This document shows, in pieces, positions 1 through 64,000 of a stretch of DNA of 64,000 nt. The notes under the pieces were generated by a model. The model ran no database searches, was not told where the DNA came from, and saw only the letters and a program-made list of their open reading frames with translations. Source of the DNA: Chloroflexota bacterium (GTDB lineage: Bacteria; Chloroflexota; Anaerolineae; UBA1429); NCBI GenBank assembly GCA_012841405.1, contig DUUT01000098.1, positions 1 through 64,000 of the forward strand. The letters run 5' to 3'. Each line of letters starts with the position of its first letter. Positions within the stretch are counted from its first letter, which is position 1. The position numbers were made by a program, and so were the translations under genes.

Positions 1-2
1 CA

Positions 3-290
3 CAGGGCCTGATCGCCGTGCACGCGCCCAACGCCGGAGGGCTCGGCGCGCGCCTCCGCGGCGCGCGGTGGCACCAGTACGATCCCGTCGAGCACCTCGT
101 CTACTTTACGCGGCGCACGCTGCGTATGGCCCTCGAGCGCCACGGTCTGGAGGTCATCAGCACGTTCGAGCTCCCCGGCGCCGCCACCGCCAAGCGCGTC
201 CTCCTCGCCCTCAGCCAACGCCTCGGCCTGAGCCTCAGCAACGGCCTGGGGTTCATCGCCCGCAAGCGTCCGGGGGCAGGTCATGGGTGA
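3..290 (+). CDS. SAM-dependent methyltransferase, C-terminal fragment (cut by window edge)
   Basis: The reading frame is already open at base 3 and ends at 290, so only about 95 C-terminal residues are seen. The stretch with HxxYFTRRTLRMALERHGLEV matches the usual tail of class I methyltransferases (Methyltransf_11/23 type), where the H-x-x-x-F segment precedes a helix and a final strand. The catalytic SAM-binding part lies off the window, so substrate cannot be named. The stop overlaps the start of the next gene by 8 bases, which implies co-transcription with a membrane protein of lipid or polysaccharide metabolism. The family call rests on the tail pattern only. Confidence 0.6.
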   Translation, partial: QGLIAVHAPNAGGLGARLRGARWHQYDPVEHLVYFTRRTLRMALERHGLEVISTFELPGAATAKRVLLALSQRLGLSLSNGLGFIARKRPGAGHG

Positions 291-1302
291 GCGGCCGCTG
301 CCTCGTGCCCTCCAGGGCCTGCGCGGGCGCCTCAACCCGCGCCTCGTCCGCCGTGTGGCCATCGCCGCGGTGGCCGTCGCCTCGGCGGCGCTGGTGGCCG
401 TCGCCGTCTACCGCAATTGGGACGCCCTGCGCAGCTACCCCTGGCGCCTCGACGCCCGCATGGCCATCGCGGCGCTGCTCCTCTACCCCATCGCCGCGGG
501 GATCCCCGCGCTCGTATGGGGCGGCATCCTGCGACAGCTCGGCGCCCACCATGACTATCGCCAGGACGTGCGCATCTTTTTCACCACCTCGCTCGCGCGC
601 CGGCTGCCCACGCCGCTGTGGTTTCTCGCGGGCCGCACCTACCTGTGCCACGAGATCGGCGTGCCCATGGCCACGACGTATCTCGCCACAGCGATCGAAT
701 CCGTCCTGCTGTTCCTCGCTGCGCTCGCCGTGCTCCAGAGCAGCCTGGTGCTGGCCAGCGACCTCGTCCTGTTGCGCCCCTACCGCCCCGCTCTGGCGGT
801 GCTCACCGCCGTCGTCGTGGCGTGCATCGCTTCCCCCCGGTTGCTCCACCGCGGCGTCGACTGGGTAGTGCGCCGATTGGCGCGCCGCCTCACAGGGGGA
901 ACGTCCATCGCCTGGCACATCGGCCGCCGCCACCTGGCGCTGTGGACAGCCTGGTACGCCGTCGCCTGGCTCCTGGGGGGCGTGATCCTCTTCCTCCTGC
1001 TGGCGGCGGTGCACCCCCTCGCCCTGCGCCGGCTCCCCGGGACGGTGGCCATCTGGGCCGCCAGTGGCGTCCTGGGCCACATCGCCGCCCTGACCATCGG
1101 CGGCATCGGCGCCAAAGAGATCTCGATGGCGGCGTTGCTGGCGACGATGGTGCCGGCGCCCCTGGCCATCGCCGCGCCCATCCTGCTGCGCCTCTGGTGT
1201 TATGTCAATGATCTCCTCTGGTTCGGCGTGGCCTCGTGGTGGGCGCGCCGCGACGCGCCGTCTGGAGCGCCAAAAGGCGGTTCGCCCCCCTCCGCGGGCT
1301 AG
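283..1302 (+). CDS. Flippase-like (UPF0104 / lysylphosphatidylglycerol synthase TM-domain) membrane protein
   Basis: 339 residues with about eight hydrophobic segments, a basic N-terminus and the layout of the UPF0104/YbhN family, the membrane part of MprF without its catalytic domain. Family members move or modify lipids or lipid-linked sugars; no specific substrate is visible here. The start ATG overlaps the preceding methyltransferase by 8 bases, and the pair sits next to a glycosyltransferase and an O-antigen-ligase-like gene on the other strand. A role in the envelope or in surface glycans is therefore likely, but this is inference from context. Confidence 0.75.
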   Translation: MGERPLPRALQGLRGRLNPRLVRRVAIAAVAVASAALVAVAVYRNWDALRSYPWRLDARMAIAALLLYPIAAGIPALVWGGILRQLGAHHDYRQDVRIFFTTSLARRLPTPLWFLAGRTYLCHEIGVPMATTYLATAIESVLLFLAALAVLQSSLVLASDLVLLRPYRPALAVLTAVVVACIASPRLLHRGVDWVVRRLARRLTGGTSIAWHIGRRHLALWTAWYAVAWLLGGVILFLLLAAVHPLALRRLPGTVAIWAASGVLGHIAALTIGGIGAKEISMAALLATMVPAPLAIAAPILLRLWCYVNDLLWFGVASWWARRDAPSGAPKGGSPPSAG

Positions 1303-1410
1303 AATCACCCAGATGGGCTATTGCCTTTGGGCCGATTCTCCCCGATAATGCGAGCAGAGTATGAGCCCGGTGTGGCTGTGCATACCAATTCCATGGGAAG
1401 GGAGTACCTG

Positions 1411-2817
1411 ATGAGAGTAGCGAAACTCGTGCTCGCGTTGGTGATCCTCAGCGCGCTCGTCCTCCCCTTCGGGGCGGCGTCTGCGCAGGAGGCGCTCACC
1501 TATGGCTCGGCGTTCCAGTTGCAGAACCTGGAGGATTCGAACGCCACCATCACCATCACGTTCTACAACCAGGATGGCGGTGTCGACGCGACGGTGAACG
1601 ATACCATCGCCGCCGGCAGCGCCAACAACTACTTCGCCGTGCAGGTCGAGGACCTGCCCGAGTCGTTCACCGGCTCGGCGGTCGTGTCGTCGGACCGTGA
1701 GATCCGCGCCATTCACAACCTCTACGCCAACGACTTTACCTACAACGCCTCGTCGGCGGGGTACAACGCCGGGGCGCCAGAGATCAGCCTGCCCCTGGTG
1801 ATGCGCGGTAACAGCGGCAACAACACCTGGTTCAACGTCCAGAACGCCGGTCCCGAGGACGCACAGGTGCAGGTGGCGTACATGGCGGGCTTGGACGGCA
1901 ACAACTATACCGATCCCACCACCTATACCATCGCCCCGGGCGCCTCGATGACGTTCGACCAGACCGGCCTCACCGAGCTGGGGGACCGCTTTGTGGGCTC
2001 GGCCATCGTCCGCAGCACGAACGGCATGCCCCTGGTGGCCTCTGTCGTGCAGGTGGGCCCTGGCGTGCTGTACGCCTACGATGGCTTTTCCGAGAGCTCG
2101 ACGGACATTGTCGCGCCGCTGTTCCAGTACTATAACGCCGGCAACGTCAGCAGCATCCAGATCCAGAACGCCGGTAACGCGCCCACGACGGTGACGGTCG
2201 AGTACACCCCCGGCTTTGCCGGTAACGCCTGCCAGGAAACCCAGACGATCCAGCCCGGCAGCTCGGGCACCTTTGGCCTGTTCTCCTTCAACGCCGAGAC
2301 CCCCGGCAGCAACTGCTTTGCCCAGAACCCGGGGACGCGCTTTGTCGGCTCGGCTCGTGTCCTAGAGAACTCGGGCAACCAGCCGCTGGTGGGGGTGGTG
2401 AACCAGCTCAACCTCGGCCAGGGCCTGGCCAGCTCGTACAGCGCCTACCGCCCCGAAGAGGCCCAGAGCACCATCAGCCTGCCCCTCCTCATGGACCGCA
2501 ACAACGGTTTCTGGACGAGTATCAACCTGGTGAACATTGGCCCGGCGACGACGGTGACCATCGACTATGTCGGCCGGCTCGATCGCGGCCAGGGCGAGGT
2601 GTTCACCACCTCGGAGACGTTCAGCATCGGTGCGGGTCAGCCCGTTATCCGCCTGCACGCTCCTGGCGGCTTCCCCATCGCCGACGGCTGGGTGGGCTCG
2701 GCCACGATCCGTGGCGCCAACCCGGGCGATCAGCTCCTGGCGGTCGTGAACCAGGTGCGCACGGGTGGCTCGGGCGACGTGTTCCAGACCTACAACGGGT
2801 TTGGGTTCGCCCCGTAA
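1411..2817 (+). CDS. Secreted protein with about four repeated beta domains
   Basis: 468 residues. The start at 1411 is chosen over an upstream in-frame ATG (1321) because a GGAAGGGAG ribosome site lies 7 bases before it. The protein then begins with a clean signal peptide (MRVAKLVLALVIL, cleavage near ASA-Q). The mature part is Asn/Gly/Thr-rich and built from about four related units. Each has a QNxGxxxxxVTVxY-type strand pair and a second motif of the form RFVGSAxVxxxxxxPLVxxVxQ, seen near residues 100, 190, 305 and 430. No catalytic motif is seen. A surface or matrix protein is the best guess. It ends at a strong terminator. Confidence 0.7.
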   Translation: MRVAKLVLALVILSALVLPFGAASAQEALTYGSAFQLQNLEDSNATITITFYNQDGGVDATVNDTIAAGSANNYFAVQVEDLPESFTGSAVVSSDREIRAIHNLYANDFTYNASSAGYNAGAPEISLPLVMRGNSGNNTWFNVQNAGPEDAQVQVAYMAGLDGNNYTDPTTYTIAPGASMTFDQTGLTELGDRFVGSAIVRSTNGMPLVASVVQVGPGVLYAYDGFSESSTDIVAPLFQYYNAGNVSSIQIQNAGNAPTTVTVEYTPGFAGNACQETQTIQPGSSGTFGLFSFNAETPGSNCFAQNPGTRFVGSARVLENSGNQPLVGVVNQLNLGQGLASSYSAYRPEEAQSTISLPLLMDRNNGFWTSINLVNIGPATTVTIDYVGRLDRGQGEVFTTSETFSIGAGQPVIRLHAPGGFPIADGWVGSATIRGANPGDQLLAVVNQVRTGGSGDVFQTYNGFGFAP

Positions 2818-2838
2818 GTCGCCCGGTTGGACGTATCA

Positions 2839-2869
2839 GGGGCTGCCTCAGGAGGCAGCCCCTTTTGTT
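2839..2869 (+). terminator. Rho-independent terminator after the secreted repeat protein
   Basis: A 10-bp perfect stem (GGGGCTGCCT / AGGCAGCCCC) with a 4-base loop is followed by TTTTGTT. It lies 22 bases past the stop at 2817. Confidence 0.9.
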
Positions 2870-2898
2870 CCCTTGAGAACGCCTTTGGAGGTTCCCGC

Positions 2899-3588
2899 TT
2901 GCAGAGAATCGCGACATTCCGTATGTGCTTGCTGGCCCTGATCGTATCGCTCGTGCTCGCCGGGTGCTCGGCCGCTGGCCCTACCGAGGCGCCCACGGCG
3001 CCCCCCGCCCCCGAGAGCCAACCGACGGAGGCGCCCACCATGGAACCGACCCCGACGGGCGAGGAGGCCGCGGAGACGCCCCCCGCGCTGCCACCACCGA
3101 CGGCGGAGGAGGCCCCCGCGTACCCAGCGCCGCCGACCCGCGACCCCGGGCCGTACCCCGAAGCCGCCGAGGCGGAGCCGACGGCGCCGGCCGAGGCCCC
3201 CACCTTTGTCCCCGAGACGCCCGCGCCAGAGTCCCCCCCCGAGGGCTTGGCGACCATCACCGGCACGTTGATGCGTCAAGTGGAAGGGCTGCCGCCCTCC
3301 GCCGTGGCGGATACCTCCCTCTATCTCGCCGCACTGCTCACCGATGAGAGCGGTCAGGTCTCGGGGCTAGCGCGTCTCAATGAGGGCACAGCGCCGCACA
3401 CCCGCACGAACGCCGCCGGCCAGTTCGTCTTTACCGATATCGAGCCGGGGCACTATGCGCTGATCCTCAAGACGCCGCTGACGCTGCAGCCCATCAAGGA
3501 CGCCACCACATCGCGCGAGATCGTGATGGATGTGGCCGCGGGGGACGTCGTCGAGCTGGGCGTCATCGCCATTCCCCTGCCCTACTAG
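2899..3588 (+). CDS. Pro/Glu/Thr-rich lipoprotein with a C-terminal carboxypeptidase-regulatory-like domain
   Basis: 229 residues. TTG at 2899 is preferred because GGAGG lies 7 bases upstream; ATG at 2923 is the alternative. The N-terminus is a lipoprotein signal with lipobox LAGC at about residue 23. It is followed by a ~90-residue Pro/Thr/Glu/Ala linker. The final ~110 residues contain a pattern of the type TxTNAxGxFxFxDIxPGHYAL, typical of prealbumin-like / carboxypeptidase-regulatory folds that serve as binding or spacer modules. The TAG stop is part of the terminal CTAG of the adjacent MITE-like element (3585-3722). Specific function unknown. Confidence 0.7.
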   Translation: MQRIATFRMCLLALIVSLVLAGCSAAGPTEAPTAPPAPESQPTEAPTMEPTPTGEEAAETPPALPPPTAEEAPAYPAPPTRDPGPYPEAAEAEPTAPAEAPTFVPETPAPESPPEGLATITGTLMRQVEGLPPSAVADTSLYLAALLTDESGQVSGLARLNEGTAPHTRTNAAGQFVFTDIEPGHYALILKTPLTLQPIKDATTSREIVMDVAAGDVVELGVIAIPLPY

Positions 3589-3722
3589 GCCGTGTCTCAA
3601 AAACGAACCTTCGTAGAAACGATGTCGCCCCGAGCGTAAGCGAGGGGGCCTTGGCGCCTATCAGCAAGGTTTCTTGCCACGCTCAGAACGACGCTGTGGC
3701 CCTTTTTTCAGACACCATCTAG
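3585..3722 (+). mobile_element. CTAG-bounded MITE-like element, copy A
   Basis: 138 bp starting CTAGGCCGTGTCTC and ending CAGACACCATCTAG. The ends are imperfect inverted repeats (pattern G-x-x-GTGT-x-T-x-x-AAAA after CTAG). An inner inverted pair has GTCGCCCCGAGCG facing the complement of GTCGTTCCGAGCG-like sequence. There is no ORF. The left CTAG contains the TAG stop of the upstream lipoprotein. It lies between convergent genes. Confidence 0.8.
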
Positions 3723-3765
3723 GGCACACCGCCGGGGGTAGCGGCCGGCCCGGTGGCCGTGGGGA

Positions 3766-4908
3766 TTACCGGGGGGCGGGACGGAGCACGGTGCGCAGCA
3801 CGCGCACCAGGGAACGCCCGATGGCCTCGGTTGAGCAGCGCGTGAGGAACATCGCTCGTCCTGCCCGGCCGATCTTGCGCCGCAGCGCGGGATCGCGCCG
3901 CAAGGCGAGGATCGCTCCGGCGACCTCCGCCGGATCCCCGGGGGCGCAGAGCAGCGCGTGGACGTCGGGGGTCAAGAGCTCGCGAGCGGCCGGCGAATCA
4001 CGGGTGACGAGCGGCTTGCCCATGGCGAGGGCGATGTACGCTTTGGTCGGGATCACGCGCGCGGCCTTGTCACTCCGACCAAAGATGCCCAGGCACACGT
4101 CCGCCGCCTCGATGCGCCGGCGCAGGGCCTCCGGCTCGAGCCACTCGGGCCCCCAATCGACAGTGGTCACGCCCAGCGACGCGGCGAGGGCCTCCGCCTG
4201 GGCGCGCTCCTGCCCCCCGCCGATCATCTCGAAGCGGATGTCGCCCTCGGCCTCCAGAAGCTTGGCGGCGCGAATCACGGTGTCGACGCCATGCAGCGGG
4301 ATGAACTTGCCGAAATACAGCACTCGGAACGGCTCCGCCTCGTCCCGCTCCTTCGCCGGCGCCTGGTACACGGCGTCGGCCCCCACCCAGATATGGGCGA
4401 AGGTGGTCGCCGATAGGCCGTAGGCCCTGCGGAACAGCTCGATGTGGGCGCGGGTATCGAGGAGCACGGCATCGGCGAGCCGGCACGTCGTGCGGTCGAT
4501 CCAGCGGCTCAACACGCCGAGCAACGACCGGGACTGCACCAAAGCACGGTCGCCCACGATGGTGTCATAGAGGGAGACGTAGGCGTCGAACACCAGGGGC
4601 GCCCGGCGCAGCCAGGTGAGCACCCGCGCGAGGAAGAGGTCGAGGTGGCCCGGATAGCCGACGATCATGGCATCGTAGCGCCCGATCGCCCGGTGCTGGC
4701 GCACGAGCCGTCCATAGGCGCGCAGCAGCCTGAGCCACAGCCGTGGGTTCAGCGGCCCCTTGCGGGCGTCCGCCACCTTTTCGTCGGTGCTGTTCCACAC
4801 GGTGGCGTGGCACGCGACGACGTCCACACCCTGGGAGCGCAGCGCCGTCTGAGCGACGACGTTCCGCACATAGTCGGCGTCATAGGTGCCAAAGTAGCAC
4901 ACCCTCAC
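3766..4908 (-). CDS. Glycosyltransferase family 4 (GT-B fold)
   Basis: 380 residues starting at a GTG that overlaps the stop of the upstream gene by 4 bases (GTGA). The N-terminal half has the alternating strand pattern of GT4 enzymes. The C-terminal half has the nucleotide-sugar binding region with VLYFGKFIPLHGVDTVIRAA, then EMIGGGQE, then an E-x7-E-like region (IPTKAYIALAMGKPLVT). It would transfer a sugar to a lipid-linked or surface glycan in the cytoplasm. Co-translation with the O-antigen-ligase-like gene supports an exopolysaccharide or surface-glycan pathway. Donor and acceptor cannot be told. Confidence 0.85.
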   Translation of the reverse strand: MRVCYFGTYDADYVRNVVAQTALRSQGVDVVACHATVWNSTDEKVADARKGPLNPRLWLRLLRAYGRLVRQHRAIGRYDAMIVGYPGHLDLFLARVLTWLRRAPLVFDAYVSLYDTIVGDRALVQSRSLLGVLSRWIDRTTCRLADAVLLDTRAHIELFRRAYGLSATTFAHIWVGADAVYQAPAKERDEAEPFRVLYFGKFIPLHGVDTVIRAAKLLEAEGDIRFEMIGGGQERAQAEALAASLGVTTVDWGPEWLEPEALRRRIEAADVCLGIFGRSDKAARVIPTKAYIALAMGKPLVTRDSPAARELLTPDVHALLCAPGDPAEVAGAILALRRDPALRRKIGRAGRAMFLTRCSTEAIGRSLVRVLRTVLRPAPR

Positions 4909-6431
4909 GGCGCGACTCTCTCCTGCAGCGGCGCCACTGCGAGCGCGGCGTCATCTGCCGGGGCATCGTCGGTGGCCCCTTCCGCCGCCAGCCGCATGGT
5001 CACCGCCCCCAACCCCACGACGAGCCACAGCAGTGCCGCGGCATGGGGAAAGTCGAGGTTAAAGAAATAGTGGTCAAAGAAGCCCCCCGCCATGCCACCC
5101 ACCACGGCCAGGCAGCAGCCCAACAGGATCGGCTCGAGCTCGGCGTCACAGAGGCGGCGCCGCCACGTCACCAGGAAGCGCCCCAGGAACCTCCCCAGCG
5201 CCACCAGGAACCCCGCCAGCCCGATGAGGCCCATCTCCTCCGCGATGAGGAGGTAGACGTTCGACACCCCCAGGTAGGTATCGATATCGGGTGTCCCCGC
5301 AAAGCCCACCCCGAACCAGGGGTAGCGGCTGATGAGGGTGATGGCGTCGCGGTACTCACCGAAGCGCATCTGCGTAGCCTGGTCTTGCCCCTGCACCCCC
5401 TCCACGAAGCGCTCGATGAACGGCTCAGCCGCCGGTAGGAGCAGTAGGAGCGCCACCACCAGGGTAAAGATGAACAGCATCCGTCGGTAGCGGAGCAGCC
5501 CCAGGAGCACCAGCGCGGCCGCCATGCCGCCAAAGGCACCGCGTGAATAGGTCAGCACCATGCACAGCACGGTGATCACAAAGGCCACCACCAGCCAGCC
5601 ACGCCGCAGGATCGGCTTGACGGCCAACACTTGGGCGCCAATGAGCGTGCTGATGACGATGAGCATGCCACCGAGCACGTTGGGATCCACCGAGGTAGAG
5701 GTGGCCCGCTGTTGCAGCTCGGGGTTGTCCTCGATGTAGCGCAGCACGTTGTCCGTCGGATAGCGCACCACCCGGAGGGCCGAGAGGAGCTGCGTCTGGA
5801 GCGTATCGGGCAGGACGTAGAGGACCACCCCCACGAGGGCCGCCAGCGCGCCCGCCACGATGAGCACGTTCACAATCAGCTTGAGCTGGGCCCGCGTGCG
5901 CACCACGTTCGTGACCACCACAAAGAACAGCACGCTGAGAATAATCTCGCCAAAGTGACGGATGACATTCGCCGTCAGCGCGCTGTGGGTAAGCCCGGCG
6001 ACGAACGACACCACCGCCAGCCCGAGAAAGGCGAGCACCGGCAAGATAGGAGGCAGCGCCAGGAAGGTATAGTCCTTATCCCCCGCCAACTGGGTCATCC
6101 AGACAAAGAAAACTGCCGCCAGCGCCAGATCAAGAAACGTGGGAGTAAAGCCGATATCAATGGGCAGGGCAGCAAAGGGGAGCAGGCAGATGATACCGAT
6201 CACCACCACGAGGCCAAAGAGGATGCTGCGCAGCATGGCCACGCCCACCAGCATGGCAATGAGCACCGCGCTGCCGTACAGGGGCCCGAGTAGCCCGATG
6301 ACGGCGCCCACGGGCAGGCCCACCGCCAGGCATAACCCCAGCGCCCCCAACCGCCGCACCCAGGGGTTGCGGTGGACGAGGATTTCGGATGCATAGCTCC
6401 AGGAAAGGACCGTCTGCAGTCGCGATACCAT
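4905..6431 (-). CDS. O-antigen ligase / Wzy-type polymerase-like membrane protein
   Basis: 508 residues from ATG at 6431, the last start before the hydrophobic core; an upstream extension would run into the selC region. About twelve transmembrane segments are interrupted by a large soluble loop. A loop with QMRFGEYRDAITLISRYPWFGVGFAG matches the Wzy_C / O-antigen ligase signature (R-x5-A, then P-x-x-G-x-G). Such enzymes join or polymerise lipid-linked glycans outside the membrane. The next gene (GT4) overlaps it by 4 bases. The promoter region is shared divergently with selC. Confidence 0.85.
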   Translation of the reverse strand: MVSRLQTVLSWSYASEILVHRNPWVRRLGALGLCLAVGLPVGAVIGLLGPLYGSAVLIAMLVGVAMLRSILFGLVVVIGIICLLPFAALPIDIGFTPTFLDLALAAVFFVWMTQLAGDKDYTFLALPPILPVLAFLGLAVVSFVAGLTHSALTANVIRHFGEIILSVLFFVVVTNVVRTRAQLKLIVNVLIVAGALAALVGVVLYVLPDTLQTQLLSALRVVRYPTDNVLRYIEDNPELQQRATSTSVDPNVLGGMLIVISTLIGAQVLAVKPILRRGWLVVAFVITVLCMVLTYSRGAFGGMAAALVLLGLLRYRRMLFIFTLVVALLLLLPAAEPFIERFVEGVQGQDQATQMRFGEYRDAITLISRYPWFGVGFAGTPDIDTYLGVSNVYLLIAEEMGLIGLAGFLVALGRFLGRFLVTWRRRLCDAELEPILLGCCLAVVGGMAGGFFDHYFFNLDFPHAAALLWLVVGLGAVTMRLAAEGATDDAPADDAALAVAPLQERVAP

Positions 6432-6519
6432 AGCCGCCCCATGCAAAAGGTTTGCCTCGGACGATGGTAGCACAGAAGGGTGGGGAAGCCAAAGGGGAGC
6501 GGCGGGGCATGGGTGGCGG

Positions 6520-6548
6520 TTGACGCCGCGACGCATTCGGCGTATGCT
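6520..6548 (+). promoter_or_regulatory. Sigma-70-type promoter of selC
   Basis: TTGACG, a 17-base spacer, then TATGCT. The predicted start near 6555 lies 6 bases before the mature 5' end of the selenocysteine tRNA. Confidence 0.75.
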
Positions 6549-6560
6549 TAGGGCGCACGT

Positions 6561-6656
6561 GGGGGTGGTTGAGTCCCGGTGGACTCCGCGGTCTTCAAAA
6601 TCGTTGAGGGGTGCCGCAGAGGTGGCCCTGGTGGGTTCGACTCCCATCCACTCCCG
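6561..6656 (+). tRNA. selC: tRNA-Sec (anticodon UCA), selenocysteine tRNA
   Basis: The 96-base RNA folds into the bacterial tRNA-Sec shape. The 8-bp acceptor pairs GGGGGTGG (6561-6568) with CCACTCCC (6648-6655), followed by discriminator G. The D stem is 6 perfect base pairs with a 4-base loop (6571-6586). The anticodon arm is 6588-6604 with loop CTTCAAA, anticodon TCA at 6595-6597. A long variable arm spans about 6605-6630, and the T arm is GTGGG-TTCGACT-CCCAT (6631-6647). The 8+5 acceptor/T geometry, long D stem, long variable arm and UCA anticodon together separate it from tRNA-Ser or a suppressor. CCA is not encoded. It stands alone with its own promoter and terminator. selA, selB and selD are not in the window. 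Its presence predicts that this organism makes selenoproteins. Confidence 0.95.
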
Positions 6657-6708
6657 TAGGAGCCGGTAGCACGTACCACGCGCCCAGCGCTGCGCTCGCG
6701 CTGCACAG

Positions 6709-6752
6709 AGGCTTCCATCTCCCCATGGCTGATGGAAGCCTTTTTCTTTTTC
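6709..6752 (+). terminator. Rho-independent terminator of selC
   Basis: An 11-bp perfect stem (AGGCTTCCATC / GATGGAAGCCT) with an 11-base loop is followed by TTTTCTTTTT. It lies 53 bases after the tRNA. Confidence 0.92.
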
Positions 6753-6797
6753 CCCCATCGATCGCCGCACCGTGTATTTCGCCTCCCTTGCCCACCG

Positions 6798-6813
6798 TGT
6801 GACCTCCATCACA
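6798..6813 (+). promoter_or_regulatory. CRP/FNR-family operator upstream of the hemerythrin gene
   Basis: TGTGA-N6-TCACA is a perfect 5+5 palindrome matching the CRP-type consensus. A candidate -10 (TAGGAT, 6835-6840) puts the start near 6847, so the operator centre is at about -41.5, the class II activator position. The matching regulator is not in the window. Confidence 0.6.
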
Positions 6814-6894
6814 TCGCGCCGTCGCGCTCCCTACTAGGATGGGGGCAGAGTACAGGATGATCAGAGCGAAGGGAGCACGAGCAATGGGAGTGCT

Positions 6895-6960
6895 AGGAGC
6901 ACGCGTGATCGAGCGCCTATTCGCCCGTCCCCTCTCGAAAGCGAAAGGAGCACGCGTGAT
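6895..6960 (+). repeat. Direct repeat of a ribosome-binding/start region
   Basis: AGGAGCACGCGTGAT occurs at 6895-6909 and 6946-6960, 51 bases (17 codons) apart. Both are followed by (C)GAGCGC. A weaker third version, GGGAGCACGAGCAAT, lies at 6871-6885. The second copy contains the chosen hemerythrin start. Confidence 0.7.
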
Positions 6961-7510
6961 GCGAGCGCTAGAGGACCTGGTAGCCGAACACCGTGGCATC
7001 GAACGCATGTTGGCCATTCTCGACAGCATCAGCGGACGCCTCGAGACGGGGCTGGCGGTAGACGTCAACCACCTGGAGGAGATTCTCGAGTTCCTGCAGG
7101 TATTCGCCGACCGCTGCCACCACGCCAAGGAGGAGGACCTGCTCTTCGTGGCCATGGAGCAGGCGGGCGTCGCCAACGCGGGTGGCCCCATCGGGGCGAT
7201 GCTGGTCGACCACGAGGAGGGGCGCCGCCACATCCGCGCCATGGCCGAGGGCATCGAGGCGTACCGTCGTGGCGAGGACGATGCCGGCCCGCGCATCGCC
7301 TCCCATGCCCGAGGCTACGCCACGCTCCTGCGCGAGCACATCGTCAAGGAGGACCGCGTGCTCTACCCCCTGGCCAACCGCGTGCTCACCCAGGAGAAAC
7401 TGCACGAGCTCGAGGAGGGATTTGAGGTCATCGAGCGCGACGTGGTGGGCGAGGGGCGCCACGAGGCCTTCCACGAGCTGCTGGACACACTGGAGGACGT
7501 GTATCGCTAG
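6959..7510 (+). CDS. Hemerythrin-like HHE domain protein
   Basis: 183 residues. The ATG at 6959 follows AAAGGAGCACGCGTG and gives a normal HHE start (MRALEDLVAEHRGIERML). The His/Glu ligands of a di-iron four-helix bundle are visible in order: AEHRGIE, CHHAKEEDLLF, DHEEGRRHIRA and LREHIVKEDRVLYP. Such cytoplasmic proteins bind O2 or NO or sense iron and redox. A CRP/FNR-type operator lies 150 bases upstream, which fits oxygen or nitrosative control. The region before the start carries partly repeated ribosome-site sequence in the same frame (6871-6960), so an N-terminally extended form is possible. Confidence 0.85.
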   Translation: MRALEDLVAEHRGIERMLAILDSISGRLETGLAVDVNHLEEILEFLQVFADRCHHAKEEDLLFVAMEQAGVANAGGPIGAMLVDHEEGRRHIRAMAEGIEAYRRGEDDAGPRIASHARGYATLLREHIVKEDRVLYPLANRVLTQEKLHELEEGFEVIERDVVGEGRHEAFHELLDTLEDVYR

Positions 7511-7572
7511 GAGGCGTAGGCGCCCGCGCTCCGCGCCAACCCGTGTTCCCTCCGTCGCCCAATGCCGCCCAT

Positions 7573-7600
7573 CTGACAATCCGGGCGAGACACGTATACT
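7573..7600 (+). promoter_or_regulatory. Promoter of the truncated EamA transporter gene
   Basis: CTGACA, a 16-base spacer, then TATACT. The predicted start lies inside the hairpin at 7601-7632. Confidence 0.5.
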
Positions 7601-7632
7601 GGGATGGCCGCCCGGCACCGGGCGGCCATCCC
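7601..7632 (+). promoter_or_regulatory. 15-bp perfect inverted repeat at the transcription start
   Basis: GGGATGGCCGCCCGG and its exact complement are separated by only two bases. It overlaps the predicted +1 of the promoter at 7573-7600 and ends 19 bases before the EamA start codon. It could be an operator, an mRNA-stabilising 5' hairpin, or a terminator-like stem (no T run). Confidence 0.6.
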
Positions 7633-8047
7633 ATGATATGGTGGGCAGGCGATGACCGATAGGACGCGAGCCATGGGATACCTCGTCGCTTCGGCGCTGC
7701 TGTGGAGCGTCGGCGGCGTGCTCATCAAGTGGGTGGAGTGGCATCCCCTGGCCATCGCCGGCGTGCGTAGCGCCATCGCGGCGGCCACCCTCTGGGCGGT
7801 GTTACGCCGCCCCCGCTTTGACTGGTCCGCCGCCCAGATCGGCGGCGCCGTGGCCTATGCCGCGACCGTGCTGCTCTACGTCTCGGCCGTCAAGCTCACC
7901 ACGGCGGCCAACGCCATCCTGCTACAGTACACCGCCCCCATCTATGTGGCCCTCTTTGGCGCCTGGTTCCTCGGCGAGCGCACCACCTGGCTCGATTGGC
8001 TGGCGATCGCCTGCTCCCTCGGCGGCATGGCGCTCTTCTTCCGCGAT

Positions 8048-8072
8048 GGCCCTTTTTCCATACACTCCCTAG
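8048..8072 (+). mobile_element. CTAG element, partial copy F (right end only)
   Basis: GGCCCTTTTTCCATACACTC and the following CCTAG match the right terminus of copies A-C (GGCCCTTTTTCCAAGCACCA then CCTAG in copy B) with only a few changes. No left part is present. The element end coincides with the loss of EamA homology. Confidence 0.55.
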
Positions 8073-8559
8073 ACGCGGACGGCGGCGCTCAGGCCCCACC
8101 CGCATGTTGCATGTTATGGTATCTTGCCTCTGGCGGGTGGCTATGCTATAGTGGGGGCGATGCTTGGCGGACGGATCCTTCGCGCAGGCGTGTCAGGGAG
8201 CCGCGTCGCCCGAGGCACTGTTCGCCCAGCTATCGGCCAGCGTGGCGTAGCAGCATCAGAGCATAGGGCTGTCTCGTCGGGGCCCTCGTACAGTCGCAGC
8301 GTCGCAGAAACGCTGCCGCTCCGGTTGGTACGGCGTCTCATCGGAGCGCCGGTCCCATGTGTGTCGATTCGATAGCGTTCGCAACGCGCGATTGAGCCCC
8401 ATGTCGGTGGGTCACCCGTCACCCGCCGACGCGGCCAGGGGTGTTCCCCTCCCCGAGTGCGTACACTCGTTCGCCCCGACGATCCATAGCCAGGCTCCAC
8501 GTTGCCGGTCACACGCGTGGCATCGACCTCGCATTTACGATCTATCAAGGAGGCATCTC
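8073..8559 (+). other. 487-base leader/intergenic region before the peptide gene
   Basis: No recognisable gene. It holds a good promoter at 8124-8152, an open frame at 8160-8375 (71 codons, Arg/Ser-rich, no known family) whose ATG would be at or next to the predicted transcription start, and a half-site TTGCCGGTCA at 8502-8511. The half-site matches the left arm of the palindrome downstream of the response regulator. The ribosome site AAGGAGG of the peptide gene follows at 8548-8554. Confidence 0.5.
8124..8152 (+). promoter_or_regulatory. Promoter upstream of the ComX/ComQ-like genes
   Basis: TTGCCT, a 17-base spacer, then TGC-TATAGT-type extended -10 (TATAGT 8147-8152). The start would be near 8159, giving a ~400-base leader to the peptide gene, or a leaderless ORF at 8160. 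Confidence 0.55.
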
Positions 8560-8778
8560 ATGAACGCGTTGGCTCGTACTATTCGTGATCTCACCCAGGG
8601 CCGCGAACCTGCCCCCGCTGACCTGAATGCGCTCAGCGTGCAGGAACGGACCGCCCTTGGGGAACTCGAGCGCAAGGATGCCCTCTCGCCGCGGGGCGCC
8701 GCCCGTATGCTCGCAGAGGCCGGCCCGATGCAGAACTGGCTGAGCGCTCCCAAGGCCACCAGGCGGGTCGTCGCCTAG
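8560..8778 (+). CDS. Small peptide precursor, candidate ComX-like pheromone
   Basis: 72 residues from ATG 8560, with AAGGAGG 5-6 bases upstream. It has no signal peptide or membrane helix. An acidic/basic helical body (LTQGREPAPADLNALSVQER, then ALGELERKD) is followed by a tail with a single Trp at position 60 (MQNWLSAPK). It lies 23 bases before a polyprenyl-synthase gene, a multi-TM histidine kinase and a NarL-type regulator, the same set of partners as comX. In ComX the isoprenylated Trp is near the C-terminus; here 12 residues follow it, so further trimming would be needed. The assignment rests on context, size and the single Trp, not on recognisable sequence similarity. An unrelated small regulatory protein remains possible. 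Confidence 0.5.
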   Translation: MNALARTIRDLTQGREPAPADLNALSVQERTALGELERKDALSPRGAARMLAEAGPMQNWLSAPKATRRVVA

Positions 8779-8801
8779 CCAGCGGTCACCGATAGGGACG
8801 G

Positions 8802-9794
8802 ATGCAGGTGGCGATTCCACGACCGATCGGTGATGTGTTTGCACGGCTGCTCGCGGAGGGCCGTGCCGATCCCGCCTACGCCGAGGTCATCCTGTCCCTC
8901 TTGGATACCGCCATGGACGGCGAGACCAAGCACGCCATCACGCTGTTACCCGCTACGACGTGTGCAGCGCACGGGGGGGAGCCCCAGCGGGCGACCCCCG
9001 CGTGCGCGGCCTGGCTTGCCATCCGCGTCGCGGCCAAGACGCTGGACGACGTTGAGGATCGTGACCTACAGCACGACGAGCCCGTCCACGTCAACGCCGC
9101 CACTGGCCTGTTAGCGCTGGCGCCTTTGTGCACCCATGCGCTGATCGATGAGGGTGTGCCTCGCTCCCGGGCCACCCTCATCAGCGCCGAGTTGGCCCGC
9201 GCGATCGTGCGCGCTGGTAGTGGCCAGCATGGCGACCTCGTGGCGCAGCGCGACTCCATCGGCCTCGACCCGGAGGGTTGGTTGGCCGTCGCGGCCGCCA
9301 AGTCGGGCGCGCTTTTTGCCTGGGCCACCTGGGCGGGCGCCGCCATCGCCGGGGCACGGGGGGCGCGCCTGGAGGCCTATCGCCGGTTCGGGGAGAGTCT
9401 CGGCGTCCTCCTACAGATCGCCGACGACTATAACGACATGTGGATCACCCAGCCGAACGGGGGTGTGAGCGTCACGCCCATGCCTGACGCATCGAATCTG
9501 GCCATCGCCTATGCGCGCTTTGTGGCGGACGACGCCACGCGACAGCGCCTCGATCAGGACGCACACGCTGCGCGCCAGGGCGATGCCGACGCCGCGGCGC
9601 GCTTGCGCGCCGCGGTGATGGAATGGGGCGGTCAGACCTTTGTCTTGGCCGCCGGTCGTACCCAGTACCGCCTGGCCATCGAGGGGCTGCGCAGCGCCAA
9701 CCCGCAGCCGACCGTCGCGCATCAGTTGGTAGCCTTACTGGACGGCATCATGCCGGTACTCGCCCACTTTGCCCATGACGATGCCACGCCTTAG
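8802..9794 (+). CDS. Polyprenyl synthase-family protein, ComQ-like
   Basis: 330 residues with both Asp-rich motifs of trans-isoprenyl diphosphate synthases: DDVED at residues 82-86 and DDYND at 208-212. They lie in the all-helical fold, with the Q directly before the second motif (QIADDYND). The central part (ELARAIVRAGSGQHGDLVAQ) corresponds to the region before the KT-like helix. Housekeeping GGPP synthases are usually next to isoprenoid genes; this one is sandwiched between a 72-residue peptide gene and a sensor kinase, as ComQ is. The predicted role is attachment of a prenyl chain to the Trp of the peptide, using FPP or GPP. The start ATG 8802 has AGGGACGG before it. The stop overlaps the kinase start. 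Confidence 0.8.
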   Translation: MQVAIPRPIGDVFARLLAEGRADPAYAEVILSLLDTAMDGETKHAITLLPATTCAAHGGEPQRATPACAAWLAIRVAAKTLDDVEDRDLQHDEPVHVNAATGLLALAPLCTHALIDEGVPRSRATLISAELARAIVRAGSGQHGDLVAQRDSIGLDPEGWLAVAAAKSGALFAWATWAGAAIAGARGARLEAYRRFGESLGVLLQIADDYNDMWITQPNGGVSVTPMPDASNLAIAYARFVADDATRQRLDQDAHAARQGDADAAARLRAAVMEWGGQTFVLAAGRTQYRLAIEGLRSANPQPTVAHQLVALLDGIMPVLAHFAHDDATP

Positions 9795-12060
9795 CCTATT
9801 GCGCGGAATCACGCCCTCTCGCGCGCTCGTCCGCGCGCTGAATATGGCGCTCGTCATCGCCTGTCTGGGCCTCATCGTCTGGGCCGTGACGGTCGTCTTA
9901 CAGCGCCCCTGTCGCGTGCAAGACCTGCAGCTCACCGAGGTCGGCACGCCCTGCCCCACCCTCCTCGAGGACCTGGCGCCGCTGGCCATCGCGCTGGGCA
10001 TCTGTATCATCATCCTCGGCGTTGAGATCGTGGACCGCGGCGCCTCCGTCGCCGAGTTTGTCATCGTGGCCGCCATCCTGGCCACGGGCATTCTCGCCCT
10101 CGCCGGCATCGATACGGCGTTCCGGCTGAACTACTTGTTGCTCGCGTGGGCATCACCCCACTTTTACCATCTCCACATCCGCCTCACCGGGGGCGTATCG
10201 AGCAAGACCGCCCGCCGCATGTTGCACGCCTTTCGCACCCTTGCCGTGCTGGGGTCGATCCCCGTCGTGCTCTGGAGTAGGGAGACGCTGCAAGCAATGG
10301 CCTGGTACGGCGCCTGGCGGGGCGTCGTCCGGCTCACTATTCCCTTGGCCATGGTCGCCGCCGTCATCCTCGCGGTGCGCTATGCCCACCGCGAGCGTTC
10401 GGATGCGGGGCGACGGCCGGTCCGGCTGATCACCTTTGGCAGCCTAGCAGCCATGTTACCCATGGTGCTCCTGTCGTTGGTGCCCGAGACGCTCGGCATC
10501 CCGGTCATGCCCTACGAGCTTACCTTCGTGGGCCTCCTGGTGAGCCCCTTGCTGTACGCCTACGCCATGTTGCCGTACCGCATGACCAAGCTCGACGCCT
10601 TTCTCCGGCGCGCAGCCGTCTATTACCTGCTGGGCACGCTCCTGGCCACCAGCTTTCTGGTGGGCGCGGCCTTTGTGCACGCTCGCTCGGCGTACCTCGC
10701 TGAGCACTGGCCCGTGTTGGGTACCCTTGTCGGTGCCGTGACGCTCACGATCATGCCGCCCCTCGAGCGCCGATTGACGCGTCTGACGGACTGGGTCTGG
10801 TTCGGCCGTTCGGCCAGCTACAGTGGCGTCGTCGGACATCTCGCCGAGTCGCTGTCCACCACTCTGGATCGCGCCACGCTGGAGCGGCTGCTCGTGCGCG
10901 ACCTGGCCACCGCCATGAACCTCTCCTGGAGCACCCTGTACCTGCGGGGGCAGGATGAGACGCTGATGTTGGTGGCGTCGTACGGCACGGCCCCCCGCTT
11001 GCCAGAGCACTTGCCGGCGGATGGTGCGCTCGTTCGCGCCCTCGAGAGCCAGGCCGCACCGGAGAGCCATGAGGATCTCTGCGCCTCCTTGCTCTCCTTG
11101 CGCCCCCGTGCCGCAGAGCGGGAGGTGCTGGCTGTCGACGCGATCGCCCTCTGGCTGCCCCTCGTGTCGAGCGGTGTGCTCCACGGTATCCTGCTGCTCG
11201 GCCCCAAGACGGGCGATGACTTTTACACGCCGCAGGATTACGATATCCTCACCACGCTGGCGCACCAGTCGGGCATCGCGGCGCACAACGTGCACCTCGT
11301 CGATCAGGTGAGTGCCGGTCGCCAGGAGCTCGCCAAGGCGCACCGGCAGCTCCTCGCCGCCGGTGAACAGGAGCGCCGCCGTCTGGCGCAGGAGATCCAC
11401 GACGGCGCGGTGCAGCAGCTGATCGGCATCAGCTATCAGCTGGCCGCACACCATCGCCGCGTGAGCGCCAACCACTCCGATGGGGATACGACGCGAGCAG
11501 AGCTGCTCGAAACGATGGAGGTGACACGCCAGGAGGTTCTCGCTGTGGCCACCGAACTCCGTAGCGTCATTGGAGAGCTCCGCCCTGCGGGCCTCGAGGA
11601 GCTCGGCCTTGCGGCGGCGCTCCACGGCTACGTCTCGCGCCTGTCTCGCGAGTTTGGCGACGACGCGCCCGAGATCGCGATTGACCTGGATGACGGCACC
11701 CTCCCGATTCCTCTGCCGGTGGCGCTGTGCCTGTTTCGCGTTGCCCAGGAGGGCCTGCGCAACGCCATCAAGCATGCCAACGCCTCGCATGTGACGCTGC
11801 GCCTGAGGTCCGAGGGCGGCCAGGTGCGCCTCACCGTGCGTGACGATGGGAGCGGGTTCGAGGTGCCGCAGCGGCTCAGTGAACTCGCCGCACACGACCA
11901 CTATGGGCTGGTAACCATTGCCGAACGCATCGCCCAGGTGGGTGGCGAACTCGCCATCCATTCTGAGCCGGGGGTCGGCTCAGAGATCACCGTCCAAATC
12001 ACAGCCAGCCAGGAGGAAGAGGATGCAGAACGCACCGATCAGGGTTCTCCTCGCCGATGA
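9775..12060 (+). CDS. Multi-TM sensor histidine kinase, ComP-like (GAF, HisKA_3, HATPase)
   Basis: About 761 residues. ATG 9775 is chosen (9781 and TTG 9769 are alternatives); it overlaps the polyprenyl synthase by 20 bases. Residues ~20-330 hold about eight to nine membrane helices. A GAF-like domain follows at ~365-515. The HisKA_3 dimerisation box is RRRLAQEIHDGAVQQL with phospho-acceptor His ~542. HATPase follows with N box NAIKHAN, G1 DDGSGF and G2 GLVTIAERI. A kinase with many membrane segments and a NarL partner matches ComP and NarX/DegS-class kinases. The expected signal is the neighbouring modified peptide, sensed from outside or in the membrane. It is co-translated with the response regulator (38-base overlap). 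Confidence 0.88.
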   Translation: MTMPRLSLLRGITPSRALVRALNMALVIACLGLIVWAVTVVLQRPCRVQDLQLTEVGTPCPTLLEDLAPLAIALGICIIILGVEIVDRGASVAEFVIVAAILATGILALAGIDTAFRLNYLLLAWASPHFYHLHIRLTGGVSSKTARRMLHAFRTLAVLGSIPVVLWSRETLQAMAWYGAWRGVVRLTIPLAMVAAVILAVRYAHRERSDAGRRPVRLITFGSLAAMLPMVLLSLVPETLGIPVMPYELTFVGLLVSPLLYAYAMLPYRMTKLDAFLRRAAVYYLLGTLLATSFLVGAAFVHARSAYLAEHWPVLGTLVGAVTLTIMPPLERRLTRLTDWVWFGRSASYSGVVGHLAESLSTTLDRATLERLLVRDLATAMNLSWSTLYLRGQDETLMLVASYGTAPRLPEHLPADGALVRALESQAAPESHEDLCASLLSLRPRAAEREVLAVDAIALWLPLVSSGVLHGILLLGPKTGDDFYTPQDYDILTTLAHQSGIAAHNVHLVDQVSAGRQELAKAHRQLLAAGEQERRRLAQEIHDGAVQQLIGISYQLAAHHRRVSANHSDGDTTRAELLETMEVTRQEVLAVATELRSVIGELRPAGLEELGLAAALHGYVSRLSREFGDDAPEIAIDLDDGTLPIPLPVALCLFRVAQEGLRNAIKHANASHVTLRLRSEGGQVRLTVRDDGSGFEVPQRLSELAAHDHYGLVTIAERIAQVGGELAIHSEPGVGSEITVQITASQEEEDAERTDQGSPRR

Positions 12061-12697
12061 TCACCCGTTGGTGCGGGCCGGCATCCGGGCCACACTGTGC
12101 AACGAGCCGGACATCATCGTCGTGGGTGAGGCCGCCGATGGCCACGAGGCGCGCTTGCGGACCGAAGAGCTCGGGCCCGATGTTCTACTCCTCGACCTGA
12201 ACATGCCCGGTCCCTCTGCCATCGATACCGTGACCTACCTGCGGCGCCGTTGTCCCCACGTCAAGGTAGTGATCCTCACCGCCTTTGACGACGACGCCTA
12301 CGTGCGGGGCCTCGTCAAGGCTGGCGTGGCGGGGTACATCCTCAAGGACGAGGTGCCAGAGGCGGTGGCCCGTGCGCTCCATGCCGTGGTAGAGGGGGGC
12401 ACCTGGTTCAGCCGCCCCCTCATGCAGCGGCTGATCACCCCCTCCACGGCCGATGATGGCGCTGACAGTGCAGCAGACGCCTACGAGCCCCCGCTGACGG
12501 GGCGTGAGGTGCGCATCCTGCAGCTCCTCGTGGAGGGGCTCACCGATCGCGAGATCGGTCAGGAGCTGAGCCTGGCCGAGCGCACCGTGCGCTACTGCCT
12601 GCGCAACATCTATGATAAGCTCCACGTCGCCAACCGCACCGAAGCCGCTTACCGCGCCTCACAGATCAACTTTGGCTCGTCCCGCGTGACCGACTAG
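12023..12697 (+). CDS. NarL/LuxR-family response regulator, ComA-like
   Basis: 224 residues from ATG 12023, preceded by AGGAGGAAGAGG inside the end of the kinase gene. The receiver domain has the DD pair at the start (LLADDHPLVRAG), phospho-acceptor Asp ~58 (LLLDLNMPG), the Thr switch (ILTAF) and Lys (YILKDE). The C-terminal LuxR-type helix-turn-helix is clear (LTGREVRILQLLVEGLTDRE, then IG and ERTVRYCLRNIYDKL). It is the output of the upstream kinase. A perfect 16-bp palindrome with the architecture of a ComA box lies 24 bases after its stop, directly before a promoter, and is its most likely DNA target. Confidence 0.93.
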   Translation: MQNAPIRVLLADDHPLVRAGIRATLCNEPDIIVVGEAADGHEARLRTEELGPDVLLLDLNMPGPSAIDTVTYLRRRCPHVKVVILTAFDDDAYVRGLVKAGVAGYILKDEVPEAVARALHAVVEGGTWFSRPLMQRLITPSTADDGADSAADAYEPPLTGREVRILQLLVEGLTDREIGQELSLAERTVRYCLRNIYDKLHVANRTEAAYRASQINFGSSRVTD

Positions 12698-12720
12698 GTA
12701 CGCACCACACCGCCGGCGGA

Positions 12721-12736
12721 TTGCCGGATCCGGCAA
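12721..12736 (+). promoter_or_regulatory. ComA-box-like operator, site 1 (perfect palindrome)
   Basis: TTGCCGGATCCGGCAA is a 16-bp perfect palindrome of the form TTGCCG-N4-CGGCAA. The Bacillus ComA recognition element is TTGCGG-N4-CCGCAA, so arm length, spacing and four of six arm positions are alike in kind. It lies 22 bp upstream of a second copy and 22 bases before the -35. Confidence 0.7.
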
Positions 12737-12742
12737 CAAAGT

Positions 12743-12758
12743 TTGCCGGATCCGACGT
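12743..12758 (+). promoter_or_regulatory. ComA-box-like operator, site 2 (imperfect)
   Basis: TTGCCGGATCCGACGT repeats site 1 exactly for 12 bases and then diverges in the right arm. The 22-bp phase places both sites on about the same DNA face. It abuts the -35 at 12758. Confidence 0.6.
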
Positions 12759-12786
12759 TACGCGCGGCGCCACTTTCTACTACAAT
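12758..12786 (+). promoter_or_regulatory. Promoter behind the ComA-box-like sites
   Basis: TTACGC, a 17-base spacer, then TACAAT. The weak -35 next to two operator copies is what an activator-dependent promoter looks like. Confidence 0.6.
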
Positions 12787-12792
12787 GGTCTG

Positions 12793-12943
12793 TGGGAGGG
12801 CGATGTGCGGTCTTCGTGACGTCGGCAACCCCCAGTGCTGACATGGAACGCTCGGCGACGAGAGCGATCTGCCACGGTATCGTAACACCCTCCCCCCCCT
12901 TGTACGCCACAGGGGCCGGAACGCTGTTCCGGCCCCTTTCTCT
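12793..12943 (+). ncRNA. Short terminated transcript, candidate regulatory RNA or micro-peptide mRNA
   Basis: The promoter at 12758-12786 and the terminator at 12911-12943 define a transcript of about 150 bases with no large ORF. It could encode a 12-residue peptide (ATG 12803, MCGLRDVGNPQC, preceded by GGGAGGG but only 2 bases away), stopping at 12841 one base before another ATG. Alternatively it acts as RNA. No known RNA family is recognised. Confidence 0.4.
12911..12943 (+). terminator. Rho-independent terminator of the short transcript
   Basis: A perfect 12-bp stem (AGGGGCCGGAAC / GTTCCGGCCCCT) with a 3-base loop is followed by TTCTCTT. The convergent creatininase gene ends at 12975. Confidence 0.8.
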
Positions 12944-12974
12944 TGCCCTCCCGGCACCGTAGGCGCCGGCGCCA

Positions 12975-13697
12975 TCACGTGCCGATCGTCTCGATGCCCA
13001 CCACCCGACGCCCCGGCTGCGCCGCCATCTCCTGCAGCGAGGCCATCAGCGCCTCCACACCAGCCTCGAGGATGCGCCGTCCCTTCTCGGCCGTCCCCAA
13101 GGAGGGGTCATCGCTGATATCCGTCACCAGCGTGCGACACGCCATGCGCACCAGGTGGGGCGCGGTGAACAGCACCGCCGAGGTCTCGGCCTCGCCCGCA
13201 TGCCCGATGGTGCGACAGGGCCCCTCGGTGATGGCGTCGATCTTGTCCTGCACCAGATCGAACCAGCAATAGGCGTTCACCTGCTGGCCGAGCTCGTGCC
13301 GGAGCTCGAGGGCCGCGGCGCGCACCGTGTCGCCATTGCCGCCATGCCCGCTGAGGATGAGGATGCGCTCAAAGCCGTGTGCGGCGACGCATCGGCAGAC
13401 CTCCTTGAGCACACGAACCGTCGTCTCGACGGACAGGGTGATCGTCCCCGGGTGGATCATGTGGTGCGGTGAGACCCCAAAGGGGATCGTCGGCGTCACC
13501 AGCACGGGGATGTCGAGGCGGCGCGCCGCCTCGCGCGACACGTACTCCACGGTGCGCTGATCCGTATCCTCCGGTAGGTGCAGGCCGTGCTGCTCGGTGG
13601 AGGCGATGGGCACGATGACCACCGTGTTGCGAGCGGCCCACTCGGGGAACTCGCCGCGGGTGTGGTTGGCCCACAGAATCTCTTCGACGGGCTTCAT
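12975..13697 (-). CDS. Creatininase-family amidohydrolase
   Basis: 240 residues from ATG 13697, preceded by GGGGGG; the upstream in-frame extension runs into the CTAG element. Metal ligands of the creatininase/MftE family are present: the E of STEQHGLHLPEDTD with its His and Asp, the H of SGHGGNGD, and a later Glu (GHAGEAETSA). The family hydrolyses creatinine, formamides and related C-N bonds in the cytoplasm. It is the last gene of a four-gene catabolic operon; substrate not determinable. Confidence 0.85.
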   Translation of the reverse strand: MKPVEEILWANHTRGEFPEWAARNTVVIVPIASTEQHGLHLPEDTDQRTVEYVSREAARRLDIPVLVTPTIPFGVSPHHMIHPGTITLSVETTVRVLKEVCRCVAAHGFERILILSGHGGNGDTVRAAALELRHELGQQVNAYCWFDLVQDKIDAITEGPCRTIGHAGEAETSAVLFTAPHLVRMACRTLVTDISDDPSLGTAEKGRRILEAGVEALMASLQEMAAQPGRRVVGIETIGT

Positions 13698-13713
13698 GCT
13701 CCCCCCTTTCGCC

Positions 13714-13851
13714 CTAGGCCGTGTCTTGAAAACGCACCCGACGTCGTAACGATGTCGCCCCGAGCGTACGCGAGTGGCCTTGACGCCCATCGACAAGGTC
13801 TCTCGCCGCGCTCGGAACGACGCTGTGGCCCTTTTTCCAAGCACCACCTAG
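13714..13851 (+). mobile_element. CTAG-bounded MITE-like element, copy B
   Basis: 138 bp, starts CTAGGCCGTGTCTTGAAAAC and ends TTCCAAGCACCACCTAG. It is highly similar to copies A and C over its length. The right CTAG supplies the stop (TAG on the minus strand, 13848-13850) of the enolase-superfamily gene. It sits inside the catabolic operon, between its third and fourth gene. Confidence 0.85.
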
Positions 13852-15113
13852 TCACGCACGGGCGCCTGCCTGGCGCGCGCGTTTAGCTCGGCCCACGCCG
13901 GCGATCCATCATCGGGCAGAATCTCGACGCGTACGCCCGGGTGGAACAGGGGCCGGTTCCCGGCGGCGAAATCGTCCCACATGCCCATGATGTCGCCCTT
14001 GCCCGGCGGATAGGTCACGCGCAGCCCCGAGGGCCAGCTCACGCGGTAGAGGTTGGGGGGCGCTGGAGGACGGTAGCCCTCGTCCACGCGGTAGCGCTCC
14101 ACCGCCTCCTCATCGAGCGTCACCCCCAGTCCGGGCGCCTCGGGCACGCGGGCATAGCCCTGACAGATGGGGATGCGCTCGGTGATCAGGTCGTCCTGAT
14201 AGATCTCGTGGCAAGAGACCGCTGGCCAGGTGGCGTGGGTCAGCGTGGCCCCCAGGTGGAGCATGAGGGCGGTGGTGAGCCCCGTGCCCACCATCTGCAG
14301 CCAGAAGGGCTTGTTGAACGCCGCCGCCACGGCGCCCTGGGCGCGCACCCGCGCCACGCCCCCACCGATGACAAAGCCATCACAGACATCCTCGCGCACG
14401 GCGGTCTCGATAGGTGGCGAGCCATAGTGCATGGCCACGGCCCGCGTGATGCTGCGCCGCAGCCGCGCATTGCCCGCGACGTCGCCCTGCGGGATGGGAG
14501 ATTCAAAGATGGTGATGGAGGGCACCGCCCGCTCCAGCTCGAGCAGGTAGGGCACGCCGGCCGCCGCATCCCGCAAAAAGCCGTTGAAATCGGAATCGAA
14601 GACAAAGTCGGAGGGCACCATCCCCGCCAGCGTGCGCATCTGTGCCACCAGATCGCGCCACGGCCGCGCCTTGAGCTTGGCGCTCATATAGCCGAGGCTG
14701 AGCGCCTCACGAATCTCCTCGATCCAATCCTCCGTGCTCATATCGTTGGCCCACCACGAGATGGGGCACTCATCGCGCACCTTGGGGCCAAAGAGCCGGT
14801 AGCAGGGGACCTCCAGCGCCTTGCCGACCAGGTCATAGATGGCCATCTGCAACCCGGCGCCGAGGCTGTCGTCATCCAGGAGCTCAAAGGGCGAGCAGCC
14901 GATGACGCGGTCGACCTGCGCTTGCGGCACGCGCCCCCACGTGTAGTAGCACATCGTCTCGCCCACACCGATGAGGCCGGCATCGGTGTGCACCTTGAGC
15001 ACCTCGAACACTGTCCAATCCCAGTTCTCGCGCGTCAGGTGGCGGGCGTGGCGCTCCTTGAGCGGCACCTCGACCCAGATGCGCTCCACGGTGGTGATGG
15101 TGAGCTTGGTCAT
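13848..15113 (-). CDS. Mandelate racemase/enolase-superfamily dehydratase
   Basis: 421 residues. The N-terminal capping domain (residues 1-130) precedes a barrel. KLKAR at ~165 contains the K-x-K motif, metal Asp/Glu positions follow (FVFDSDFNGF, then ITIFESPI), and late HLGATLTH resembles the His-containing catalytic strand of glucarate/galactarate-type enzymes. It would abstract the alpha proton of an acid sugar or similar carboxylate. The start overlaps the stop of the upstream amidohydrolase by 4 bases. Its stop codon is formed by the CTAG end of element B, so the last residues may have been altered by that insertion. Confidence 0.8.
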   Translation of the reverse strand: MTKLTITTVERIWVEVPLKERHARHLTRENWDWTVFEVLKVHTDAGLIGVGETMCYYTWGRVPQAQVDRVIGCSPFELLDDDSLGAGLQMAIYDLVGKALEVPCYRLFGPKVRDECPISWWANDMSTEDWIEEIREALSLGYMSAKLKARPWRDLVAQMRTLAGMVPSDFVFDSDFNGFLRDAAAGVPYLLELERAVPSITIFESPIPQGDVAGNARLRRSITRAVAMHYGSPPIETAVREDVCDGFVIGGGVARVRAQGAVAAAFNKPFWLQMVGTGLTTALMLHLGATLTHATWPAVSCHEIYQDDLITERIPICQGYARVPEAPGLGVTLDEEAVERYRVDEGYRPPAPPNLYRVSWPSGLRVTYPPGKGDIMGMWDDFAAGNRPLFHPGVRVEILPDDGSPAWAELNARARQAPVRD

Positions 15114-16255
15114 GCCTCCTCCCTTTCGTAGACGAGTTCTCCGCCTTGCACTGTCGCCTCGCAGACGAGTCGGCTGGGGCTCGTGAGCGTCTCCTTGCGG
15201 CTATCGACGAGGGTGAAAGCTCCCTCGCGCAGGCTGAGGACGGCGATATCGGCCGGGGCACCCACCGCCAACCGGCCCAGTGCCGTCTCCCCGAGGGCGT
15301 CGGCCGCGTTGCAGGTGACCCGCCGCACCACCTCTTCCAAGGGCATGCCCAGGGCCAGGAACTTGGTCATCGTGGTGGGCAGGTCCCACACGGGGCCGTT
15401 GATGTTGGCATAGTAGAGGTCCGTGCTGATGGTGTCGGGCAGGAAGCCCTCGTCCAGGGCGCGACGCGCCACGGCAAAGGAAAAGCTGCCGGCGCCGTGC
15501 CCCACATCGAACCGCACCCCCCGCTCCCGCGCCGCGCGCACCGCGGGCAGCACGTGGCCGTCGGCGCCGAGGATCTGCTGGCTGTGCGGGTTGAGGCAGT
15601 GCGTGACGATGTCGCCCGCCTGGAGCCGCGCCAGCACCTCGTCCAACGCCGGTGGCGCCGCCGACACGTGCACGGCGATGGGCACGCCGGTGGCGTCCGC
15701 CACGCGCCGCGCGGCGTCCAGCGCCGGCAGCGGCCACTCGCCGGTCATCGCCGAGGTGGCGAACACCTTGATCCCCTTGATCGCCGCGCGGTTCTCGGCG
15801 ATGGTGCGGGCGGTGTCCTCCTCGTCGATGTAGCGCCCATAGCGCTCCACGTAGTAGGGGCGGTGGATGGCGATGGTGCCCAGCGAGGCGATGTTGATGA
15901 AGGCGTACAGCCGCGGCGTGGCGCTCGGCAGTACCCGCTCGCGGTACCAGGAAAAGGTAAAGGCGCCGGTGCTACCCATGTCCACCGCTGCGGTCACCCC
16001 CGCGGGCGGGCAGACGTCGTTCGCCTTCACCACCTCGGTGTGCAGCTCGAACCCCAGGTGGGTGTGCAGGTCGATGAGCCCCGGCGTCACGAAGCAGCCG
16101 GTGGCCTCGAGGGCCCGGGCCGCCTCAGCGGCGGGCAGCTCGGGCGCGATGGCGGCGATGCGCCCGTCACGCACGGCGATATCAGCGCGGCCACGGAAGG
16201 AGCGGGCGGGGTCGATCACCTCGCCCCCGCGAATCACGAGGTCGTAGCGTGCCAA
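15110..16255 (-). CDS. Amidohydrolase/deacetylase-family metal-dependent hydrolase
   Basis: 381 residues with the TIM-barrel amidohydrolase pattern: GLIDLHTHLG (HxH at ~65), KGIKVFATS with the metal-bridging Lys, IAVHVSAAPP, DIVTHCLN and late Asp in TISTDLYY. Dihydroorotase-type layout, matching the EF_0837/AHA_3915-like family often found beside SelA-like PLP enzymes. It would deacylate or open a cyclic amide in the cytoplasm. It is second in a minus-strand operon after the PLP enzyme, and its stop overlaps the next gene by 4 bases. Confidence 0.82.
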   Translation of the reverse strand: MARYDLVIRGGEVIDPARSFRGRADIAVRDGRIAAIAPELPAAEAARALEATGCFVTPGLIDLHTHLGFELHTEVVKANDVCPPAGVTAAVDMGSTGAFTFSWYRERVLPSATPRLYAFINIASLGTIAIHRPYYVERYGRYIDEEDTARTIAENRAAIKGIKVFATSAMTGEWPLPALDAARRVADATGVPIAVHVSAAPPALDEVLARLQAGDIVTHCLNPHSQQILGADGHVLPAVRAARERGVRFDVGHGAGSFSFAVARRALDEGFLPDTISTDLYYANINGPVWDLPTTMTKFLALGMPLEEVVRRVTCNAADALGETALGRLAVGAPADIAVLSLREGAFTLVDSRKETLTSPSRLVCEATVQGGELVYEREEA

Positions 16256-16285
16256 GGGATACCTCCCTGATCTCTCGATGGGGCG

Positions 16286-16311
16286 TGACGGGAGCCGGAG
16301 CCCCCGTCACC
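16286..16311 (-). promoter_or_regulatory. Intercistronic stem-loop in the catabolic operon
   Basis: GTGACGGG and CCCGTCAC form an 8-bp stem around a 10-base loop between the PLP enzyme and the amidohydrolase genes. No T run, so more likely a processing or stability element than a terminator. Confidence 0.5.
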
Positions 16312-16329
16312 CGCGAACGCTCTCAAGGG

Positions 16330-17787
16330 TTAGCGCACCCGCTGGGCGCTCCACTCCGCCTGGCCGTACTCGCCGAGGGTCACCGTGCCGCTCATGGCGT
16401 CCCCGTCGACGGCGCCCGTGTACACGTACTCGATGCGGCACGACTGGTACCCGAGCCGCATGCGGAAGGTGACCTCGCTCCCGGCGACGGCGCCACTCAC
16501 CGGCACCGCCTCAAAGCACGAGCGACAGGTACCCGTCAGGGCAGCGCCACTCTGCTCCAGCGCCAGCCCGTGGCGGCTCTCACCGAGTACATAGCGCGTA
16601 TGCAGCTCCCACGCACCAGTGAGATCACACGCGGGCTCGGGCGCTCCCGCCGGCGGGAGGCCCAGCCGGGCCGTCAGCAGCTCGCGCAGACGCCGGGCAA
16701 TGATATCGGCGTCGCCCTCCTCCATCATGTAGGGGTTCACCACCAGCCCGTCGGTAGCGAGGTGCAGGCTGATGCGCGGCTCCCCTTCCCAGAGGGCGGC
16801 GTGCACCTGTGCGGGGGTACACGCGAGGGCTGCCGGATCCCAGGTGATGACCAGGTTGGGGGCAACGTTGGAGAGGCCCGGCTGGCGGATGGAGGTGGTC
16901 ACCGAGTCCAGATCACGCACGGCGGCGGCGATGCAGTCCAGATATCCCTCCCACATGCGCCACTCGGCCGCATGGTCGCGGCCTGCCACCCACGCCTCCA
17001 CGGCGGCCAACAGCCCCATGACCTCTTCCTTGCCAACCTTCATGGGGCGCCCGACAGAGTGGTAGGGGGCGCCGTTCAAAAAGGCCGCCCACAGGAGGTC
17101 TTTCCGCCCCAGCACCAGGCCCGAGGCCTGCGGCCCGCGCAGACACTTGCCGCCACTGTAGGCGACGGCGTCAGCACCCATGGCCAGGTAGCGATCCGGC
17201 ACGTCGGGGCGCTCGGCGGCGGCGTCCACCAGGACGGGGATACCGTGCTCCCGCGCCACGGCGATCATCGCCTGCACGGGGATGTGGTCGCGCTCCCCAT
17301 GGTCCCCCACGACGGCCACCATGGCGGTGCGCTCCCCGATGGCGGCGCGCAGGTCCGCCAGCGTCTCCACCTCGATCATGCGGGCACCGACACCGCGGAT
17401 GGCGCGGTCATAGATGTTGCGGTGCGCGCGCTGCATGATCACCTCATTGCGCATGCCGGTGGTGTCGGGGAGGCGCGCCATCTTTTCCGGGTCCGCGCCG
17501 GCCATGCAGGCGGCGGTGACCTCGGCCAGGGCGGCGGCGCAGCCGCTCGACACATAGCCCCATGGCGCCTGGGTCAACTCGGCCAAACGCCTCCCCACGC
17601 ATTCCATGAGCTCGCCCATTTCGACATAGTGGTTGGTGGCCTCGGCCATCGCCTCGACCACCTGCGGTAGGGCACGGGATCCGCTGATGATGGTAAAGGT
17701 GCCCCGCCCGTTGATGAGCGTCCGTACCCCCAATGACGCAAAGGTCGGCGCTGGGGTACTCGCCGTCGTGCTGGTACTCGGTGCCAT
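16330..17787 (-). CDS. SelA/DgaE-like PLP-dependent enzyme with extra C-terminal beta domain
   Basis: 485 residues from ATG 17787, preceded by GAGGAGG. Residues 1-375 are fold-type I PLP, SelA/D-glucosaminate-6-phosphate ammonia-lyase subgroup: INGRGTFTIISGS near residue 25, VSSGCAAAL at ~80, cofactor Asp at 188 (VLVDAA) and Schiff-base Lys at 214 (YSGGKCLRG). It is not a normal SelA: the operon is catabolic and there is a C-terminal extension (~390-485, TGAW to SGTVTLGE) resembling a lipocalin-like or small beta-sandwich domain. Likely reaction: beta-elimination of ammonia or water from an amino acid or amino sugar acid. First gene of the operon down to 12975. Confidence 0.78.
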   Translation of the reverse strand: MAPSTSTTASTPAPTFASLGVRTLINGRGTFTIISGSRALPQVVEAMAEATNHYVEMGELMECVGRRLAELTQAPWGYVSSGCAAALAEVTAACMAGADPEKMARLPDTTGMRNEVIMQRAHRNIYDRAIRGVGARMIEVETLADLRAAIGERTAMVAVVGDHGERDHIPVQAMIAVAREHGIPVLVDAAAERPDVPDRYLAMGADAVAYSGGKCLRGPQASGLVLGRKDLLWAAFLNGAPYHSVGRPMKVGKEEVMGLLAAVEAWVAGRDHAAEWRMWEGYLDCIAAAVRDLDSVTTSIRQPGLSNVAPNLVITWDPAALACTPAQVHAALWEGEPRISLHLATDGLVVNPYMMEEGDADIIARRLRELLTARLGLPPAGAPEPACDLTGAWELHTRYVLGESRHGLALEQSGAALTGTCRSCFEAVPVSGAVAGSEVTFRMRLGYQSCRIEYVYTGAVDGDAMSGTVTLGEYGQAEWSAQRVR

Positions 17788-17923
17788 GGAACCCTCCTCC
17801 AGTGCATCGTGCGTGTGTCCGCCGCGCGACGGCGGTCGGCCGTCACCGCCACTGTACCGCCAATGGGGGCAAGGATGCAAGCGCCCCCCAGAGGAAGACT
17901 AGACCCGAAGGAACACGGACCCC

Positions 17924-17952
17924 TTGCACTTTATCCGTAGCCACGCTACAAT
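17924..17952 (+). promoter_or_regulatory. Promoter of the FtsX-type permease gene
   Basis: TTGCAC, exactly 17 bases, then TACAAT. The predicted start near 17959 excludes an upstream TTG start codon inside the -35 and supports the ATG at 17990. Confidence 0.8.
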
Positions 17953-17989
17953 AGGAGCGCGCTACGAGACCAAAGCATCAACGACCTGG

Positions 17990-20812
17990 ATGCGTGAAGC
18001 AATGGGCTTGGCTTCGTTCGGGACATTGGCGCTCAAGCGCACCCGTAGTCGGTGGGGGCTGACCCTCCTCTCGCTGGTCGGCATCGTACTGATCGTCGGC
18101 CTGCTAGTCAGCATCCCCGTGTTCACCGACTCGGTCGGCTTTCATATCCTCCGGCAGGAACTCGCCAGCTATGCCTATGGGAACGCCAATCCCCTGCTGG
18201 CGATGCGCTACTACCGTGTGCCCAACGCGCCCGAGGCCATGTCCGTAGGGCGCGCCCTCGAGACCGCCGACTGGCTCGGCGCCGTCACCTCGCACGAGAT
18301 TGGCCTGCCCATCAAACAGCGCTACGTGCAGCTCGGCAGCCACGCGTTCACCCTGCGCGCCCTCCCCGAGGACACGCGCTACGCCCAGCGCGAGCTGCGC
18401 CAGGTGCGGGTGAACTGCATCATCGACTCGGAGGAGCACATCGAGGTCATCGAGGGGCGCCCCTTCGCGGAGGCTGATACCGCCGACGAGCTGCTGGTGT
18501 GGGCGCGCCCCGAGCTGTTGTCCGCCCTCGGCGCCCGGCCTGGCGAGGTGTTCGAGTTCCTCAACTATAACGCCGTCCCCGACGACAAGGTGATGCGCGT
18601 GCGCATCGCCGGCAGTTGGCAGGCTACGGACCCCTCTGGCCCCTTCTGGTACCGCGACCCTCACGACCTGCTGAAGGACGAGTTCCTCACCACCGAGGCG
18701 GCCTTTACCCGCTGGGTCGCGCCCTTTATGCCCCAGCAGACGGATTTCTCCTTCTGGTACTATGTGATGGATGACGGCCGCATGCGCTTTGATCGCGTGG
18801 ACCAGTACTCGGCCGGCGTGCAAGCCTCCCAGTTCCGCGCCGAGGGGATGATCCCCAGTCTGCGCGTCGACCGTACGCCGATCGAGCCGCTGCAGGATGT
18901 GCAGCGACGCACCGCGGTGCTCAGACGCCTGCTCTACGGGTTCAGCCTGCCGATCATGGGGCTGCTGCTCTTCTTTGTCGCCTCCATCGCCTCTATCGCG
19001 GTGCGCTACCAGCGCAACGAGCTGGCCATCCTCGTCAGCCGCGGCACGAGCCGCCTCCAGGTGTTGGCCATCGCGGCCATGGAGGGGTGCATCCACATCG
19101 CCTGTGCTGCGCCCATGGGCATGCTGCTGAGCCTGGCGATCGCCGAGGTGACGGCCCTGAACTCGAGCTTTTTGTCCTTCGACCGCCGTGAGCCGCTGGC
19201 CCTGGCCACCCAGGCCCTCGATTGGCGCCTCGTGGCCCTGGCCTCGACGATATCGCTGGGGGCACGGCTAATCCCCAGCCTGCGCGGCGCGGCCCGCACC
19301 ATCGTCACCTATGGGCGCGAGCGCGCCCGGGCCACGTGGGGCGATATCACGCTCCGCGCGCTGCTGAGCGCCATCCTCATCGCCACGACGGCCTATGCCT
19401 ACAACCAGCTGCGGGCCCGCGGCACCTTTGGCCTGGTGAGCTACCAGCCGGGTGAGGACAACCAGGTGAGCGACCCACTCCTCTTCCTGGCGCCGACGCT
19501 GTTCATCTTTACCGCGGCGTGGGTCAGCGCCCAGGTGTTCCCCTGGCTCATGCGGCTGCCCGACCTGCTCGCCACCTTGCTGCCGAGCACCTCCCTCTAC
19601 CTGGGCTTTCGCAATCTGGCGCGCGAGAGCCAGCCCTATCGCGCCCCCCTCTTCCTCCTGGCGATCTGCCTGTGCCTGGGAGCGTTTGAGGCCTCCATCG
19701 CCCGCAGCGCCGACGTCTGGCTGGAGGATCGCATCCAGTACGCCGTGGGGGCCGACTATGCCTTTACCCAGACCGTCTCCCTCGATGGTCCGGGCCCCTC
19801 CGGGGAGGGAAGCTGGCTGCTGCCCCCCGATTCGTACCGGCAGTTGACCGGCGTGCACGACGCCACGCGCGTCGGCCGCTACATCGCCACGCCGACCATC
19901 GGCAGGATGCCGAACCTGACGCTGTTCGGCGTCGACCGCCTCGACTTTGCCCGCGTGGCACACTTTCGCCCCGACTATGCCCCTGTCTCCCTGGGTGAGC
20001 TGATGAACCGCCTGGGGGCAACGGAGCATGGCCTCCTCGTCACCCGCGAGTTCCTGGCGCGCTCGGCGCTCGCCCCCGGCGATACCGTCACCCTCGACGT
20101 GCTCATCGAGACGGCCATTCAGCGCATTCCGTTCGAGATCGTGGGCACCCTGGAGTACTTTCCCACCGCGAACCCGGCCGAGGGCGGCTTTGCCGTAGCC
20201 AACCTGGACTACATCTTTGACCAGTGCGGGGGCGTGTTCCCCCACAGCATCTGGCTGCGCACCGACCCCGAGGTCGCCGCTACCGCCCTCTGGGATGAGC
20301 TGACTGCGCTCGGCGTCGTCGGCAAGGACAAGATGGATGCCCATGCCATGCTGGAGGAGGACCGCCAAAGCCTCGAGCGGGTGGGTATCTTTGGCAACCT
20401 CAGCGTGGGCTTTGTCACCGGCTCGATCCTCGCGTGCCTGGGCCTGTTCATCTATACCTTTGCCTCGCTGCGTGGGCGTGTGCGCCGCTTCACCATCCTC
20501 CGCGCCATGGGCCTTGGGCTGCACCAGGTGCTGGCGACGGTGAGCATCGAGTACCTGGTGGTCGTCCTCTATGGCGTGCTGGCGGGGACCGCGGCTGGCA
20601 TCGCCGCGTCTCGATTGTACGTGCCCTACTTCCAGTTCACCGACCATCCCGCCCAGCAGATCCCGCCCTTTACGCCACAGATCGCCTGGTCACAGATCCT
20701 GTGGATCGCGGCCGGTTACCTCCTCATCCTCGTACTCGCCGAGGCGGTGGTGTTGTGGCATGCCACACGGCGGGAGGTGTTTCGGGCACTGCGCATCGGA
20801 GACGAGGAATAG
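17990..20812 (+). CDS. FtsX-like ABC transporter permease (MacB/LolCE type), two-module
   Basis: 940 residues from ATG 17990. Layout: TM1 at ~20-45, a large extracytoplasmic MacB_PCD-like domain, three helices with the FtsX pattern at ~310-420 (RRLLYGFSLPIMGLLLFF, then QRNELAILVSRGTSRLQVL), a second N-helix and periplasmic domain (~450-790), and a final FtsX block (~800-935, RRFTILRAMGLGLHQVLAT). This double architecture is common in Gram-positive and Chloroflexota permeases that act on lipoproteins, lipids or peptides. No ATPase gene adjoins it in the window, so its partner is encoded elsewhere. Confidence 0.85.
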   Translation: MREAMGLASFGTLALKRTRSRWGLTLLSLVGIVLIVGLLVSIPVFTDSVGFHILRQELASYAYGNANPLLAMRYYRVPNAPEAMSVGRALETADWLGAVTSHEIGLPIKQRYVQLGSHAFTLRALPEDTRYAQRELRQVRVNCIIDSEEHIEVIEGRPFAEADTADELLVWARPELLSALGARPGEVFEFLNYNAVPDDKVMRVRIAGSWQATDPSGPFWYRDPHDLLKDEFLTTEAAFTRWVAPFMPQQTDFSFWYYVMDDGRMRFDRVDQYSAGVQASQFRAEGMIPSLRVDRTPIEPLQDVQRRTAVLRRLLYGFSLPIMGLLLFFVASIASIAVRYQRNELAILVSRGTSRLQVLAIAAMEGCIHIACAAPMGMLLSLAIAEVTALNSSFLSFDRREPLALATQALDWRLVALASTISLGARLIPSLRGAARTIVTYGRERARATWGDITLRALLSAILIATTAYAYNQLRARGTFGLVSYQPGEDNQVSDPLLFLAPTLFIFTAAWVSAQVFPWLMRLPDLLATLLPSTSLYLGFRNLARESQPYRAPLFLLAICLCLGAFEASIARSADVWLEDRIQYAVGADYAFTQTVSLDGPGPSGEGSWLLPPDSYRQLTGVHDATRVGRYIATPTIGRMPNLTLFGVDRLDFARVAHFRPDYAPVSLGELMNRLGATEHGLLVTREFLARSALAPGDTVTLDVLIETAIQRIPFEIVGTLEYFPTANPAEGGFAVANLDYIFDQCGGVFPHSIWLRTDPEVAATALWDELTALGVVGKDKMDAHAMLEEDRQSLERVGIFGNLSVGFVTGSILACLGLFIYTFASLRGRVRRFTILRAMGLGLHQVLATVSIEYLVVVLYGVLAGTAAGIAASRLYVPYFQFTDHPAQQIPPFTPQIAWSQILWIAAGYLLILVLAEAVVLWHATRREVFRALRIGDEE

Positions 20813-20849
20813 CTCGGAGCGGTATGGCCATGGCGGTGTGGCGACAAGA

Positions 20850-20876
20850 AGAGGCAGTGGAGCATCCCCTGCCTCT
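20850..20876. terminator. Stem-loop between convergent permease and oppF-like genes
   Basis: AGAGGCAG and CTGCCTCT pair across 11 bases in the 91-base gap between the two convergent stops. No T run on either side, so a weak or factor-dependent terminator. Confidence 0.5.
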
Positions 20877-20903
20877 CGTGCGTTCTGCCGAACCGTCGCG
20901 CTA

Positions 20904-21989
20904 TCAGCCGGGCAGGCCGACCTGCGGCACGCCCGGTGCGGGCGTCGCCCCCTGGGCCTGCTCGGCACGACGCCCGTTCTGCCCGAGCACCCTGCCGATC
21001 TCGGAGGGCTCGAGCACCGGCGAATCCTGGTAGAGGTAGCACGTCACCGCCCGGCTGGGCTCGGTCTGGAACAGGGGAGGCCGGCTCTGGCGGCAGATGT
21101 CCATCGCCCGAGCGCAGCGCGGCGCGAACTTGCAGCCCTGCGTCTCCAGGTGGAACACGTCGCCCTGGGTCAGCACGGCATCCTGCCCCCACCGGCGTTT
21201 GGGATCCGGCCAGGGGATCGAGGCCACCAGCAACTGGGTGTAGGGGTGCTTGGGCTCCTGGATGACGGCCTCTACAGAACCGGCCTCGGCCACGCCTCCC
21301 TGGTACAGCACGACGATCTCGTCGCTGATGTGATAGGCCGTGGCCAGGTCGTGGGTGATGTAGAGGATCGAGATACCTACATCATCGCGCAGCGAGCGCA
21401 GGCTCTTGAGCACCGTCGCCCGCAGCGAGGCATCGATCATGGACACGGGCTCGTCGGCGATGATGACCTTTGGATCCAGCAGCAGGGCGCGCGCCACGGT
21501 GATGCGCTGGCGCTGGCCGCCACTGAGCTGGTGGGGATAGCGCCCCAGGGTCTCATCGGGGCGCAGGCCGACGCTGGTGAGCGCCTGCTCGATGAGGTCG
21601 TGCTCCTGCTCCCTGGTGTTGGCCAGCCGAAACTTGCGGATCGGCACCGTCAAGACGTGATCCACCTTGTAGAAGGGGTTATAGACCTCGAAGGGGTCCT
21701 GAAAGATGGCCTGCACCTCGCGCCGAAACTCTTTCCAGACCGGTTTGGGCAGCTGCCACAGGTCCTGCCCCTTGTAGAGCACCTGCCCGCTGGAGGGCTC
21801 GATAAAGCCCAGCATGAGCATGCCCATGGTGGTCTTGCCACTGCCACTCTCCCCGGCGATAGCCAGGATCGTGGGGTGCTCGCCGCTCACCGAGATGTAG
21901 TTGTTCTCCAGGGCCACCGTAGCGCGCCGCTTAAAGAGGCCGCCACTGTAGACCTTGGTTGCATCGCGCAGTTCTAGGAGTGATGTCAT
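20904..21989 (-). CDS. Oligopeptide/dipeptide ABC transporter ATP-binding protein (OppF/DppF type)
   Basis: 361 residues from ATG 21989. Walker A GESGSGKTT, signature LSGGQRQRITVARALL, Walker B VIIADEP and H-loop ITHD are present. So is the C-terminal Opp-type Cys region (GCKFAPRCARAMDIC) that defines peptide-family ATPases. It energises uptake by the adjacent permease pair. It starts 2 bases after the preceding ATPase gene in the same operon. Confidence 0.92.
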   Translation of the reverse strand: MTSLLELRDATKVYSGGLFKRRATVALENNYISVSGEHPTILAIAGESGSGKTTMGMLMLGFIEPSSGQVLYKGQDLWQLPKPVWKEFRREVQAIFQDPFEVYNPFYKVDHVLTVPIRKFRLANTREQEHDLIEQALTSVGLRPDETLGRYPHQLSGGQRQRITVARALLLDPKVIIADEPVSMIDASLRATVLKSLRSLRDDVGISILYITHDLATAYHISDEIVVLYQGGVAEAGSVEAVIQEPKHPYTQLLVASIPWPDPKRRWGQDAVLTQGDVFHLETQGCKFAPRCARAMDICRQSRPPLFQTEPSRAVTCYLYQDSPVLEPSEIGRVLGQNGRRAEQAQGATPAPGVPQVGLPG

Positions 21990-21991
21990 CG

Positions 21992-22954
21992 CTACACCTC
22001 GTATTTGTGACAAGCCACCCAGCGACCGGGGCGGATCTCTTGCCAGGCGGGAACCTTCTGCTGGCAGATCTCTTGCGCCTCGGGACAGCGGGGGTGGAAG
22101 AGGCACCCGGGAGGCGGGGTCAGCAACGAAGGGGTGATCCCCGGAATGCCCCGAAAGACACCTCTTGCTCCCAGCACCGGCAGGGTGCTGATGAGCAGTT
22201 GGGTGTAGGGATGCAGCGGCTCCTCAAAGATGGCATCCACATCGGCGAGTTCGGCGAGGCGCCCGGAGTACATCACCGCGAGCCGCTCGACGGATTGGGC
22301 CATGAGCCCCATATCGTGCCCGATGAGGATCATCGAGATGCCCAGCTCCTGTTGCAGACGCTGGATCGTCTCCATCACCTGGCGCTGCACCACCACATCG
22401 AGGGCGCTCGTGGGTTCGTCGGCGATGATGACCTTGGGCCGCAACGAGATGGCGATCGCCACGCACACGCGCTGCTTCATGCCCCCACTCAGCTCGTGGG
22501 GGAACATGTCCGCCACCTCAGGGCGCAGATCCACCGCCTCGAGGACCTCCTCGACGCGGTCGTTCAGCTCGGCCTGCGTCATCCGGCCGTCGTGATCCCT
22601 GATCCCATCGATGATCTGCTTGCGAACACGCGCCACCGGGCTGAGCGAGTTCATGGCGCCCTGTGGGATGAGGCTGATCTCGTTCAGGCGCACGCGGCGC
22701 ATGTGTTCCTCCGAGATGGCCACCAGGTCCGTGCCATCCAGCTCGATCTGGCCCGTTTCGATGCGCCCAGGGGGCTTGATGAGCCGCATGAAGGCCATGG
22801 CCAGCGTGGATTTGCCGCAGCCGGATTCGCCCACGAGGCCCATCTTCATGCCACGCGGCACGTCCAGGGTCACCCCATCCACCGCTTTGACGGCGCCCGC
22901 CTCGGTATGGTAGTAGACCCGTACATCATTTACCTTGAGGATGGGGGCGCTCAT
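21992..22954 (-). CDS. Oligopeptide/dipeptide ABC transporter ATP-binding protein (OppD/DppD type)
   Basis: 320 residues from ATG 22954, overlapping the permease stop by 4 bases. Walker A GESGCGKST, signature LSGGMKQRV, Walker B VIIADEP and H-loop GHD are in order. The C-terminal oligopeptide domain is present (GCLFHPRCPEAQEIC). It pairs with the following OppF-type subunit. Confidence 0.92.
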   Translation of the reverse strand: MSAPILKVNDVRVYYHTEAGAVKAVDGVTLDVPRGMKMGLVGESGCGKSTLAMAFMRLIKPPGRIETGQIELDGTDLVAISEEHMRRVRLNEISLIPQGAMNSLSPVARVRKQIIDGIRDHDGRMTQAELNDRVEEVLEAVDLRPEVADMFPHELSGGMKQRVCVAIAISLRPKVIIADEPTSALDVVVQRQVMETIQRLQQELGISMILIGHDMGLMAQSVERLAVMYSGRLAELADVDAIFEEPLHPYTQLLISTLPVLGARGVFRGIPGITPSLLTPPPGCLFHPRCPEAQEICQQKVPAWQEIRPGRWVACHKYEV

Positions 22955-23808
22955 ACTCTCCTCCGCAGTCTGGGGTTCGCCAACTCGTCGAGGCCGGCCG
23001 ATAAGAGGAACAGCCCCACAAACAGAATGACGATGATGATGATGGGGTTCATGATCCACCACCACATGCCGCGCACAAACGCACCGTAGTACATCACCCA
23101 GTAGATCGTCATCCCCAACGTCGGTTCACGCATGGGCCCCAGGCCGAGGGCCTCCAGGCCGAGCGACGCAAAGATCGCGCCCGTCACCGAGCCGACCAGG
23201 CTGGCGCCCAGGAACGGCAACAGATTGGGCATCAGCTCTTTAAAGATGATCTCGAGATTGCTCGAGCCCGAGAGCTGCGCCACCCGCACGAACGCTCGCT
23301 GCTTCATCGTCAGCACTTGCGAGCGGATGACGCGCGCGGGCCACATCCATGACAGGATGGCCACCACGAGGGCCATGCCGTTCACATCGATGCCCCCCTG
23401 GAACGTCGAGGCGATGACCACGAGCACCAGCAAGCTGGGGATGGTCAGGAGGACATCCACGACCCAGCGCACAATCGTATCGAGGACGCCGCCATAGTAG
23501 GCGGCCATGAATCCCAAAATGGTGCCGAACCCGAGGCCCAGCGACCCGGCGATGACGCCGATCTTGGTCGTCAAGTACGTACCTGCCACCGCAACCGCCA
23601 GCAGATCACGCCCCTGGCTGTCGGTGCCAAAGGGATACTCCCACGATGGGGCCAGATTGGCGGGCGCCGACAGGGGATAGGCGTCGTTGAGGTCGACAAC
23701 GAGGCGTCCCACGAAGGCAAAGAGAAACAGGATGAGCAACAGGACGATGCCCACCACCAGGCGCAGATTGCGCCTCATATACCTGATTGCACCGGCGACC
23801 TGTGCCAT
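22951..23808 (-). CDS. Oligopeptide-type ABC transporter permease (OppC/DppC type)
   Basis: 285 residues with an N-terminal OppC_N helix (LVVGIVLLLILFLFAF), a short extracellular segment (SWEYPFGTDSQGRDLLA) typical of DppC/OppC, and the BPD_transp_1 core. The EAA-like loop is around VRVAQLSGSSNLEIIFKELM. It forms the membrane pore with the OppB-type subunit encoded 4 bases upstream. Confidence 0.92.
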   Translation of the reverse strand: MAQVAGAIRYMRRNLRLVVGIVLLLILFLFAFVGRLVVDLNDAYPLSAPANLAPSWEYPFGTDSQGRDLLAVAVAGTYLTTKIGVIAGSLGLGFGTILGFMAAYYGGVLDTIVRWVVDVLLTIPSLLVLVVIASTFQGGIDVNGMALVVAILSWMWPARVIRSQVLTMKQRAFVRVAQLSGSSNLEIIFKELMPNLLPFLGASLVGSVTGAIFASLGLEALGLGPMREPTLGMTIYWVMYYGAFVRGMWWWIMNPIIIIVILFVGLFLLSAGLDELANPRLRRRV

Positions 23809-23812
23809 CTCA

Positions 23813-24814
23813 CTATCCCTCGTAGGTGATGCGCGGGTCCATCAACGGGTAGGTGAGGTCGAGCAGCAGCGTGGCCACACCGATTCCGAGGATGACCAAA
23901 AACACGATGCCATAGATCACAAAGTAGTCGAACTGGCGAATGGCCGTGGCCAACAGCGTGCCGATGCCCGGGTAGCCAAAGACCATCTCGACCAGCGTCG
24001 AGCCCGAGACGAGGAACCCCAGGGAGAGGGCCAGGGACGTCACCTGGGGCAGCATGGCGTTGCGCAGCCCATAGCGGTAAAAGATGCGCCCCTCCTTCAG
24101 CCCCTTGGCCTCGGCCAGTGTCATATAGTCCTCGCCCTGGATAGTCACCATCATGCCGCGCATGCTCAGCGCGCGCCCGCCGATGCCCACAATGACGAGC
24201 GATAGGGCAGGCAGCAGCGAGTGTTTGATCACGTCGAGGTAGAAGGAGAGCTCGTGGGAGGGCACCGTGCCGATGGTATAGCCGCCCGAAAGCGGGAACA
24301 GCTTGGCACGAAACGCCAGCAGGTAGATCAGCACCAGGCTGAAAATATAGTGGGGCACAGCTGATACGGTCATCAGCGGCGCCACCAGGTACTCCAGCCA
24401 GCGAGGCGATCGCGGCCACGCGATGAGCGCCCCCAGGATGGTGCCGATGACAAAGGAGATGAGCGTCGTCGTCAGGAGCAGGCCGATGGACCAGGGAAGG
24501 GCATCGGCGATTTGGCTCATCACCGTCTTGGGAAAGTTGGCCAGAGAAACGCCCAGATCGAGGCGCGCCATGTCCTTGAGATAGCTCCAGTACTGCTCGT
24601 ACAGGGGCCGATCCAGGCCAAACTTTTCCTCATAGGCGGCGACCATCTCCTCGATGCCTGCCTCGATGTAGCCCCCCTGGGTGGACATCTGGATGAGTTT
24701 CTCGCGGATCGGGTTGCGCGGGGAGATGCGGGGCAGGAAAAAGGTCAGCGTCGCGGCTGCCCAGATGACGAGGAACAACATCAGTAATCGTCGGAGTAAG
24801 TACAGCACTCGCAC
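23813..24814 (-). CDS. Oligopeptide-type ABC transporter permease (OppB/DppB type)
   Basis: 333 residues. GTG at 24814 is chosen because GTGAGG lies 6 bases before it and the protein then begins VRVLYLLRRLLMLFLVIW, the standard DppB start. The usual RNPIREKL segment and the BPD_transp_1 core with an EAA-type loop (TLAEAKGLKEGRIFYRYGLR) are present. Second gene of the operon after the binding protein, separated from it by a stem-loop. Confidence 0.9.
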   Translation of the reverse strand: MRVLYLLRRLLMLFLVIWAAATLTFFLPRISPRNPIREKLIQMSTQGGYIEAGIEEMVAAYEEKFGLDRPLYEQYWSYLKDMARLDLGVSLANFPKTVMSQIADALPWSIGLLLTTTLISFVIGTILGALIAWPRSPRWLEYLVAPLMTVSAVPHYIFSLVLIYLLAFRAKLFPLSGGYTIGTVPSHELSFYLDVIKHSLLPALSLVIVGIGGRALSMRGMMVTIQGEDYMTLAEAKGLKEGRIFYRYGLRNAMLPQVTSLALSLGFLVSGSTLVEMVFGYPGIGTLLATAIRQFDYFVIYGIVFLVILGIGVATLLLDLTYPLMDPRITYEG

Positions 24815-24967
24815 CGAGAGCCTCACTTTCAGCGGCCCTACGATGCGATCGGCCGTAGGATGCCGTCTCCGATGCCCCTCCGATGGCATTCACTGGGAGG
24901 GACGGGCTCGGCATCGCGCGGTATCGCATCGGGCCGCGCGAGATGTCGCTGCTGGAAGGTGGCACCG

Positions 24968-24997
24968 GCGAGGAGCCCGCTCCCTGGGGCTCCTCGC
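24968..24997 (-). promoter_or_regulatory. Stem-loop between the binding-protein gene and the permease genes
   Basis: An 11-bp perfect stem (GCGAGGAGCCC / GGGCTCCTCGC) with an 8-base loop lies 32 bases after the binding-protein stop. It has no T run. Such hairpins usually raise binding-protein mRNA over the rest of the operon. Confidence 0.6.
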
Positions 24998-25029
24998 GCC
25001 GCGTATCAGATCACCGTAGATGATAGCCT

Positions 25030-26904
25030 CTACTGCACGGCCTTGAGGCGATCGAGGATGCGCGGGAACGTCAGGTGCCAGAAGGCGCCGTTCAGGTACT
25101 CGTCCTCCTCCCACGGCCAGCCGGTCCAGTAGGTGAGGTTCATGGGGATGCGGTGGTACCACTGGATGATCGGCAGGCTGGGTAGCTCCTTCAGCCAGAT
25201 GGCCATCGCCTCGCGGAACAGCTCTTTCACGCGCGGATCGCCCATAGGCACGGTGGACATCTCGTCGACGATGGCGTCGTAGGCCTCGTTCTCCCACCGC
25301 CACCACTGGTCCGCCGGCTCGCCGGTAGGGGCGCTGCGGGCCGAGGTATAGATATCCAGCGTCAGGAAGGGGTCGGGACCAACGGAGCCGCCATGGCCCT
25401 GGAGAAAGGCGAGGCCCGGCGTGCCCACGCTGCAGCGATCGCTGTGGTCGGCGCGCATGGTGAACTCGACCTCGAACCCGCCCTGGCGGAACTGCTCGGC
25501 GAGGATGGGGCCGATGTCGGCATGGATCTGCCAGCCGCCCAACTCGAACTTGAACCGCTCGCCGTTCTTGGTCCAGAACCCTTCGGCGTCCTTGGTATAG
25601 CCGTTCTTCTCCATCAACTCGGCGCTCTTGGCCAGGTTGTACTCGTTGGTCGGGTACTCCTCCATGAGGTCCTCGATCACCTCAAAGAACTGGCGGAGCG
25701 GCAAATAGTCGGGGAAGGGCAGCTTGGTCGGCGTACCGGTGTCCTGGCCGTAGGCGACGTCCACCGCCTGCTTGCGATCGATGGCGTAGCTGAGCGCCCA
25801 GCGGATCTCGGGGTTGTTGAAGGGCTCTTCCTGGACGTTAAAGCCGATGTGGTTTGGCCACCAGTCGATGTAGCCGTAGGGCGGCTTCCGGCCCGAGTGG
25901 GTGATGACGTTGGGGTTCTGCTCCACGATCGTCTTGATGGTGGCAGGCCGCAGGTCCAGGCAGGAATCCAGCGTGTTGTTGATGGAGAGCTGGGCCGCCT
26001 TGGTGTCATCCGCCATGGGGATGACGAGGATGCGCTCCGGCTCGGGCAGCTTGGCAAAGCCCGTCTTGGCCGCCCACCAGTCGTCGCGGCGGTCGAGGAA
26101 CTTTTGCGTATTGGTAAAGTAGGTGTACTTGTACGGCCCCGTCACCACCGGCAGGCCCTGCTCGACGTCAAAGCCTGCGAACGCCGTGGGATCCTCGACG
26201 TCCTTGTAGATGTGCTCCGGCACGATATAGATGCCGGTGTCGAACTTGAACGTCAGGTAGTCAAAGTAGAAGCGGGGCTGCGGCGAGTTAAAGGCGATCT
26301 TGACGGTAAAGTCGTCCGGCGCCGTCACCTCTTTGACCCACTGTGCCACCCGGCCCGAGTTGCGCAGCAGGGGTGCATGCTGAATCAGCATCTGCAGCGT
26401 GAAGACAATGTCGTTCGCCGTGAAGGGCGTGCCGTCGCTCCACTCGACACCCTTGCGCACGTTGAGCGTCAGCTCGGTCGAGTCGTCGTTGTACGCGTGG
26501 CTCTCGACCAGCCAGGGATAGTACTCGTCGGCAAAGGCGGAATAGTATTCACACCCCTCGATGCAGGCCGCATCCCCGTTCTGGTGGGTGTAGCCCGTCG
26601 CGTAGGGGTTGCCGATGCCGGCGTCCACCCAGGTGCCGCCACTGCCGCCGAAGTAGATCACCAGCGTGCGCTCCCGCGGCACGTTGCGGATGCCCACTTC
26701 CTTCTCGACAACGGTGGTGACTTCTTTCTCGACTTCTTTTTCGACGACGACGGTCTCTTTCACCACCTGCGCTTCGCCGGGAACGACCACCGTCTCCTTG
26801 ACGACCTTTTCCACGACCTTGGGCTGACACGCCGCCAGCATGGCGCCGGCGCCGGCCAGGCCGGTCAGTACCAAGAAATCTCTGCGCGATAGTTTCCGGG
26901 ACAT
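25030..26904 (-). CDS. Extracellular solute-binding protein family 5, Tat-type lipoprotein
   Basis: 624 residues from ATG 26904 behind AGGAGG. The signal has a twin-arginine motif ([10 protein letters not shown]) and a lipobox (LAAC at ~26), so it is exported folded and lipid-anchored. A Val/Glu/Lys linker (two runs of KETVVV, then EKEV repeats) of ~45 residues follows, as is common in Chloroflexota binding proteins. The SBP_bac_5 body contains [20 protein letters not shown] and [17 protein letters not shown]. Ligand: peptide or oligosaccharide. The operon is followed by beta-galactosidase and GH172 genes on the other strand, so a sugar ligand is conceivable. Confidence 0.9.
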
Positions 26905-27098
26905 GACTCCTCATCCTCCTGTCGCTTACCGTTCGTAGCTGCCCGACGACCATCAGTCAGGCGGGGCGCCGGGCAACGTGAGCGCGACCCACAAGCGCCG
27001 CCGGGGTCTTGGGTCACGAACCCCGGCCGGAACGGGCGATACAGAACGTCCCTTGCTGTCTCACCTCCTCTCCTGCGCACTCGCACGGGAAACGCAAA

Positions 27099-27146
27099 CA
27101 GGCAGGACACTGAGCTGTACGATTCGTCAGCCCAATGCCCTGCCTG
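27099..27146 (-). promoter_or_regulatory. Leader stem-loop of the binding-protein operon
   Basis: CAGGCAGG and CCTGCCTG pair perfectly across 32 bases, just downstream of the predicted minus-strand start (~27154). It could stabilise or regulate the long leader. No known riboswitch pattern is recognised. Confidence 0.4.
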
Positions 27147-27160
27147 AATCGAGTGCGCTG

Positions 27161-27190
27161 ATCATAGCGTACGTCACCCTCGGCCCCCAA
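27161..27190 (-). promoter_or_regulatory. Candidate promoter of the binding-protein operon
   Basis: On the minus strand: TTGGGG, 18 bases, TATGAT. The leader to the start codon at 26904 would be ~250 bases. Confidence 0.4.
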
Positions 27191-27770
27191 CCACATGGTT
27201 GTACTAGCTGCTCTCGGTCGACGCCGATCGGAACACTAGGGTCTCTCAGGATTGCCACCGGGGCACCGTTGCCCCTGTACACTATGAGCAAGACAGCTAT
27301 CGCTGGATGAAGGGTGCTATGGTGCGCGACACGACAATGCACGAATCGACGCATGCAGACTGCTGCCATGGTATACCAGCCCACCCAGTTTGTCAAGCGG
27401 GCGTGGTCATGCACCTGTCATCCACCTGCCACATCACTGGCATGAGAAGCCAACGTGTGCTACACTCTCGCCCATCACGGAGCCCGTGAGCAGACCTTTC
27501 CGCGCCGTGATGCCCGCATGCTCCCCAAACGATGACGCCCTGGTGACCTCCGTAGGCATAGTGCGCGCCGCGCGCTGGGGCGGCTCCGAGCGGGGAACGG
27601 GCCGGTACCGCACATCCCACCAGCAAAGGGGGTGGTCGCCCCGCGAGGCGCCCGCAAGCGCCGAACCGTTGAGGTACGTTCGACTCGACACCGCGTGGGC
27701 ACGCGCACAACACCGCACGACGGCAGTCGCCGCTTCGTCGGCGCCGCCGAACCTACACGGAGGCCACCCC

Positions 27771-32563
<4,793 letters not shown>

Positions 32564-32628
32564 CGTCGCACCACGACACCGCGAGGAGAGGCGCATGTCG
32601 AGGGGCAGGAGGGTACGAGAGGACGCAG

Positions 32629-32677
32629 CCACGGGGATGCGTGGGAACCCGGCCAAGGCCGGGCCCCATCCCCGTGG
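32629..32677 (+). terminator. Nested stem-loop after lacZ
   Basis: The outer 11-bp pair (CCACGGGGATG / CATCCCCGTGG) encloses an inner 7-bp pair (CCCGGCC / GGCCGGG). It lies 65 bases after the lacZ stop. No T run follows directly. Confidence 0.55.
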
Positions 32678-32793
32678 GGACGGTGGCCCAGGGCCTCTGA
32701 TCCCTTTGCGTGGTGACCGCTGCGATAGTGTTACCGTGATGCCCCTGATAGCATAGGATCCTTGCTGCGCATTCCTTAGCTTAGGAGGAGATC

Positions 32794-33876
32794 ATGGCAT
32801 TCAACGGTTTGGGCATGCACATGGGGAACCTCGCGCGGCTGTCGAACGCCAAGACGCGATCGATCAGCCCAGAGAACTTTGACGGTGCCAAGGGACGGGG
32901 TGGCATGGCCCTGGAGGGCACCGGCGCGGCCGCCGCCCGCGAGCTCGGCCAGGGGTGGAAGATCTCGCCCTCCGTCCGCATCGCCCCCGGCGAGACGCGG
33001 GTGCTCGCCGACATCGAGGGCCCCGGCGCTATCCAGCACATCTGGATGACGCCCACCGGCCATTGGCGCTTCAGCATCCTCCGCGTCTACTGGGATGGTG
33101 CCGAGACCCCGGCCATCGAGTGCCCGGTGGGGGACTTTTTCGCCTGCGGCTGGAACACGTATGCCCAGGTGTCATCCCTGGCGGTGTGCGTGAACCCTGG
33201 GAGCGCCCTTAACTGCTACTGGGAGATGCCCTTCCGCCGCTCCTGCCGCATCACCATGACCAACATCGGCTTTGCCGAGATGACGCTCTACTACCAGATC
33301 ACCTACGCCCTCACCGAGGTGCCGGAGGACGCCGCCTACCTGCACGCCCAGTTCCGGCGCGTCAACCCGCTGCCCTTCAAGGAGGTCTATACCATCCTCG
33401 ACGGTGTGCGCGGCAAGGGCCACTATGTGGGCACCTATATGGCCTGGTGCGTGAACAACACCGGCTGGTGGGGTGAGGGCGAGATCAAGTTCTACCTGGA
33501 CGGCGACGACGCCTTTCCCACCATCTGCGGCACCGGCACCGAGGACTATTTCTGCGGCTCGTACAACTTTGACGTGGGGAAGGAGAACGGCGGCTACCGT
33601 GAGTTCACCACCCCCTACTCGGGGCTCGCGCAGGTCATCCGCCCCGACGGCTTGTACCAGTCTCAGACGCGCTTTGGCCTGTACCGCTGGCATATCACCG
33701 ACCCGATCCGCTTCGAGCAGGATCTTCGGGTGACCATCCAGGCGCTGGGATGGCGCAGCGAGCGCCGCTACCTGCCGCTGCAGGACGACATCGCCTCGGT
33801 GGCCTTTTGGTACCAGACCCTCCCCACCGCCCCCTTCCCACCGCTCCCTGACCGCGACGTGCTCGAGATCGTGTAG
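32794..33876 (+). CDS. DUF2961 / glycoside hydrolase family 172 protein
   Basis: 360 residues from ATG 32794 with AGGAGGAG upstream. The DUF2961 core is recognisable: LADIEGPGAIQHIWMT, the E of ETPAIECPVGDFFACGW, and GTGTEDYFCGSYNFD near residue 250 with the conserved Glu-Asp. Characterised relatives form family GH172 (difructose-anhydride or D-arabinofuranosidase-type enzymes) and are homo-oligomers. No signal peptide, so cytoplasmic. Together with lacZ it suggests breakdown of a plant or microbial oligosaccharide. Substrate unknown. Confidence 0.85.
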   Translation: MAFNGLGMHMGNLARLSNAKTRSISPENFDGAKGRGGMALEGTGAAAARELGQGWKISPSVRIAPGETRVLADIEGPGAIQHIWMTPTGHWRFSILRVYWDGAETPAIECPVGDFFACGWNTYAQVSSLAVCVNPGSALNCYWEMPFRRSCRITMTNIGFAEMTLYYQITYALTEVPEDAAYLHAQFRRVNPLPFKEVYTILDGVRGKGHYVGTYMAWCVNNTGWWGEGEIKFYLDGDDAFPTICGTGTEDYFCGSYNFDVGKENGGYREFTTPYSGLAQVIRPDGLYQSQTRFGLYRWHITDPIRFEQDLRVTIQALGWRSERRYLPLQDDIASVAFWYQTLPTAPFPPLPDRDVLEIV

Positions 33877-33906
33877 AGCGAGCTCGCAGCGGTCACACGC
33901 GTCGCC

Positions 33907-33947
33907 ATCGCAGAGATGAGAGGTCCCCCTCATCTCTGCGATTTCGC
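33907..33947 (+). terminator. Strong stem-loop terminator after the GH172 gene
   Basis: A 14-bp perfect stem (ATCGCAGAGATGAG / CTCATCTCTGCGAT) with an 8-base loop is followed by TTTCGCT, 30 bases after the stop. Confidence 0.8.
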
Positions 33948-34041
33948 TATGGGGCCTCGCTTCGCGCCCTCACGCCGCTACCCTGGCAGAGTTCCTGCGT
34001 AGTGAGTGCGAGAACGACAGTGAACTCCCTGGAGGTAACGC

Positions 34042-34245
34042 ATGCAGAGACGGCTCTATCGCAGTCGTACGGAACGCATGGTCGAGGGCGTGTGCGGCGG
34101 CCTGGCCCAGTACCTGAACGTCGATCCCAGCCTGGTGCGGCTGGCGTTCGTCGCCTTTTCTCTGGCCTACGGCTCGGGCCTGCTCATCTACCTGCTGGCA
34201 GCCATCATCATCCCCCTCGAGCCCGAAGAGCCGTTCGAGGTCTAG
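34042..34245 (+). CDS. PspC-domain small membrane protein (copy 1)
   Basis: 67 residues, start behind CTGGAGG. PspC pattern: RLYRSRTERMVEGVCGGLAQ, YLNVDPSLVRLAFV, one hydrophobic helix, then PLEPEEP. PspC proteins sit in the inner membrane and relate to envelope stress. A paralogue follows at 34517. The TAG stop is the CTAG end of partial element E. Confidence 0.88.
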   Translation: MQRRLYRSRTERMVEGVCGGLAQYLNVDPSLVRLAFVAFSLAYGSGLLIYLLAAIIIPLEPEEPFEV

Positions 34246-34284
34246 GTAGTGTCTGAAAGCAGAGGCCACAGTGCCGCTCCGCAT
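34242..34284 (-). mobile_element. CTAG element, partial copy E (right end, inverted)
   Basis: CTAGGTAGTGTCTGAAAGCA followed by GAGGCCACAGTG matches the complement of the right end of copy A (CTAGATGGTGTCTGAAAAAA then GGGCCACAGCG). Similarity fades after ~43 bases. The CTAG includes the stop codon of the first PspC gene. Confidence 0.6.
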
Positions 34285-34516
34285 CACCATGACCGCGGCG
34301 TACACCGCGCCGTTGCCGACCGCGGTCCGGCGCTGCGCCGCCTCTTTCCAGCCCGCGCAGGCGGGAGCTGGCACCACGCCGCTACGCCGAGCGTTGGCTC
34401 GCGGCGATGCCAGCGCAGAACCTCAGCCACATGCCGGCGTGCACTTTCCCCTATCCACGACGCCGCGCATGGAGTAGAATGGGGATAGGGTACGCACGTT
34501 TTCCTGGAGGTGTCCG

Positions 34517-34732
34517 ATGGATACGCCAAAGCGACTCTACCGGAGCCGGACCGATCGCATGATCGCCGGCGTGTGTGGTGGCCTGGGCAAGTACTTTGGC
34601 ATCGACCCCACCCTCGTACGACTCGCATTCGTGATCCTCGCCCTGGCGGGAATGTCCGGGGGGCTGGCCTATATCATCATGTGGATCGTCGTCCCCGAGG
34701 AGCCAGAGCCAACGACGCCGTTCGGCGGCTGA
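34517..34732 (+). CDS. PspC-domain small membrane protein (copy 2)
   Basis: 71 residues, CTGGAGG upstream. Same pattern as the first copy ([35 protein letters not shown], one membrane helix, VPEEPEP). The two genes are a tandem duplication now separated by 271 bases that contain a CTAG-element remnant. A TAGAAT at 34475-34480 may be the -10 of its own promoter. Confidence 0.9.
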
Positions 34733-34774
34733 TCGCGCGCCAAGGCGCAGACCAGAACCAGCACGGTATGACAC

Positions 34775-34820
34775 GAGACCGCAGGGGCCTGGAGTATACG
34801 CTCCAGATCTCTGCGGTCTC
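34775..34820. terminator. Long stem-loop between convergent PspC and RDD genes
   Basis: GAGACCGCAG / CTGCGGTCTC (10 bp) encloses CTGGAG / CTCCAG (6 bp). It lies between two convergent stops, so it can end transcription from both sides. No T run. Confidence 0.6.
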
Positions 34821-34850
34821 TGGACGTTGGGCTCGCGCCACGCCCCGGCA

Positions 34851-35519
34851 TCACCGCGCTACAACGTACGTCTTGGCGACGCGGTCACCCAGCCGCTGCC
34901 TCTTGTCCGATGAATCCACCAGAGCGGCCCCAACGATATAGGCAAAGGGAAGTGCATCGATGATGCGTAGCAGGTTGCGCACGAGCGCCCGGCCCAGCCC
35001 GCAGTTGCGCCCCTCTGCATTGACCACCCGCATGCCCAACAATAGCTTGCCGATGGTGCCGCCAAAGACCCCTTCGAAGAAGCTATAGTATCCAAACGCC
35101 AGAACGAGGCACAGCAGGGAAGTCGTGTCCGCATATTCCTCTGTCTCGGGGCTGAGCCCTGCCATCATGAGAAGGACTCCCAGGATGACGCCGGCAATAG
35201 CCATAACGATATTGTCAATGACAATCGCCCCGAAACGCGGCCCCACTCCCTTGTACTCCATGGAGCGCGCGACACCGTACTCCGCCGTTGCGAACGGAAG
35301 GGGTGCGTAGCCGGATGTAGCAGGCGGTACCGCTGCTGGCCCCCAGGGTTGATATGCTTGGCCTGATGGCGGAGGCGGCATGGTGACAAGTGGGCGATCA
35401 AAGGGAGCCGCTGCGTTGGCCGAGGGTGCAGGTTGCGCAACTACTGGCAAGGGCACACCACAGTGGCCGCAGAAGCGAAATCCGTCAGGGTTCTTCTGAC
35501 CGCATTGAGGACAGAACAT
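34851..35519 (-). CDS. Zinc-ribbon RDD-family membrane protein
   Basis: 222 residues. The N-terminus is a zinc ribbon with two CxxC pairs (CPQCGQKNPDGFRFCGHCG). A Pro-rich linker of ~75 residues leads to an RDD domain with membrane helices (~100-215: RFGAIVIDNIVMAIAGVILG, GGTIGKLLLGMRVVNAEG, LVRNLLRIIDALPFAY). RDD proteins are small membrane proteins, in some cases linked to ion exchange. The zinc-ribbon/RDD fusion is common in Gram-positive and Chloroflexota genomes. Confidence 0.88.
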   Translation of the reverse strand: MFCPQCGQKNPDGFRFCGHCGVPLPVVAQPAPSANAAAPFDRPLVTMPPPPSGQAYQPWGPAAVPPATSGYAPLPFATAEYGVARSMEYKGVGPRFGAIVIDNIVMAIAGVILGVLLMMAGLSPETEEYADTTSLLCLVLAFGYYSFFEGVFGGTIGKLLLGMRVVNAEGRNCGLGRALVRNLLRIIDALPFAYIVGAALVDSSDKRQRLGDRVAKTYVVAR

Positions 35520-35762
35520 GGGCGACCTCCTTGTAACAGATGCGTGTCGCGTTACGGCGCCATGTCCCTCGAGCTACGATCAACCTTCAAGGACGGTGCC
35601 CATCACCACACTAGCATCGTTTCCAGCGGGTTTGCAGGGGCCTCATCGATGTGCCACAAGTCTGCTCGACCTCCGAGCCAGCACGCACGCGCTAGCCGTA
35701 CCTCAGGATCAACGCTATCCTGAGCAGAGTCCGCCGGACGCACCGGGAGGCGCGCAGCGGCC

Positions 35763-36200
35763 TCAGGCGTGGCGATCCACACTACCGCCAGGATAGGCCA
35801 CGATCCGGTAGTAGTTGCGGATGGCTCCGGTGCGCTGGAGACGGGCGAGCTCTTCCTGCAGAAAGCCCGGCTCCGCAGTGCGCCCGGGGACCACCCACAC
35901 GACGCTGCGCTCACGGTTCTGTGGTGCCTGCCAGGCGACACGGGTGGGCATCCCGTCGCGGGTGACGCCGTCATACGCCGAACGCCCCATCCGCATCGGC
36001 ACCATGGGGGTGCCGATGCTGGCTCGGCGCTCCTGCCAGGTTCCGGCGCTCCGCGAGGCCGCCTCGGTCGCATCAAGGACGTACCAGTCGCTCGGTTCGC
36101 TCTCCGAAGAGCCTGGAGCGGCCCAGGTAGCGACGCGCACGAAAAACCAGGCAAACGCGAGCATCGCGGCGATCAAGGTCACGTAGAACAACCCGTCCAT
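35763..36200 (-). CDS. Hypothetical single-TM protein
   Basis: 145 residues from ATG 36200, behind GGGGGG. One N-terminal membrane helix (FYVTLIAAMLAFAWFFVRVA) and a soluble tail with no recognised domain. The tail has a strand-rich pattern (RERSVVWVVPGR, NYYRIVAYPGG). The good ribosome site and conserved reading frame support a real gene. It lies downstream of the ccm operon in the same direction, 179 bases after ccmD. Confidence 0.55.
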   Translation of the reverse strand: MDGLFYVTLIAAMLAFAWFFVRVATWAAPGSSESEPSDWYVLDATEAASRSAGTWQERRASIGTPMVPMRMGRSAYDGVTRDGMPTRVAWQAPQNRERSVVWVVPGRTAEPGFLQEELARLQRTGAIRNYYRIVAYPGGSVDRHA

Positions 36201-36378
36201 CTATCCCCCCTGCAGCCATCTCCCGCATGGTGGGCGGTACACCGACGGCCAATGATCGGTACAGCCCTACTCTACTGCGGCCAGGTTACAGGAAGGTAAA
36301 TGGCAGGTATACATCATCTTGATTGACGCCTCGCGTCTCAACGGGTCTCCCGCCGCCGTCGGCGTCACCGCACACGCC

Positions 36379-36570
36379 TCAGGTTTCGGCGTCGTCCGCG
36401 CGCTGCACAACGTGCGGAGCATTCGGGGCGCCGTCGAGGCGCTGGCGCAGCGTCGCAATCTCGCGGCGCACGTGGTGCATCCGCACGAGGATAGAGATCA
36501 ACAGCACCACCGGGATGAGCCACAGGATGCCGTAGGCGATGAGGACATAGAGAAGCGCGCCGGCGGACAT
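36379..36570 (-). CDS. CcmD-like small membrane protein
   Basis: 63 residues from ATG 36570, with AAAGGAGG upstream. One membrane helix (LLYVLIAYGILWLIPVVLLI) is followed by a basic, helical tail (RREIATLRQRL). Size and position after ccmC match CcmD, which helps release holo-CcmE from the CcmABC complex. Sequence similarity in this family is always weak, so the call rests on context and topology. Confidence 0.7.
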   Translation of the reverse strand: MSAGALLYVLIAYGILWLIPVVLLISILVRMHHVRREIATLRQRLDGAPNAPHVVQRADDAET

Positions 36571-36646
36571 GGCAGCCTCCTTTGTGGGATGCCCCCGCCA
36601 GGGGGCACGGGGTAGAATGCATTCTGCGGCCGCGGTCACGGCCGCG

Positions 36647-37456
36647 TTACCGTGCGCGGGGCTCGCCCGAGGCCGCGGCCTCGTAGGCCGCCGCCTCCTC
36701 CGCTGCGCCACGCAGGCGCTCGACCTCGTGGCGCAGCGCCTCCAGCCGCACGCGCTGGCGCACGAGGGCAACGTACAGCAGCGTGGAGGCCGCCACTGAG
36801 ACCCCCAGCGTCTGCAGCATGGCGGGGGTGATGGCCATCCCTCCATCGCCCGTCAGGAGATCGGGGTGGATGGTGCGCCACCAGCGGATGGCAAACCAGG
36901 AGAGGGGCACGGTGGCAAAGGCAACGATGGTGTACACGGCGGCGTAGCGCGCGCGCAGCTCCGGGTCATCGAGGGAAGCGCGCAGCATGAGACAGGCCAC
37001 GTAGAGCAGTAGCTGGAGCGCCGTGATGGTGAGGCGGGGCTCCCACGTCCAGAACACGCCCCACACCGGCCGCGCCCACAGCATCCCCGTGGCTACGGCC
37101 ATCACCATACAGGCGAGCCCGATCTCCACAGAGGCGATGGCCAGGGCGTCCCAGCGGCGCGCCCGCCGCGCCAGGTAGGCAATCCCCGCGCCGCAGGCCA
37201 CGCCAAAGCCCAAGAACCCGACCCACGCCGAGGCGACGTGACCATAAAAGATGCGCTGCACGTCACCCATGGTCGCCTCGCGCGGCGCATAGAAAAAGGC
37301 CATCGCCGAGGCCCCGGCCACCGCCAGCCCCGCCAGAAGGAGGAGCCCCCACCCGAGGGTGTCGCCCTCCCCCGCCGGTCGGCCGCACGGCGCCGCGTGG
37401 TGCCCGGCAATTTGCCCAGGCTGCGCCTGGGCGCGCGCCGCTCGCCGCTTGGCCAT
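36647..37456 (-). CDS. ccmC: Heme export/cytochrome c maturation protein CcmC
   Basis: 269 residues from ATG 37456 (TGATG junction with ccmB). Six membrane helices. The heme-handling WWD-type segment is WGVFWTWEPRLT (~140), and periplasmic His residues are near FYGHVASAW and IHPDLLTG. CcmC loads heme onto CcmE. A long hydrophilic, charged tail (~235-269) extends beyond the core. Confidence 0.92.
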   Translation of the reverse strand: MAKRRAARAQAQPGQIAGHHAAPCGRPAGEGDTLGWGLLLLAGLAVAGASAMAFFYAPREATMGDVQRIFYGHVASAWVGFLGFGVACGAGIAYLARRARRWDALAIASVEIGLACMVMAVATGMLWARPVWGVFWTWEPRLTITALQLLLYVACLMLRASLDDPELRARYAAVYTIVAFATVPLSWFAIRWWRTIHPDLLTGDGGMAITPAMLQTLGVSVAASTLLYVALVRQRVRLEALRHEVERLRGAAEEAAAYEAAASGEPRAR

Positions 37457-38130
37457 CACCCCTCCTCCAACACGTAGCCACACGTCATCAGGCACACCGC
37501 GCCCATCACCAGGTCATAGACTACTAGCAGACGCGTCCAGCCTGCCACCTCTGTGGGGGGTGCCCCAGCCAGGAGGGCACTGGTGGCGCGCACCGCCGCG
37601 ATGAGCACGGGCATCACCAGGGGCAACAGCAACACCGGCAGCAGCACCTCGCGCGCACGGGTGCTGGCGGCCATGGCGGCCACCAGCGTGCCGACGGCCG
37701 CATAACCGACGGTGCCCAAGGCGAGCACGCGGAGGATGCCCGGACGCAGCAGGGGCACGTCAAAGAGAACCACCATGAGGGGGAGGAGCACGCCCTCGAC
37801 GGCCACCATGACGAGCAGCGCCCCCAGCGCCTTGCCGCCCCAAATCACGGCGGGGTCGACGGGGGCCATCCGCAGCCCGTCGAGGCAGCGCTCGTCGCGC
37901 TCGCGCGCCAGGGAGCGGCTGAGGGCCAGAGAGCCGGAGAGCACGACCGTCGCCCAGAGCACTCCCGGCGCGGCGGCACGCGCCGTGGCGCCGTGAAAGT
38001 CCAGCGCAAAGCTGAACTCGCCCAGCACCAGCACCGCCAAGACGAGCATGGCGCTGACCATTTCCCACGTGCGCAGCTCGACGAGGAGATCCTTGGCCGC
38101 CACAGCCCACACCTTGCGCAGAGAGGTCAC
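37456..38130 (-). CDS. ccmB: Heme exporter subunit CcmB
   Basis: 224 residues. GTG at 38130 is chosen: it overlaps the ccmA stop (GTGA) and gives TSLRKVWAVAAKDLLVELRT, the standard CcmB start. Six membrane helices, with the conserved LARERDERCLDGLRMAPVDP segment after helix 2. Membrane part of the CcmAB ATPase complex. Confidence 0.92.
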   Translation of the reverse strand: MTSLRKVWAVAAKDLLVELRTWEMVSAMLVLAVLVLGEFSFALDFHGATARAAAPGVLWATVVLSGSLALSRSLARERDERCLDGLRMAPVDPAVIWGGKALGALLVMVAVEGVLLPLMVVLFDVPLLRPGILRVLALGTVGYAAVGTLVAAMAASTRAREVLLPVLLLPLVMPVLIAAVRATSALLAGAPPTEVAGWTRLLVVYDLVMGAVCLMTCGYVLEEG

Positions 38131-38849
38131 GGGTGCCCCCCTGCGGAAAGGGCCGGGCGTTCCGTGGGCAGACCGCGACATAGCCCCACGAGCTGCGCCG
38201 CCGTTACCTCGCCCGCCGGCGCATCCATCGCCAAGCGCCCCCGCGCCAGCCCCAGCACCCGGCATACCGTGCCCAGCGCCCGATCGTGGTCATGCGTGGC
38301 CATCAGCACGGCGCACCCTGCGGCCGCCTGCTCCGCGATGAGGGCCTCGAGGAGGGCCGTCGCCTCGGCGTCCAGGCCCGCGGTCGGCTCGTCGAGGAGC
38401 AGGAGGCGTGGCGCATGGAGCAGCGCCCGCGCCACGGCCAGCCGCCGCCGCATACCATGAGAGTAGCCGCGCACGCGCTCGCGGCGCCGCTCTGCGAGGC
38501 CGACGCGCTCCAGGAGCGCCAGCGCACGCCGCTCACCATCGGCGATATCGTACAGCCGGGCATAGAAGCGGAGGTTCGCCTCGGCGCTCAGGTCACCGTA
38601 CAGCATGGTGTCATGGGCCACGTACCCGATGAGCTGCCGCGGTACGGCGCCCTCGTGGCTCTCGAGGCGCACGCTACCCCCCGTGGGGCGCACCAGCCCC
38701 GCCAGCACCCGCAGGAGCGTCGTCTTGCCCGCACCGTTGGCCCCCACGACGGCGACGACCTCTCCCGCGGTGAGGTCGAACGATACGTCGCGCAGCGCGT
38801 GGCGGTAGCCGTAGGTCTTGGTCAGGTTGCGCACGATGAGGGTCGCCAT
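38127..38849 (-). CDS. ccmA: Heme exporter ATPase CcmA
   Basis: 240 residues. Walker A GANGAGKTT, signature-like YSHGMRRRLAVARALLH, Walker B LLLLDEPTAGLD and H-loop THDHD. The energy-supplying subunit with CcmB, needed to release heme-loaded CcmE. Start 4 bases after the ccmF stop. Confidence 0.93.
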   Translation of the reverse strand: MATLIVRNLTKTYGYRHALRDVSFDLTAGEVVAVVGANGAGKTTLLRVLAGLVRPTGGSVRLESHEGAVPRQLIGYVAHDTMLYGDLSAEANLRFYARLYDIADGERRALALLERVGLAERRRERVRGYSHGMRRRLAVARALLHAPRLLLLDEPTAGLDAEATALLEALIAEQAAAGCAVLMATHDHDRALGTVCRVLGLARGRLAMDAPAGEVTAAQLVGLCRGLPTERPALSAGGHP

Positions 38850-38852
38850 GGG

Positions 38853-40832
38853 CTACGCTGCTCGCCGGCCGGAGCGTTCGGGATAGAGGGCCACGGCGCC
38901 TCCGAGCAGCAGGACGAGGCCGCCAATCCAGATCAAACGCACCAACGTGTTGGTGATCACACGCAGCGTCACCGCCGTACCGCCGTCGGTCCACCCTGCC
39001 AGCACGAGGTAGAGGTCCTCGCGCACCGTCGAGCGCACCGCCGGCGTCACGATCACCTGTCCCGACGCCGGATAGCGATCGAGTTGGGGTGTGAGCCGCG
39101 CCTGCAGCGTGCCATGGCGGTAGACGGCCACCGTCGCGCGGGTGGCGGTGTGGTCGGCAGCCTCCCACTGCGCAAGGTCCTCGACGGCCAGCGCATAGCC
39201 CTGTACGGCGGCGTGCTCGCCGCGCGGCAACACCAGGGTGGCGTCAATGGTGTGCTGCCGCGTGGCGACGATGCCAACCGCCATGATGAGCACCCCGGCG
39301 TGCACGAGCCAGCCGCCCAGCCGCCGCCGGTAGCGGGTGAGTGCCCCCCACACCGCGCCCAGCTGGGAGCGGCCGGTAGTATGGCGCACCGCGAGGGCGT
39401 CGCCGATCAGCGGCGTCAGGGTGGCACCGCCCGCCGCCCCGATGAGCGCCATGGCGGGCAGGGCCAGGCCACCCCCCACCCCCGCCATGGCGGCCACCCC
39501 TGGCACTGCCATGCCGCCGAGCACCACCGACAGGACCCCGCTGCGCATGCCGCGGATGCTGCGCGTGCCGTGCTCGATCGGTCCCACCAGTGGGCACAGG
39601 CCCATGAGCAGCACCAGCCCGGCGAACTGGGGTCCGGTGACGCGATCGAACCACTCCGTTCCCACTGCCAAGGGTAACCCGCCCAGAGCCCCCGTCAGCG
39701 TGGGGAGGAGCGTCCCGATGAGGATCGAGGCGGTGAGGGTCGCCAGGAGGACCAGCGTCAGCACATAGAGCCCCTCCCTGCTGAGCACCGCCCTGCCGTC
39801 GGCGCGCGCCAACGCACCCCGAGGCGCGGCGAGCAGCCCGGCCCGCACCACGATGAGGCCCACGGACGCCAGCGTGGCGCCGCCCAGGAACACCAGCAGC
39901 GGGGGGCCGACCCGCGAGTGGGCAAAGGCATGCACCGAGGCGATCATGCCGCTGCGCGTGATATAGGTGCCGGCGATGACCAGGAGGAACGAGGCCACCG
40001 CCAGACAGACGGCCCAGGCGCGCGCGCCGATGCCCTGCCGTGGGGCGCCCAGCGCGTGGAGCAGGCCGGTGGCCGTGAGCCAGGGCAACAGCCCTGCGTT
40101 TTCTACCGGATCCCAGCCCCAGTAGCCGCCCCAGCCGAGCACATCGTACGCCCAACGGGCCCCCAAGAGCAGCCCGATGCCGAGAAAGAGCCAAGCGCCC
40201 AAGGCCCACCCGCGCGCGGCGCGCACGAACGCGCCTGGCGCGCCGACGATGAGCGCCGCCAGCGCCAGCACAGCGGGCACCGTCAGCCCGACATAGCCTA
40301 CGTAGAGCAGCGGCGGATGGAGCACCATGGCGGGGTGGCGCAGGAGGGGGTTGAGCCCTGCGCCGTCGAGAGGCGGCGTCGGTAGCGGCACAAAGGGGTT
40401 CGCGCCCAGGAGGCAGAGGCCGGTGAACACGGTCACCGGCACGGCCAACAGCGCCGTCGCCCAGGGGACGAGCGCCTCCCCGTGGGCTGGCGGGCGTGCG
40501 GCGAACAGGGCGGCCAATGCGGCCTGCAGGACGGCCCACAGGAGGAGCGAGCCCTCCTGACCCGCCCACAGGGCGGCGATCTTGAGGTAGAGGGGTAGCC
40601 CCCGCGCCGAATGCTCGGCGATATAGCGCAGCTCCCAGCGATCGCCGAGCAGGCCCGCGAGGAGGAGTGCCATTGCCACGCCGAGGAGCACCGCCACGGC
40701 GAGCAACCCACGCCGCCCGCGCGCCACCCAGCCATCATGCTCCCGCAGGGCACCGAGCCAGGCGGCGGCCATGGCGTACAGCGCCGCCAGCAGGGCCAGC
40801 GCCAGCACCATCCCCCCGGCGAGCGGCAGCAT
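38853..40832 (-). CDS. ccmF: Cytochrome c heme lyase subunit CcmF
   Basis: 659 residues from ATG 40832, sharing one base with the ccmE stop (TGATG). About fourteen membrane helices. The WWD heme-handling domain reads WGGYWGWDPVENA (~250), with conserved His pairs in LLRHPAMVLHPPLLYVGYVG and ASVHAFAHSR. CcmF receives heme from CcmE and ligates it to apocytochrome c. The C-terminal periplasmic domain (~530-625) is present. Confidence 0.95.
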   Translation of the reverse strand: MLPLAGGMVLALALLAALYAMAAAWLGALREHDGWVARGRRGLLAVAVLLGVAMALLLAGLLGDRWELRYIAEHSARGLPLYLKIAALWAGQEGSLLLWAVLQAALAALFAARPPAHGEALVPWATALLAVPVTVFTGLCLLGANPFVPLPTPPLDGAGLNPLLRHPAMVLHPPLLYVGYVGLTVPAVLALAALIVGAPGAFVRAARGWALGAWLFLGIGLLLGARWAYDVLGWGGYWGWDPVENAGLLPWLTATGLLHALGAPRQGIGARAWAVCLAVASFLLVIAGTYITRSGMIASVHAFAHSRVGPPLLVFLGGATLASVGLIVVRAGLLAAPRGALARADGRAVLSREGLYVLTLVLLATLTASILIGTLLPTLTGALGGLPLAVGTEWFDRVTGPQFAGLVLLMGLCPLVGPIEHGTRSIRGMRSGVLSVVLGGMAVPGVAAMAGVGGGLALPAMALIGAAGGATLTPLIGDALAVRHTTGRSQLGAVWGALTRYRRRLGGWLVHAGVLIMAVGIVATRQHTIDATLVLPRGEHAAVQGYALAVEDLAQWEAADHTATRATVAVYRHGTLQARLTPQLDRYPASGQVIVTPAVRSTVREDLYLVLAGWTDGGTAVTLRVITNTLVRLIWIGGLVLLLGGAVALYPERSGRRAA

Positions 40833-41311
40833 CAGGATCCCCCCGCTTGGGCCGAGGGCTCCGCCTCGTAGCGCGAGGGGCACTTGAGCAGCACCTCGTC
40901 GGCCAAAAAGATACCGTCCTCCCCCAGCACCCCCCGCACGATCGCCTGGGCGCCGTGCTGCAGCAGCTCGGGGCGGATGGCGTCATAGACCACCACGAGC
41001 CGGCGCGCCGTGGGGTCGTTCATCGCCGCCTGGAGCACCGCCGCCGGCCCACCGGCGCGCTCTACCTCGCGCGCTTCCCCCGGGACGTGGGCCATGGTAA
41101 AGCGCACCCGCGGGACCGCGGGGTCGTCCTCGATGGTATCCCCCAACACGACGCCCACGACGCTCAGGCGCCGGCCATGCGCCTGCTCGCCCATGGCCGC
41201 CAGCTCGTCGATGGTGAGGAAAAAGGTGGCCGTAGCCCCCGTACTCGTCACGATCAGGTAGGCCACTGCGGCCACGATGAGGACCCCCGCGATGATGCCC
41301 CGAGCTCTCAC
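40832..41311 (-). CDS. ccmE: Heme chaperone CcmE, Cys-type
   Basis: 159 residues with an N-terminal membrane anchor and an OB-like beta domain. The heme-binding motif is LKCPSRYE: a Cys replaces the His of the common HxxxY form, giving the CxxxY variant known from archaea and some Deltaproteobacteria and Gram-positives. It takes heme from CcmC and hands it to CcmF. First gene of the operon, 31 bases after a strong promoter. Confidence 0.9.
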   Translation of the reverse strand: MRARGIIAGVLIVAAVAYLIVTSTGATATFFLTIDELAAMGEQAHGRRLSVVGVVLGDTIEDDPAVPRVRFTMAHVPGEAREVERAGGPAAVLQAAMNDPTARRLVVVYDAIRPELLQHGAQAIVRGVLGEDGIFLADEVLLKCPSRYEAEPSAQAGGS

Positions 41312-41348
41312 GCCTGTTCAACCTCTTCCGTATGCATCCACCCGCGCG

Positions 41349-41377
41349 ATTATAGTCTAGCTGCCCGCATGAGCCAA
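41349..41377 (-). promoter_or_regulatory. Promoter of the ccm operon
   Basis: On the minus strand: TTGGCT, 17 bases, TATAAT. The start would be at about 41342, giving a ~30-base leader to ccmE. Confidence 0.8.
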
Positions 41378-41439
41378 CGGCGAGGTGGCCGCGTGTGTAT
41401 CCAGGATCCTGGAAGCGCAGCGCGCCACCGAACGCTCAC

Positions 41440-43398
41440 CTACCCCAGGCGCCCGATCCGCTCCAGGCCATCGGCCACGTCCGCGAGGTCAAGGGCCTCG
41501 AGGCGTGCGCGCGTGGGCCAACCGTTGGCGCCGTTCCAGCCCCGCAGGCGATAGTAGGTCTGGAGCAGCTTGACGAGCTGCTCGCGATCCGGCGTCACGC
41601 CATCATCCTTCCCCGGGTACATGAACCCGTCGATGGTCGACTCGTCCACCGTGCGGTCGCGCCCGTGGTTGCGGATATCGATGGCGCGATGGAGATTCCA
41701 GATGCGCTCCCCCGCCCGATCGAGCTCTGCCTCGCTCGTCTCGCAACCGGTGGCGGCGCTAAAGAGCTTGCTCATCAGGGCGGTATCCGCAGCGCCGTCC
41801 TCGCTCTCCATGGAAAACACGCGCGTGTGCTCATAGTCGCACAGCACCAGCGAGTCGACGATCATGCCGCGGTCGTGGTGCCAGATGGCGGGGATCGCCT
41901 TGGCCTCCGGCGGATCGTAGGTGTAGGCGGGATCGCAGACGTTCGGGTCGCCGTAGACCTTGGCACACACGGCGCGCGCCTTCTCCAGAGAGAAGGGACC
42001 GCGCAGTGGACCGCTTACCGGCAGGTAGTGCTGGACGTGCTCCGTCCATTGGTGCGTGCTGTCGTTGGCGGGGTCACGGGTATCGACGCACCACTGCAGG
42101 ATGGGCGGCAGCCACCAGGGCCAGTACACCGTGCCCCCCGGCCCCCAGTGCCCACCCCAGTGCTCCGTCTGGCCGCAGTGGCGCGGATAGATGCGATCCA
42201 ACAGCGGCTTGCCGGCGCCGTCAAAGAGGACATCGGCGGCGTAGCAGGCACCGTCGGCCAGGGCGTTCCCCAACTCTCCCTCACGCCGCGCGATGGCGCG
42301 CACCAGGACGCGCAGGAACTCGCCCGAGACGGGCGCCACGTCACGCAGGTACTCGATGGGCCGATCGGGCACGGGGATCTCGACGCCGTCAAAGCTGTCG
42401 ACGAGGCCCTGCTGGCGACACATCTGCAACCAGGGGATGATGCCGTAGGAAATCTCCCAGCCGTTCAGCCCCACATCGCTGGTGATGGCGCGCGCCTCGA
42501 GCTCGATATCCCGCGAGGAGGCCATATAGCCCCAGCAGTGCCGAGCCGCCGTATAGATTCCGCCGGTAGCCTGACCCGGCACGCCCATGTAGAGGCGGTG
42601 AGTGCACGGCGTGGCGCAGAAGCCGCACTTGCGCGTGCGGTAATTGGGTCCCGAGGGCGCCTCGTCACGCGGGTGGTGGTCGCTTCCCGGCAGGCGGGCA
42701 CTCTGTCCCTCGCGGCTGGCGTTCAAGCAGAGCTCCATGAACCGCTCGGGGTGTGCCAAGCGCACGCCGCCGGTGCCGCGCACGGCGATGGCCTTGAGGC
42801 GCTTGGCGCCCATGACGCCGCCGTACCCGCCCTGGCCGGCGGCGTTGCCCGTCTCAGTCTGGATGACGGCGATGCGCGACAACCGCTCCCCCGCCGGCCC
42901 GCATGACACCACGCGCGTCCGCGTACCGTGGGCCGCCCGCAGCGCCGTCGTGGTGGCATAGTTGCCCAGCCCCCACAGGTGCGCCGCATCGCGCAGCTCT
43001 GCCTTGCCGTCCTCGATCCAGAGGTACACGGGCTCGGCGGCCCGCCCGCGGACGATGACGCCGTCATAGCCGGCATACTTGAGCTCCGCGCCCCAATGCC
43101 CCCCCATCCCCGAGCGGGAATAGACGGACGGATGCTGCTGCGGCGCGATGCCGGACACCTCTACGCGCCCCGCTCCCGAGGCGAGGGTGCCCGTCAGCGG
43201 GCCCGTCATGATCATCAGCAGGTTCTCATCATCAAAGGGGCCGACGCCCGGGCGTAGCTCATTCCAGGCGATGCGCGCCGCTACCCCCAACCCACCCACA
43301 TAGGTCGGTACGTAGCGCGCCGTCTCCTCCTCACGCACCTCGCCGCTCGATAGGTCCACCCGTAGCAGCTTGCCGGTCCAGCCATAGGTCGCATCCAT
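41440..43398 (-). CDS. Aldehyde ferredoxin oxidoreductase-family tungsten/molybdenum enzyme
   Basis: 652 residues. AFOR_N domain (~1-210: GWTGKLLRVDLSSGEV, SGMGGHWGAELKYAGYDGVIV, GPAGERLSRIAVI) and AFOR_C (~220-640). The [4Fe-4S] ligands begin CGFCATPC (~275), with the fourth Cys expected late in the chain (LVLCDYEHTRVF). These cytoplasmic enzymes oxidise aldehydes to acids with ferredoxin via a tungstopterin. A separate, monocistronic gene next to ccm. In an otherwise aerobic-looking neighbourhood it suggests facultative or microaerobic life. Confidence 0.92.
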   Translation of the reverse strand: MDATYGWTGKLLRVDLSSGEVREEETARYVPTYVGGLGVAARIAWNELRPGVGPFDDENLLMIMTGPLTGTLASGAGRVEVSGIAPQQHPSVYSRSGMGGHWGAELKYAGYDGVIVRGRAAEPVYLWIEDGKAELRDAAHLWGLGNYATTTALRAAHGTRTRVVSCGPAGERLSRIAVIQTETGNAAGQGGYGGVMGAKRLKAIAVRGTGGVRLAHPERFMELCLNASREGQSARLPGSDHHPRDEAPSGPNYRTRKCGFCATPCTHRLYMGVPGQATGGIYTAARHCWGYMASSRDIELEARAITSDVGLNGWEISYGIIPWLQMCRQQGLVDSFDGVEIPVPDRPIEYLRDVAPVSGEFLRVLVRAIARREGELGNALADGACYAADVLFDGAGKPLLDRIYPRHCGQTEHWGGHWGPGGTVYWPWWLPPILQWCVDTRDPANDSTHQWTEHVQHYLPVSGPLRGPFSLEKARAVCAKVYGDPNVCDPAYTYDPPEAKAIPAIWHHDRGMIVDSLVLCDYEHTRVFSMESEDGAADTALMSKLFSAATGCETSEAELDRAGERIWNLHRAIDIRNHGRDRTVDESTIDGFMYPGKDDGVTPDREQLVKLLQTYYRLRGWNGANGWPTRARLEALDLADVADGLERIGRLG

Positions 43399-43488
43399 GG
43401 TTGCTCACTCTCCACATTGTCGTGCGGGGCATGGCGGTCCCGCATCTCCCCTTGACGCCACCTCAACGCCAAGCTCCTTCGGACATGC

Positions 43489-43494
43489 TAGATT
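43489..43494 (+). promoter_or_regulatory. Extended -10 upstream of the 84-residue hypothetical protein
   Basis: TGC-TAGATT (extended -10) without a clear -35. Same TGCTAGAxT form as the promoters at 44114 and 49563. Start about 7 bases downstream. Confidence 0.4.
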
Positions 43495-43541
43495 GGTGGA
43501 AGGCGCAATCGGCGCCACCCTGCCTCAGGAGGCTGACCAGC

Positions 43542-43796
43542 ATGATCCTACCCCTCACCGAACGCCAAGCCCGCGCCCGTGGGCTCTCTCTCGCGGGGCA
43601 TACCGCCTACGCTGCGGACGGCGCCGCCGTCGGCGATTACATTGCCGAGTCCGGGCTGGTGCGCCTCGATGTGCCCGACTGCAGCCCCCGTCCCGCCCTC
43701 GAGGGTGGGTACCCTCTGGCCATCGGTGGGCTGCCCACCAGCGCAGCGGCCCTCGCGCTCCTCACGACGCGGCCCGACGAGTGGCGCAGGAACTAG
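43542..43796 (+). CDS. Hypothetical small protein
   Basis: 84 residues from ATG 43542, with AGGAGG 9 bases upstream. No signal peptide, helix or known domain. It is divergent from the oxidoreductase gene. The good ribosome site and upstream extended -10 support it. Two Cys-free halves are linked by DVPDCSPRPALEGG. Function unknown. Confidence 0.5.
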   Translation: MILPLTERQARARGLSLAGHTAYAADGAAVGDYIAESGLVRLDVPDCSPRPALEGGYPLAIGGLPTSAAALALLTTRPDEWRRN

Positions 43797-44204
43797 TGCT
43801 ACCGCCCGGTGCGCCACGGACGTCCCAGAGCGCCCCCCCACGCGGATGCCGCCCAGGGCGCGCACGACCATGGCGACCGTGATCCCACCCGCGTCGATGG
43901 CCATCGCACCGTGTGTGCGTCGTCGCTTCATGGGGTTCGCCGTCGAGCCAACGCCTGCCCTGTGTCATGACGGCACCATTATAGCATGCCTGCAGCCGGA
44001 GCACCTCTTGCAGAGCGTCTACCGTCTCATCCCCAGGCGCCCGGGCCGCTGGGCGGAGGGCGCGGCGATGGGCCGGCCCTGCCGCAACGCTTTGCTGCGC
44101 CCCCAGGGCGTGCTAGAATCGGTGTATACCGTCTCATGAGCGCTGCCCTTCCCCCTCCTCCCCCTCGTCCCAGCGCTATCCATCGCGTGACGCGGAGAAC
44201 ACCC
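43797..44204. other. 408-base region without a supported gene
   Basis: An extended -10 on the minus strand (TGC-TATAAT, 43978-43983) could start a transcript antisense to the hypothetical gene. Open frames below it (for example from ATG at 43931) lack a ribosome site. The plus-strand promoter of the DUF202 gene is at 44114. Confidence 0.4.
44114..44119 (+). promoter_or_regulatory. Extended -10 of the DUF202 gene
   Basis: TGC-TAGAAT; a poor -35 (TTTGCT) lies 17 bases upstream. The leader to ATG 44205 would be ~80 bases. Confidence 0.5.
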
Positions 44205-44579
44205 ATGCAGGAATACCCGAACGACGAGAATGGGCTTGCCCAACTGCGGACCCAGCTCTCTTTGCAGCGCAGCCTCCTGGCGATCGAACGCACCTTTGCC
44301 GCCTGGATCCGTACCGGCTTGGCGTCCATGGGTGCCGGCCTCGGCGTCGCCGGCCTCCTCGGCCACCTAGCCCCCCCTGCGCTCGTCCTGGCCATCTCGA
44401 TCACCCTGGTCATCGTGGGCGGCGCCATCTATATCCTGGGGCTCTGGCGGTATCTCCAGGGGTACCAGCGCTTGCGCCAGGAACGACAACGCGTCACCTC
44501 CTTGATCGTCATCATCGGGCTGATCGCCGCCCTGGTGGCGGCGGCGGCGATGGGGCTCATCCTGCTGCTGGTGTACTAG
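44205..44579 (+). CDS. DUF202-family small membrane protein
   Basis: 124 residues from ATG 44205. Three membrane helices and the family signature LLAIERTFAAWIRTGLASMGAG. DUF202 proteins (YidH-like) are of unknown function. The TAG stop lies in the left CTAG of element copy C. Confidence 0.88.
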   Translation: MQEYPNDENGLAQLRTQLSLQRSLLAIERTFAAWIRTGLASMGAGLGVAGLLGHLAPPALVLAISITLVIVGGAIYILGLWRYLQGYQRLRQERQRVTSLIVIIGLIAALVAAAAMGLILLLVY

Positions 44580-44713
44580 GCCGCGTTTCTAAAACGCACC
44601 CGACGTCGAAACGATGTCGCCCCGAGCGTACGCGAGTGGCCTTGACGCCCACCGCCAGGGTTTCTCGCCACGCTCCGAACGACGCTGTGGCCCTTTTTCC
44701 AAACACTATCTAG
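44576..44713 (+). mobile_element. CTAG-bounded MITE-like element, copy C
   Basis: 138 bp, starts CTAGGCCGCGTTTCTAAAAC and ends TTCCAAACACTATCTAG. Nearly the same length and inner sequence as copy B. The left CTAG includes the stop of the DUF202 gene. The next gene starts 50 bases after the right CTAG. Confidence 0.85.
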
Positions 44714-44762
44714 AGCGCGTGCGGCAGCGCGTCTGTGTGCGAGACCGCGAAAGGACCGTGAG

Positions 44763-46133
44763 ATGCTGTTCGAACGGATCGAGTCGGAAGGCTTGGCCCA
44801 CTACTCCTATCTCATCGGGGACACGAACGAGGCCATCGTCATCGACCCGCGGCGCGATGGTGACATCTACCTCGAGCGCGCAGAGCGGGCGGGGTTCCAC
44901 ATCGCCCACGTGCTGGAGACGCATCGCAACGAGGATTACGTCATCGGGAGCGTCGAGCTGGCGGCGCGTACGGGAGCAGAGATCTGGCACGCCGACAGCC
45001 AGTGGCCCTACTCCTATGGCCAGCCGGTGGAGGATGGGCAGACGTGGTCGGTAGGGGGGCTGCGCCTGCAGGCCATCCACGCCCCGGGACACACCCCCGG
45101 CATGATGAACTATGTGCTACACGACGCCACCGGCGCACCGTGGGTCCTCTTCAGTGGGGATACGCTCTTTGCGGGCTCGGTGGGGCGCACCGACCTCTTG
45201 GGTACTGAGCGCGCGGAGGAGATGGCTGGCCTGCTCTACGATACGATTCACGATGCACTCCTCCCGCTGGGGGATGGCGTCATCGTCTGCCCTGCCCACG
45301 GCGCTGGGTCGGTGTGCGGCGCGGCCATCGTCGACCGCCCCTGGACGACCATCGGCATCGAGCGCCAGGCCAACCCCGCGTTGCAGGTCTCCAGCCGAAG
45401 CGCCTTCATCGCGCGGTACGCGCAGGCGCTGGAGCGCCCACCCTACTTTACGCGCATGGAACGCCTCAACGTGGAGGGGCCGCCCCCCATCAGCCCCCTG
45501 CGGGTACCGACGCCTCTCCCCCCCAAGGCCTTTGCGCGTGAGGCCGAGCGCGCCCTGGTCCTCGATACGCGGATGGAGGTCGCCTTTCTCGCCAGCCACG
45601 TGCCGGGGGCGCTGTCCATCTGGCGTGGCGGCCTCGGCCGCTTTGCCGGCTGGTTCCTGCCGTACGATCGGCCCATCCTCCTCGTCACCGATGGGGAGGA
45701 TCCACTGCCGGTGGTGCGCGTCCTGGCGCGCATGGGGTACGACAACGTGGTGGGGCACCTCGCGGGGGGCATGCATGCCTGGCACACCGCCGGCCTCGAT
45801 AGCGCCACCCTCAGCGGGGTGACGGTGCCGAGCCTGTGTACCTATCTCGATGAGGGCAACCGTCCAGCGATCCTCGACGTGCGCAGCGACGCCGAGGTGC
45901 AGGAGGAGGGCGCCATCCGCGACGCGCAACACCTCCCCATCACCCAGGTCGCTCAGCACCTGGACGCGGTGCCCCGTCAGCCGCTCCACATCTTTTGTGG
46001 GAGCGGATCGCGCTCTACCATCGTGGCCAGCCTGCTGGAGCGCGAGGGGTGGCGCAACCTTACCGTCGTCCTCGGGGGTACCCGGGGGTGGACGTCGGTA
46101 TCCTGCCCCATCGATCTCGTGCAGCGCGCCTGA
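44763..46133 (+). CDS. MBL-fold / double rhodanese fusion (persulfide-metabolism type)
   Basis: 456 residues. The metallo-beta-lactamase domain (1-~245) resembles ETHE1-like persulfide dioxygenases, but the metal motif THxHxDH reads THRNEDY, so two His ligands are Asn and Tyr. Later ligands GHTPG, SGDTLF and PAHG are present. Two rhodanese domains follow: the first (~265-350) lacks the catalytic Cys (LLVTDGEDP), the second (~360-455) has it (HIFCGSGSRS). The same motif change is, from memory, typical of a subfamily, so it is not damage. Role in sulfur or persulfide handling is likely; catalytic activity of the MBL domain is uncertain. Confidence 0.85.
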   Translation: MLFERIESEGLAHYSYLIGDTNEAIVIDPRRDGDIYLERAERAGFHIAHVLETHRNEDYVIGSVELAARTGAEIWHADSQWPYSYGQPVEDGQTWSVGGLRLQAIHAPGHTPGMMNYVLHDATGAPWVLFSGDTLFAGSVGRTDLLGTERAEEMAGLLYDTIHDALLPLGDGVIVCPAHGAGSVCGAAIVDRPWTTIGIERQANPALQVSSRSAFIARYAQALERPPYFTRMERLNVEGPPPISPLRVPTPLPPKAFAREAERALVLDTRMEVAFLASHVPGALSIWRGGLGRFAGWFLPYDRPILLVTDGEDPLPVVRVLARMGYDNVVGHLAGGMHAWHTAGLDSATLSGVTVPSLCTYLDEGNRPAILDVRSDAEVQEEGAIRDAQHLPITQVAQHLDAVPRQPLHIFCGSGSRSTIVASLLEREGWRNLTVVLGGTRGWTSVSCPIDLVQRA

Positions 46134-46194
46134 GCGCTCCCAGCGGGGGAGGGGGTGGCGCAGCGATGGCGCCACCCCTCAGGCGAGAGGGCCC

Positions 46195-47778
46195 CTATTC
46201 CGTGGGGAAATCCGTCGGGCGCTCGATGGTGATGGGCGCGTTGATGTCCATCACCTCACTCTCGAGCACGTACTCGGCGCCTACGCCGCCGCTGTCCGTG
46301 CCCTCGATCTCGGCGCGCAGGCGCACATAGGCGTCGTGCTCCGGCGCGTACCAGGCATCCACCCGGGCCTCCTCCACCTCGGTTAGGAGGGGCAGGGTGC
46401 CCAGCGCCTGGCGTGCAAAGACATAGTGCTCCGTCTGCACGCCGTTCACCACCTCGCGGCCAACCAGCCGTCCCTCCCCTTGCCTCACAAAGCCGCGCGG
46501 GTCGCCGATCCAACCGAGCTGCTCCACCAGGGCCGGCAGCACGAATTGCTCGGCAGCGATCCAGCGGTCGCCGCTGCGGATATAGGCAAGGCCGTCAATG
46601 TTGAGGTAGACGAAGGACATCTGCAGGCCCCCTTGACCCACGCGCACGTCAGCGCGCTCGGCGGGGCGCTGCTGATCCACCGCGACGTCAAACACGAGGC
46701 TCCCCTGCTCGCCCGTCTCCATCTCCCAGCGGACCGCGCCCTCGAGGCGGTAGGTGTCGAACTGGGGCAGTTTCAGGGCGTCTGCCAGGATAAGCTCGGA
46801 CGTGCCCGTGGGTGGCAGGTCCTCGGGTGAGGCCACCGTAGGCGCCGCGATGGTCAGGGGTTGATCGACGGCCACCAGGGTGCTATCGATCACGTAGGCG
46901 CCCGATCCCCCCAGTGGATCGTCCCCCACCGCCAGCATGTGCACACGGGCGAGGATGTCGCGCTCGCGGTCGATCCACAGATCGACGCGCGCCCCCTCCA
47001 GGTCAAAGGATCCCTCGGCGGGATCAAAGGCATCGGTAGCATAGCGGTAGCGTTCGGCGGCGATACCGTTGACATCCTCGACCCCCAGAAAGGTCCCCGC
47101 GGAGAGATCGAGGTAGACCTGGGGATCCACGATCCACGCAAAGCGGTTGACGAGGGCCTGCACCGTGGGCATCACCTCGCGCCACTCGCCGGCGACGTTC
47201 ATGTACGTCTGTCCGGCGACGCGCACGACCTCGTACGCGGTCGCGGGCCGGCCCGCCTCCCGGATATCCAGCACCCACCGCTGGGCGGAGGGCCGCGTGG
47301 TCGCCTCCGTCACCACCTCCGCCTCGCCCGACCTGCCGTTATCGAGGTCCCACGCCACGGTACTCTCGTAGCAGAAGGAGGCGAGTTGCCCCAGGTTGCG
47401 TACCAGGTTCTCGTCATAGGAGGCGCTGAGTGGCCCGCCTGGCTGGGGCTGGAGGCCGGTTTCAGGGAGGGCCCCTGGGGTGCCCGTCGGTTGCGGCGTG
47501 GACTGCCCGGGCGCCGTCACCGTCGGGCTCACCAGCGGCGTGCGGGGTGTGGCCGTCAGGCGCCGGTGCTCTTGCTCCCGCTCGGCCGTCGGGTGGTGGG
47601 TGGCGGTCGCGCGTGGGGTGCGGGCCGGCGTCCTGGGTGCTGGTCCCCGACCGGGGGTCGTGGCGCCCGGTGTTCGGGGTCCCATCTGCCGCTGGGCGGC
47701 GGCGCCCCCGGTGGGCGCCAATACCAGCGTCACCACGAGCAGCACCAACGCCAGGATCCGGAGCACTATCGGTTTCAT
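46195..47778 (-). CDS. Secreted two-domain LolA/LppX-like protein
   Basis: 527 residues from ATG 47778, after AAGACTCC-type ribosome sequence. A signal peptide (VLRILALVLLVVTLVL, cleavage near AAA-Q) is followed by a Thr/Pro/Arg linker and two related ~190-residue beta domains (~140-335 and ~340-525). Each contains a tract like YxxxGxxW...LVxxxxWIxDP and ends with xxPxTIxxP. These resemble LolA/LppX/LprG lipid-carrier folds. An internal LPETG at ~105 is not a sortase signal because no C-terminal helix follows. The downstream neighbour on the same strand is related. Function: probably binding a lipid or hydrophobic ligand outside the cell. Confidence 0.7.
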   Translation of the reverse strand: MKPIVLRILALVLLVVTLVLAPTGGAAAQRQMGPRTPGATTPGRGPAPRTPARTPRATATHHPTAEREQEHRRLTATPRTPLVSPTVTAPGQSTPQPTGTPGALPETGLQPQPGGPLSASYDENLVRNLGQLASFCYESTVAWDLDNGRSGEAEVVTEATTRPSAQRWVLDIREAGRPATAYEVVRVAGQTYMNVAGEWREVMPTVQALVNRFAWIVDPQVYLDLSAGTFLGVEDVNGIAAERYRYATDAFDPAEGSFDLEGARVDLWIDRERDILARVHMLAVGDDPLGGSGAYVIDSTLVAVDQPLTIAAPTVASPEDLPPTGTSELILADALKLPQFDTYRLEGAVRWEMETGEQGSLVFDVAVDQQRPAERADVRVGQGGLQMSFVYLNIDGLAYIRSGDRWIAAEQFVLPALVEQLGWIGDPRGFVRQGEGRLVGREVVNGVQTEHYVFARQALGTLPLLTEVEEARVDAWYAPEHDAYVRLRAEIEGTDSGGVGAEYVLESEVMDINAPITIERPTDFPTE

Positions 47779-47896
47779 ACAAGACTCCTTACGCTGCCAG
47801 CCGCCAGCGACGCCGAGCGGCCGGCGATGATCCGTACGCCCGAACGAGCGAGGGGCAGACCCTCGCCTGCCCCTCGTCATGCGTCAGAACCTCGCG

Positions 47897-49336
47897 TTAC
47901 CCTTCATCCACGGCAATAAAGACGGTGGATTCGCCTGCCTGCTCACTGGGAGCCACGGCGATGCTGACGCTGCGCCCATCCTGTGTAAAGCGCGCTGTGG
48001 TGTTGGATTCGGGCCCCGTCCGGGTCCAGTCCATGGCCTCGAGCTCGTCCGTATAAAAGGCGATGACTTCTGCCGGCGTGCTCTCCACCTGCAGGATGAC
48101 CACGTTGCCCAGAGCACGCACGGCGTTGGCGCCCTCCACGAGGGGGATATCGTTACGCGTCAGCACGTCGGGCGCCCGGACGCCCGTCTCGGGGAGCTCT
48201 TCCGCCGTCGGCGTCGCATCGGCCTCGGGCGTCGCGCCGGGCTCCGGGGTACCCTCCAACGCGAGCTCGGGCGGCACCGGAAAGTCGATCGGCACGTTCA
48301 CGCTATCCACCATGGAGACCAACGCCAAGGTACCGGATCCCCCCTCGGGGCCGATGCCCATAGCGATCAGCTCCAGCCGCCAGAGGATGTTGTGCTCCGC
48401 CGCCACCCAGGCCTGCAGCTCGGCATCCTCCAGTTCGGCAAAACGCTGCTCCTCGGCGAGCTCTTGCGGGGGATAGCGATAGTGCCACAGCTCCATCCCG
48501 TCGACGGTCTCGGTCGCGATAAATGCGCCGCGAGCGTCCTCGGCGAGGATGGCGCTGGGGTGGCCGATCCACCCGACCTGATCGAGCAGATCCGTCGGTG
48601 CCACCGAGACCTCGGCCCACTGATCGTCGACGCGGTTCCAGGTCTGCTCGCCCCGCGAGACGAACTCGAGCCGCTGCGCCTCCTGGGTCCCCTGGGTCAA
48701 GGTAATGACGGTATGCTGCGTCGCCTCACGGCCGACGCCCGCTAGGCCGCCTTGTACGGTGGCCTCCACGAGGGCCTCGATGACGGTGGCGTCGCCGGTG
48801 TCGGGCGTCCAGGTGACGACGCTGATCGTACGATAGCTATCGAACTGCTCCAGATCGCCGAGGTCCGCGAGCACGAGCTCTTCCGGCGGCTCTCCGGGCG
48901 CCGCGCCTCCTGGCGACACGGTCTCTGTCGCCGTGATCGCGGCGCCTGGCGTGACCGTCTCTGTGGGAGTGATGTCAGCGCCTGGGGTGACCGTCTCCGT
49001 GGGGGTGATCGCGATCCCTGGTGACCCGGTCTCTGTGGCCGTGATCGCGATCCCTGGCGACACGGTCTCTGTGGCCGTGATCGCGCCCCCCGGCGTCATA
49101 TCGGCTTCAGGGGTAGCCTCTTCTGTCGGCGTCACGTCGGCTTCAGAAGTGATCGCTTCGGTGGGGGTCAGTTCGGCGCCCGGCGTCATCCCCTCCGAAG
49201 GGGTAACCGCAGCACCCGGCGTCTCCACCCCCGGCGTCGCCGCACCCTCTCCCAACTCGTCCAACGCCTCGCAGCCCGTCAGCACCAAGAGTGCGACGAC
49301 GACAACGAGACCCACGGCAAACACGCGCGATCTCAC
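47897..49336 (-). CDS. Lipoprotein with Thr/Pro/Glu repeats and LppX-like domain
   Basis: 479 residues. GTG 49336 follows AAAGGAG and gives a lipoprotein signal with lipobox LTGC (~20). A ~120-residue low-complexity linker of TPxEAxTP units includes five tandem 12-residue repeats (AITATETVSPGI-type). The middle domain (~150-350) is related to the paralogue at 46195-47778 (LVLADLGDLEQFDSY; LLDQVGWIGHP). The last ~90 residues form a separate small domain (ALGNVVILQVESTPAEVIAF). Envelope-anchored; ligand unknown. Confidence 0.75.
   Translation of the reverse strand: MRSRVFAVGLVVVVALLVLTGCEALDELGEGAATPGVETPGAAVTPSEGMTPGAELTPTEAITSEADVTPTEEATPEADMTPGGAITATETVSPGIAITATETGSPGIAITPTETVTPGADITPTETVTPGAAITATETVSPGGAAPGEPPEELVLADLGDLEQFDSYRTISVVTWTPDTGDATVIEALVEATVQGGLAGVGREATQHTVITLTQGTQEAQRLEFVSRGEQTWNRVDDQWAEVSVAPTDLLDQVGWIGHPSAILAEDARGAFIATETVDGMELWHYRYPPQELAEEQRFAELEDAELQAWVAAEHNILWRLELIAMGIGPEGGSGTLALVSMVDSVNVPIDFPVPPELALEGTPEPGATPEADATPTAEELPETGVRAPDVLTRNDIPLVEGANAVRALGNVVILQVESTPAEVIAFYTDELEAMDWTRTGPESNTTARFTQDGRSVSIAVAPSEQAGESTVFIAVDEG
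48905..49085 (-). repeat. Tandem 36-bp repeats in the lipoprotein linker
   Basis: Five consecutive 12-codon units of the form (A/D)IT(A/P)TET(V/G)(S/T)PG(I/A/G). Coordinates are approximate. The number of units is likely to vary between strains. Confidence 0.7.
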
Positions 49337-49562
49337 GATCCTGCTCCTTTCAACAGGCACATGCCCCTTGGGGTGCGAGGAGATGATCGCCTGCTGCAGG
49401 GAGTGCTGGCGCGTGCGTACGGACGGGGCCATGGCCCAGGATGTCTCTCGATTCGATGGGCCGGCGTGTGGCATGCGTGCGGAGGTGGCGCGGCACCGGC
49501 GGCTGGTGGCACGCCGCTGTCCGCCCAGTGAGCCTGGGGATTGTTTACCAATGCGCTAAAGT

Positions 49563-49591
49563 ATTCTAGCACGGCCTTGGCGACGCCTCAA
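49563..49591 (-). promoter_or_regulatory. Promoter of the LppX-like lipoprotein gene
   Basis: On the minus strand: TTGAGG, 17 bases ending TGC, then TAGAAT (extended -10). The leader would be ~220 bases to GTG 49336. Confidence 0.65.
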
Positions 49592-49607
49592 GCGCTGCGC
49601 GGCGCAC

Positions 49608-50468
49608 TCAGCCACCGATGATCGTGCCGCCGTTGGGGTGCAGCACCTGACCGGTCATGTAGGAGGCATCGTCCGAGGCCAAAAAGACAAAGCTCGGCGC
49701 CACCTCCTCTGGTTGCCCCGGCCGCTTCATGAGGGTATCGGCGCCAAACTGGGCGACGTATTCCTCCGAGAACGTGCTCGGAATGAGGGGCGTCCAGATG
49801 GGGCCGGGCGCCACCCCGTTGACGCGGATCTTTTTCTCCGCCAAGGAGATGGCCAGCGAGCGCGTGAACGCCACGATGGCGCCCTTGGTCGCCGCATAGT
49901 CGATGAGATGGCCGCTCCCCCGGTAGGCCGTGATGGAGGTGGTGTTGACGATGGCGCTCCCCTCCCCAAGGTGCGGCAACGCCGCCTTGGTCATAAAGAA
50001 GTAGGCAAAGATGTTGGTGCGAAAGGTGCGCACCAGTTGCTCCTCAGTAATCGCCTCGATGCTATCCTGGGGGTACTGCACGGCGGCATTGTTCACCAGA
50101 ATGTCCAACCGTCCCAGCTCGCGCACTGTGCGCTCCACCGCCTCTCGGCACACGGACTCGACGCCCACGTCCCCTGGGATGGGGATACAGCGCCGCCCCT
50201 CCGCCTCCACGAGGCGCTGGGTCTCGTTGGCGTCCTCATGCTCCTCCAGGTAGACGATGGCGACATCGGCGCCCTCTTTGGCGAATAGGATGGCCACGGC
50301 GCGCCCGATGCCGCTGTCGCCGCCAGTGATGATGGCCACCTTGCCCTGCAGCTTGCCACTCCCCCGATAGGTCATGTCGACCGCCTGGGGCCGTGGTTGC
50401 ATCTGGTCCTCACGCCCTGGCTGGCGCTGCTGCCGCTGCGGCGGCACCCGCGCTTCCTCCTGTGCCAT
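49608..50468 (-). CDS. Short-chain dehydrogenase (general-stress type, YhdF/YtcC-like)
   Basis: 286 residues from ATG 50468. A Gln/Arg-rich N-terminal extension (~1-40) precedes a Rossmann fold with TGGDSGIGRAVA, NNAAVQ, catalytic Ser (NTTSITAY), and Y-x3-K (YAATKGA). This extended SDR class is typical of general-stress proteins. Cofactor NAD(P)H; substrate unknown. First of a run of stress-type genes. Confidence 0.88.
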   Translation of the reverse strand: MAQEEARVPPQRQQRQPGREDQMQPRPQAVDMTYRGSGKLQGKVAIITGGDSGIGRAVAILFAKEGADVAIVYLEEHEDANETQRLVEAEGRRCIPIPGDVGVESVCREAVERTVRELGRLDILVNNAAVQYPQDSIEAITEEQLVRTFRTNIFAYFFMTKAALPHLGEGSAIVNTTSITAYRGSGHLIDYAATKGAIVAFTRSLAISLAEKKIRVNGVAPGPIWTPLIPSTFSEEYVAQFGADTLMKRPGQPEEVAPSFVFLASDDASYMTGQVLHPNGGTIIGG

Positions 50469-50499
50469 CGTACGACTCCTTCCTGCCCCTCGGCCCCCC

Positions 50500-50946
50500 C
50501 TACGACTCGGCGGGAATGATGGTGATGGTGCCATTGCGCTCGAGAACGGCGTAGCGGATCTGGTCCAGGCGCTCTAGCCCCTGCAGCTCGCGCGCCGCCT
50601 CCAGGATGTCCTCCTCATCGACGCGCGCGCGGTCCATCCGGTCGCGCAGCGGGCGGCCGTTCTGCAGGATGATCAGCGGCTCGCCCTCGACCCAGGCGGC
50701 CACCATCGGCGAGCGCTGCTTGAGGATCGAGAAGCCGATGTCGAGGAGGAGCAGCGTCGCGATCACGATGAGACCGTTGGTCAGCGAAAAGTCGTTCCCC
50801 AACAGGGCCTGCTGGGTGGCCTCTCCGATGACGAGGAACAGCACGAAATCAAAGTTGGTCGTTTCCTTGAGCGTCCGCTTGCCGCTGAGGCGAAACAGCA
50901 CCAGCAGTCCGAAACAGATCACCACCGTGCGCACGATCGCCGCCAT
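50500..50946 (-). CDS. DUF421 / YetF-like membrane protein
   Basis: 148 residues: three N-terminal helices (FGLLVLFRLSGKRTLKETTN; DFVLFLVIGEATQQALLG) and a cytoplasmic YetF C-terminal domain (LIILQNGRPLRDRMDRARVD, EEDILEAARELQGL). Slightly short for the family, ending after IPAES. Function unknown; in Bacillus such proteins are in stress and sporulation regulons. Confidence 0.85.
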   Translation of the reverse strand: MAAIVRTVVICFGLLVLFRLSGKRTLKETTNFDFVLFLVIGEATQQALLGNDFSLTNGLIVIATLLLLDIGFSILKQRSPMVAAWVEGEPLIILQNGRPLRDRMDRARVDEEDILEAARELQGLERLDQIRYAVLERNGTITIIPAES

Positions 50947-50990
50947 ACACCCCCTCCCCTACGCTCCCCCAGCAGTGCCCCGTGTCCACC

Positions 50991-51135
50991 CTAGGGCGTG
51001 TTTTGAAAACGCACCCGCCGTAGCAATGTCGCTCCGAGCGTATCTGAGCGTAGACGAGGGGCCTTGACGCCCAGCGCCAAGGTTTCTCCCCACGCTCAGC
51101 ACGACGCTGTGGCCCGTTTTCCACACACTGCCTAG
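50991..51135 (+). mobile_element. CTAG-bounded MITE-like element, copy D
   Basis: 145 bp, starts CTAGGGCGTGTTTTGAAAAC and ends TTTTCCACACACTGCCTAG. Most diverged complete copy, with a short internal expansion. The right CTAG carries the stop (minus-strand TAG, 51132-51134) of the gene to its right. Confidence 0.8.
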
Positions 51136-51636
51136 GGCATCACCATCTGCGTGACAGCGACGGCTGGCCCCTCAGATCTGCCCATCGCGCCGCGCAGCAA
51201 GCCCGGGCGGTTGGGCTCGACGGTGAACCACACCTGCACCGGTTGATCCGTCGCCGTCGTCGCAAAGGTGTACTCCACCCGGTCGGCGCCCGCACGCATC
51301 GCTTCTGGCTGTGGCATGGTCTGGTGCACCGTCACGTGCGCGAGATAGTCCGTCGCGACCCAAACGCGCACCGTGTCATCGCTTGGCCGGACGCTGAGAT
51401 GGATGCTCAGCGTGGTGGGGGTCTGCAGCCGCACCAGGCGCTTGTGGACGACCCAGATCGGACTGCCCTCCTCACCGGCGGTGCGCGTGGCAAAGATCCC
51501 TCCCCCCGCCCAGGAAGCCCAGAGCGACGCCCAACACCATGAGAACCATGACGGCCCACCCGACGTTCTGCACGGCCCATTCGCGGCGCTGCCGGGCCAG
51601 GGTCTGCGCCGCATCGAGCTCTTTGATGTCCCGCAT
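51132..51636 (-). pseudogene. Small single-TM protein with a frameshift in a G run
   Basis: From ATG 51636 the frame gives MRDIKELDAAQTLARQRR, then a helix NVGWAVMVLMVLGVALGFLG, and stops early. A +1 shift at the C/G run 51498-51507 joins it to a frame that continues (IFATRTAGEEGSPIWVVHKR) through a beta-rich domain to the CTAG-encoded stop. The total length, 505 bases, is one base over a multiple of three, consistent with a single-base indel. Either a sequencing homopolymer error or a real, recent disruption. Confidence 0.6.
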
Positions 51637-51675
51637 GGCTGCGCCCTACCACGCGCAGAGGGGTATCGGCACGGC

Positions 51676-52440
51676 CTAGGCCCATTCGCCTGTGAGCAGA
51701 GGCGTCGTCGGGTGCTGCGCACGGTCGAGCCGGAGGTCGGTGAACACCTCGGCGGTGTCCGCCGTCTCGTGCTCGGCGTCCAGCTCGATGCCGAGCTCTG
51801 CAGAGACGTCCCCAGCCGCGCCGATAAAGAGCAGCTCTGCCCCCTCATAGTTCAGGAACTCGGGCCGATCGACGCTGATAAAGCGCCGGTTCTTGAAGCG
51901 GTCCTGTAGACGCTTGGGGAAATCCGCCTCCTGGTGCTCGCCGAGGCCCACGCCCCGCGGAGAGGGTTGGTCGGGGTTCTTGACGCTGATCACATAGCTC
52001 GCCTCCTCGCGGATGTTCAACGCGCGCTGCACGTCTTGCAGCGTGCTGGGCAACTCGAGGACGTACGCCAGGTGCGTGTGGTCGCCATGGCGCACGAGGG
52101 CATAGACGCCCTCTCCTACGGGGCGCGCCGCCGGGCGCGTGCGCTCGCCGCGCGTCTTGGTCTCGTGGGTCTCGGCGACGAGCTCGGCGGTGATGGCGTC
52201 CGCCTTGCGACTGACCTTTTCGACGAACGCCCAGTAGCGCTCACCGCCGTCCTCCACCGCGGGCAGCTTTTTCTGGCCAAAGACGATGAGGCGGTAGCGC
52301 TTTTCCTCGCGAGGGCTCAGGATCATGTAGAAACGCTGCACGTCGTCGATCCCCGCAGGGGATCCGACGTCCACCCTGGGGCGAAAGGCGAAATAGATAC
52401 CGCCGCGCTCCAGCACCTCGACCTGTACCCTTTCGGCCAC
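51676..52440 (-). CDS. Conserved hypothetical protein
   Basis: 254 residues, no signal peptide or membrane helix. Begins MAERVQVEVLERGGIYFAFR and is strand-rich, with two halves: residues 1-100 (RFYMILSPREEKRYRLIVFG, KLPAV) and 105-215 (EGVYALVRHGDHTHLAYVLE, YVISVKNPD). No catalytic motif is recognised. It occurs here among stress-type genes. Function unknown. Confidence 0.7.
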   Translation of the reverse strand: MAERVQVEVLERGGIYFAFRPRVDVGSPAGIDDVQRFYMILSPREEKRYRLIVFGQKKLPAVEDGGERYWAFVEKVSRKADAITAELVAETHETKTRGERTRPAARPVGEGVYALVRHGDHTHLAYVLELPSTLQDVQRALNIREEASYVISVKNPDQPSPRGVGLGEHQEADFPKRLQDRFKNRRFISVDRPEFLNYEGAELLFIGAAGDVSAELGIELDAEHETADTAEVFTDLRLDRAQHPTTPLLTGEWA

Positions 52441-52610
52441 TGCTGTGCTCCTTCCACGTGATCCGAATCCCGCGCCCTGGAGAGCGCCCGGAGGGCGCGC
52501 GACCCCTGCACCACCGGGTGGCGGCCGCGCGCCGCGGCGGCACCGGCTGCCGTCGCCACCTGAATGGCCCCCGCACCTCTCTGCGAAAGGCGGGTCATCA
52601 CCGAGGCGAG

Positions 52611-53168
52611 TCAGCGGACGCGCTCCGCCTCCCGGGCGAACACGGCGATCATCTCGCGGTTGAAATGCGGGATATCATCCGGGTTGCGGCTGGAGACGAG
52701 GTTGCCGTCGACGACGACCTCCTTATCCACCCAGTTGGCGCCGGCATTCATAAGATCGGTCTTGAGCGAGGGGTAGGAGGTCATCGTCTTGCCGCGCACG
52801 GAGTCCGCCTCGATGAGGGTCCAGGCGCCATGGCAGATGACGGCGATCGGCTTGCCGCCCTCCGCAAAGGTGCGCACAAAGTCGACGGCGCGCTCGTCCA
52901 TCCGCAGTCGGTCGGGGTTCATTACCCCGCCGGGGAGGAGCAGCGCCGCATAGTCCCCGGGGTTGGCCTCATCCAGCGACACGTCTACCGGGAACTCGTC
53001 GCCCCATTCGGTGTGGTTCCAGGCGCGCACCCGCCCCTTCTCGGGGGATACGATGGCAGTCGTGGCGCCGGCTTTGGGAAGTGCCTGGCGCGGCTCCGTC
53101 ATCTCGACCTGCTCGAACCCCCGAGTCACCAGGATCGCTACCTGCTTGCCGCTCAGTTCGTTGGCCAT
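52611..53168 (-). CDS. DJ-1/PfpI-family protein (general stress protein 18 type)
   Basis: 185 residues from ATG 53168. Class I glutamine amidotransferase-like fold with nucleophile Cys in AVICHGAWTLIEA (~115), preceding His and Glu residues in place, and YPSLKTDLMNAGANWVD typical of the YraA/PfpI subgroup. Members protect proteins against damage such as glycation. Cytoplasmic. In a cluster with hemerythrin and SDR genes. Confidence 0.9.
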   Translation of the reverse strand: MANELSGKQVAILVTRGFEQVEMTEPRQALPKAGATTAIVSPEKGRVRAWNHTEWGDEFPVDVSLDEANPGDYAALLLPGGVMNPDRLRMDERAVDFVRTFAEGGKPIAVICHGAWTLIEADSVRGKTMTSYPSLKTDLMNAGANWVDKEVVVDGNLVSSRNPDDIPHFNREMIAVFAREAERVR

Positions 53169-53288
53169 CTGCTCGCCTCCTCTCGGCGCGGTCCGCGGGA
53201 CGGGTCGGCCCCTAGCTGCACCGCCTCCGGGGACCGCGCATCCTGACGCGCGCAGCGACACAGGGTGCATCGCTGCGCCACCATGCCC

Positions 53289-53765
53289 CTAGCGGCGGGA
53301 GGACCTCCCCGTGCCGGTGGGCTGCGTCTGACGCATCACCTGTTGCTTGCTCGACTCCCACTGATCACCCAACGCGTCGAGCTCATCACTGTCCAAGAGG
53401 TCACGCGCATGGCGAAAGATGACGCTCTCCTCCTCCTGGATGTGATGCTTGACAAGCTCGGACAACACCTGCATCTTGGCCATCCAGCGTTCATCCATCT
53501 GCTGTACCGATTTGAGCTCGTCCATGACAAGGCTGGCGACGTGGTGCTCCTCGTAAGCCTGCAACACGTGCTTCTTGGCCATGTCTTGCTCTTCGAGCAC
53601 CGGGTAGAACATCTGCTGTTCGGCCTTCATATGCGCGTCGATATCGCTGGAAAAGCGCTGGAAGAGGTCCTTCTCACTCTGGCCGATACGATCGGCCTCG
53701 ATCAACTGCTGCATCTGGTCCTTGTACTGGTCGTGGTCCTGCTTGATCGCATCGAGGATATTCAT
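53289..53765 (-). CDS. Hemerythrin HHE-domain protein (second)
   Basis: 158 residues from ATG 53765. Iron ligands in order: KQDHDQYKDQM, DAHMKAEQQMFYPVLEE, YEEHHVASLVMDE, KHHIQEEESVIFRHARD. Four-helix bundle, di-iron. Distant from the copy at 6959. Its place in the stress cluster suggests peroxide, NO or iron handling. Confidence 0.9.
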   Translation of the reverse strand: MNILDAIKQDHDQYKDQMQQLIEADRIGQSEKDLFQRFSSDIDAHMKAEQQMFYPVLEEQDMAKKHVLQAYEEHHVASLVMDELKSVQQMDERWMAKMQVLSELVKHHIQEEESVIFRHARDLLDSDELDALGDQWESSKQQVMRQTQPTGTGRSSRR

Positions 53766-53877
53766 GGCACCCCTCTCACGTCCTCGTCCTGCCACAGCCA
53801 GCCCACGGCCGGCCTTCCATCGCCACCAGGATTCGCTCTTGCGCAACCCCCTTTCCTTCCCAGGCCACAGCGCTACC

Positions 53878-54558
53878 TCACGGGAGCCGCTCCACCCCGA
53901 GGTGTTCCGCCCGCCCGCGGAAGAGCAGCCCCACGAGCACCCCGAACACAAAGCCGCCGATGTGGGCCCAGTAGGCCACGCCCCCCGTCTGCGCGGTCTG
54001 AACGCCGAGAGCGGCGATGCCATTCAGGAACTGCGACAGCGCCCACACACCCACAAAGAGGATCGCCGTCACACGCGTGGTGGTGATAAAGATCCCGAGA
54101 AAGATGAGCACGCGGACGTGCGCCTGGGGAAAGGCAAGGACGTAGGCGCCGAGGATGGCTGCCACCGCCCCGCTCGCCCCAACACTCGGCACGGTGGAGG
54201 CGGGGTTGGAGAGCACTTGGGCGCCGGAGGCGACGATGCCGCCGAGCAGGTAGAAGAGGAGATAGCCCACCCGCCCGAGCAACACCTCGATGTTGTCGCC
54301 AAACACCCACAGGAAGAGCATGTTGCTGCCCACGTGGAACCAGCCGCCGTGCACGAACATGGAGGTCACCAACGTATAGAGATCACGGCCGTCGAGGATC
54401 TCTACGGGCACCGTCCCCCACGTCACGACGAACGCCTGCAGGGCCTCCGGGCTGAGCGTGACTTGGTAGATAAAGATGAGGGTGTTGACGGCCATCAGCG
54501 CCACCGTCACGATGGGAAATGGCGCGCCACGCAGGCGCTGGTCACCGATGGGAAACAC
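53878..54558 (-). CDS. Rhomboid-family intramembrane serine protease
   Basis: 226 residues with six membrane helices. FVHGGWFHVGSNMLFLWVFG (His/Asn loop), catalytic Ser in SVGASGAV and the final His in YWAHIGGFVFG complete the rhomboid Ser-His dyad. It cleaves membrane-spanning substrates in the membrane plane. Targets unknown. Confidence 0.93.
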   Translation of the reverse strand: MFPIGDQRLRGAPFPIVTVALMAVNTLIFIYQVTLSPEALQAFVVTWGTVPVEILDGRDLYTLVTSMFVHGGWFHVGSNMLFLWVFGDNIEVLLGRVGYLLFYLLGGIVASGAQVLSNPASTVPSVGASGAVAAILGAYVLAFPQAHVRVLIFLGIFITTTRVTAILFVGVWALSQFLNGIAALGVQTAQTGGVAYWAHIGGFVFGVLVGLLFRGRAEHLGVERLP

Positions 54559-54746
54559 GGACCGCCTCCCTCACCGCCCGCCCAGGGGCCTCACGCTGCT
54601 CTGTCCGCCTGTCGGTGGTGTGCTCCAGCAGCTCGTGCCACGCCCAGCACGCGGCCCGCTCGGCGTTGCCCACCGGAGATGGGCGTTGCCCTTGCTCCCA
54701 ACCACCAGCATCGCGTGGCAGAGCAGGGCGCTGCGCCCCTTTGCCC

Positions 54747-55544
54747 CTAACCGACGATCAGCGACTCGCCGCCATCGATCCATATCTCGGTGCCCGTGAT
54801 GTGGCTGGCGGCGTCGGACGCCAAAAAGAGCACGAGCTCAGCCACCTGCTGGGCGTGCCCCGGGCGGCCGCTCGTCAGCGGGATCCTGCCCTCGGGGTAC
54901 TCGACGCGCACGCCTACGCCCTCCAGGCTGCGCCGTTCGGTGTTCTCGCCGATCTCGGTCTCGATGGCGCCCGGGCAGATGCCGTTCACCCGTACGCGAT
55001 ACGGCGCCAACTCGACGGCCAGCATCTTGGCCATGGCCACCTGCCCCGCCTTGGAGCTCGCATAGGCCGTGGCACCCGTGTTGCTGAACACCCGCGTCCC
55101 ATTGACCGACGAGGTGACGATCACCGAGCCGCCCCTCGCCTTGAGGTAGGGGGTGGCATACTTGATGGTGAGAAAGGTACCCTTGAGGTTTGTGTCCAGC
55201 GTGCGATCCCACTCGGCGGGGGCGATCTCTTCGATGGGCGCCCATACGCCGTTGATGCCCGCATTGGCCAAGACGATGTCCAGCCGACCCCAGCGATCGC
55301 CGATACGCCGAATGGCGCCGGCCATGGCCTCTGACTCGGTGACATCCGCCGCCAGGGGCAGCGCCTCACCGCCGGCGGCGCGGATCTCCTCGCTGACCGC
55401 GCGCACCTCGTCGTTACTGCGGCTGAGCACCGCCACCCGTGCCCCGTGGGCGGCCAGCATTTGCGCTGCCGCCGCACCGATTCCCGACCCCCCGCCGGTG
55501 ACCAGGGCCACCCGGTCGTCCAAGCGCAGTGTGCTGCCTTCCAT
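54747..55544 (-). CDS. Short-chain dehydrogenase/reductase
   Basis: 265 residues from ATG 55544 (GGGGGAGGG directly upstream). TGGGSGIGAAAA cofactor loop, NAGI, Ser of VTSSVNGT, Y-x3-K (YASSKAG), PG motif (NGICPGAIETE). Classical SDR, NAD(P)H-dependent. Substrate unknown. Stands between a rhomboid gene and a terminator. Confidence 0.9.
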   Translation of the reverse strand: MEGSTLRLDDRVALVTGGGSGIGAAAAQMLAAHGARVAVLSRSNDEVRAVSEEIRAAGGEALPLAADVTESEAMAGAIRRIGDRWGRLDIVLANAGINGVWAPIEEIAPAEWDRTLDTNLKGTFLTIKYATPYLKARGGSVIVTSSVNGTRVFSNTGATAYASSKAGQVAMAKMLAVELAPYRVRVNGICPGAIETEIGENTERRSLEGVGVRVEYPEGRIPLTSGRPGHAQQVAELVLFLASDAASHITGTEIWIDGGESLIVG

Positions 55545-55789
55545 CGCCCTCCCCCCTTCCATTGCAGTGATCGTTGCAGCCCAAGGCCTCCTGAAGCCTT
55601 GCAGGTCAGGTGGGCCACATGTTCACACCATGCCGTGGCGCCAGCGACGGCCGGCGGTGACGGACGTCGGTGACGACGCCGTGCGAGGGGCGGGTGACGA
55701 TTGAGGAGGCGCGCCGCCACGATCGCGAGCGCGAGAGCTCATGCGCCGCGAGCCCACGCGCCCCTGCTGCGGGTATAGACAGCTCCGGG

Positions 55790-55807
55790 TGGGCCCTTGT
55801 GGGCCCA
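55790..55807 (-). terminator. Stem-loop after the DUF3309 gene
   Basis: TGGGCCC-TTGT-GGGCCCA perfect 7-bp stem, 24 bases beyond the DUF3309 stop on the minus strand. No T run. Confidence 0.5.
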
Positions 55808-55830
55808 CTCGGTGGCAGGTCGCGCGTTCG

Positions 55831-55983
55831 CTAGATCGTGCCGGTGAGCAGCAAGATGACGAGCACGATGAGAATCAGGGCTAGCAACCCACTCGGTGCA
55901 TAGCCCCAGCCTCGGCTATACCCCCAGGTCGGTAGGGCCCCGATCAATAGCAGCGCCAAGATGATGATGATGGCGGTCCACAC
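55831..55983 (-). CDS. DUF3309-family small membrane protein
   Basis: 50 residues from GTG 55983, preceded by AAAGGAG. Two membrane helices flank the family signature LPTWGYSRGWGYAPSGLL. Function unknown; often found with CsbD-like genes, as here (CsbD gene 235 bases upstream on the same strand). Confidence 0.85.
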   Translation of the reverse strand: MWTAIIIILALLLIGALPTWGYSRGWGYAPSGLLALILIVLVILLLTGTI

Positions 55984-56217
55984 GTGAGAGCTCCTTTCGC
56001 GGCTCCGGGCGGCGGTGAAGGTCCTGTATCCGGCCCCCGGGCCCCTGCAACTAGCGGTGCGTGCCCGTCCGGTGCCTACCGGCCCGCCCTCTGCCATCCA
56101 TGGAGGCAGGACACCTCCAGGGGCCCGCTGCGGTTGGTGGCCTCGTACCCCGTGTCGTCTCAGGCAGGGGGTCTAGCGAGACCCCAGCATACGCCGGCGA
56201 GCATCCGTTGGCACCGA

Positions 56218-56421
56218 TCACGCACTCAACTCGCGTACGAAGGCATTCACGCGGTCTTCGGCCTCTTGCCGCGTATAGCCGTATTTCTCCTGGAGCATGC
56301 CGATGAGGCGATCGCGGCGCCCCGCGATCTGATCCACCTCGTCGTCCGTCAGTTCGCCCCATTTTTCGCGGATCTGGCCGCGAAGCTGCTTCCACTGGCC
56401 CTCGAGGATATCCGACGTCAT
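56218..56421 (-). CDS. CsbD-family stress protein
   Basis: 67 residues from ATG 56421 behind AAAGGAG. Family pattern MTSDILEGQWKQLRGQIREK WGELTDDE followed by IAGRRDRLIGMLQEKYG is complete. CsbD proteins are small, acidic, highly induced stress proteins of unknown mechanism. It is expressed from the strong promoter at 56624-56652 with an operator-like palindrome. Confidence 0.9.
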   Translation of the reverse strand: MTSDILEGQWKQLRGQIREKWGELTDDEVDQIAGRRDRLIGMLQEKYGYTRQEAEDRVNAFVRELSA

Positions 56422-56593
56422 GCCGCCGTCTCCTTTCAGCGCTTTGCCTGGGCGCGCAAGTCACTGTGTGCCCGCACGGCCGCCCGCAACGACGCCACGA
56501 TAGAGGGCCATGCCAGGATACCGTCGGAGGAGGCTGTAGTGCTCGGGTGGGATCATCGTGCGGAGAGGCAGACGCACGCGCGGGCGGCGCATG

Positions 56594-56607
56594 AATACTG
56601 CAGTATT
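56594..56607 (-). promoter_or_regulatory. 14-bp perfect palindrome just downstream of the csbD start site
   Basis: AATACTGCAGTATT, unusually AT-rich for this region, lies about 10 bases inside the transcript. Position fits a repressor operator. Confidence 0.55.
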
Positions 56608-56623
56608 TCTATCGACTATCTAC

Positions 56624-56652
56624 ATTGTAGGGTAGGGGGTGGGTTCTGTCAA
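56624..56652 (-). promoter_or_regulatory. Consensus promoter of the csbD-like gene
   Basis: On the minus strand: TTGACA, exactly 17 bases, TACAAT. The strongest promoter match in the window. Start near 56617. Confidence 0.88.
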
Positions 56653-56981
56653 GGGTAGGAGCGGCTGCCCGGCCAACAGGCACGGGCCGTCGCGGCGCGG
56701 CGGCGGCATCGCGGAGGGGCGCGGGGTTGGGATGGGGGGAAATCTCGTCAGGATCGCGGTGTGCGCCGGTGACCACGCCCTGCGTGGGGAGGGACCACCA
56801 CCGACCATGATCCCGTCGGCTACGGCCCACCGGTTGACGGGCCCCTTCGGCGCGGCTATGCTGCCCGTTACACGCCCGCTCGCCCTGCCCGCCCGCATCC
56901 CCGGTCCACACGGGGCGAGCATCTCCTACGGGCGTTGCCGTCCAGTCCACGCGTCCGATCCTGGGAATGGGAAGGGAGCCT

Positions 56982-57794
56982 ATGCTGTGCCGCTCGGTGT
57001 ACCCCCGCCTCCACATCGCCGTAGTAAGCCTGCTCGTGCTCCTGGGCGCCGGGTGCCTCGAGCCCGCGGTGGTAGACGAGCCCGCCGCCGCGACGCGCCC
57101 ACCGACCACACCGCGCCCGGCCACCGAAGCGCCAACGGAGGCCCCCAGAGCGACGGCCACGCCATCACCCGTCGTGACGCCCATCGATGGCATACGCGCC
57201 GAGGTCGTGGCGGTGGTGGACGGTGACACCATCCGGGTGTCTATCGACGGCGAGACGCACACCGTGCGCTACATCGGCATCAACGCACCCGAGTTGGAGC
57301 GGTCCGGCCAACCGGCAGAGTGGCTGGCCGCCGAGGCGACCGCCATGAACACCGCCCTCGTTGCCCAGCAGCGCGTCATCCTCGAGAAGGACGTGAGCGA
57401 GACGGACCAGTATGGCCGCCTGCTGCGCTACGTCTACGTGGGCGATCGCATGGTCAACGCTGAACTCGTACGCCTCGGCTACGCCCGGGCGCCGTCCTAC
57501 CCGCCCGATATACGCCATCAGGAGTACCTGCGGCAACTCGAGGCAGAGGCGCGCCGCGCAGGCCGCGGCCTCTGGGGGGCGACGCCCACTCCGGCGACGC
57601 CGCCCCTCGAGACGCCCACCGCCGCGCCGTCGGACCGTGCGGGGTGCGACCCGGCCTATCCGGATGTGTGCATCCCGCCGCCACCGCCGGATCTGGATTG
57701 CAGCGATATCCCCTATCGTCGCTTTCGGGTGCTCCCACCGGATCCGCACCACTTTGACGGCGGCGGCGATGGCATCGGCTGCGAGGGTCCGTAG
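56982..57794 (+). CDS. Secreted thermonuclease-like lipoprotein with Excalibur-type tail
   Basis: 270 residues from ATG 56982 (GGGAAGGGAG upstream). Lipobox LGAGC at ~25, Pro/Thr linker, SNase domain (~70-195: VVAVVDGDTIRVSIDG, YIGINAPE, catalytic Arg/Glu region, DQYGRLLRYVYV), second Pro/Thr linker, then a Cys-bounded tail with DGGGDGIGCEG (~258-268), the calcium-binding Excalibur signature. Extracellular, membrane-anchored DNA/RNA degradation, possibly for nutrient use. Confidence 0.9.
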   Translation: MLCRSVYPRLHIAVVSLLVLLGAGCLEPAVVDEPAAATRPPTTPRPATEAPTEAPRATATPSPVVTPIDGIRAEVVAVVDGDTIRVSIDGETHTVRYIGINAPELERSGQPAEWLAAEATAMNTALVAQQRVILEKDVSETDQYGRLLRYVYVGDRMVNAELVRLGYARAPSYPPDIRHQEYLRQLEAEARRAGRGLWGATPTPATPPLETPTAAPSDRAGCDPAYPDVCIPPPPPDLDCSDIPYRRFRVLPPDPHHFDGGGDGIGCEGP

Positions 57795-57830
57795 TAAGGG
57801 TGAGGGCGACGCGGGGCAGGCGTGCGGGGC

Positions 57831-58109
57831 TCAGTCCGCCTCTTCGAGCAGCACCTGATCCTCAAAGCACCACAGCCAGTCCTCGCCTGGCTCGAGGGAT
57901 TGGATGATGGGGTGGCCTGTTGCGTGGAAATGGGCGCGGGCGTGGCGATTCTTGGACTCGTCGCAGCAGCCGACGTGACCGCAGGTGCGACACACACGGA
58001 GGTGCACCCAGGTGTCGCCCAGGGCCAAGCACTCTTCACAGCCCTCCGTGCGCGGCGTGACCTGGCGAATCATCTCCAGATGGGAGCACTGGCGCTCTTC
58101 GCGATCCAT
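57831..58109 (-). CDS. UBP-type zinc finger protein
   Basis: 92 residues with the ZnF-UBP ligand order: CSHLEMI, CEECLALG, WVHLRVCRTCGHVGCCD, then RHARAHFHATGHPII and WLWCFEDQ. In bacteria such stand-alone domains are small cytoplasmic proteins of unknown role. Complete and unfused. Confidence 0.9.
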   Translation of the reverse strand: MDREERQCSHLEMIRQVTPRTEGCEECLALGDTWVHLRVCRTCGHVGCCDESKNRHARAHFHATGHPIIQSLEPGEDWLWCFEDQVLLEEAD

Positions 58110-58221
58110 GCTATCTACCTCCTTACCCTACGCGCGGGGCCGACCACACGCTGGCCATATACCAAGGCGGGACCACGGCCTCGCGTGGTCCCGCCCTCAG
58201 GGTGCTGCGCTATCGGCCGAG

Positions 58222-59475
58222 CTACACGCAAGGGCCTCGTAGCGCCTGCGCCCGGGCCACGCGGTCGATGGCCAGGATGTAAGCCGCCACGCGCATATCC
58301 ACCTTTTTCTCCTGCGCCATGTTCAGGACCTGCTCAAAGCTGCGCACCATGATCGCGTGCAGCTGCTCGTTGACCTCGCACTCGGTCCAGAAGTGGAACT
58401 GGCGCCCCTGGATCCACTCAAAGTAGGAGACGACGACGCCGCCGATGTTGGCCAACACGTCGGGCACCAAAAAGATGCCCTTGTCGGTCAGGATGTCGTC
58501 GGCCTCGGGGGTAACGGGGCCATTCGCGCCTTCGACGACGAGCTTGGCGCGGATGCTGGGCGCGTTGCACTCTGTCACCGCGCCCTCGAGGGCGCACAGG
58601 GCCAGGATGTCCACGTCCATGGCGAGCAACTCGTCGTTCGTGATGCACTCCGCCGACGGGTACCCCGCGAGGAGGTTGTTGTTCTGGCGCGCGTAGCACA
58701 GGAGATCGCGCACATCCAACCCCTTGGGGTTGTAATAGCCGCCGGTCACGTCACTGATCGCGACGACCTTGCAGCCGAGGTCCTCCAAGAGGTAGGCGCT
58801 GGGCGCCCCGACCTTGCCAAACCCCTGGACCGCCACCGTCGCCCCTTCTAGGGGCATGTTGCGATGCTTGAGGGCTTCGGCCGTCACCCACGCGATGCCG
58901 CGCCCCGTGGCCTCCGCACGCCCTACCGACCCGCCAAGCTCCAGCGGCTTGCCGGTAACCACGGCGGGGGTAAAGCGGCCGCACTGGTTGGAGTACGTGT
59001 CCATGATCCACGCCATGGTCCGCGCATCCGTACCCACGTCCGGCGCCGGGATGTCGTCCTCCGGGCCCATGATGATGGCGATCTCGGTGGCATATCGCCG
59101 CGTGAGATTCTCCAACTCATCCACCGACAGCGTACGGGGGTCACACGTCACCCCGCCCTTGGCGCCACCGTAGGGGAGGTTCGCCACGGCGCACTTCCAC
59201 GTCATCCACATGGCCATCGCGCGCATCTCGTCGAGGGTGACGCCCGGATGGTAGCGGATCCCCCCCTTTGACGGGCCACGCGCCGTGGAGTGCTGGATCC
59301 GATAGCCGGTCATGATCTTTTCCGAGCGATCATCCATCCTGACGGGAAAGTTGACGATCAGCTCACGCCTGCAGACGCGCAGCGCCTCCAGAATGTGGTC
59401 GGGTTGCTCCACATAGGTAGCAGCTCGATCGAATTGGGTCAATGCGACATCAAAGGGTGATCGACTGTTCTCCAC
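58222..59475 (-). CDS. gdhA: Glutamate dehydrogenase (NAD(P)-dependent)
   Basis: 417 residues. GTG 59475 is chosen because GAGGAG lies 7 bases upstream and no nearer ATG exists. Glu/Leu/Phe/Val dehydrogenase dimerisation domain (~35-165) with substrate Lys residues in PSKGGIRYHPGV and the catalytic Lys in PYGGAKGGV. Rossmann domain (~185-410) has VAVQGFGKVG. Interconverts glutamate and 2-oxoglutarate plus ammonia. The family length is normal. It follows a tRNA-Lys gene on the same strand. Confidence 0.93.
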   Translation of the reverse strand: MENSRSPFDVALTQFDRAATYVEQPDHILEALRVCRRELIVNFPVRMDDRSEKIMTGYRIQHSTARGPSKGGIRYHPGVTLDEMRAMAMWMTWKCAVANLPYGGAKGGVTCDPRTLSVDELENLTRRYATEIAIIMGPEDDIPAPDVGTDARTMAWIMDTYSNQCGRFTPAVVTGKPLELGGSVGRAEATGRGIAWVTAEALKHRNMPLEGATVAVQGFGKVGAPSAYLLEDLGCKVVAISDVTGGYYNPKGLDVRDLLCYARQNNNLLAGYPSAECITNDELLAMDVDILALCALEGAVTECNAPSIRAKLVVEGANGPVTPEADDILTDKGIFLVPDVLANIGGVVVSYFEWIQGRQFHFWTECEVNEQLHAIMVRSFEQVLNMAQEKKVDMRVAAYILAIDRVARAQALRGPCV

Positions 59476-59703
59476 GATTCTCCTCGCGTACAAGTATGTG
59501 GCACGGTCAGGCGCATGATGGAACACGAACGAATGGGATGCGCACCGAGGCTGCTGCGACGGCTCGCCCAGAAAGCCGTCCCCTTGCGTTGGCGGGCTAA
59601 ACGTACACGGTGCCGACCGCTCTGTGAGGGATGGCGCGACCTCACACGGCGGCCGGCACGAGGGTGTGTCATCCTGATGCCTCATGGCACTGCATGTACA
59701 CAA

Positions 59704-59776
59704 TGAGCCGTGCGCGACTCGAACGCGCGACAACCTGCTTAAAAGGCAGGGGCTCTACCGACTGAGCTAACGGCTC
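59704..59776 (-). tRNA. tRNA-Lys (anticodon UUU)
   Basis: Minus strand, 73 bases. Acceptor GAGCCGT / ACGGCTC with discriminator A, D arm with AGCTCAGTCGGTAGAGC, anticodon stem CCTGC / GCAGG with loop CTTTTAA (anticodon TTT), T arm with CGCGCGTTCGAGTCGCGC. All four stems pair. CCA not encoded. Confidence 0.96.
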
Positions 59777-59903
59777 ATGGCTCGATTATACCCCCGCCCA
59801 CCCCGGTGGTCAAAAGTTCAGCCTCCGGCGGGGTGGGTCCGGGGCACACGCGCGATGCCCCACGGCGCCGCCGTGCCACGACGCTGTGGGCCTCGCGTGC
59901 CCA

Positions 59904-61199
59904 TCACGGATAGATGCGGCCCAGCGTCCGCGGGAAGGGGATCGTCTGGCGGATGTGGTGCAGGCCACAGATCCAGGCCACGGTCCGCTCGACGCCTAGC
60001 CCAAACCCCGCGTGGGGCACGGCGCCGTAGCGGCGCAGATCCAGGTACCACTCGAACGCCTCGCGGGGCAGGTTGTGCTCGACGATGCGCCGCTCCAGCA
60101 GCTCGAGGTCCGCCGTGCGCTGCCCCCCGCCAATGATCTCGCCGTACCCTTCAGGCGCCAGGAGGTCCACCGAGAGGGACAGCTCGGGGTTCTGCGGATC
60201 GACCTCCATGTAAAAGGCCTTGCAGCGCGTCGGATAGCGGTGCACGAACACCGGCTGGTCAAAGCGCGCGGCAATGGCCGTCTCATGGGGCGCGCCGAAA
60301 TCCTCGCCCCAGGGGAGCGACTCTCCGGCCTCCTCGAGGATCATCAGGGCCTCGTCATAGCTGATGCGTGGGAACGGCGGCGCGATGCCCTCCAGTGGAG
60401 TGGTGTCGCGCTCCAGAATCGCGAGCTCCTCCGCTCGCTCCTCCAGCGTGCGCCCCACGATGTAGGAGACGAATGCTTCCTCCACCCGCATGCACTCGTC
60501 CAGATCCGCGTAGGCCATCTCGGGCTCGACCATCCAGAACTCGGTCAGGTGGCGACGCGTCTTGCTCTTTTCGGCGCGGAACGTGGGCCCAAAGCAGTAG
60601 GTGCGCCCAAAGGCGGCGATGGCCGCCTCGTTGTAGAGCTGGCCACTCTGGGTGAGGTAGGCCTTGTCACCAAAGTAGTCCGTCTCAAAGAGCGTCGTCG
60701 TTCCCTCGCACGCCGCTGGCGTAAGGATGGGGGCGTCGACGAGCACGAAACCATGATCGTCGAGCCAATCGCGGATGGCGCGAATGACGGTGGCGCGCAC
60801 CCGCAGGGTGGCCCACTGCTGTGTGGAGCGCAGCCACAGGTGCCGACGCTCCATGAGGAAATCGATGCCGTGCTCCTTCGGCGCGATGGGATAGTCCTGT
60901 GCCAGCTGGACGATCTGCAAGTCGCTGAGTGACAGCTCGTACCCGCCCGGGGCGCGCTCATCGGCGCGCACCGTCCCTGTGGCGATGAGCGAGGACTCTT
61001 GGGTGATGCTGCGGGCAGCCTCGAACGCCTCGGGGCTCAGCTCCTTCTTGAACGCCACGCCCTGCACGAGGCCGGTGCCATCACGAAGGAGCAGGAACTG
61101 CAGCCGCCCCTTGTCGGTGCGGTTGTACAGCCATCCCTTGACGGTAACCTCTTGACCGACATGCTCGGCGAGCTTGTCTATGGTTACATGCTCGGACAA
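59904..61199 (-). CDS. asnS: Asparagine--tRNA ligase
   Basis: 431 residues. OB-fold anticodon-binding domain (~1-105, [20 protein letters not shown]) and class II core with motif 2 ([20 protein letters not shown]) and motif 3 ([15 protein letters not shown]). The GLGxERTVAW form and the absence of a GAD/insertion domain place it with AsnRS/archaeal-type AspRS; the length and [13 protein letters not shown] favour AsnRS. Charges tRNA-Asn in the cytoplasm. Confidence 0.9.
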
Positions 61200-61449
61200 A
61201 GTAGCCTCCGATCGATGGTGAACGTATAGTGGGAACCTAATGGTGCGTTGTGCTCAACACGCTGATCTGCGCTGGCCTCTGCGGCCCCGCATATCGGGCC
61301 GCGATTCAGTCGCACGCACGTGACACAGCATGCCCAAGACCCAGAGATACGACCAGCAATTGCCGCCCGCAGCAGGTGGGGCCTTGATTGGCTTACCGGC
61401 TGCAACCACCTACTACGCCAGACTGTGGTTCAGAAAGCGCCCATTTTCC

Positions 61450-62256
61450 CTACCGCGCGCTATTGCCAACACCATCTCGCACAAAGTGACTGCAGTGACT
61501 CGTCAATCCGCAGATCGAGCACTGTGGACTATGCTCCAAGCAGATACCGCTGGCGAGACCAAACTCTTCTGATCGTACTTGGCCGTAAGCAGCGAACACA
61601 ATATCGATATATCGAATAGGGTGGCCTGTTGCCTGAGCGAACTTTCTTCCTTGGATTACTGTCTTCAGAAGCTGCTCGTTGCTGTCAATGAGGCCCAATC
61701 TCTGAAAGACACGGCATACTACCCTGTCTGGCTTGAGAACAGGCAAGCCGATATCTGTCAGAACATGATAAGTCGTAACCCTGCCCAAGCCCTTGAACCG
61801 ATACTCCAATTCCTCCTTCAGGAGCATCAGGTTTTCAAAGGAATCCATCGGCAAGAAAGAGTCTATATAACTCTGAAACGAGCCATATTCGTTGACAATG
61901 TCCTTGAAGATCTTTGCGTTCTCGATACAGGCGCAGACTTTGCGCCTGTTTCTAATCATCTCTGGGTCGTGTAGTATTTCGTCTAGCTTGCTCTCATGGT
62001 AGCTTGCGACGGTGGCGTAATCGGGAAAGTACCGGCGAATCAGGTTCAGCTTAGCACTGACCGTCGTGGCTCTGAACCCCGAGTAAAACACAACATATAC
62101 GAGTATCCAGTAATACTCGGCATCAGAGAAAGTTTTGCCCTCAAGACGTTTGTACTCATCAAGGTTAGCGCGAATCCTATCAGCAGAGAGGTTCGCCGAG
62201 CCAACGCTGATGAGAGTGGATTCGGCTTTCCTGAAGATGGCTTCATAGTCTCTCAT
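61450..62256 (-). CDS. HhH-type DNA glycosylase (Tag-like) with EndoIII-type [4Fe-4S] motif
   Basis: 268 residues, start behind GGAG. N-terminal ~150 residues resemble 3-methyladenine glycosylase I (SDAEYYWILVYVVFYSGFRA, EMIRNRRKVCACIENAKIFK). An HhH-GPD segment follows (LTDIGLPVLKPDRVVCRVFQ, RLGLI) whose Asp is the likely catalytic residue. The tail has Cys spaced C-x6-C-x2-C-x5-C (residues ~241-257), exactly the EndoIII/MutY cluster motif that Tag enzymes lack. Base composition is visibly lower in G+C (about half) than both neighbours, suggesting recent transfer. Role: base excision repair, or a defence-linked glycosylase. Confidence 0.78.
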   Translation of the reverse strand: MRDYEAIFRKAESTLISVGSANLSADRIRANLDEYKRLEGKTFSDAEYYWILVYVVFYSGFRATTVSAKLNLIRRYFPDYATVASYHESKLDEILHDPEMIRNRRKVCACIENAKIFKDIVNEYGSFQSYIDSFLPMDSFENLMLLKEELEYRFKGLGRVTTYHVLTDIGLPVLKPDRVVCRVFQRLGLIDSNEQLLKTVIQGRKFAQATGHPIRYIDIVFAAYGQVRSEEFGLASGICLEHSPQCSICGLTSHCSHFVRDGVGNSAR

Positions 62257-62372
62257 CGCCGAGCTTCTCCTATCGCCTGTGGGGCGCCGAAGGCTGTCGG
62301 CCCAACGGGTCGGACGCCCGGTAGCTATGCCATATTCTATGGGTGCGGGGGAAGCGCGTCAACGCAACGGCT

Positions 62373-64000
62373 CTAGCCCCGCGCCAGGGCGTCGACGGCC
62401 GCCCGCAAGCGGCGGCGCACCCCGCCGAGGGGCAACACCCGCCCCACCACCTCGCGCTCCTGGGCATCGAAACCCTTCAACAGCCAAAAGCCGGCGGCGT
62501 AAGCGACCAGACCCGGCACGATGGTCAGGGGCCGGTAGGCCGGCGGCGCCAGCACCACCAGCAGCGCCATGGGGAGGGCCGAGAGCGCCTGCTTCCAGGC
62601 CAGCTGCGGCCAGGGGATGGTCGCCAGGTAGCGACGGATGCCGGCATAGAACGGGATCAACAGCACGAGTTCCGACGCCACCGCCACATAGGCCGAGGCC
62701 ATGTAGCCGAAGCGTGGGATCAGCAGGAGGTTGCCCACCACGTTGAACGCCAGCCCCAGCACGAACGCTCGGGTGAGGTAGCGTTGCTGATCCAGCGCGA
62801 TGAGCACGTACTGCGTCACCGAGTTGATGAACCCAAAGGGCATGTACCAGATCATCACCTGGAGGATCTCAGCGCTCTGGGGGAGGTACTGGGAGCCGCC
62901 GAGGACGCCGATGAGCTCGCTGGAGAGCGCCCAGCCGACCAGCGCGATCGGTACAGCAAAGGCCAAGAGCAGCTTGGCCGCCAGGCGGTAGGTGCGCAGC
63001 AGCGCGTCGTGGTCTGAGGCAGCATAGCGCGCCATCAGGGGGAACAGCGCCATGGTAAAGAAGGAGGGCACCACCTGGACGGCATCGACGTACTTGTAGG
63101 CGGTGCCATACCATCCGACGACACGCGGGTCAGGGGCCAGCATCTCGAGCAGGAGCACGGCGACCTTGAAAAAGAGGGTCGCCAGGAGGTGGTTGATCAT
63201 GAGCGGGTACGACGCCAGGAGCATGCGCCCCTGAAAACCGAGATCGACGACGCACCGCGGACGGAAAAGAAGCCGCGTCATCTGGCTATAGAGGATGAGC
63301 ATCGTGATAACGTTCACCACGATGGACACCCCGGCGTACCCCACGTAGCCATGCCCCGCGATGAGCGCCGCGGCACCCAGGGTCACCCGCAGGACGGTGG
63401 TCACCGTGGTGACGATGGCGGGGATCTCCATGCGCTCATGCGCCGAAAAGATGGCGCTGACGCTCGCCGAGACGTTGCTCGGCAGCAGGGCTACCCAGTA
63501 GAGGAGGATGGCCAGGACGGTCGCCGCGGGCAAGGGGCTCGTCCACTGGCGAAAGCCGACAAAGGCCGCCAAGACGGGCAAGGAGGCGAAGCAGAGCCCC
63601 ACACGCGCCACCGCCGTGTTGACAAAGTAGCGGTTGGCCTCGTCCTTGTCCTTGGCCACCTCGCGCGTCACGAGGGCGTTGAGGCCGAAATTCGTCAGGA
63701 TGTCGAACCAGGCGATGATGACCACCGCCAGGGTGTACTGGCCGCTATCCACCGGCCCGAGGATGCGCAGCAGCAGCATGGCAAAGGCCATGTCGATGAC
63801 GCGATTCATCAGCGTGAGCGTCATGGGCGCCATGGTGTTCTTGATCACCCGCTGCACATCGGCATCGGCGCGCGGCTCGCGATAGAAGCGGCGCCACGCC
63901 CAACATCCCCCCAGCAGCACCAGCACCATGCCCGACATGAAACTGGCGTACAGGCCATACTTGACGGGGTTGGGCGAGTACTTGAAGCGCACCACATGGC
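62373..64000 (-). CDS. Polysaccharide flippase (Wzx/MATE-like) fused to a YfhO-like N-terminal tail, cut by window edge
   Basis: At least 540 residues; the frame is still open at base 64000. The first ~38 visible residues (VRFKYSPNPVKYGLYASFMS, one helix) look like the last strand and helix of a YfhO-type membrane protein. From ~48 (VQRVIKNTMAPMTLTLMNRV) a complete oligosaccharide flippase follows, with about fourteen helices and the usual MLLLRILGPVDSGQYTLA start and GYMASAYVAVASE. It would move lipid-linked glycans across the membrane. A YfhO-flippase fusion would couple glycosyl transfer with export. Confidence 0.8.
   Translation of the reverse strand, partial: HVVRFKYSPNPVKYGLYASFMSGMVLVLLGGCWAWRRFYREPRADADVQRVIKNTMAPMTLTLMNRVIDMAFAMLLLRILGPVDSGQYTLAVVIIAWFDILTNFGLNALVTREVAKDKDEANRYFVNTAVARVGLCFASLPVLAAFVGFRQWTSPLPAATVLAILLYWVALLPSNVSASVSAIFSAHERMEIPAIVTTVTTVLRVTLGAAALIAGHGYVGYAGVSIVVNVITMLILYSQMTRLLFRPRCVVDLGFQGRMLLASYPLMINHLLATLFFKVAVLLLEMLAPDPRVVGWYGTAYKYVDAVQVVPSFFTMALFPLMARYAASDHDALLRTYRLAAKLLLAFAVPIALVGWALSSELIGVLGGSQYLPQSAEILQVMIWYMPFGFINSVTQYVLIALDQQRYLTRAFVLGLAFNVVGNLLLIPRFGYMASAYVAVASELVLLIPFYAGIRRYLATIPWPQLAWKQALSALPMALLVVLAPPAYRPLTIVPGLVAYAAGFWLLKGFDAQEREVVGRVLPLGGVRRRLRAAVDALARG

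Follow-up and report, generated by a model that had tools for sequence, protein, structure and literature searches.

A four-gene operon of an Anaerolineae bacterium (phylum Chloroflexota) very likely encodes a self-contained quorum-sensing system, in which a peptide prenylated on tryptophan would be sensed by the kinase of its producer (probability about 0.85). The operon lies in a stretch of 64,000 nucleotides (positions 1 to 64,000 of contig DUUT01000098.1, assembly GCA_012841405.1), hereafter called the window. We show which genes are present and in what order, that both the unit and the Trp are conserved, that the enzyme has lost IPP-binding residues, that the kinase family is homologous to ComP, and that an operator-like element is shared. 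Prenylation, processing, export, ligand binding and operator occupancy are inferred.

Genes for a prenyltransferase (Q), a small precursor (X), a membrane kinase (P) and a NarL-type regulator (A) are adjacent on one strand, which meets the gene-set criterion of ComQXPA. The features are as follows (window coordinates).

8548-8553, + strand: ribosome-binding site AGGAGG of the peptide gene, from the sequence; a 6-base match in the rule-based scan
8560-8778, + strand: precursor peptide gene, 72 aa, ATG start, single Trp60 (codon 8737-8739)
Residues 52-64 of the precursor: presumed core unit around Trp60, AEAGPMQNWLSAP, from its likeness to the repeat of locus L102
8802-9794, + strand: ComQ-like prenyltransferase of the trans-isoprenyl-diphosphate-synthase (trans-IDS) type, 330 aa
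9775-12060, + strand: ComP-type membrane sensor kinase, 761 aa, ATG start at 9775
12023-12697, + strand: NarL/LuxR-type response regulator, 224 aa, REC (Asp58) and GerE
12721-12758, + strand: candidate operator of the regulator, two palindromes with a 22-base period, TTGCCGGATCCGGCAA and a second copy TTGCCGGATCCGACGT; element common to L102
12781-12786, + strand: -10-like hexamer TACAAT, 38 bases past the start of the second palindrome
12911-12937, + strand: terminator-like hairpin between the operon and a convergent creatininase gene

The synthase and kinase genes overlap by 20 bases and the kinase and regulator genes by 38. A sequence-only reading had proposed these four genes, their coordinates, overlaps and motifs, and all held on re-examination. 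It had described the kinase as having about eight to nine helices with HisKA_3 and HATPase, which also held (about eight were found), with the GAF domain missing from its list. No Rfam family matched in 8250-13000, and the 300 bases before the peptide gene contained neither a conserved inverted repeat nor a promoter-like site. The window operon contains no exporter or protease gene and no immunity, transport or lanthionine-type gene.

The arrangement recurs widely. A contig search with the window synthase alone found no relatives. In 396 genomes of the class, a profile built from eight such synthases separated a group with high scores (roughly >185 bits) from the ordinary synthases, except that one ordinary gene (in genome G056, 189 bits) fell inside the range. 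In most high scorers the next gene downstream encoded a kinase that shares the membrane domain, and a regulator of matching type was usually present too. The downstream kinase is independent evidence because the search relied on the synthase only. The X-Q-P order was repeated in about 30 related Anaerolineae operons across many families, and at two more loci in other Chloroflexota classes (L149 and L150). X-Q-P loci were also present in MAGs labelled Deltaproteobacteria and Terriglobia (L128 and L132), for which the binning is unverified. The X-Q-P-A order noted for the window earlier is the rule in the group. Most loci derive from metagenome assemblies, and the nearest relatives with a name are MAGs of Anaerolineae and other Chloroflexota. 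Many loci consist of the four genes and nothing else, and one genome (G035) carries several such systems. At some loci, genes for membrane proteins resembling transporters or proteases lie nearby, among them a CPBP protease gene in L048 and L114.

In the window's own family, none of the 14 other members sampled had more than one synthase. Of the window-type loci in other families, L087 lies near an integrase, L092 near a transposase and L102 near an apparent recombinase remnant. The distribution is therefore patchy and was probably spread by transfer.

Presence of the peptide gene was scored with a fixed rule (a ribosome-site core of ≥5 bases at 3-13 bases, a start codon, <150 codons, and an end near the synthase start). 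Of 32 operon loci, 27 had a small ORF upstream of the synthase by this rule, and 25 of these ORFs carried Trp among their final 20 residues. The corresponding numbers at ordinary synthase loci were 4 of 30 and 3 of 30. A Trp peptide gene was added by eye at L088, L090, L106 and L111; in L087 the peptide gene is frameshifted in the assembly and the Trp is present in the shifted frame. Synthase-kinase pairs lacking the small gene would have refuted the sequence-only reading; the gene was found at 25 of 32 loci by rule and 30 of 32 on inspection, so the reading was not refuted. No peptide was found at L035 by rule or inspection, and L103 had a small ORF but no Trp. An orphan synthase in genome G044 was a further exception.

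A non-conserved Trp, the other outcome that would have counted against that reading, was not borne out. The Trp is the one invariant tail residue and is present in every core. Among 26 single-core peptides, all 26 had Trp in the last 20 residues, versus a mean of 9.7 in shuffles. The rule-based count is the fair figure, since some peptides in the shuffle test were picked by eye. Six precursors carried tandem Trp-containing cores: four in L085, three in L086, at least 11 in L088, five in L090, three in L102 and four in L128. Examples of cores are PAGGPNGPWGWQFMSE, EGPFPGWQGMELA and, in the three tandem units of L102, GPQEAWAVSPMAxA. The L102 unit resembles the tail of the window precursor, so that AEAGPMQNWLSAP is the likely window core. 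That a unit with a fixed Trp should be repeated in this way would have no easy explanation if the unit were not the product.

In the window precursor, Trp60 of 72 is the only Trp and is followed by twelve residues; the tryptic peptide spanning it is MLAEAGPMQNWLSAPK (residues 50-65). Both other forward frames of the gene are interrupted by stops, and homologues are similarly placed before synthases elsewhere, which together indicate that the small ORF is more than chance. The window peptide is homologous to those of L092, L100, L102, L122 and L132, and the alignment of these six has the pattern MN.LA..V...(L)...E..AL...(S)P......GP...W. The distance of Trp60 from the C-terminus had been taken as an anomaly needing different processing or marking a new type of peptide. 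This part failed: the Trp lies between -2 and -19 from the precursor end across relatives, and the window position, about 13 from the end, is ordinary among them.

The comparison of the precursor with ComX also had to be corrected. In a scan that scored the Anoxybacillus ComX at 72 bits, the ComX family PF05952 gave no match to the window precursor at E up to 1, which therefore does not count as a ComX. Neither ComX nor NHLP models matched it directly, and it is linked through relatives alone. Of these, the precursor of L083 scores above the curated threshold of the NHLP-clan RiPP leader model NF038399 (46.1 versus 40 bits); further relatives match, but under the cut-off. The window leader is weakly linked by a leader profile via L122 and L092 (7.0 bits). 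As to direct homology of the leaders to ComX, the leader profile fails to separate ComX from shuffles. The relatives' leaders thus probably belong to the NHLP RiPP clan, as PalX of Paenibacillus does, with L083 alone above the cut-off. Judged by its relatives, the window precursor is inferred to be of the NHLP RiPP type, and here it is probably nearer to PalX than to ComX.

The enzyme scored 41 bits against PF00348 (cut-off 27), and has a first Asp-rich motif (FARM, DDVED, 82-86) and a second (SARM, DDYND, 208-212). In chain-lengthening synthases, GKRxRP and an arginine pair after the first Asp-rich motif bind IPP. An alignment of operon enzymes, 25 ordinary synthases and four real ComQ proteins showed that only the ordinary synthases retain GKRxRP and the RR after the FARM; both are missing from the operon enzymes and from the four ComQ. 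The first motif (DDxxD) was retained in nearly all operon and ComQ enzymes. The second is intact in the window enzyme and degenerate in many relatives, so that the pseudo-SARM criterion of ComQ is not met. We do not regard the intact motif as an objection, because the second motif of trans-IDS-like peptide prenyltransferases reportedly recognises Trp rather than IPP (PMC13290415), and PalQ retains it intact (PMC10853753).

In the tree, operon enzymes were split from ordinary ones with support 100/100. The window enzyme grouped with those of L087, L092, L100 and L102 (100/99), whose peptides resemble the window peptide. ComQ formed its own clade, and an exclusive common ancestor with the operon enzymes was unresolved there; the operon profile gave ComQ proteins higher scores than the ordinary-synthase profile did. 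An AlphaFold2 model of the window enzyme was all-helical (pLDDT 89.5, pTM 0.90). In a fold search against solved structures, synthases and the Trp farnesyltransferase Ord1 matched it about equally, with Ord1 among the best, so the fold alone is not decisive. Identity with the cell's general GGPP synthase would also have refuted the sequence-only reading. It is excluded by the separate ordinary, housekeeping gene on contig C4 of the same genome (227 bits versus 41 for the operon enzyme), the separate clade and the loss of IPP-binding motifs. An encapsulin-cargo assignment (NF041169) was likewise rejected: the score was 65 bits, far under the cut-off of 450, and the synthase groups with the operon enzymes.

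The window kinase has about eight hydrophobic transmembrane helices, a GAF domain, HisKA_3 (His542) and HATPase_c. A PDZ domain is absent from it and its three nearest relatives, which have instead a short loop with two conserved Cys. The N-termini of the kinase family are homologous to ComP across the sensor region, through PDZ and the membrane domain (hhalign 99.1%, 313 columns; reversed ComP control 0.3%). This homology is shown for the family. The four PDZ-less kinases alone matched ComP weakly (29%), but they matched the rest of the kinase family at 99.94%.

The candidate operator sits right after the regulator gene. L102, from another family, has three palindrome copies with a 22-base period; they stand 39 bases before TATCAT and precede the L102 peptide gene by about 0.9 kb. 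The L102 regulator and that of the window operon have almost the same recognition helix (AERTVRYCLRNIYDKL and AERTVRYHLRGIFGKL). In the window genome the composite element occurs exactly twice, in the window and on contig C188, with none in a reversed control. The C188 copy (5682-5717) lies ahead of TACCGT at similar spacing, upstream of another NarL-type regulator gene. The window site, TTGCCG-GATC-CGGCAA, is like the ComA box, TTGCGG-N4-CCGCAA, in being a hexamer pair with a 4-base spacer (PMC4797271). The tandem palindrome is probably the regulator's operator, an inference from sequence without occupancy data. Four other copies of the palindrome with two mismatches were not counted as targets because they lack a 22-base partner and lie mostly within long open frames. 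Downstream of the window copy there is only a short stretch before the hairpin at 12911-12937.

The proposed mechanism is as follows. Once the 72-aa precursor is translated, Q would bind an allylic diphosphate via its first Asp-rich motif and move the prenyl group (C10-C20) onto Trp60 instead of lengthening the diphosphate. The leader and short tail would be removed by proteases encoded outside the operon, and the lipopeptide would leave the cell. At sufficient concentration it would bind the multi-helix membrane domain of P, which would phosphorylate A on Asp58. A dimer of A would then bind the tandem 6-4-6 palindromes, which lie beside the operon some 40 bases before the -10 element, and would also bind at a second promoter that precedes another regulator gene.

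The operon was compared with known systems, using for ComQXPA the copies of Anoxybacillus (L116), Priestia (L118), B. velezensis (L115) and Lysinibacillus (L117). Like ComQXPA, it has a four-gene unit, a small Trp-bearing precursor, a NarL-type regulator whose operator is probably a 6-4-6 inverted repeat, a trans-IDS-like prenyltransferase that keeps the FARM without the IPP-binding motifs, and a multi-helix HisKA_3 kinase of a family homologous to ComP over the sensor region. It differs in gene order (X-Q-P-A versus Q-X-P-A), in a precursor outside PF05952, in a Trp 13 from the end rather than within the last 5-10 residues, in a kinase subgroup with a two-Cys loop and GAF and without PDZ, in the intact second Asp-rich motif, in the multicore precursors of its relatives, and in phylum.

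PalPXQ of Paenibacillus alvei (PMC10853753) likewise keeps together a histidine kinase, a precursor (there of NHLP type) and a trans-IDS-like Trp prenyltransferase. Its SARM is intact, as in the window enzyme. Among the window's relatives, the leaders are probably of the NHLP clan, and several precursors have Trp as the penultimate residue. However, PalQ requires Trp at the very C-terminus (PMC10853753), whereas the window Trp is internal, and the window operon includes a response regulator. The relevant sections of PMC10853753 show no signalling role for PalX. Ord1 (PDB 9v4g-9v4j; PMC13290415) shares the all-alpha trans-IDS-like fold, a Gln just before the second Asp-rich motif and Trp as acceptor, but it farnesylates free Trp, has about 22% identity to the window enzyme in structural alignment, and is not known to lie within a signalling operon. 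Ordinary polyprenyl diphosphate synthases, such as the C4 gene (L001), share the superfamily, the FARM and GQxxD; they differ in keeping GKRxRP and RRG/RRH for IPP, missing in the operon enzymes, and in forming a separate group in the tree.

The window system therefore belongs formally to neither family. Four features set it apart from ComQXPA (a precursor outside PF05952, the place of the Trp in the tail, the gene order and the second Asp-rich motif), and it lacks the C-terminal Trp of PalX. It very likely works like both, with prenylation inferred. The earlier proposal of a ComQXPA-like logic is in this sense well supported, but identity with Bacillus ComQXPA is not.

Three alternative explanations can be considered. 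One is that the prenylated secreted peptide is mainly an antimicrobial or interspecies lipopeptide, with the kinase and regulator serving immunity or autoinduction, as in lantibiotic producers. Its support comes from NHLP leaders and multicore precursors, both characteristic of RiPP natural products, from membrane proteins of transporter or protease type encoded beside some loci (the CPBP protease of L048/L114), and from the several parallel systems of G035. Against this, the window operon lacks immunity, transport or lanthionine-type genes, a dedicated ComP-type receptor is present at almost every locus, and many loci are four genes alone. We consider this explanation unlikely.

Less likely still is that the enzyme's product is a small prenyl compound, or free Trp or indole bearing a prenyl group, as with Ord1, and that the kinase senses this product while the small gene is accessory. 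Fold and profile similarity to Ord1 and the intact SARM favour this. Against it, Trp keeps its place near the C-terminus although the peptides vary otherwise, every core of the multicore precursors has one, and the small gene accompanies the synthase nearly always. A chance neighbourhood of a degenerate diphosphate synthase, an unrelated two-component system and a spurious small ORF, for which the weak PF00348 match and the lack of a database match for the small ORF could be cited, is all but excluded by conservation: the genes overlap, the peptides are homologous, and the arrangement recurs in about 30 loci of diverse families and is missing at ordinary synthase loci.

The quorum-sensing reading remains preferred. 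A 2014 census, with data up to 2013, found no ComQXPA outside Firmicutes (PMC4008528), and in Chloroflexi a survey of 2022 listed the kinase-regulator pair alone (PMC8895600). We found no prenyl-Trp system of this kind in Chloroflexota in the open-access literature searched and, to our knowledge, no prenylated-Trp pheromone was known before outside Firmicutes (Bacillus and relatives). A bolder reading, which we consider probable, is an unreported, phylum-level prenyl-Trp signalling family of Chloroflexota (mostly Anaerolineae). It would have NHLP-derived precursors, multicore precursors releasing many prenylated signals per chain, a PDZ-less receptor subtype and a conserved operator of 22-base period, with a diversity at least equal to that of all known Firmicutes systems.

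The dozens of natural precursor-enzyme-receptor sets would allow study of how a trans-isoprenyl synthase turns into a peptide prenyltransferase and of receptor/signal co-variation. With the multicore precursors, nature supplies a test of Trp specificity, and sequence searches for the operator may find the controlled genes. If the inferred function is true, Chloroflexota would possess their own density-sensing language.

A second copy of the operator-promoter element, an inferred candidate operator with tandem palindromes and a -10-like sequence, was found in the window's own genome (locus L172, G000 contig C188), together with a NarL-type regulator gene downstream:

3183-3250, second copy of the operator-promoter element
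3384-4058, NarL-type regulator gene

One in-frame TGA separates the receiver from the DNA-binding domain in this gene. The element and the gene on C188 are likely a target of the window operon's regulator.

On the operon side, the operator-promoter apparently drives only a short stretch (window 12787-12937), which has a strong hairpin at its end. When a gene and an Rfam family were looked for in this stretch, neither was found except for a 12-codon ORF. The stretch might encode a small RNA. At the other flank, 5′ of the operon, lies an EamA/DMT-type transporter gene (window 7652-8266) that appears truncated at the 3′ end; insertion of the operon next to a decayed gene is possible.

The precursor of L088 (G204 contig C78) has at least 11 tandem Trp-containing cores (EGPFPGWQGMELA), in an array broken by an assembly N run. 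In L048/L114 (G027 contig C3), where the peptide tail is GSVVGWGRG, a CPBP/Rce1-like membrane protease gene lies immediately 5′ of the peptide gene, and this protease is a candidate for precursor processing.

A solitary synthase similar in type to the operon enzymes, with IPP-binding motifs absent, was seen on the cyanobacterial Acaryochloris marina plasmid pREC3 (L119, 4833-5780); a fatty acyl-AMP ligase gene and genes for hypothetical proteins lie nearby.

L113 (G345 contig C71), L111 and L103 form one divergent subgroup. L113 has a tandem pair of paralogous small genes (..GFGRL.. and ..GFGKL..) 5′ of the synthase. The small ORF of L103 is without Trp; therefore, a different residue is perhaps modified there. 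In L109 (G214 contig C57), an RBS-led small ORF (4602-4808) with a C-terminal CGRCG lies upstream of an operon-type synthase that is without a kinase. This ORF possibly encodes a Cys-modified relative.
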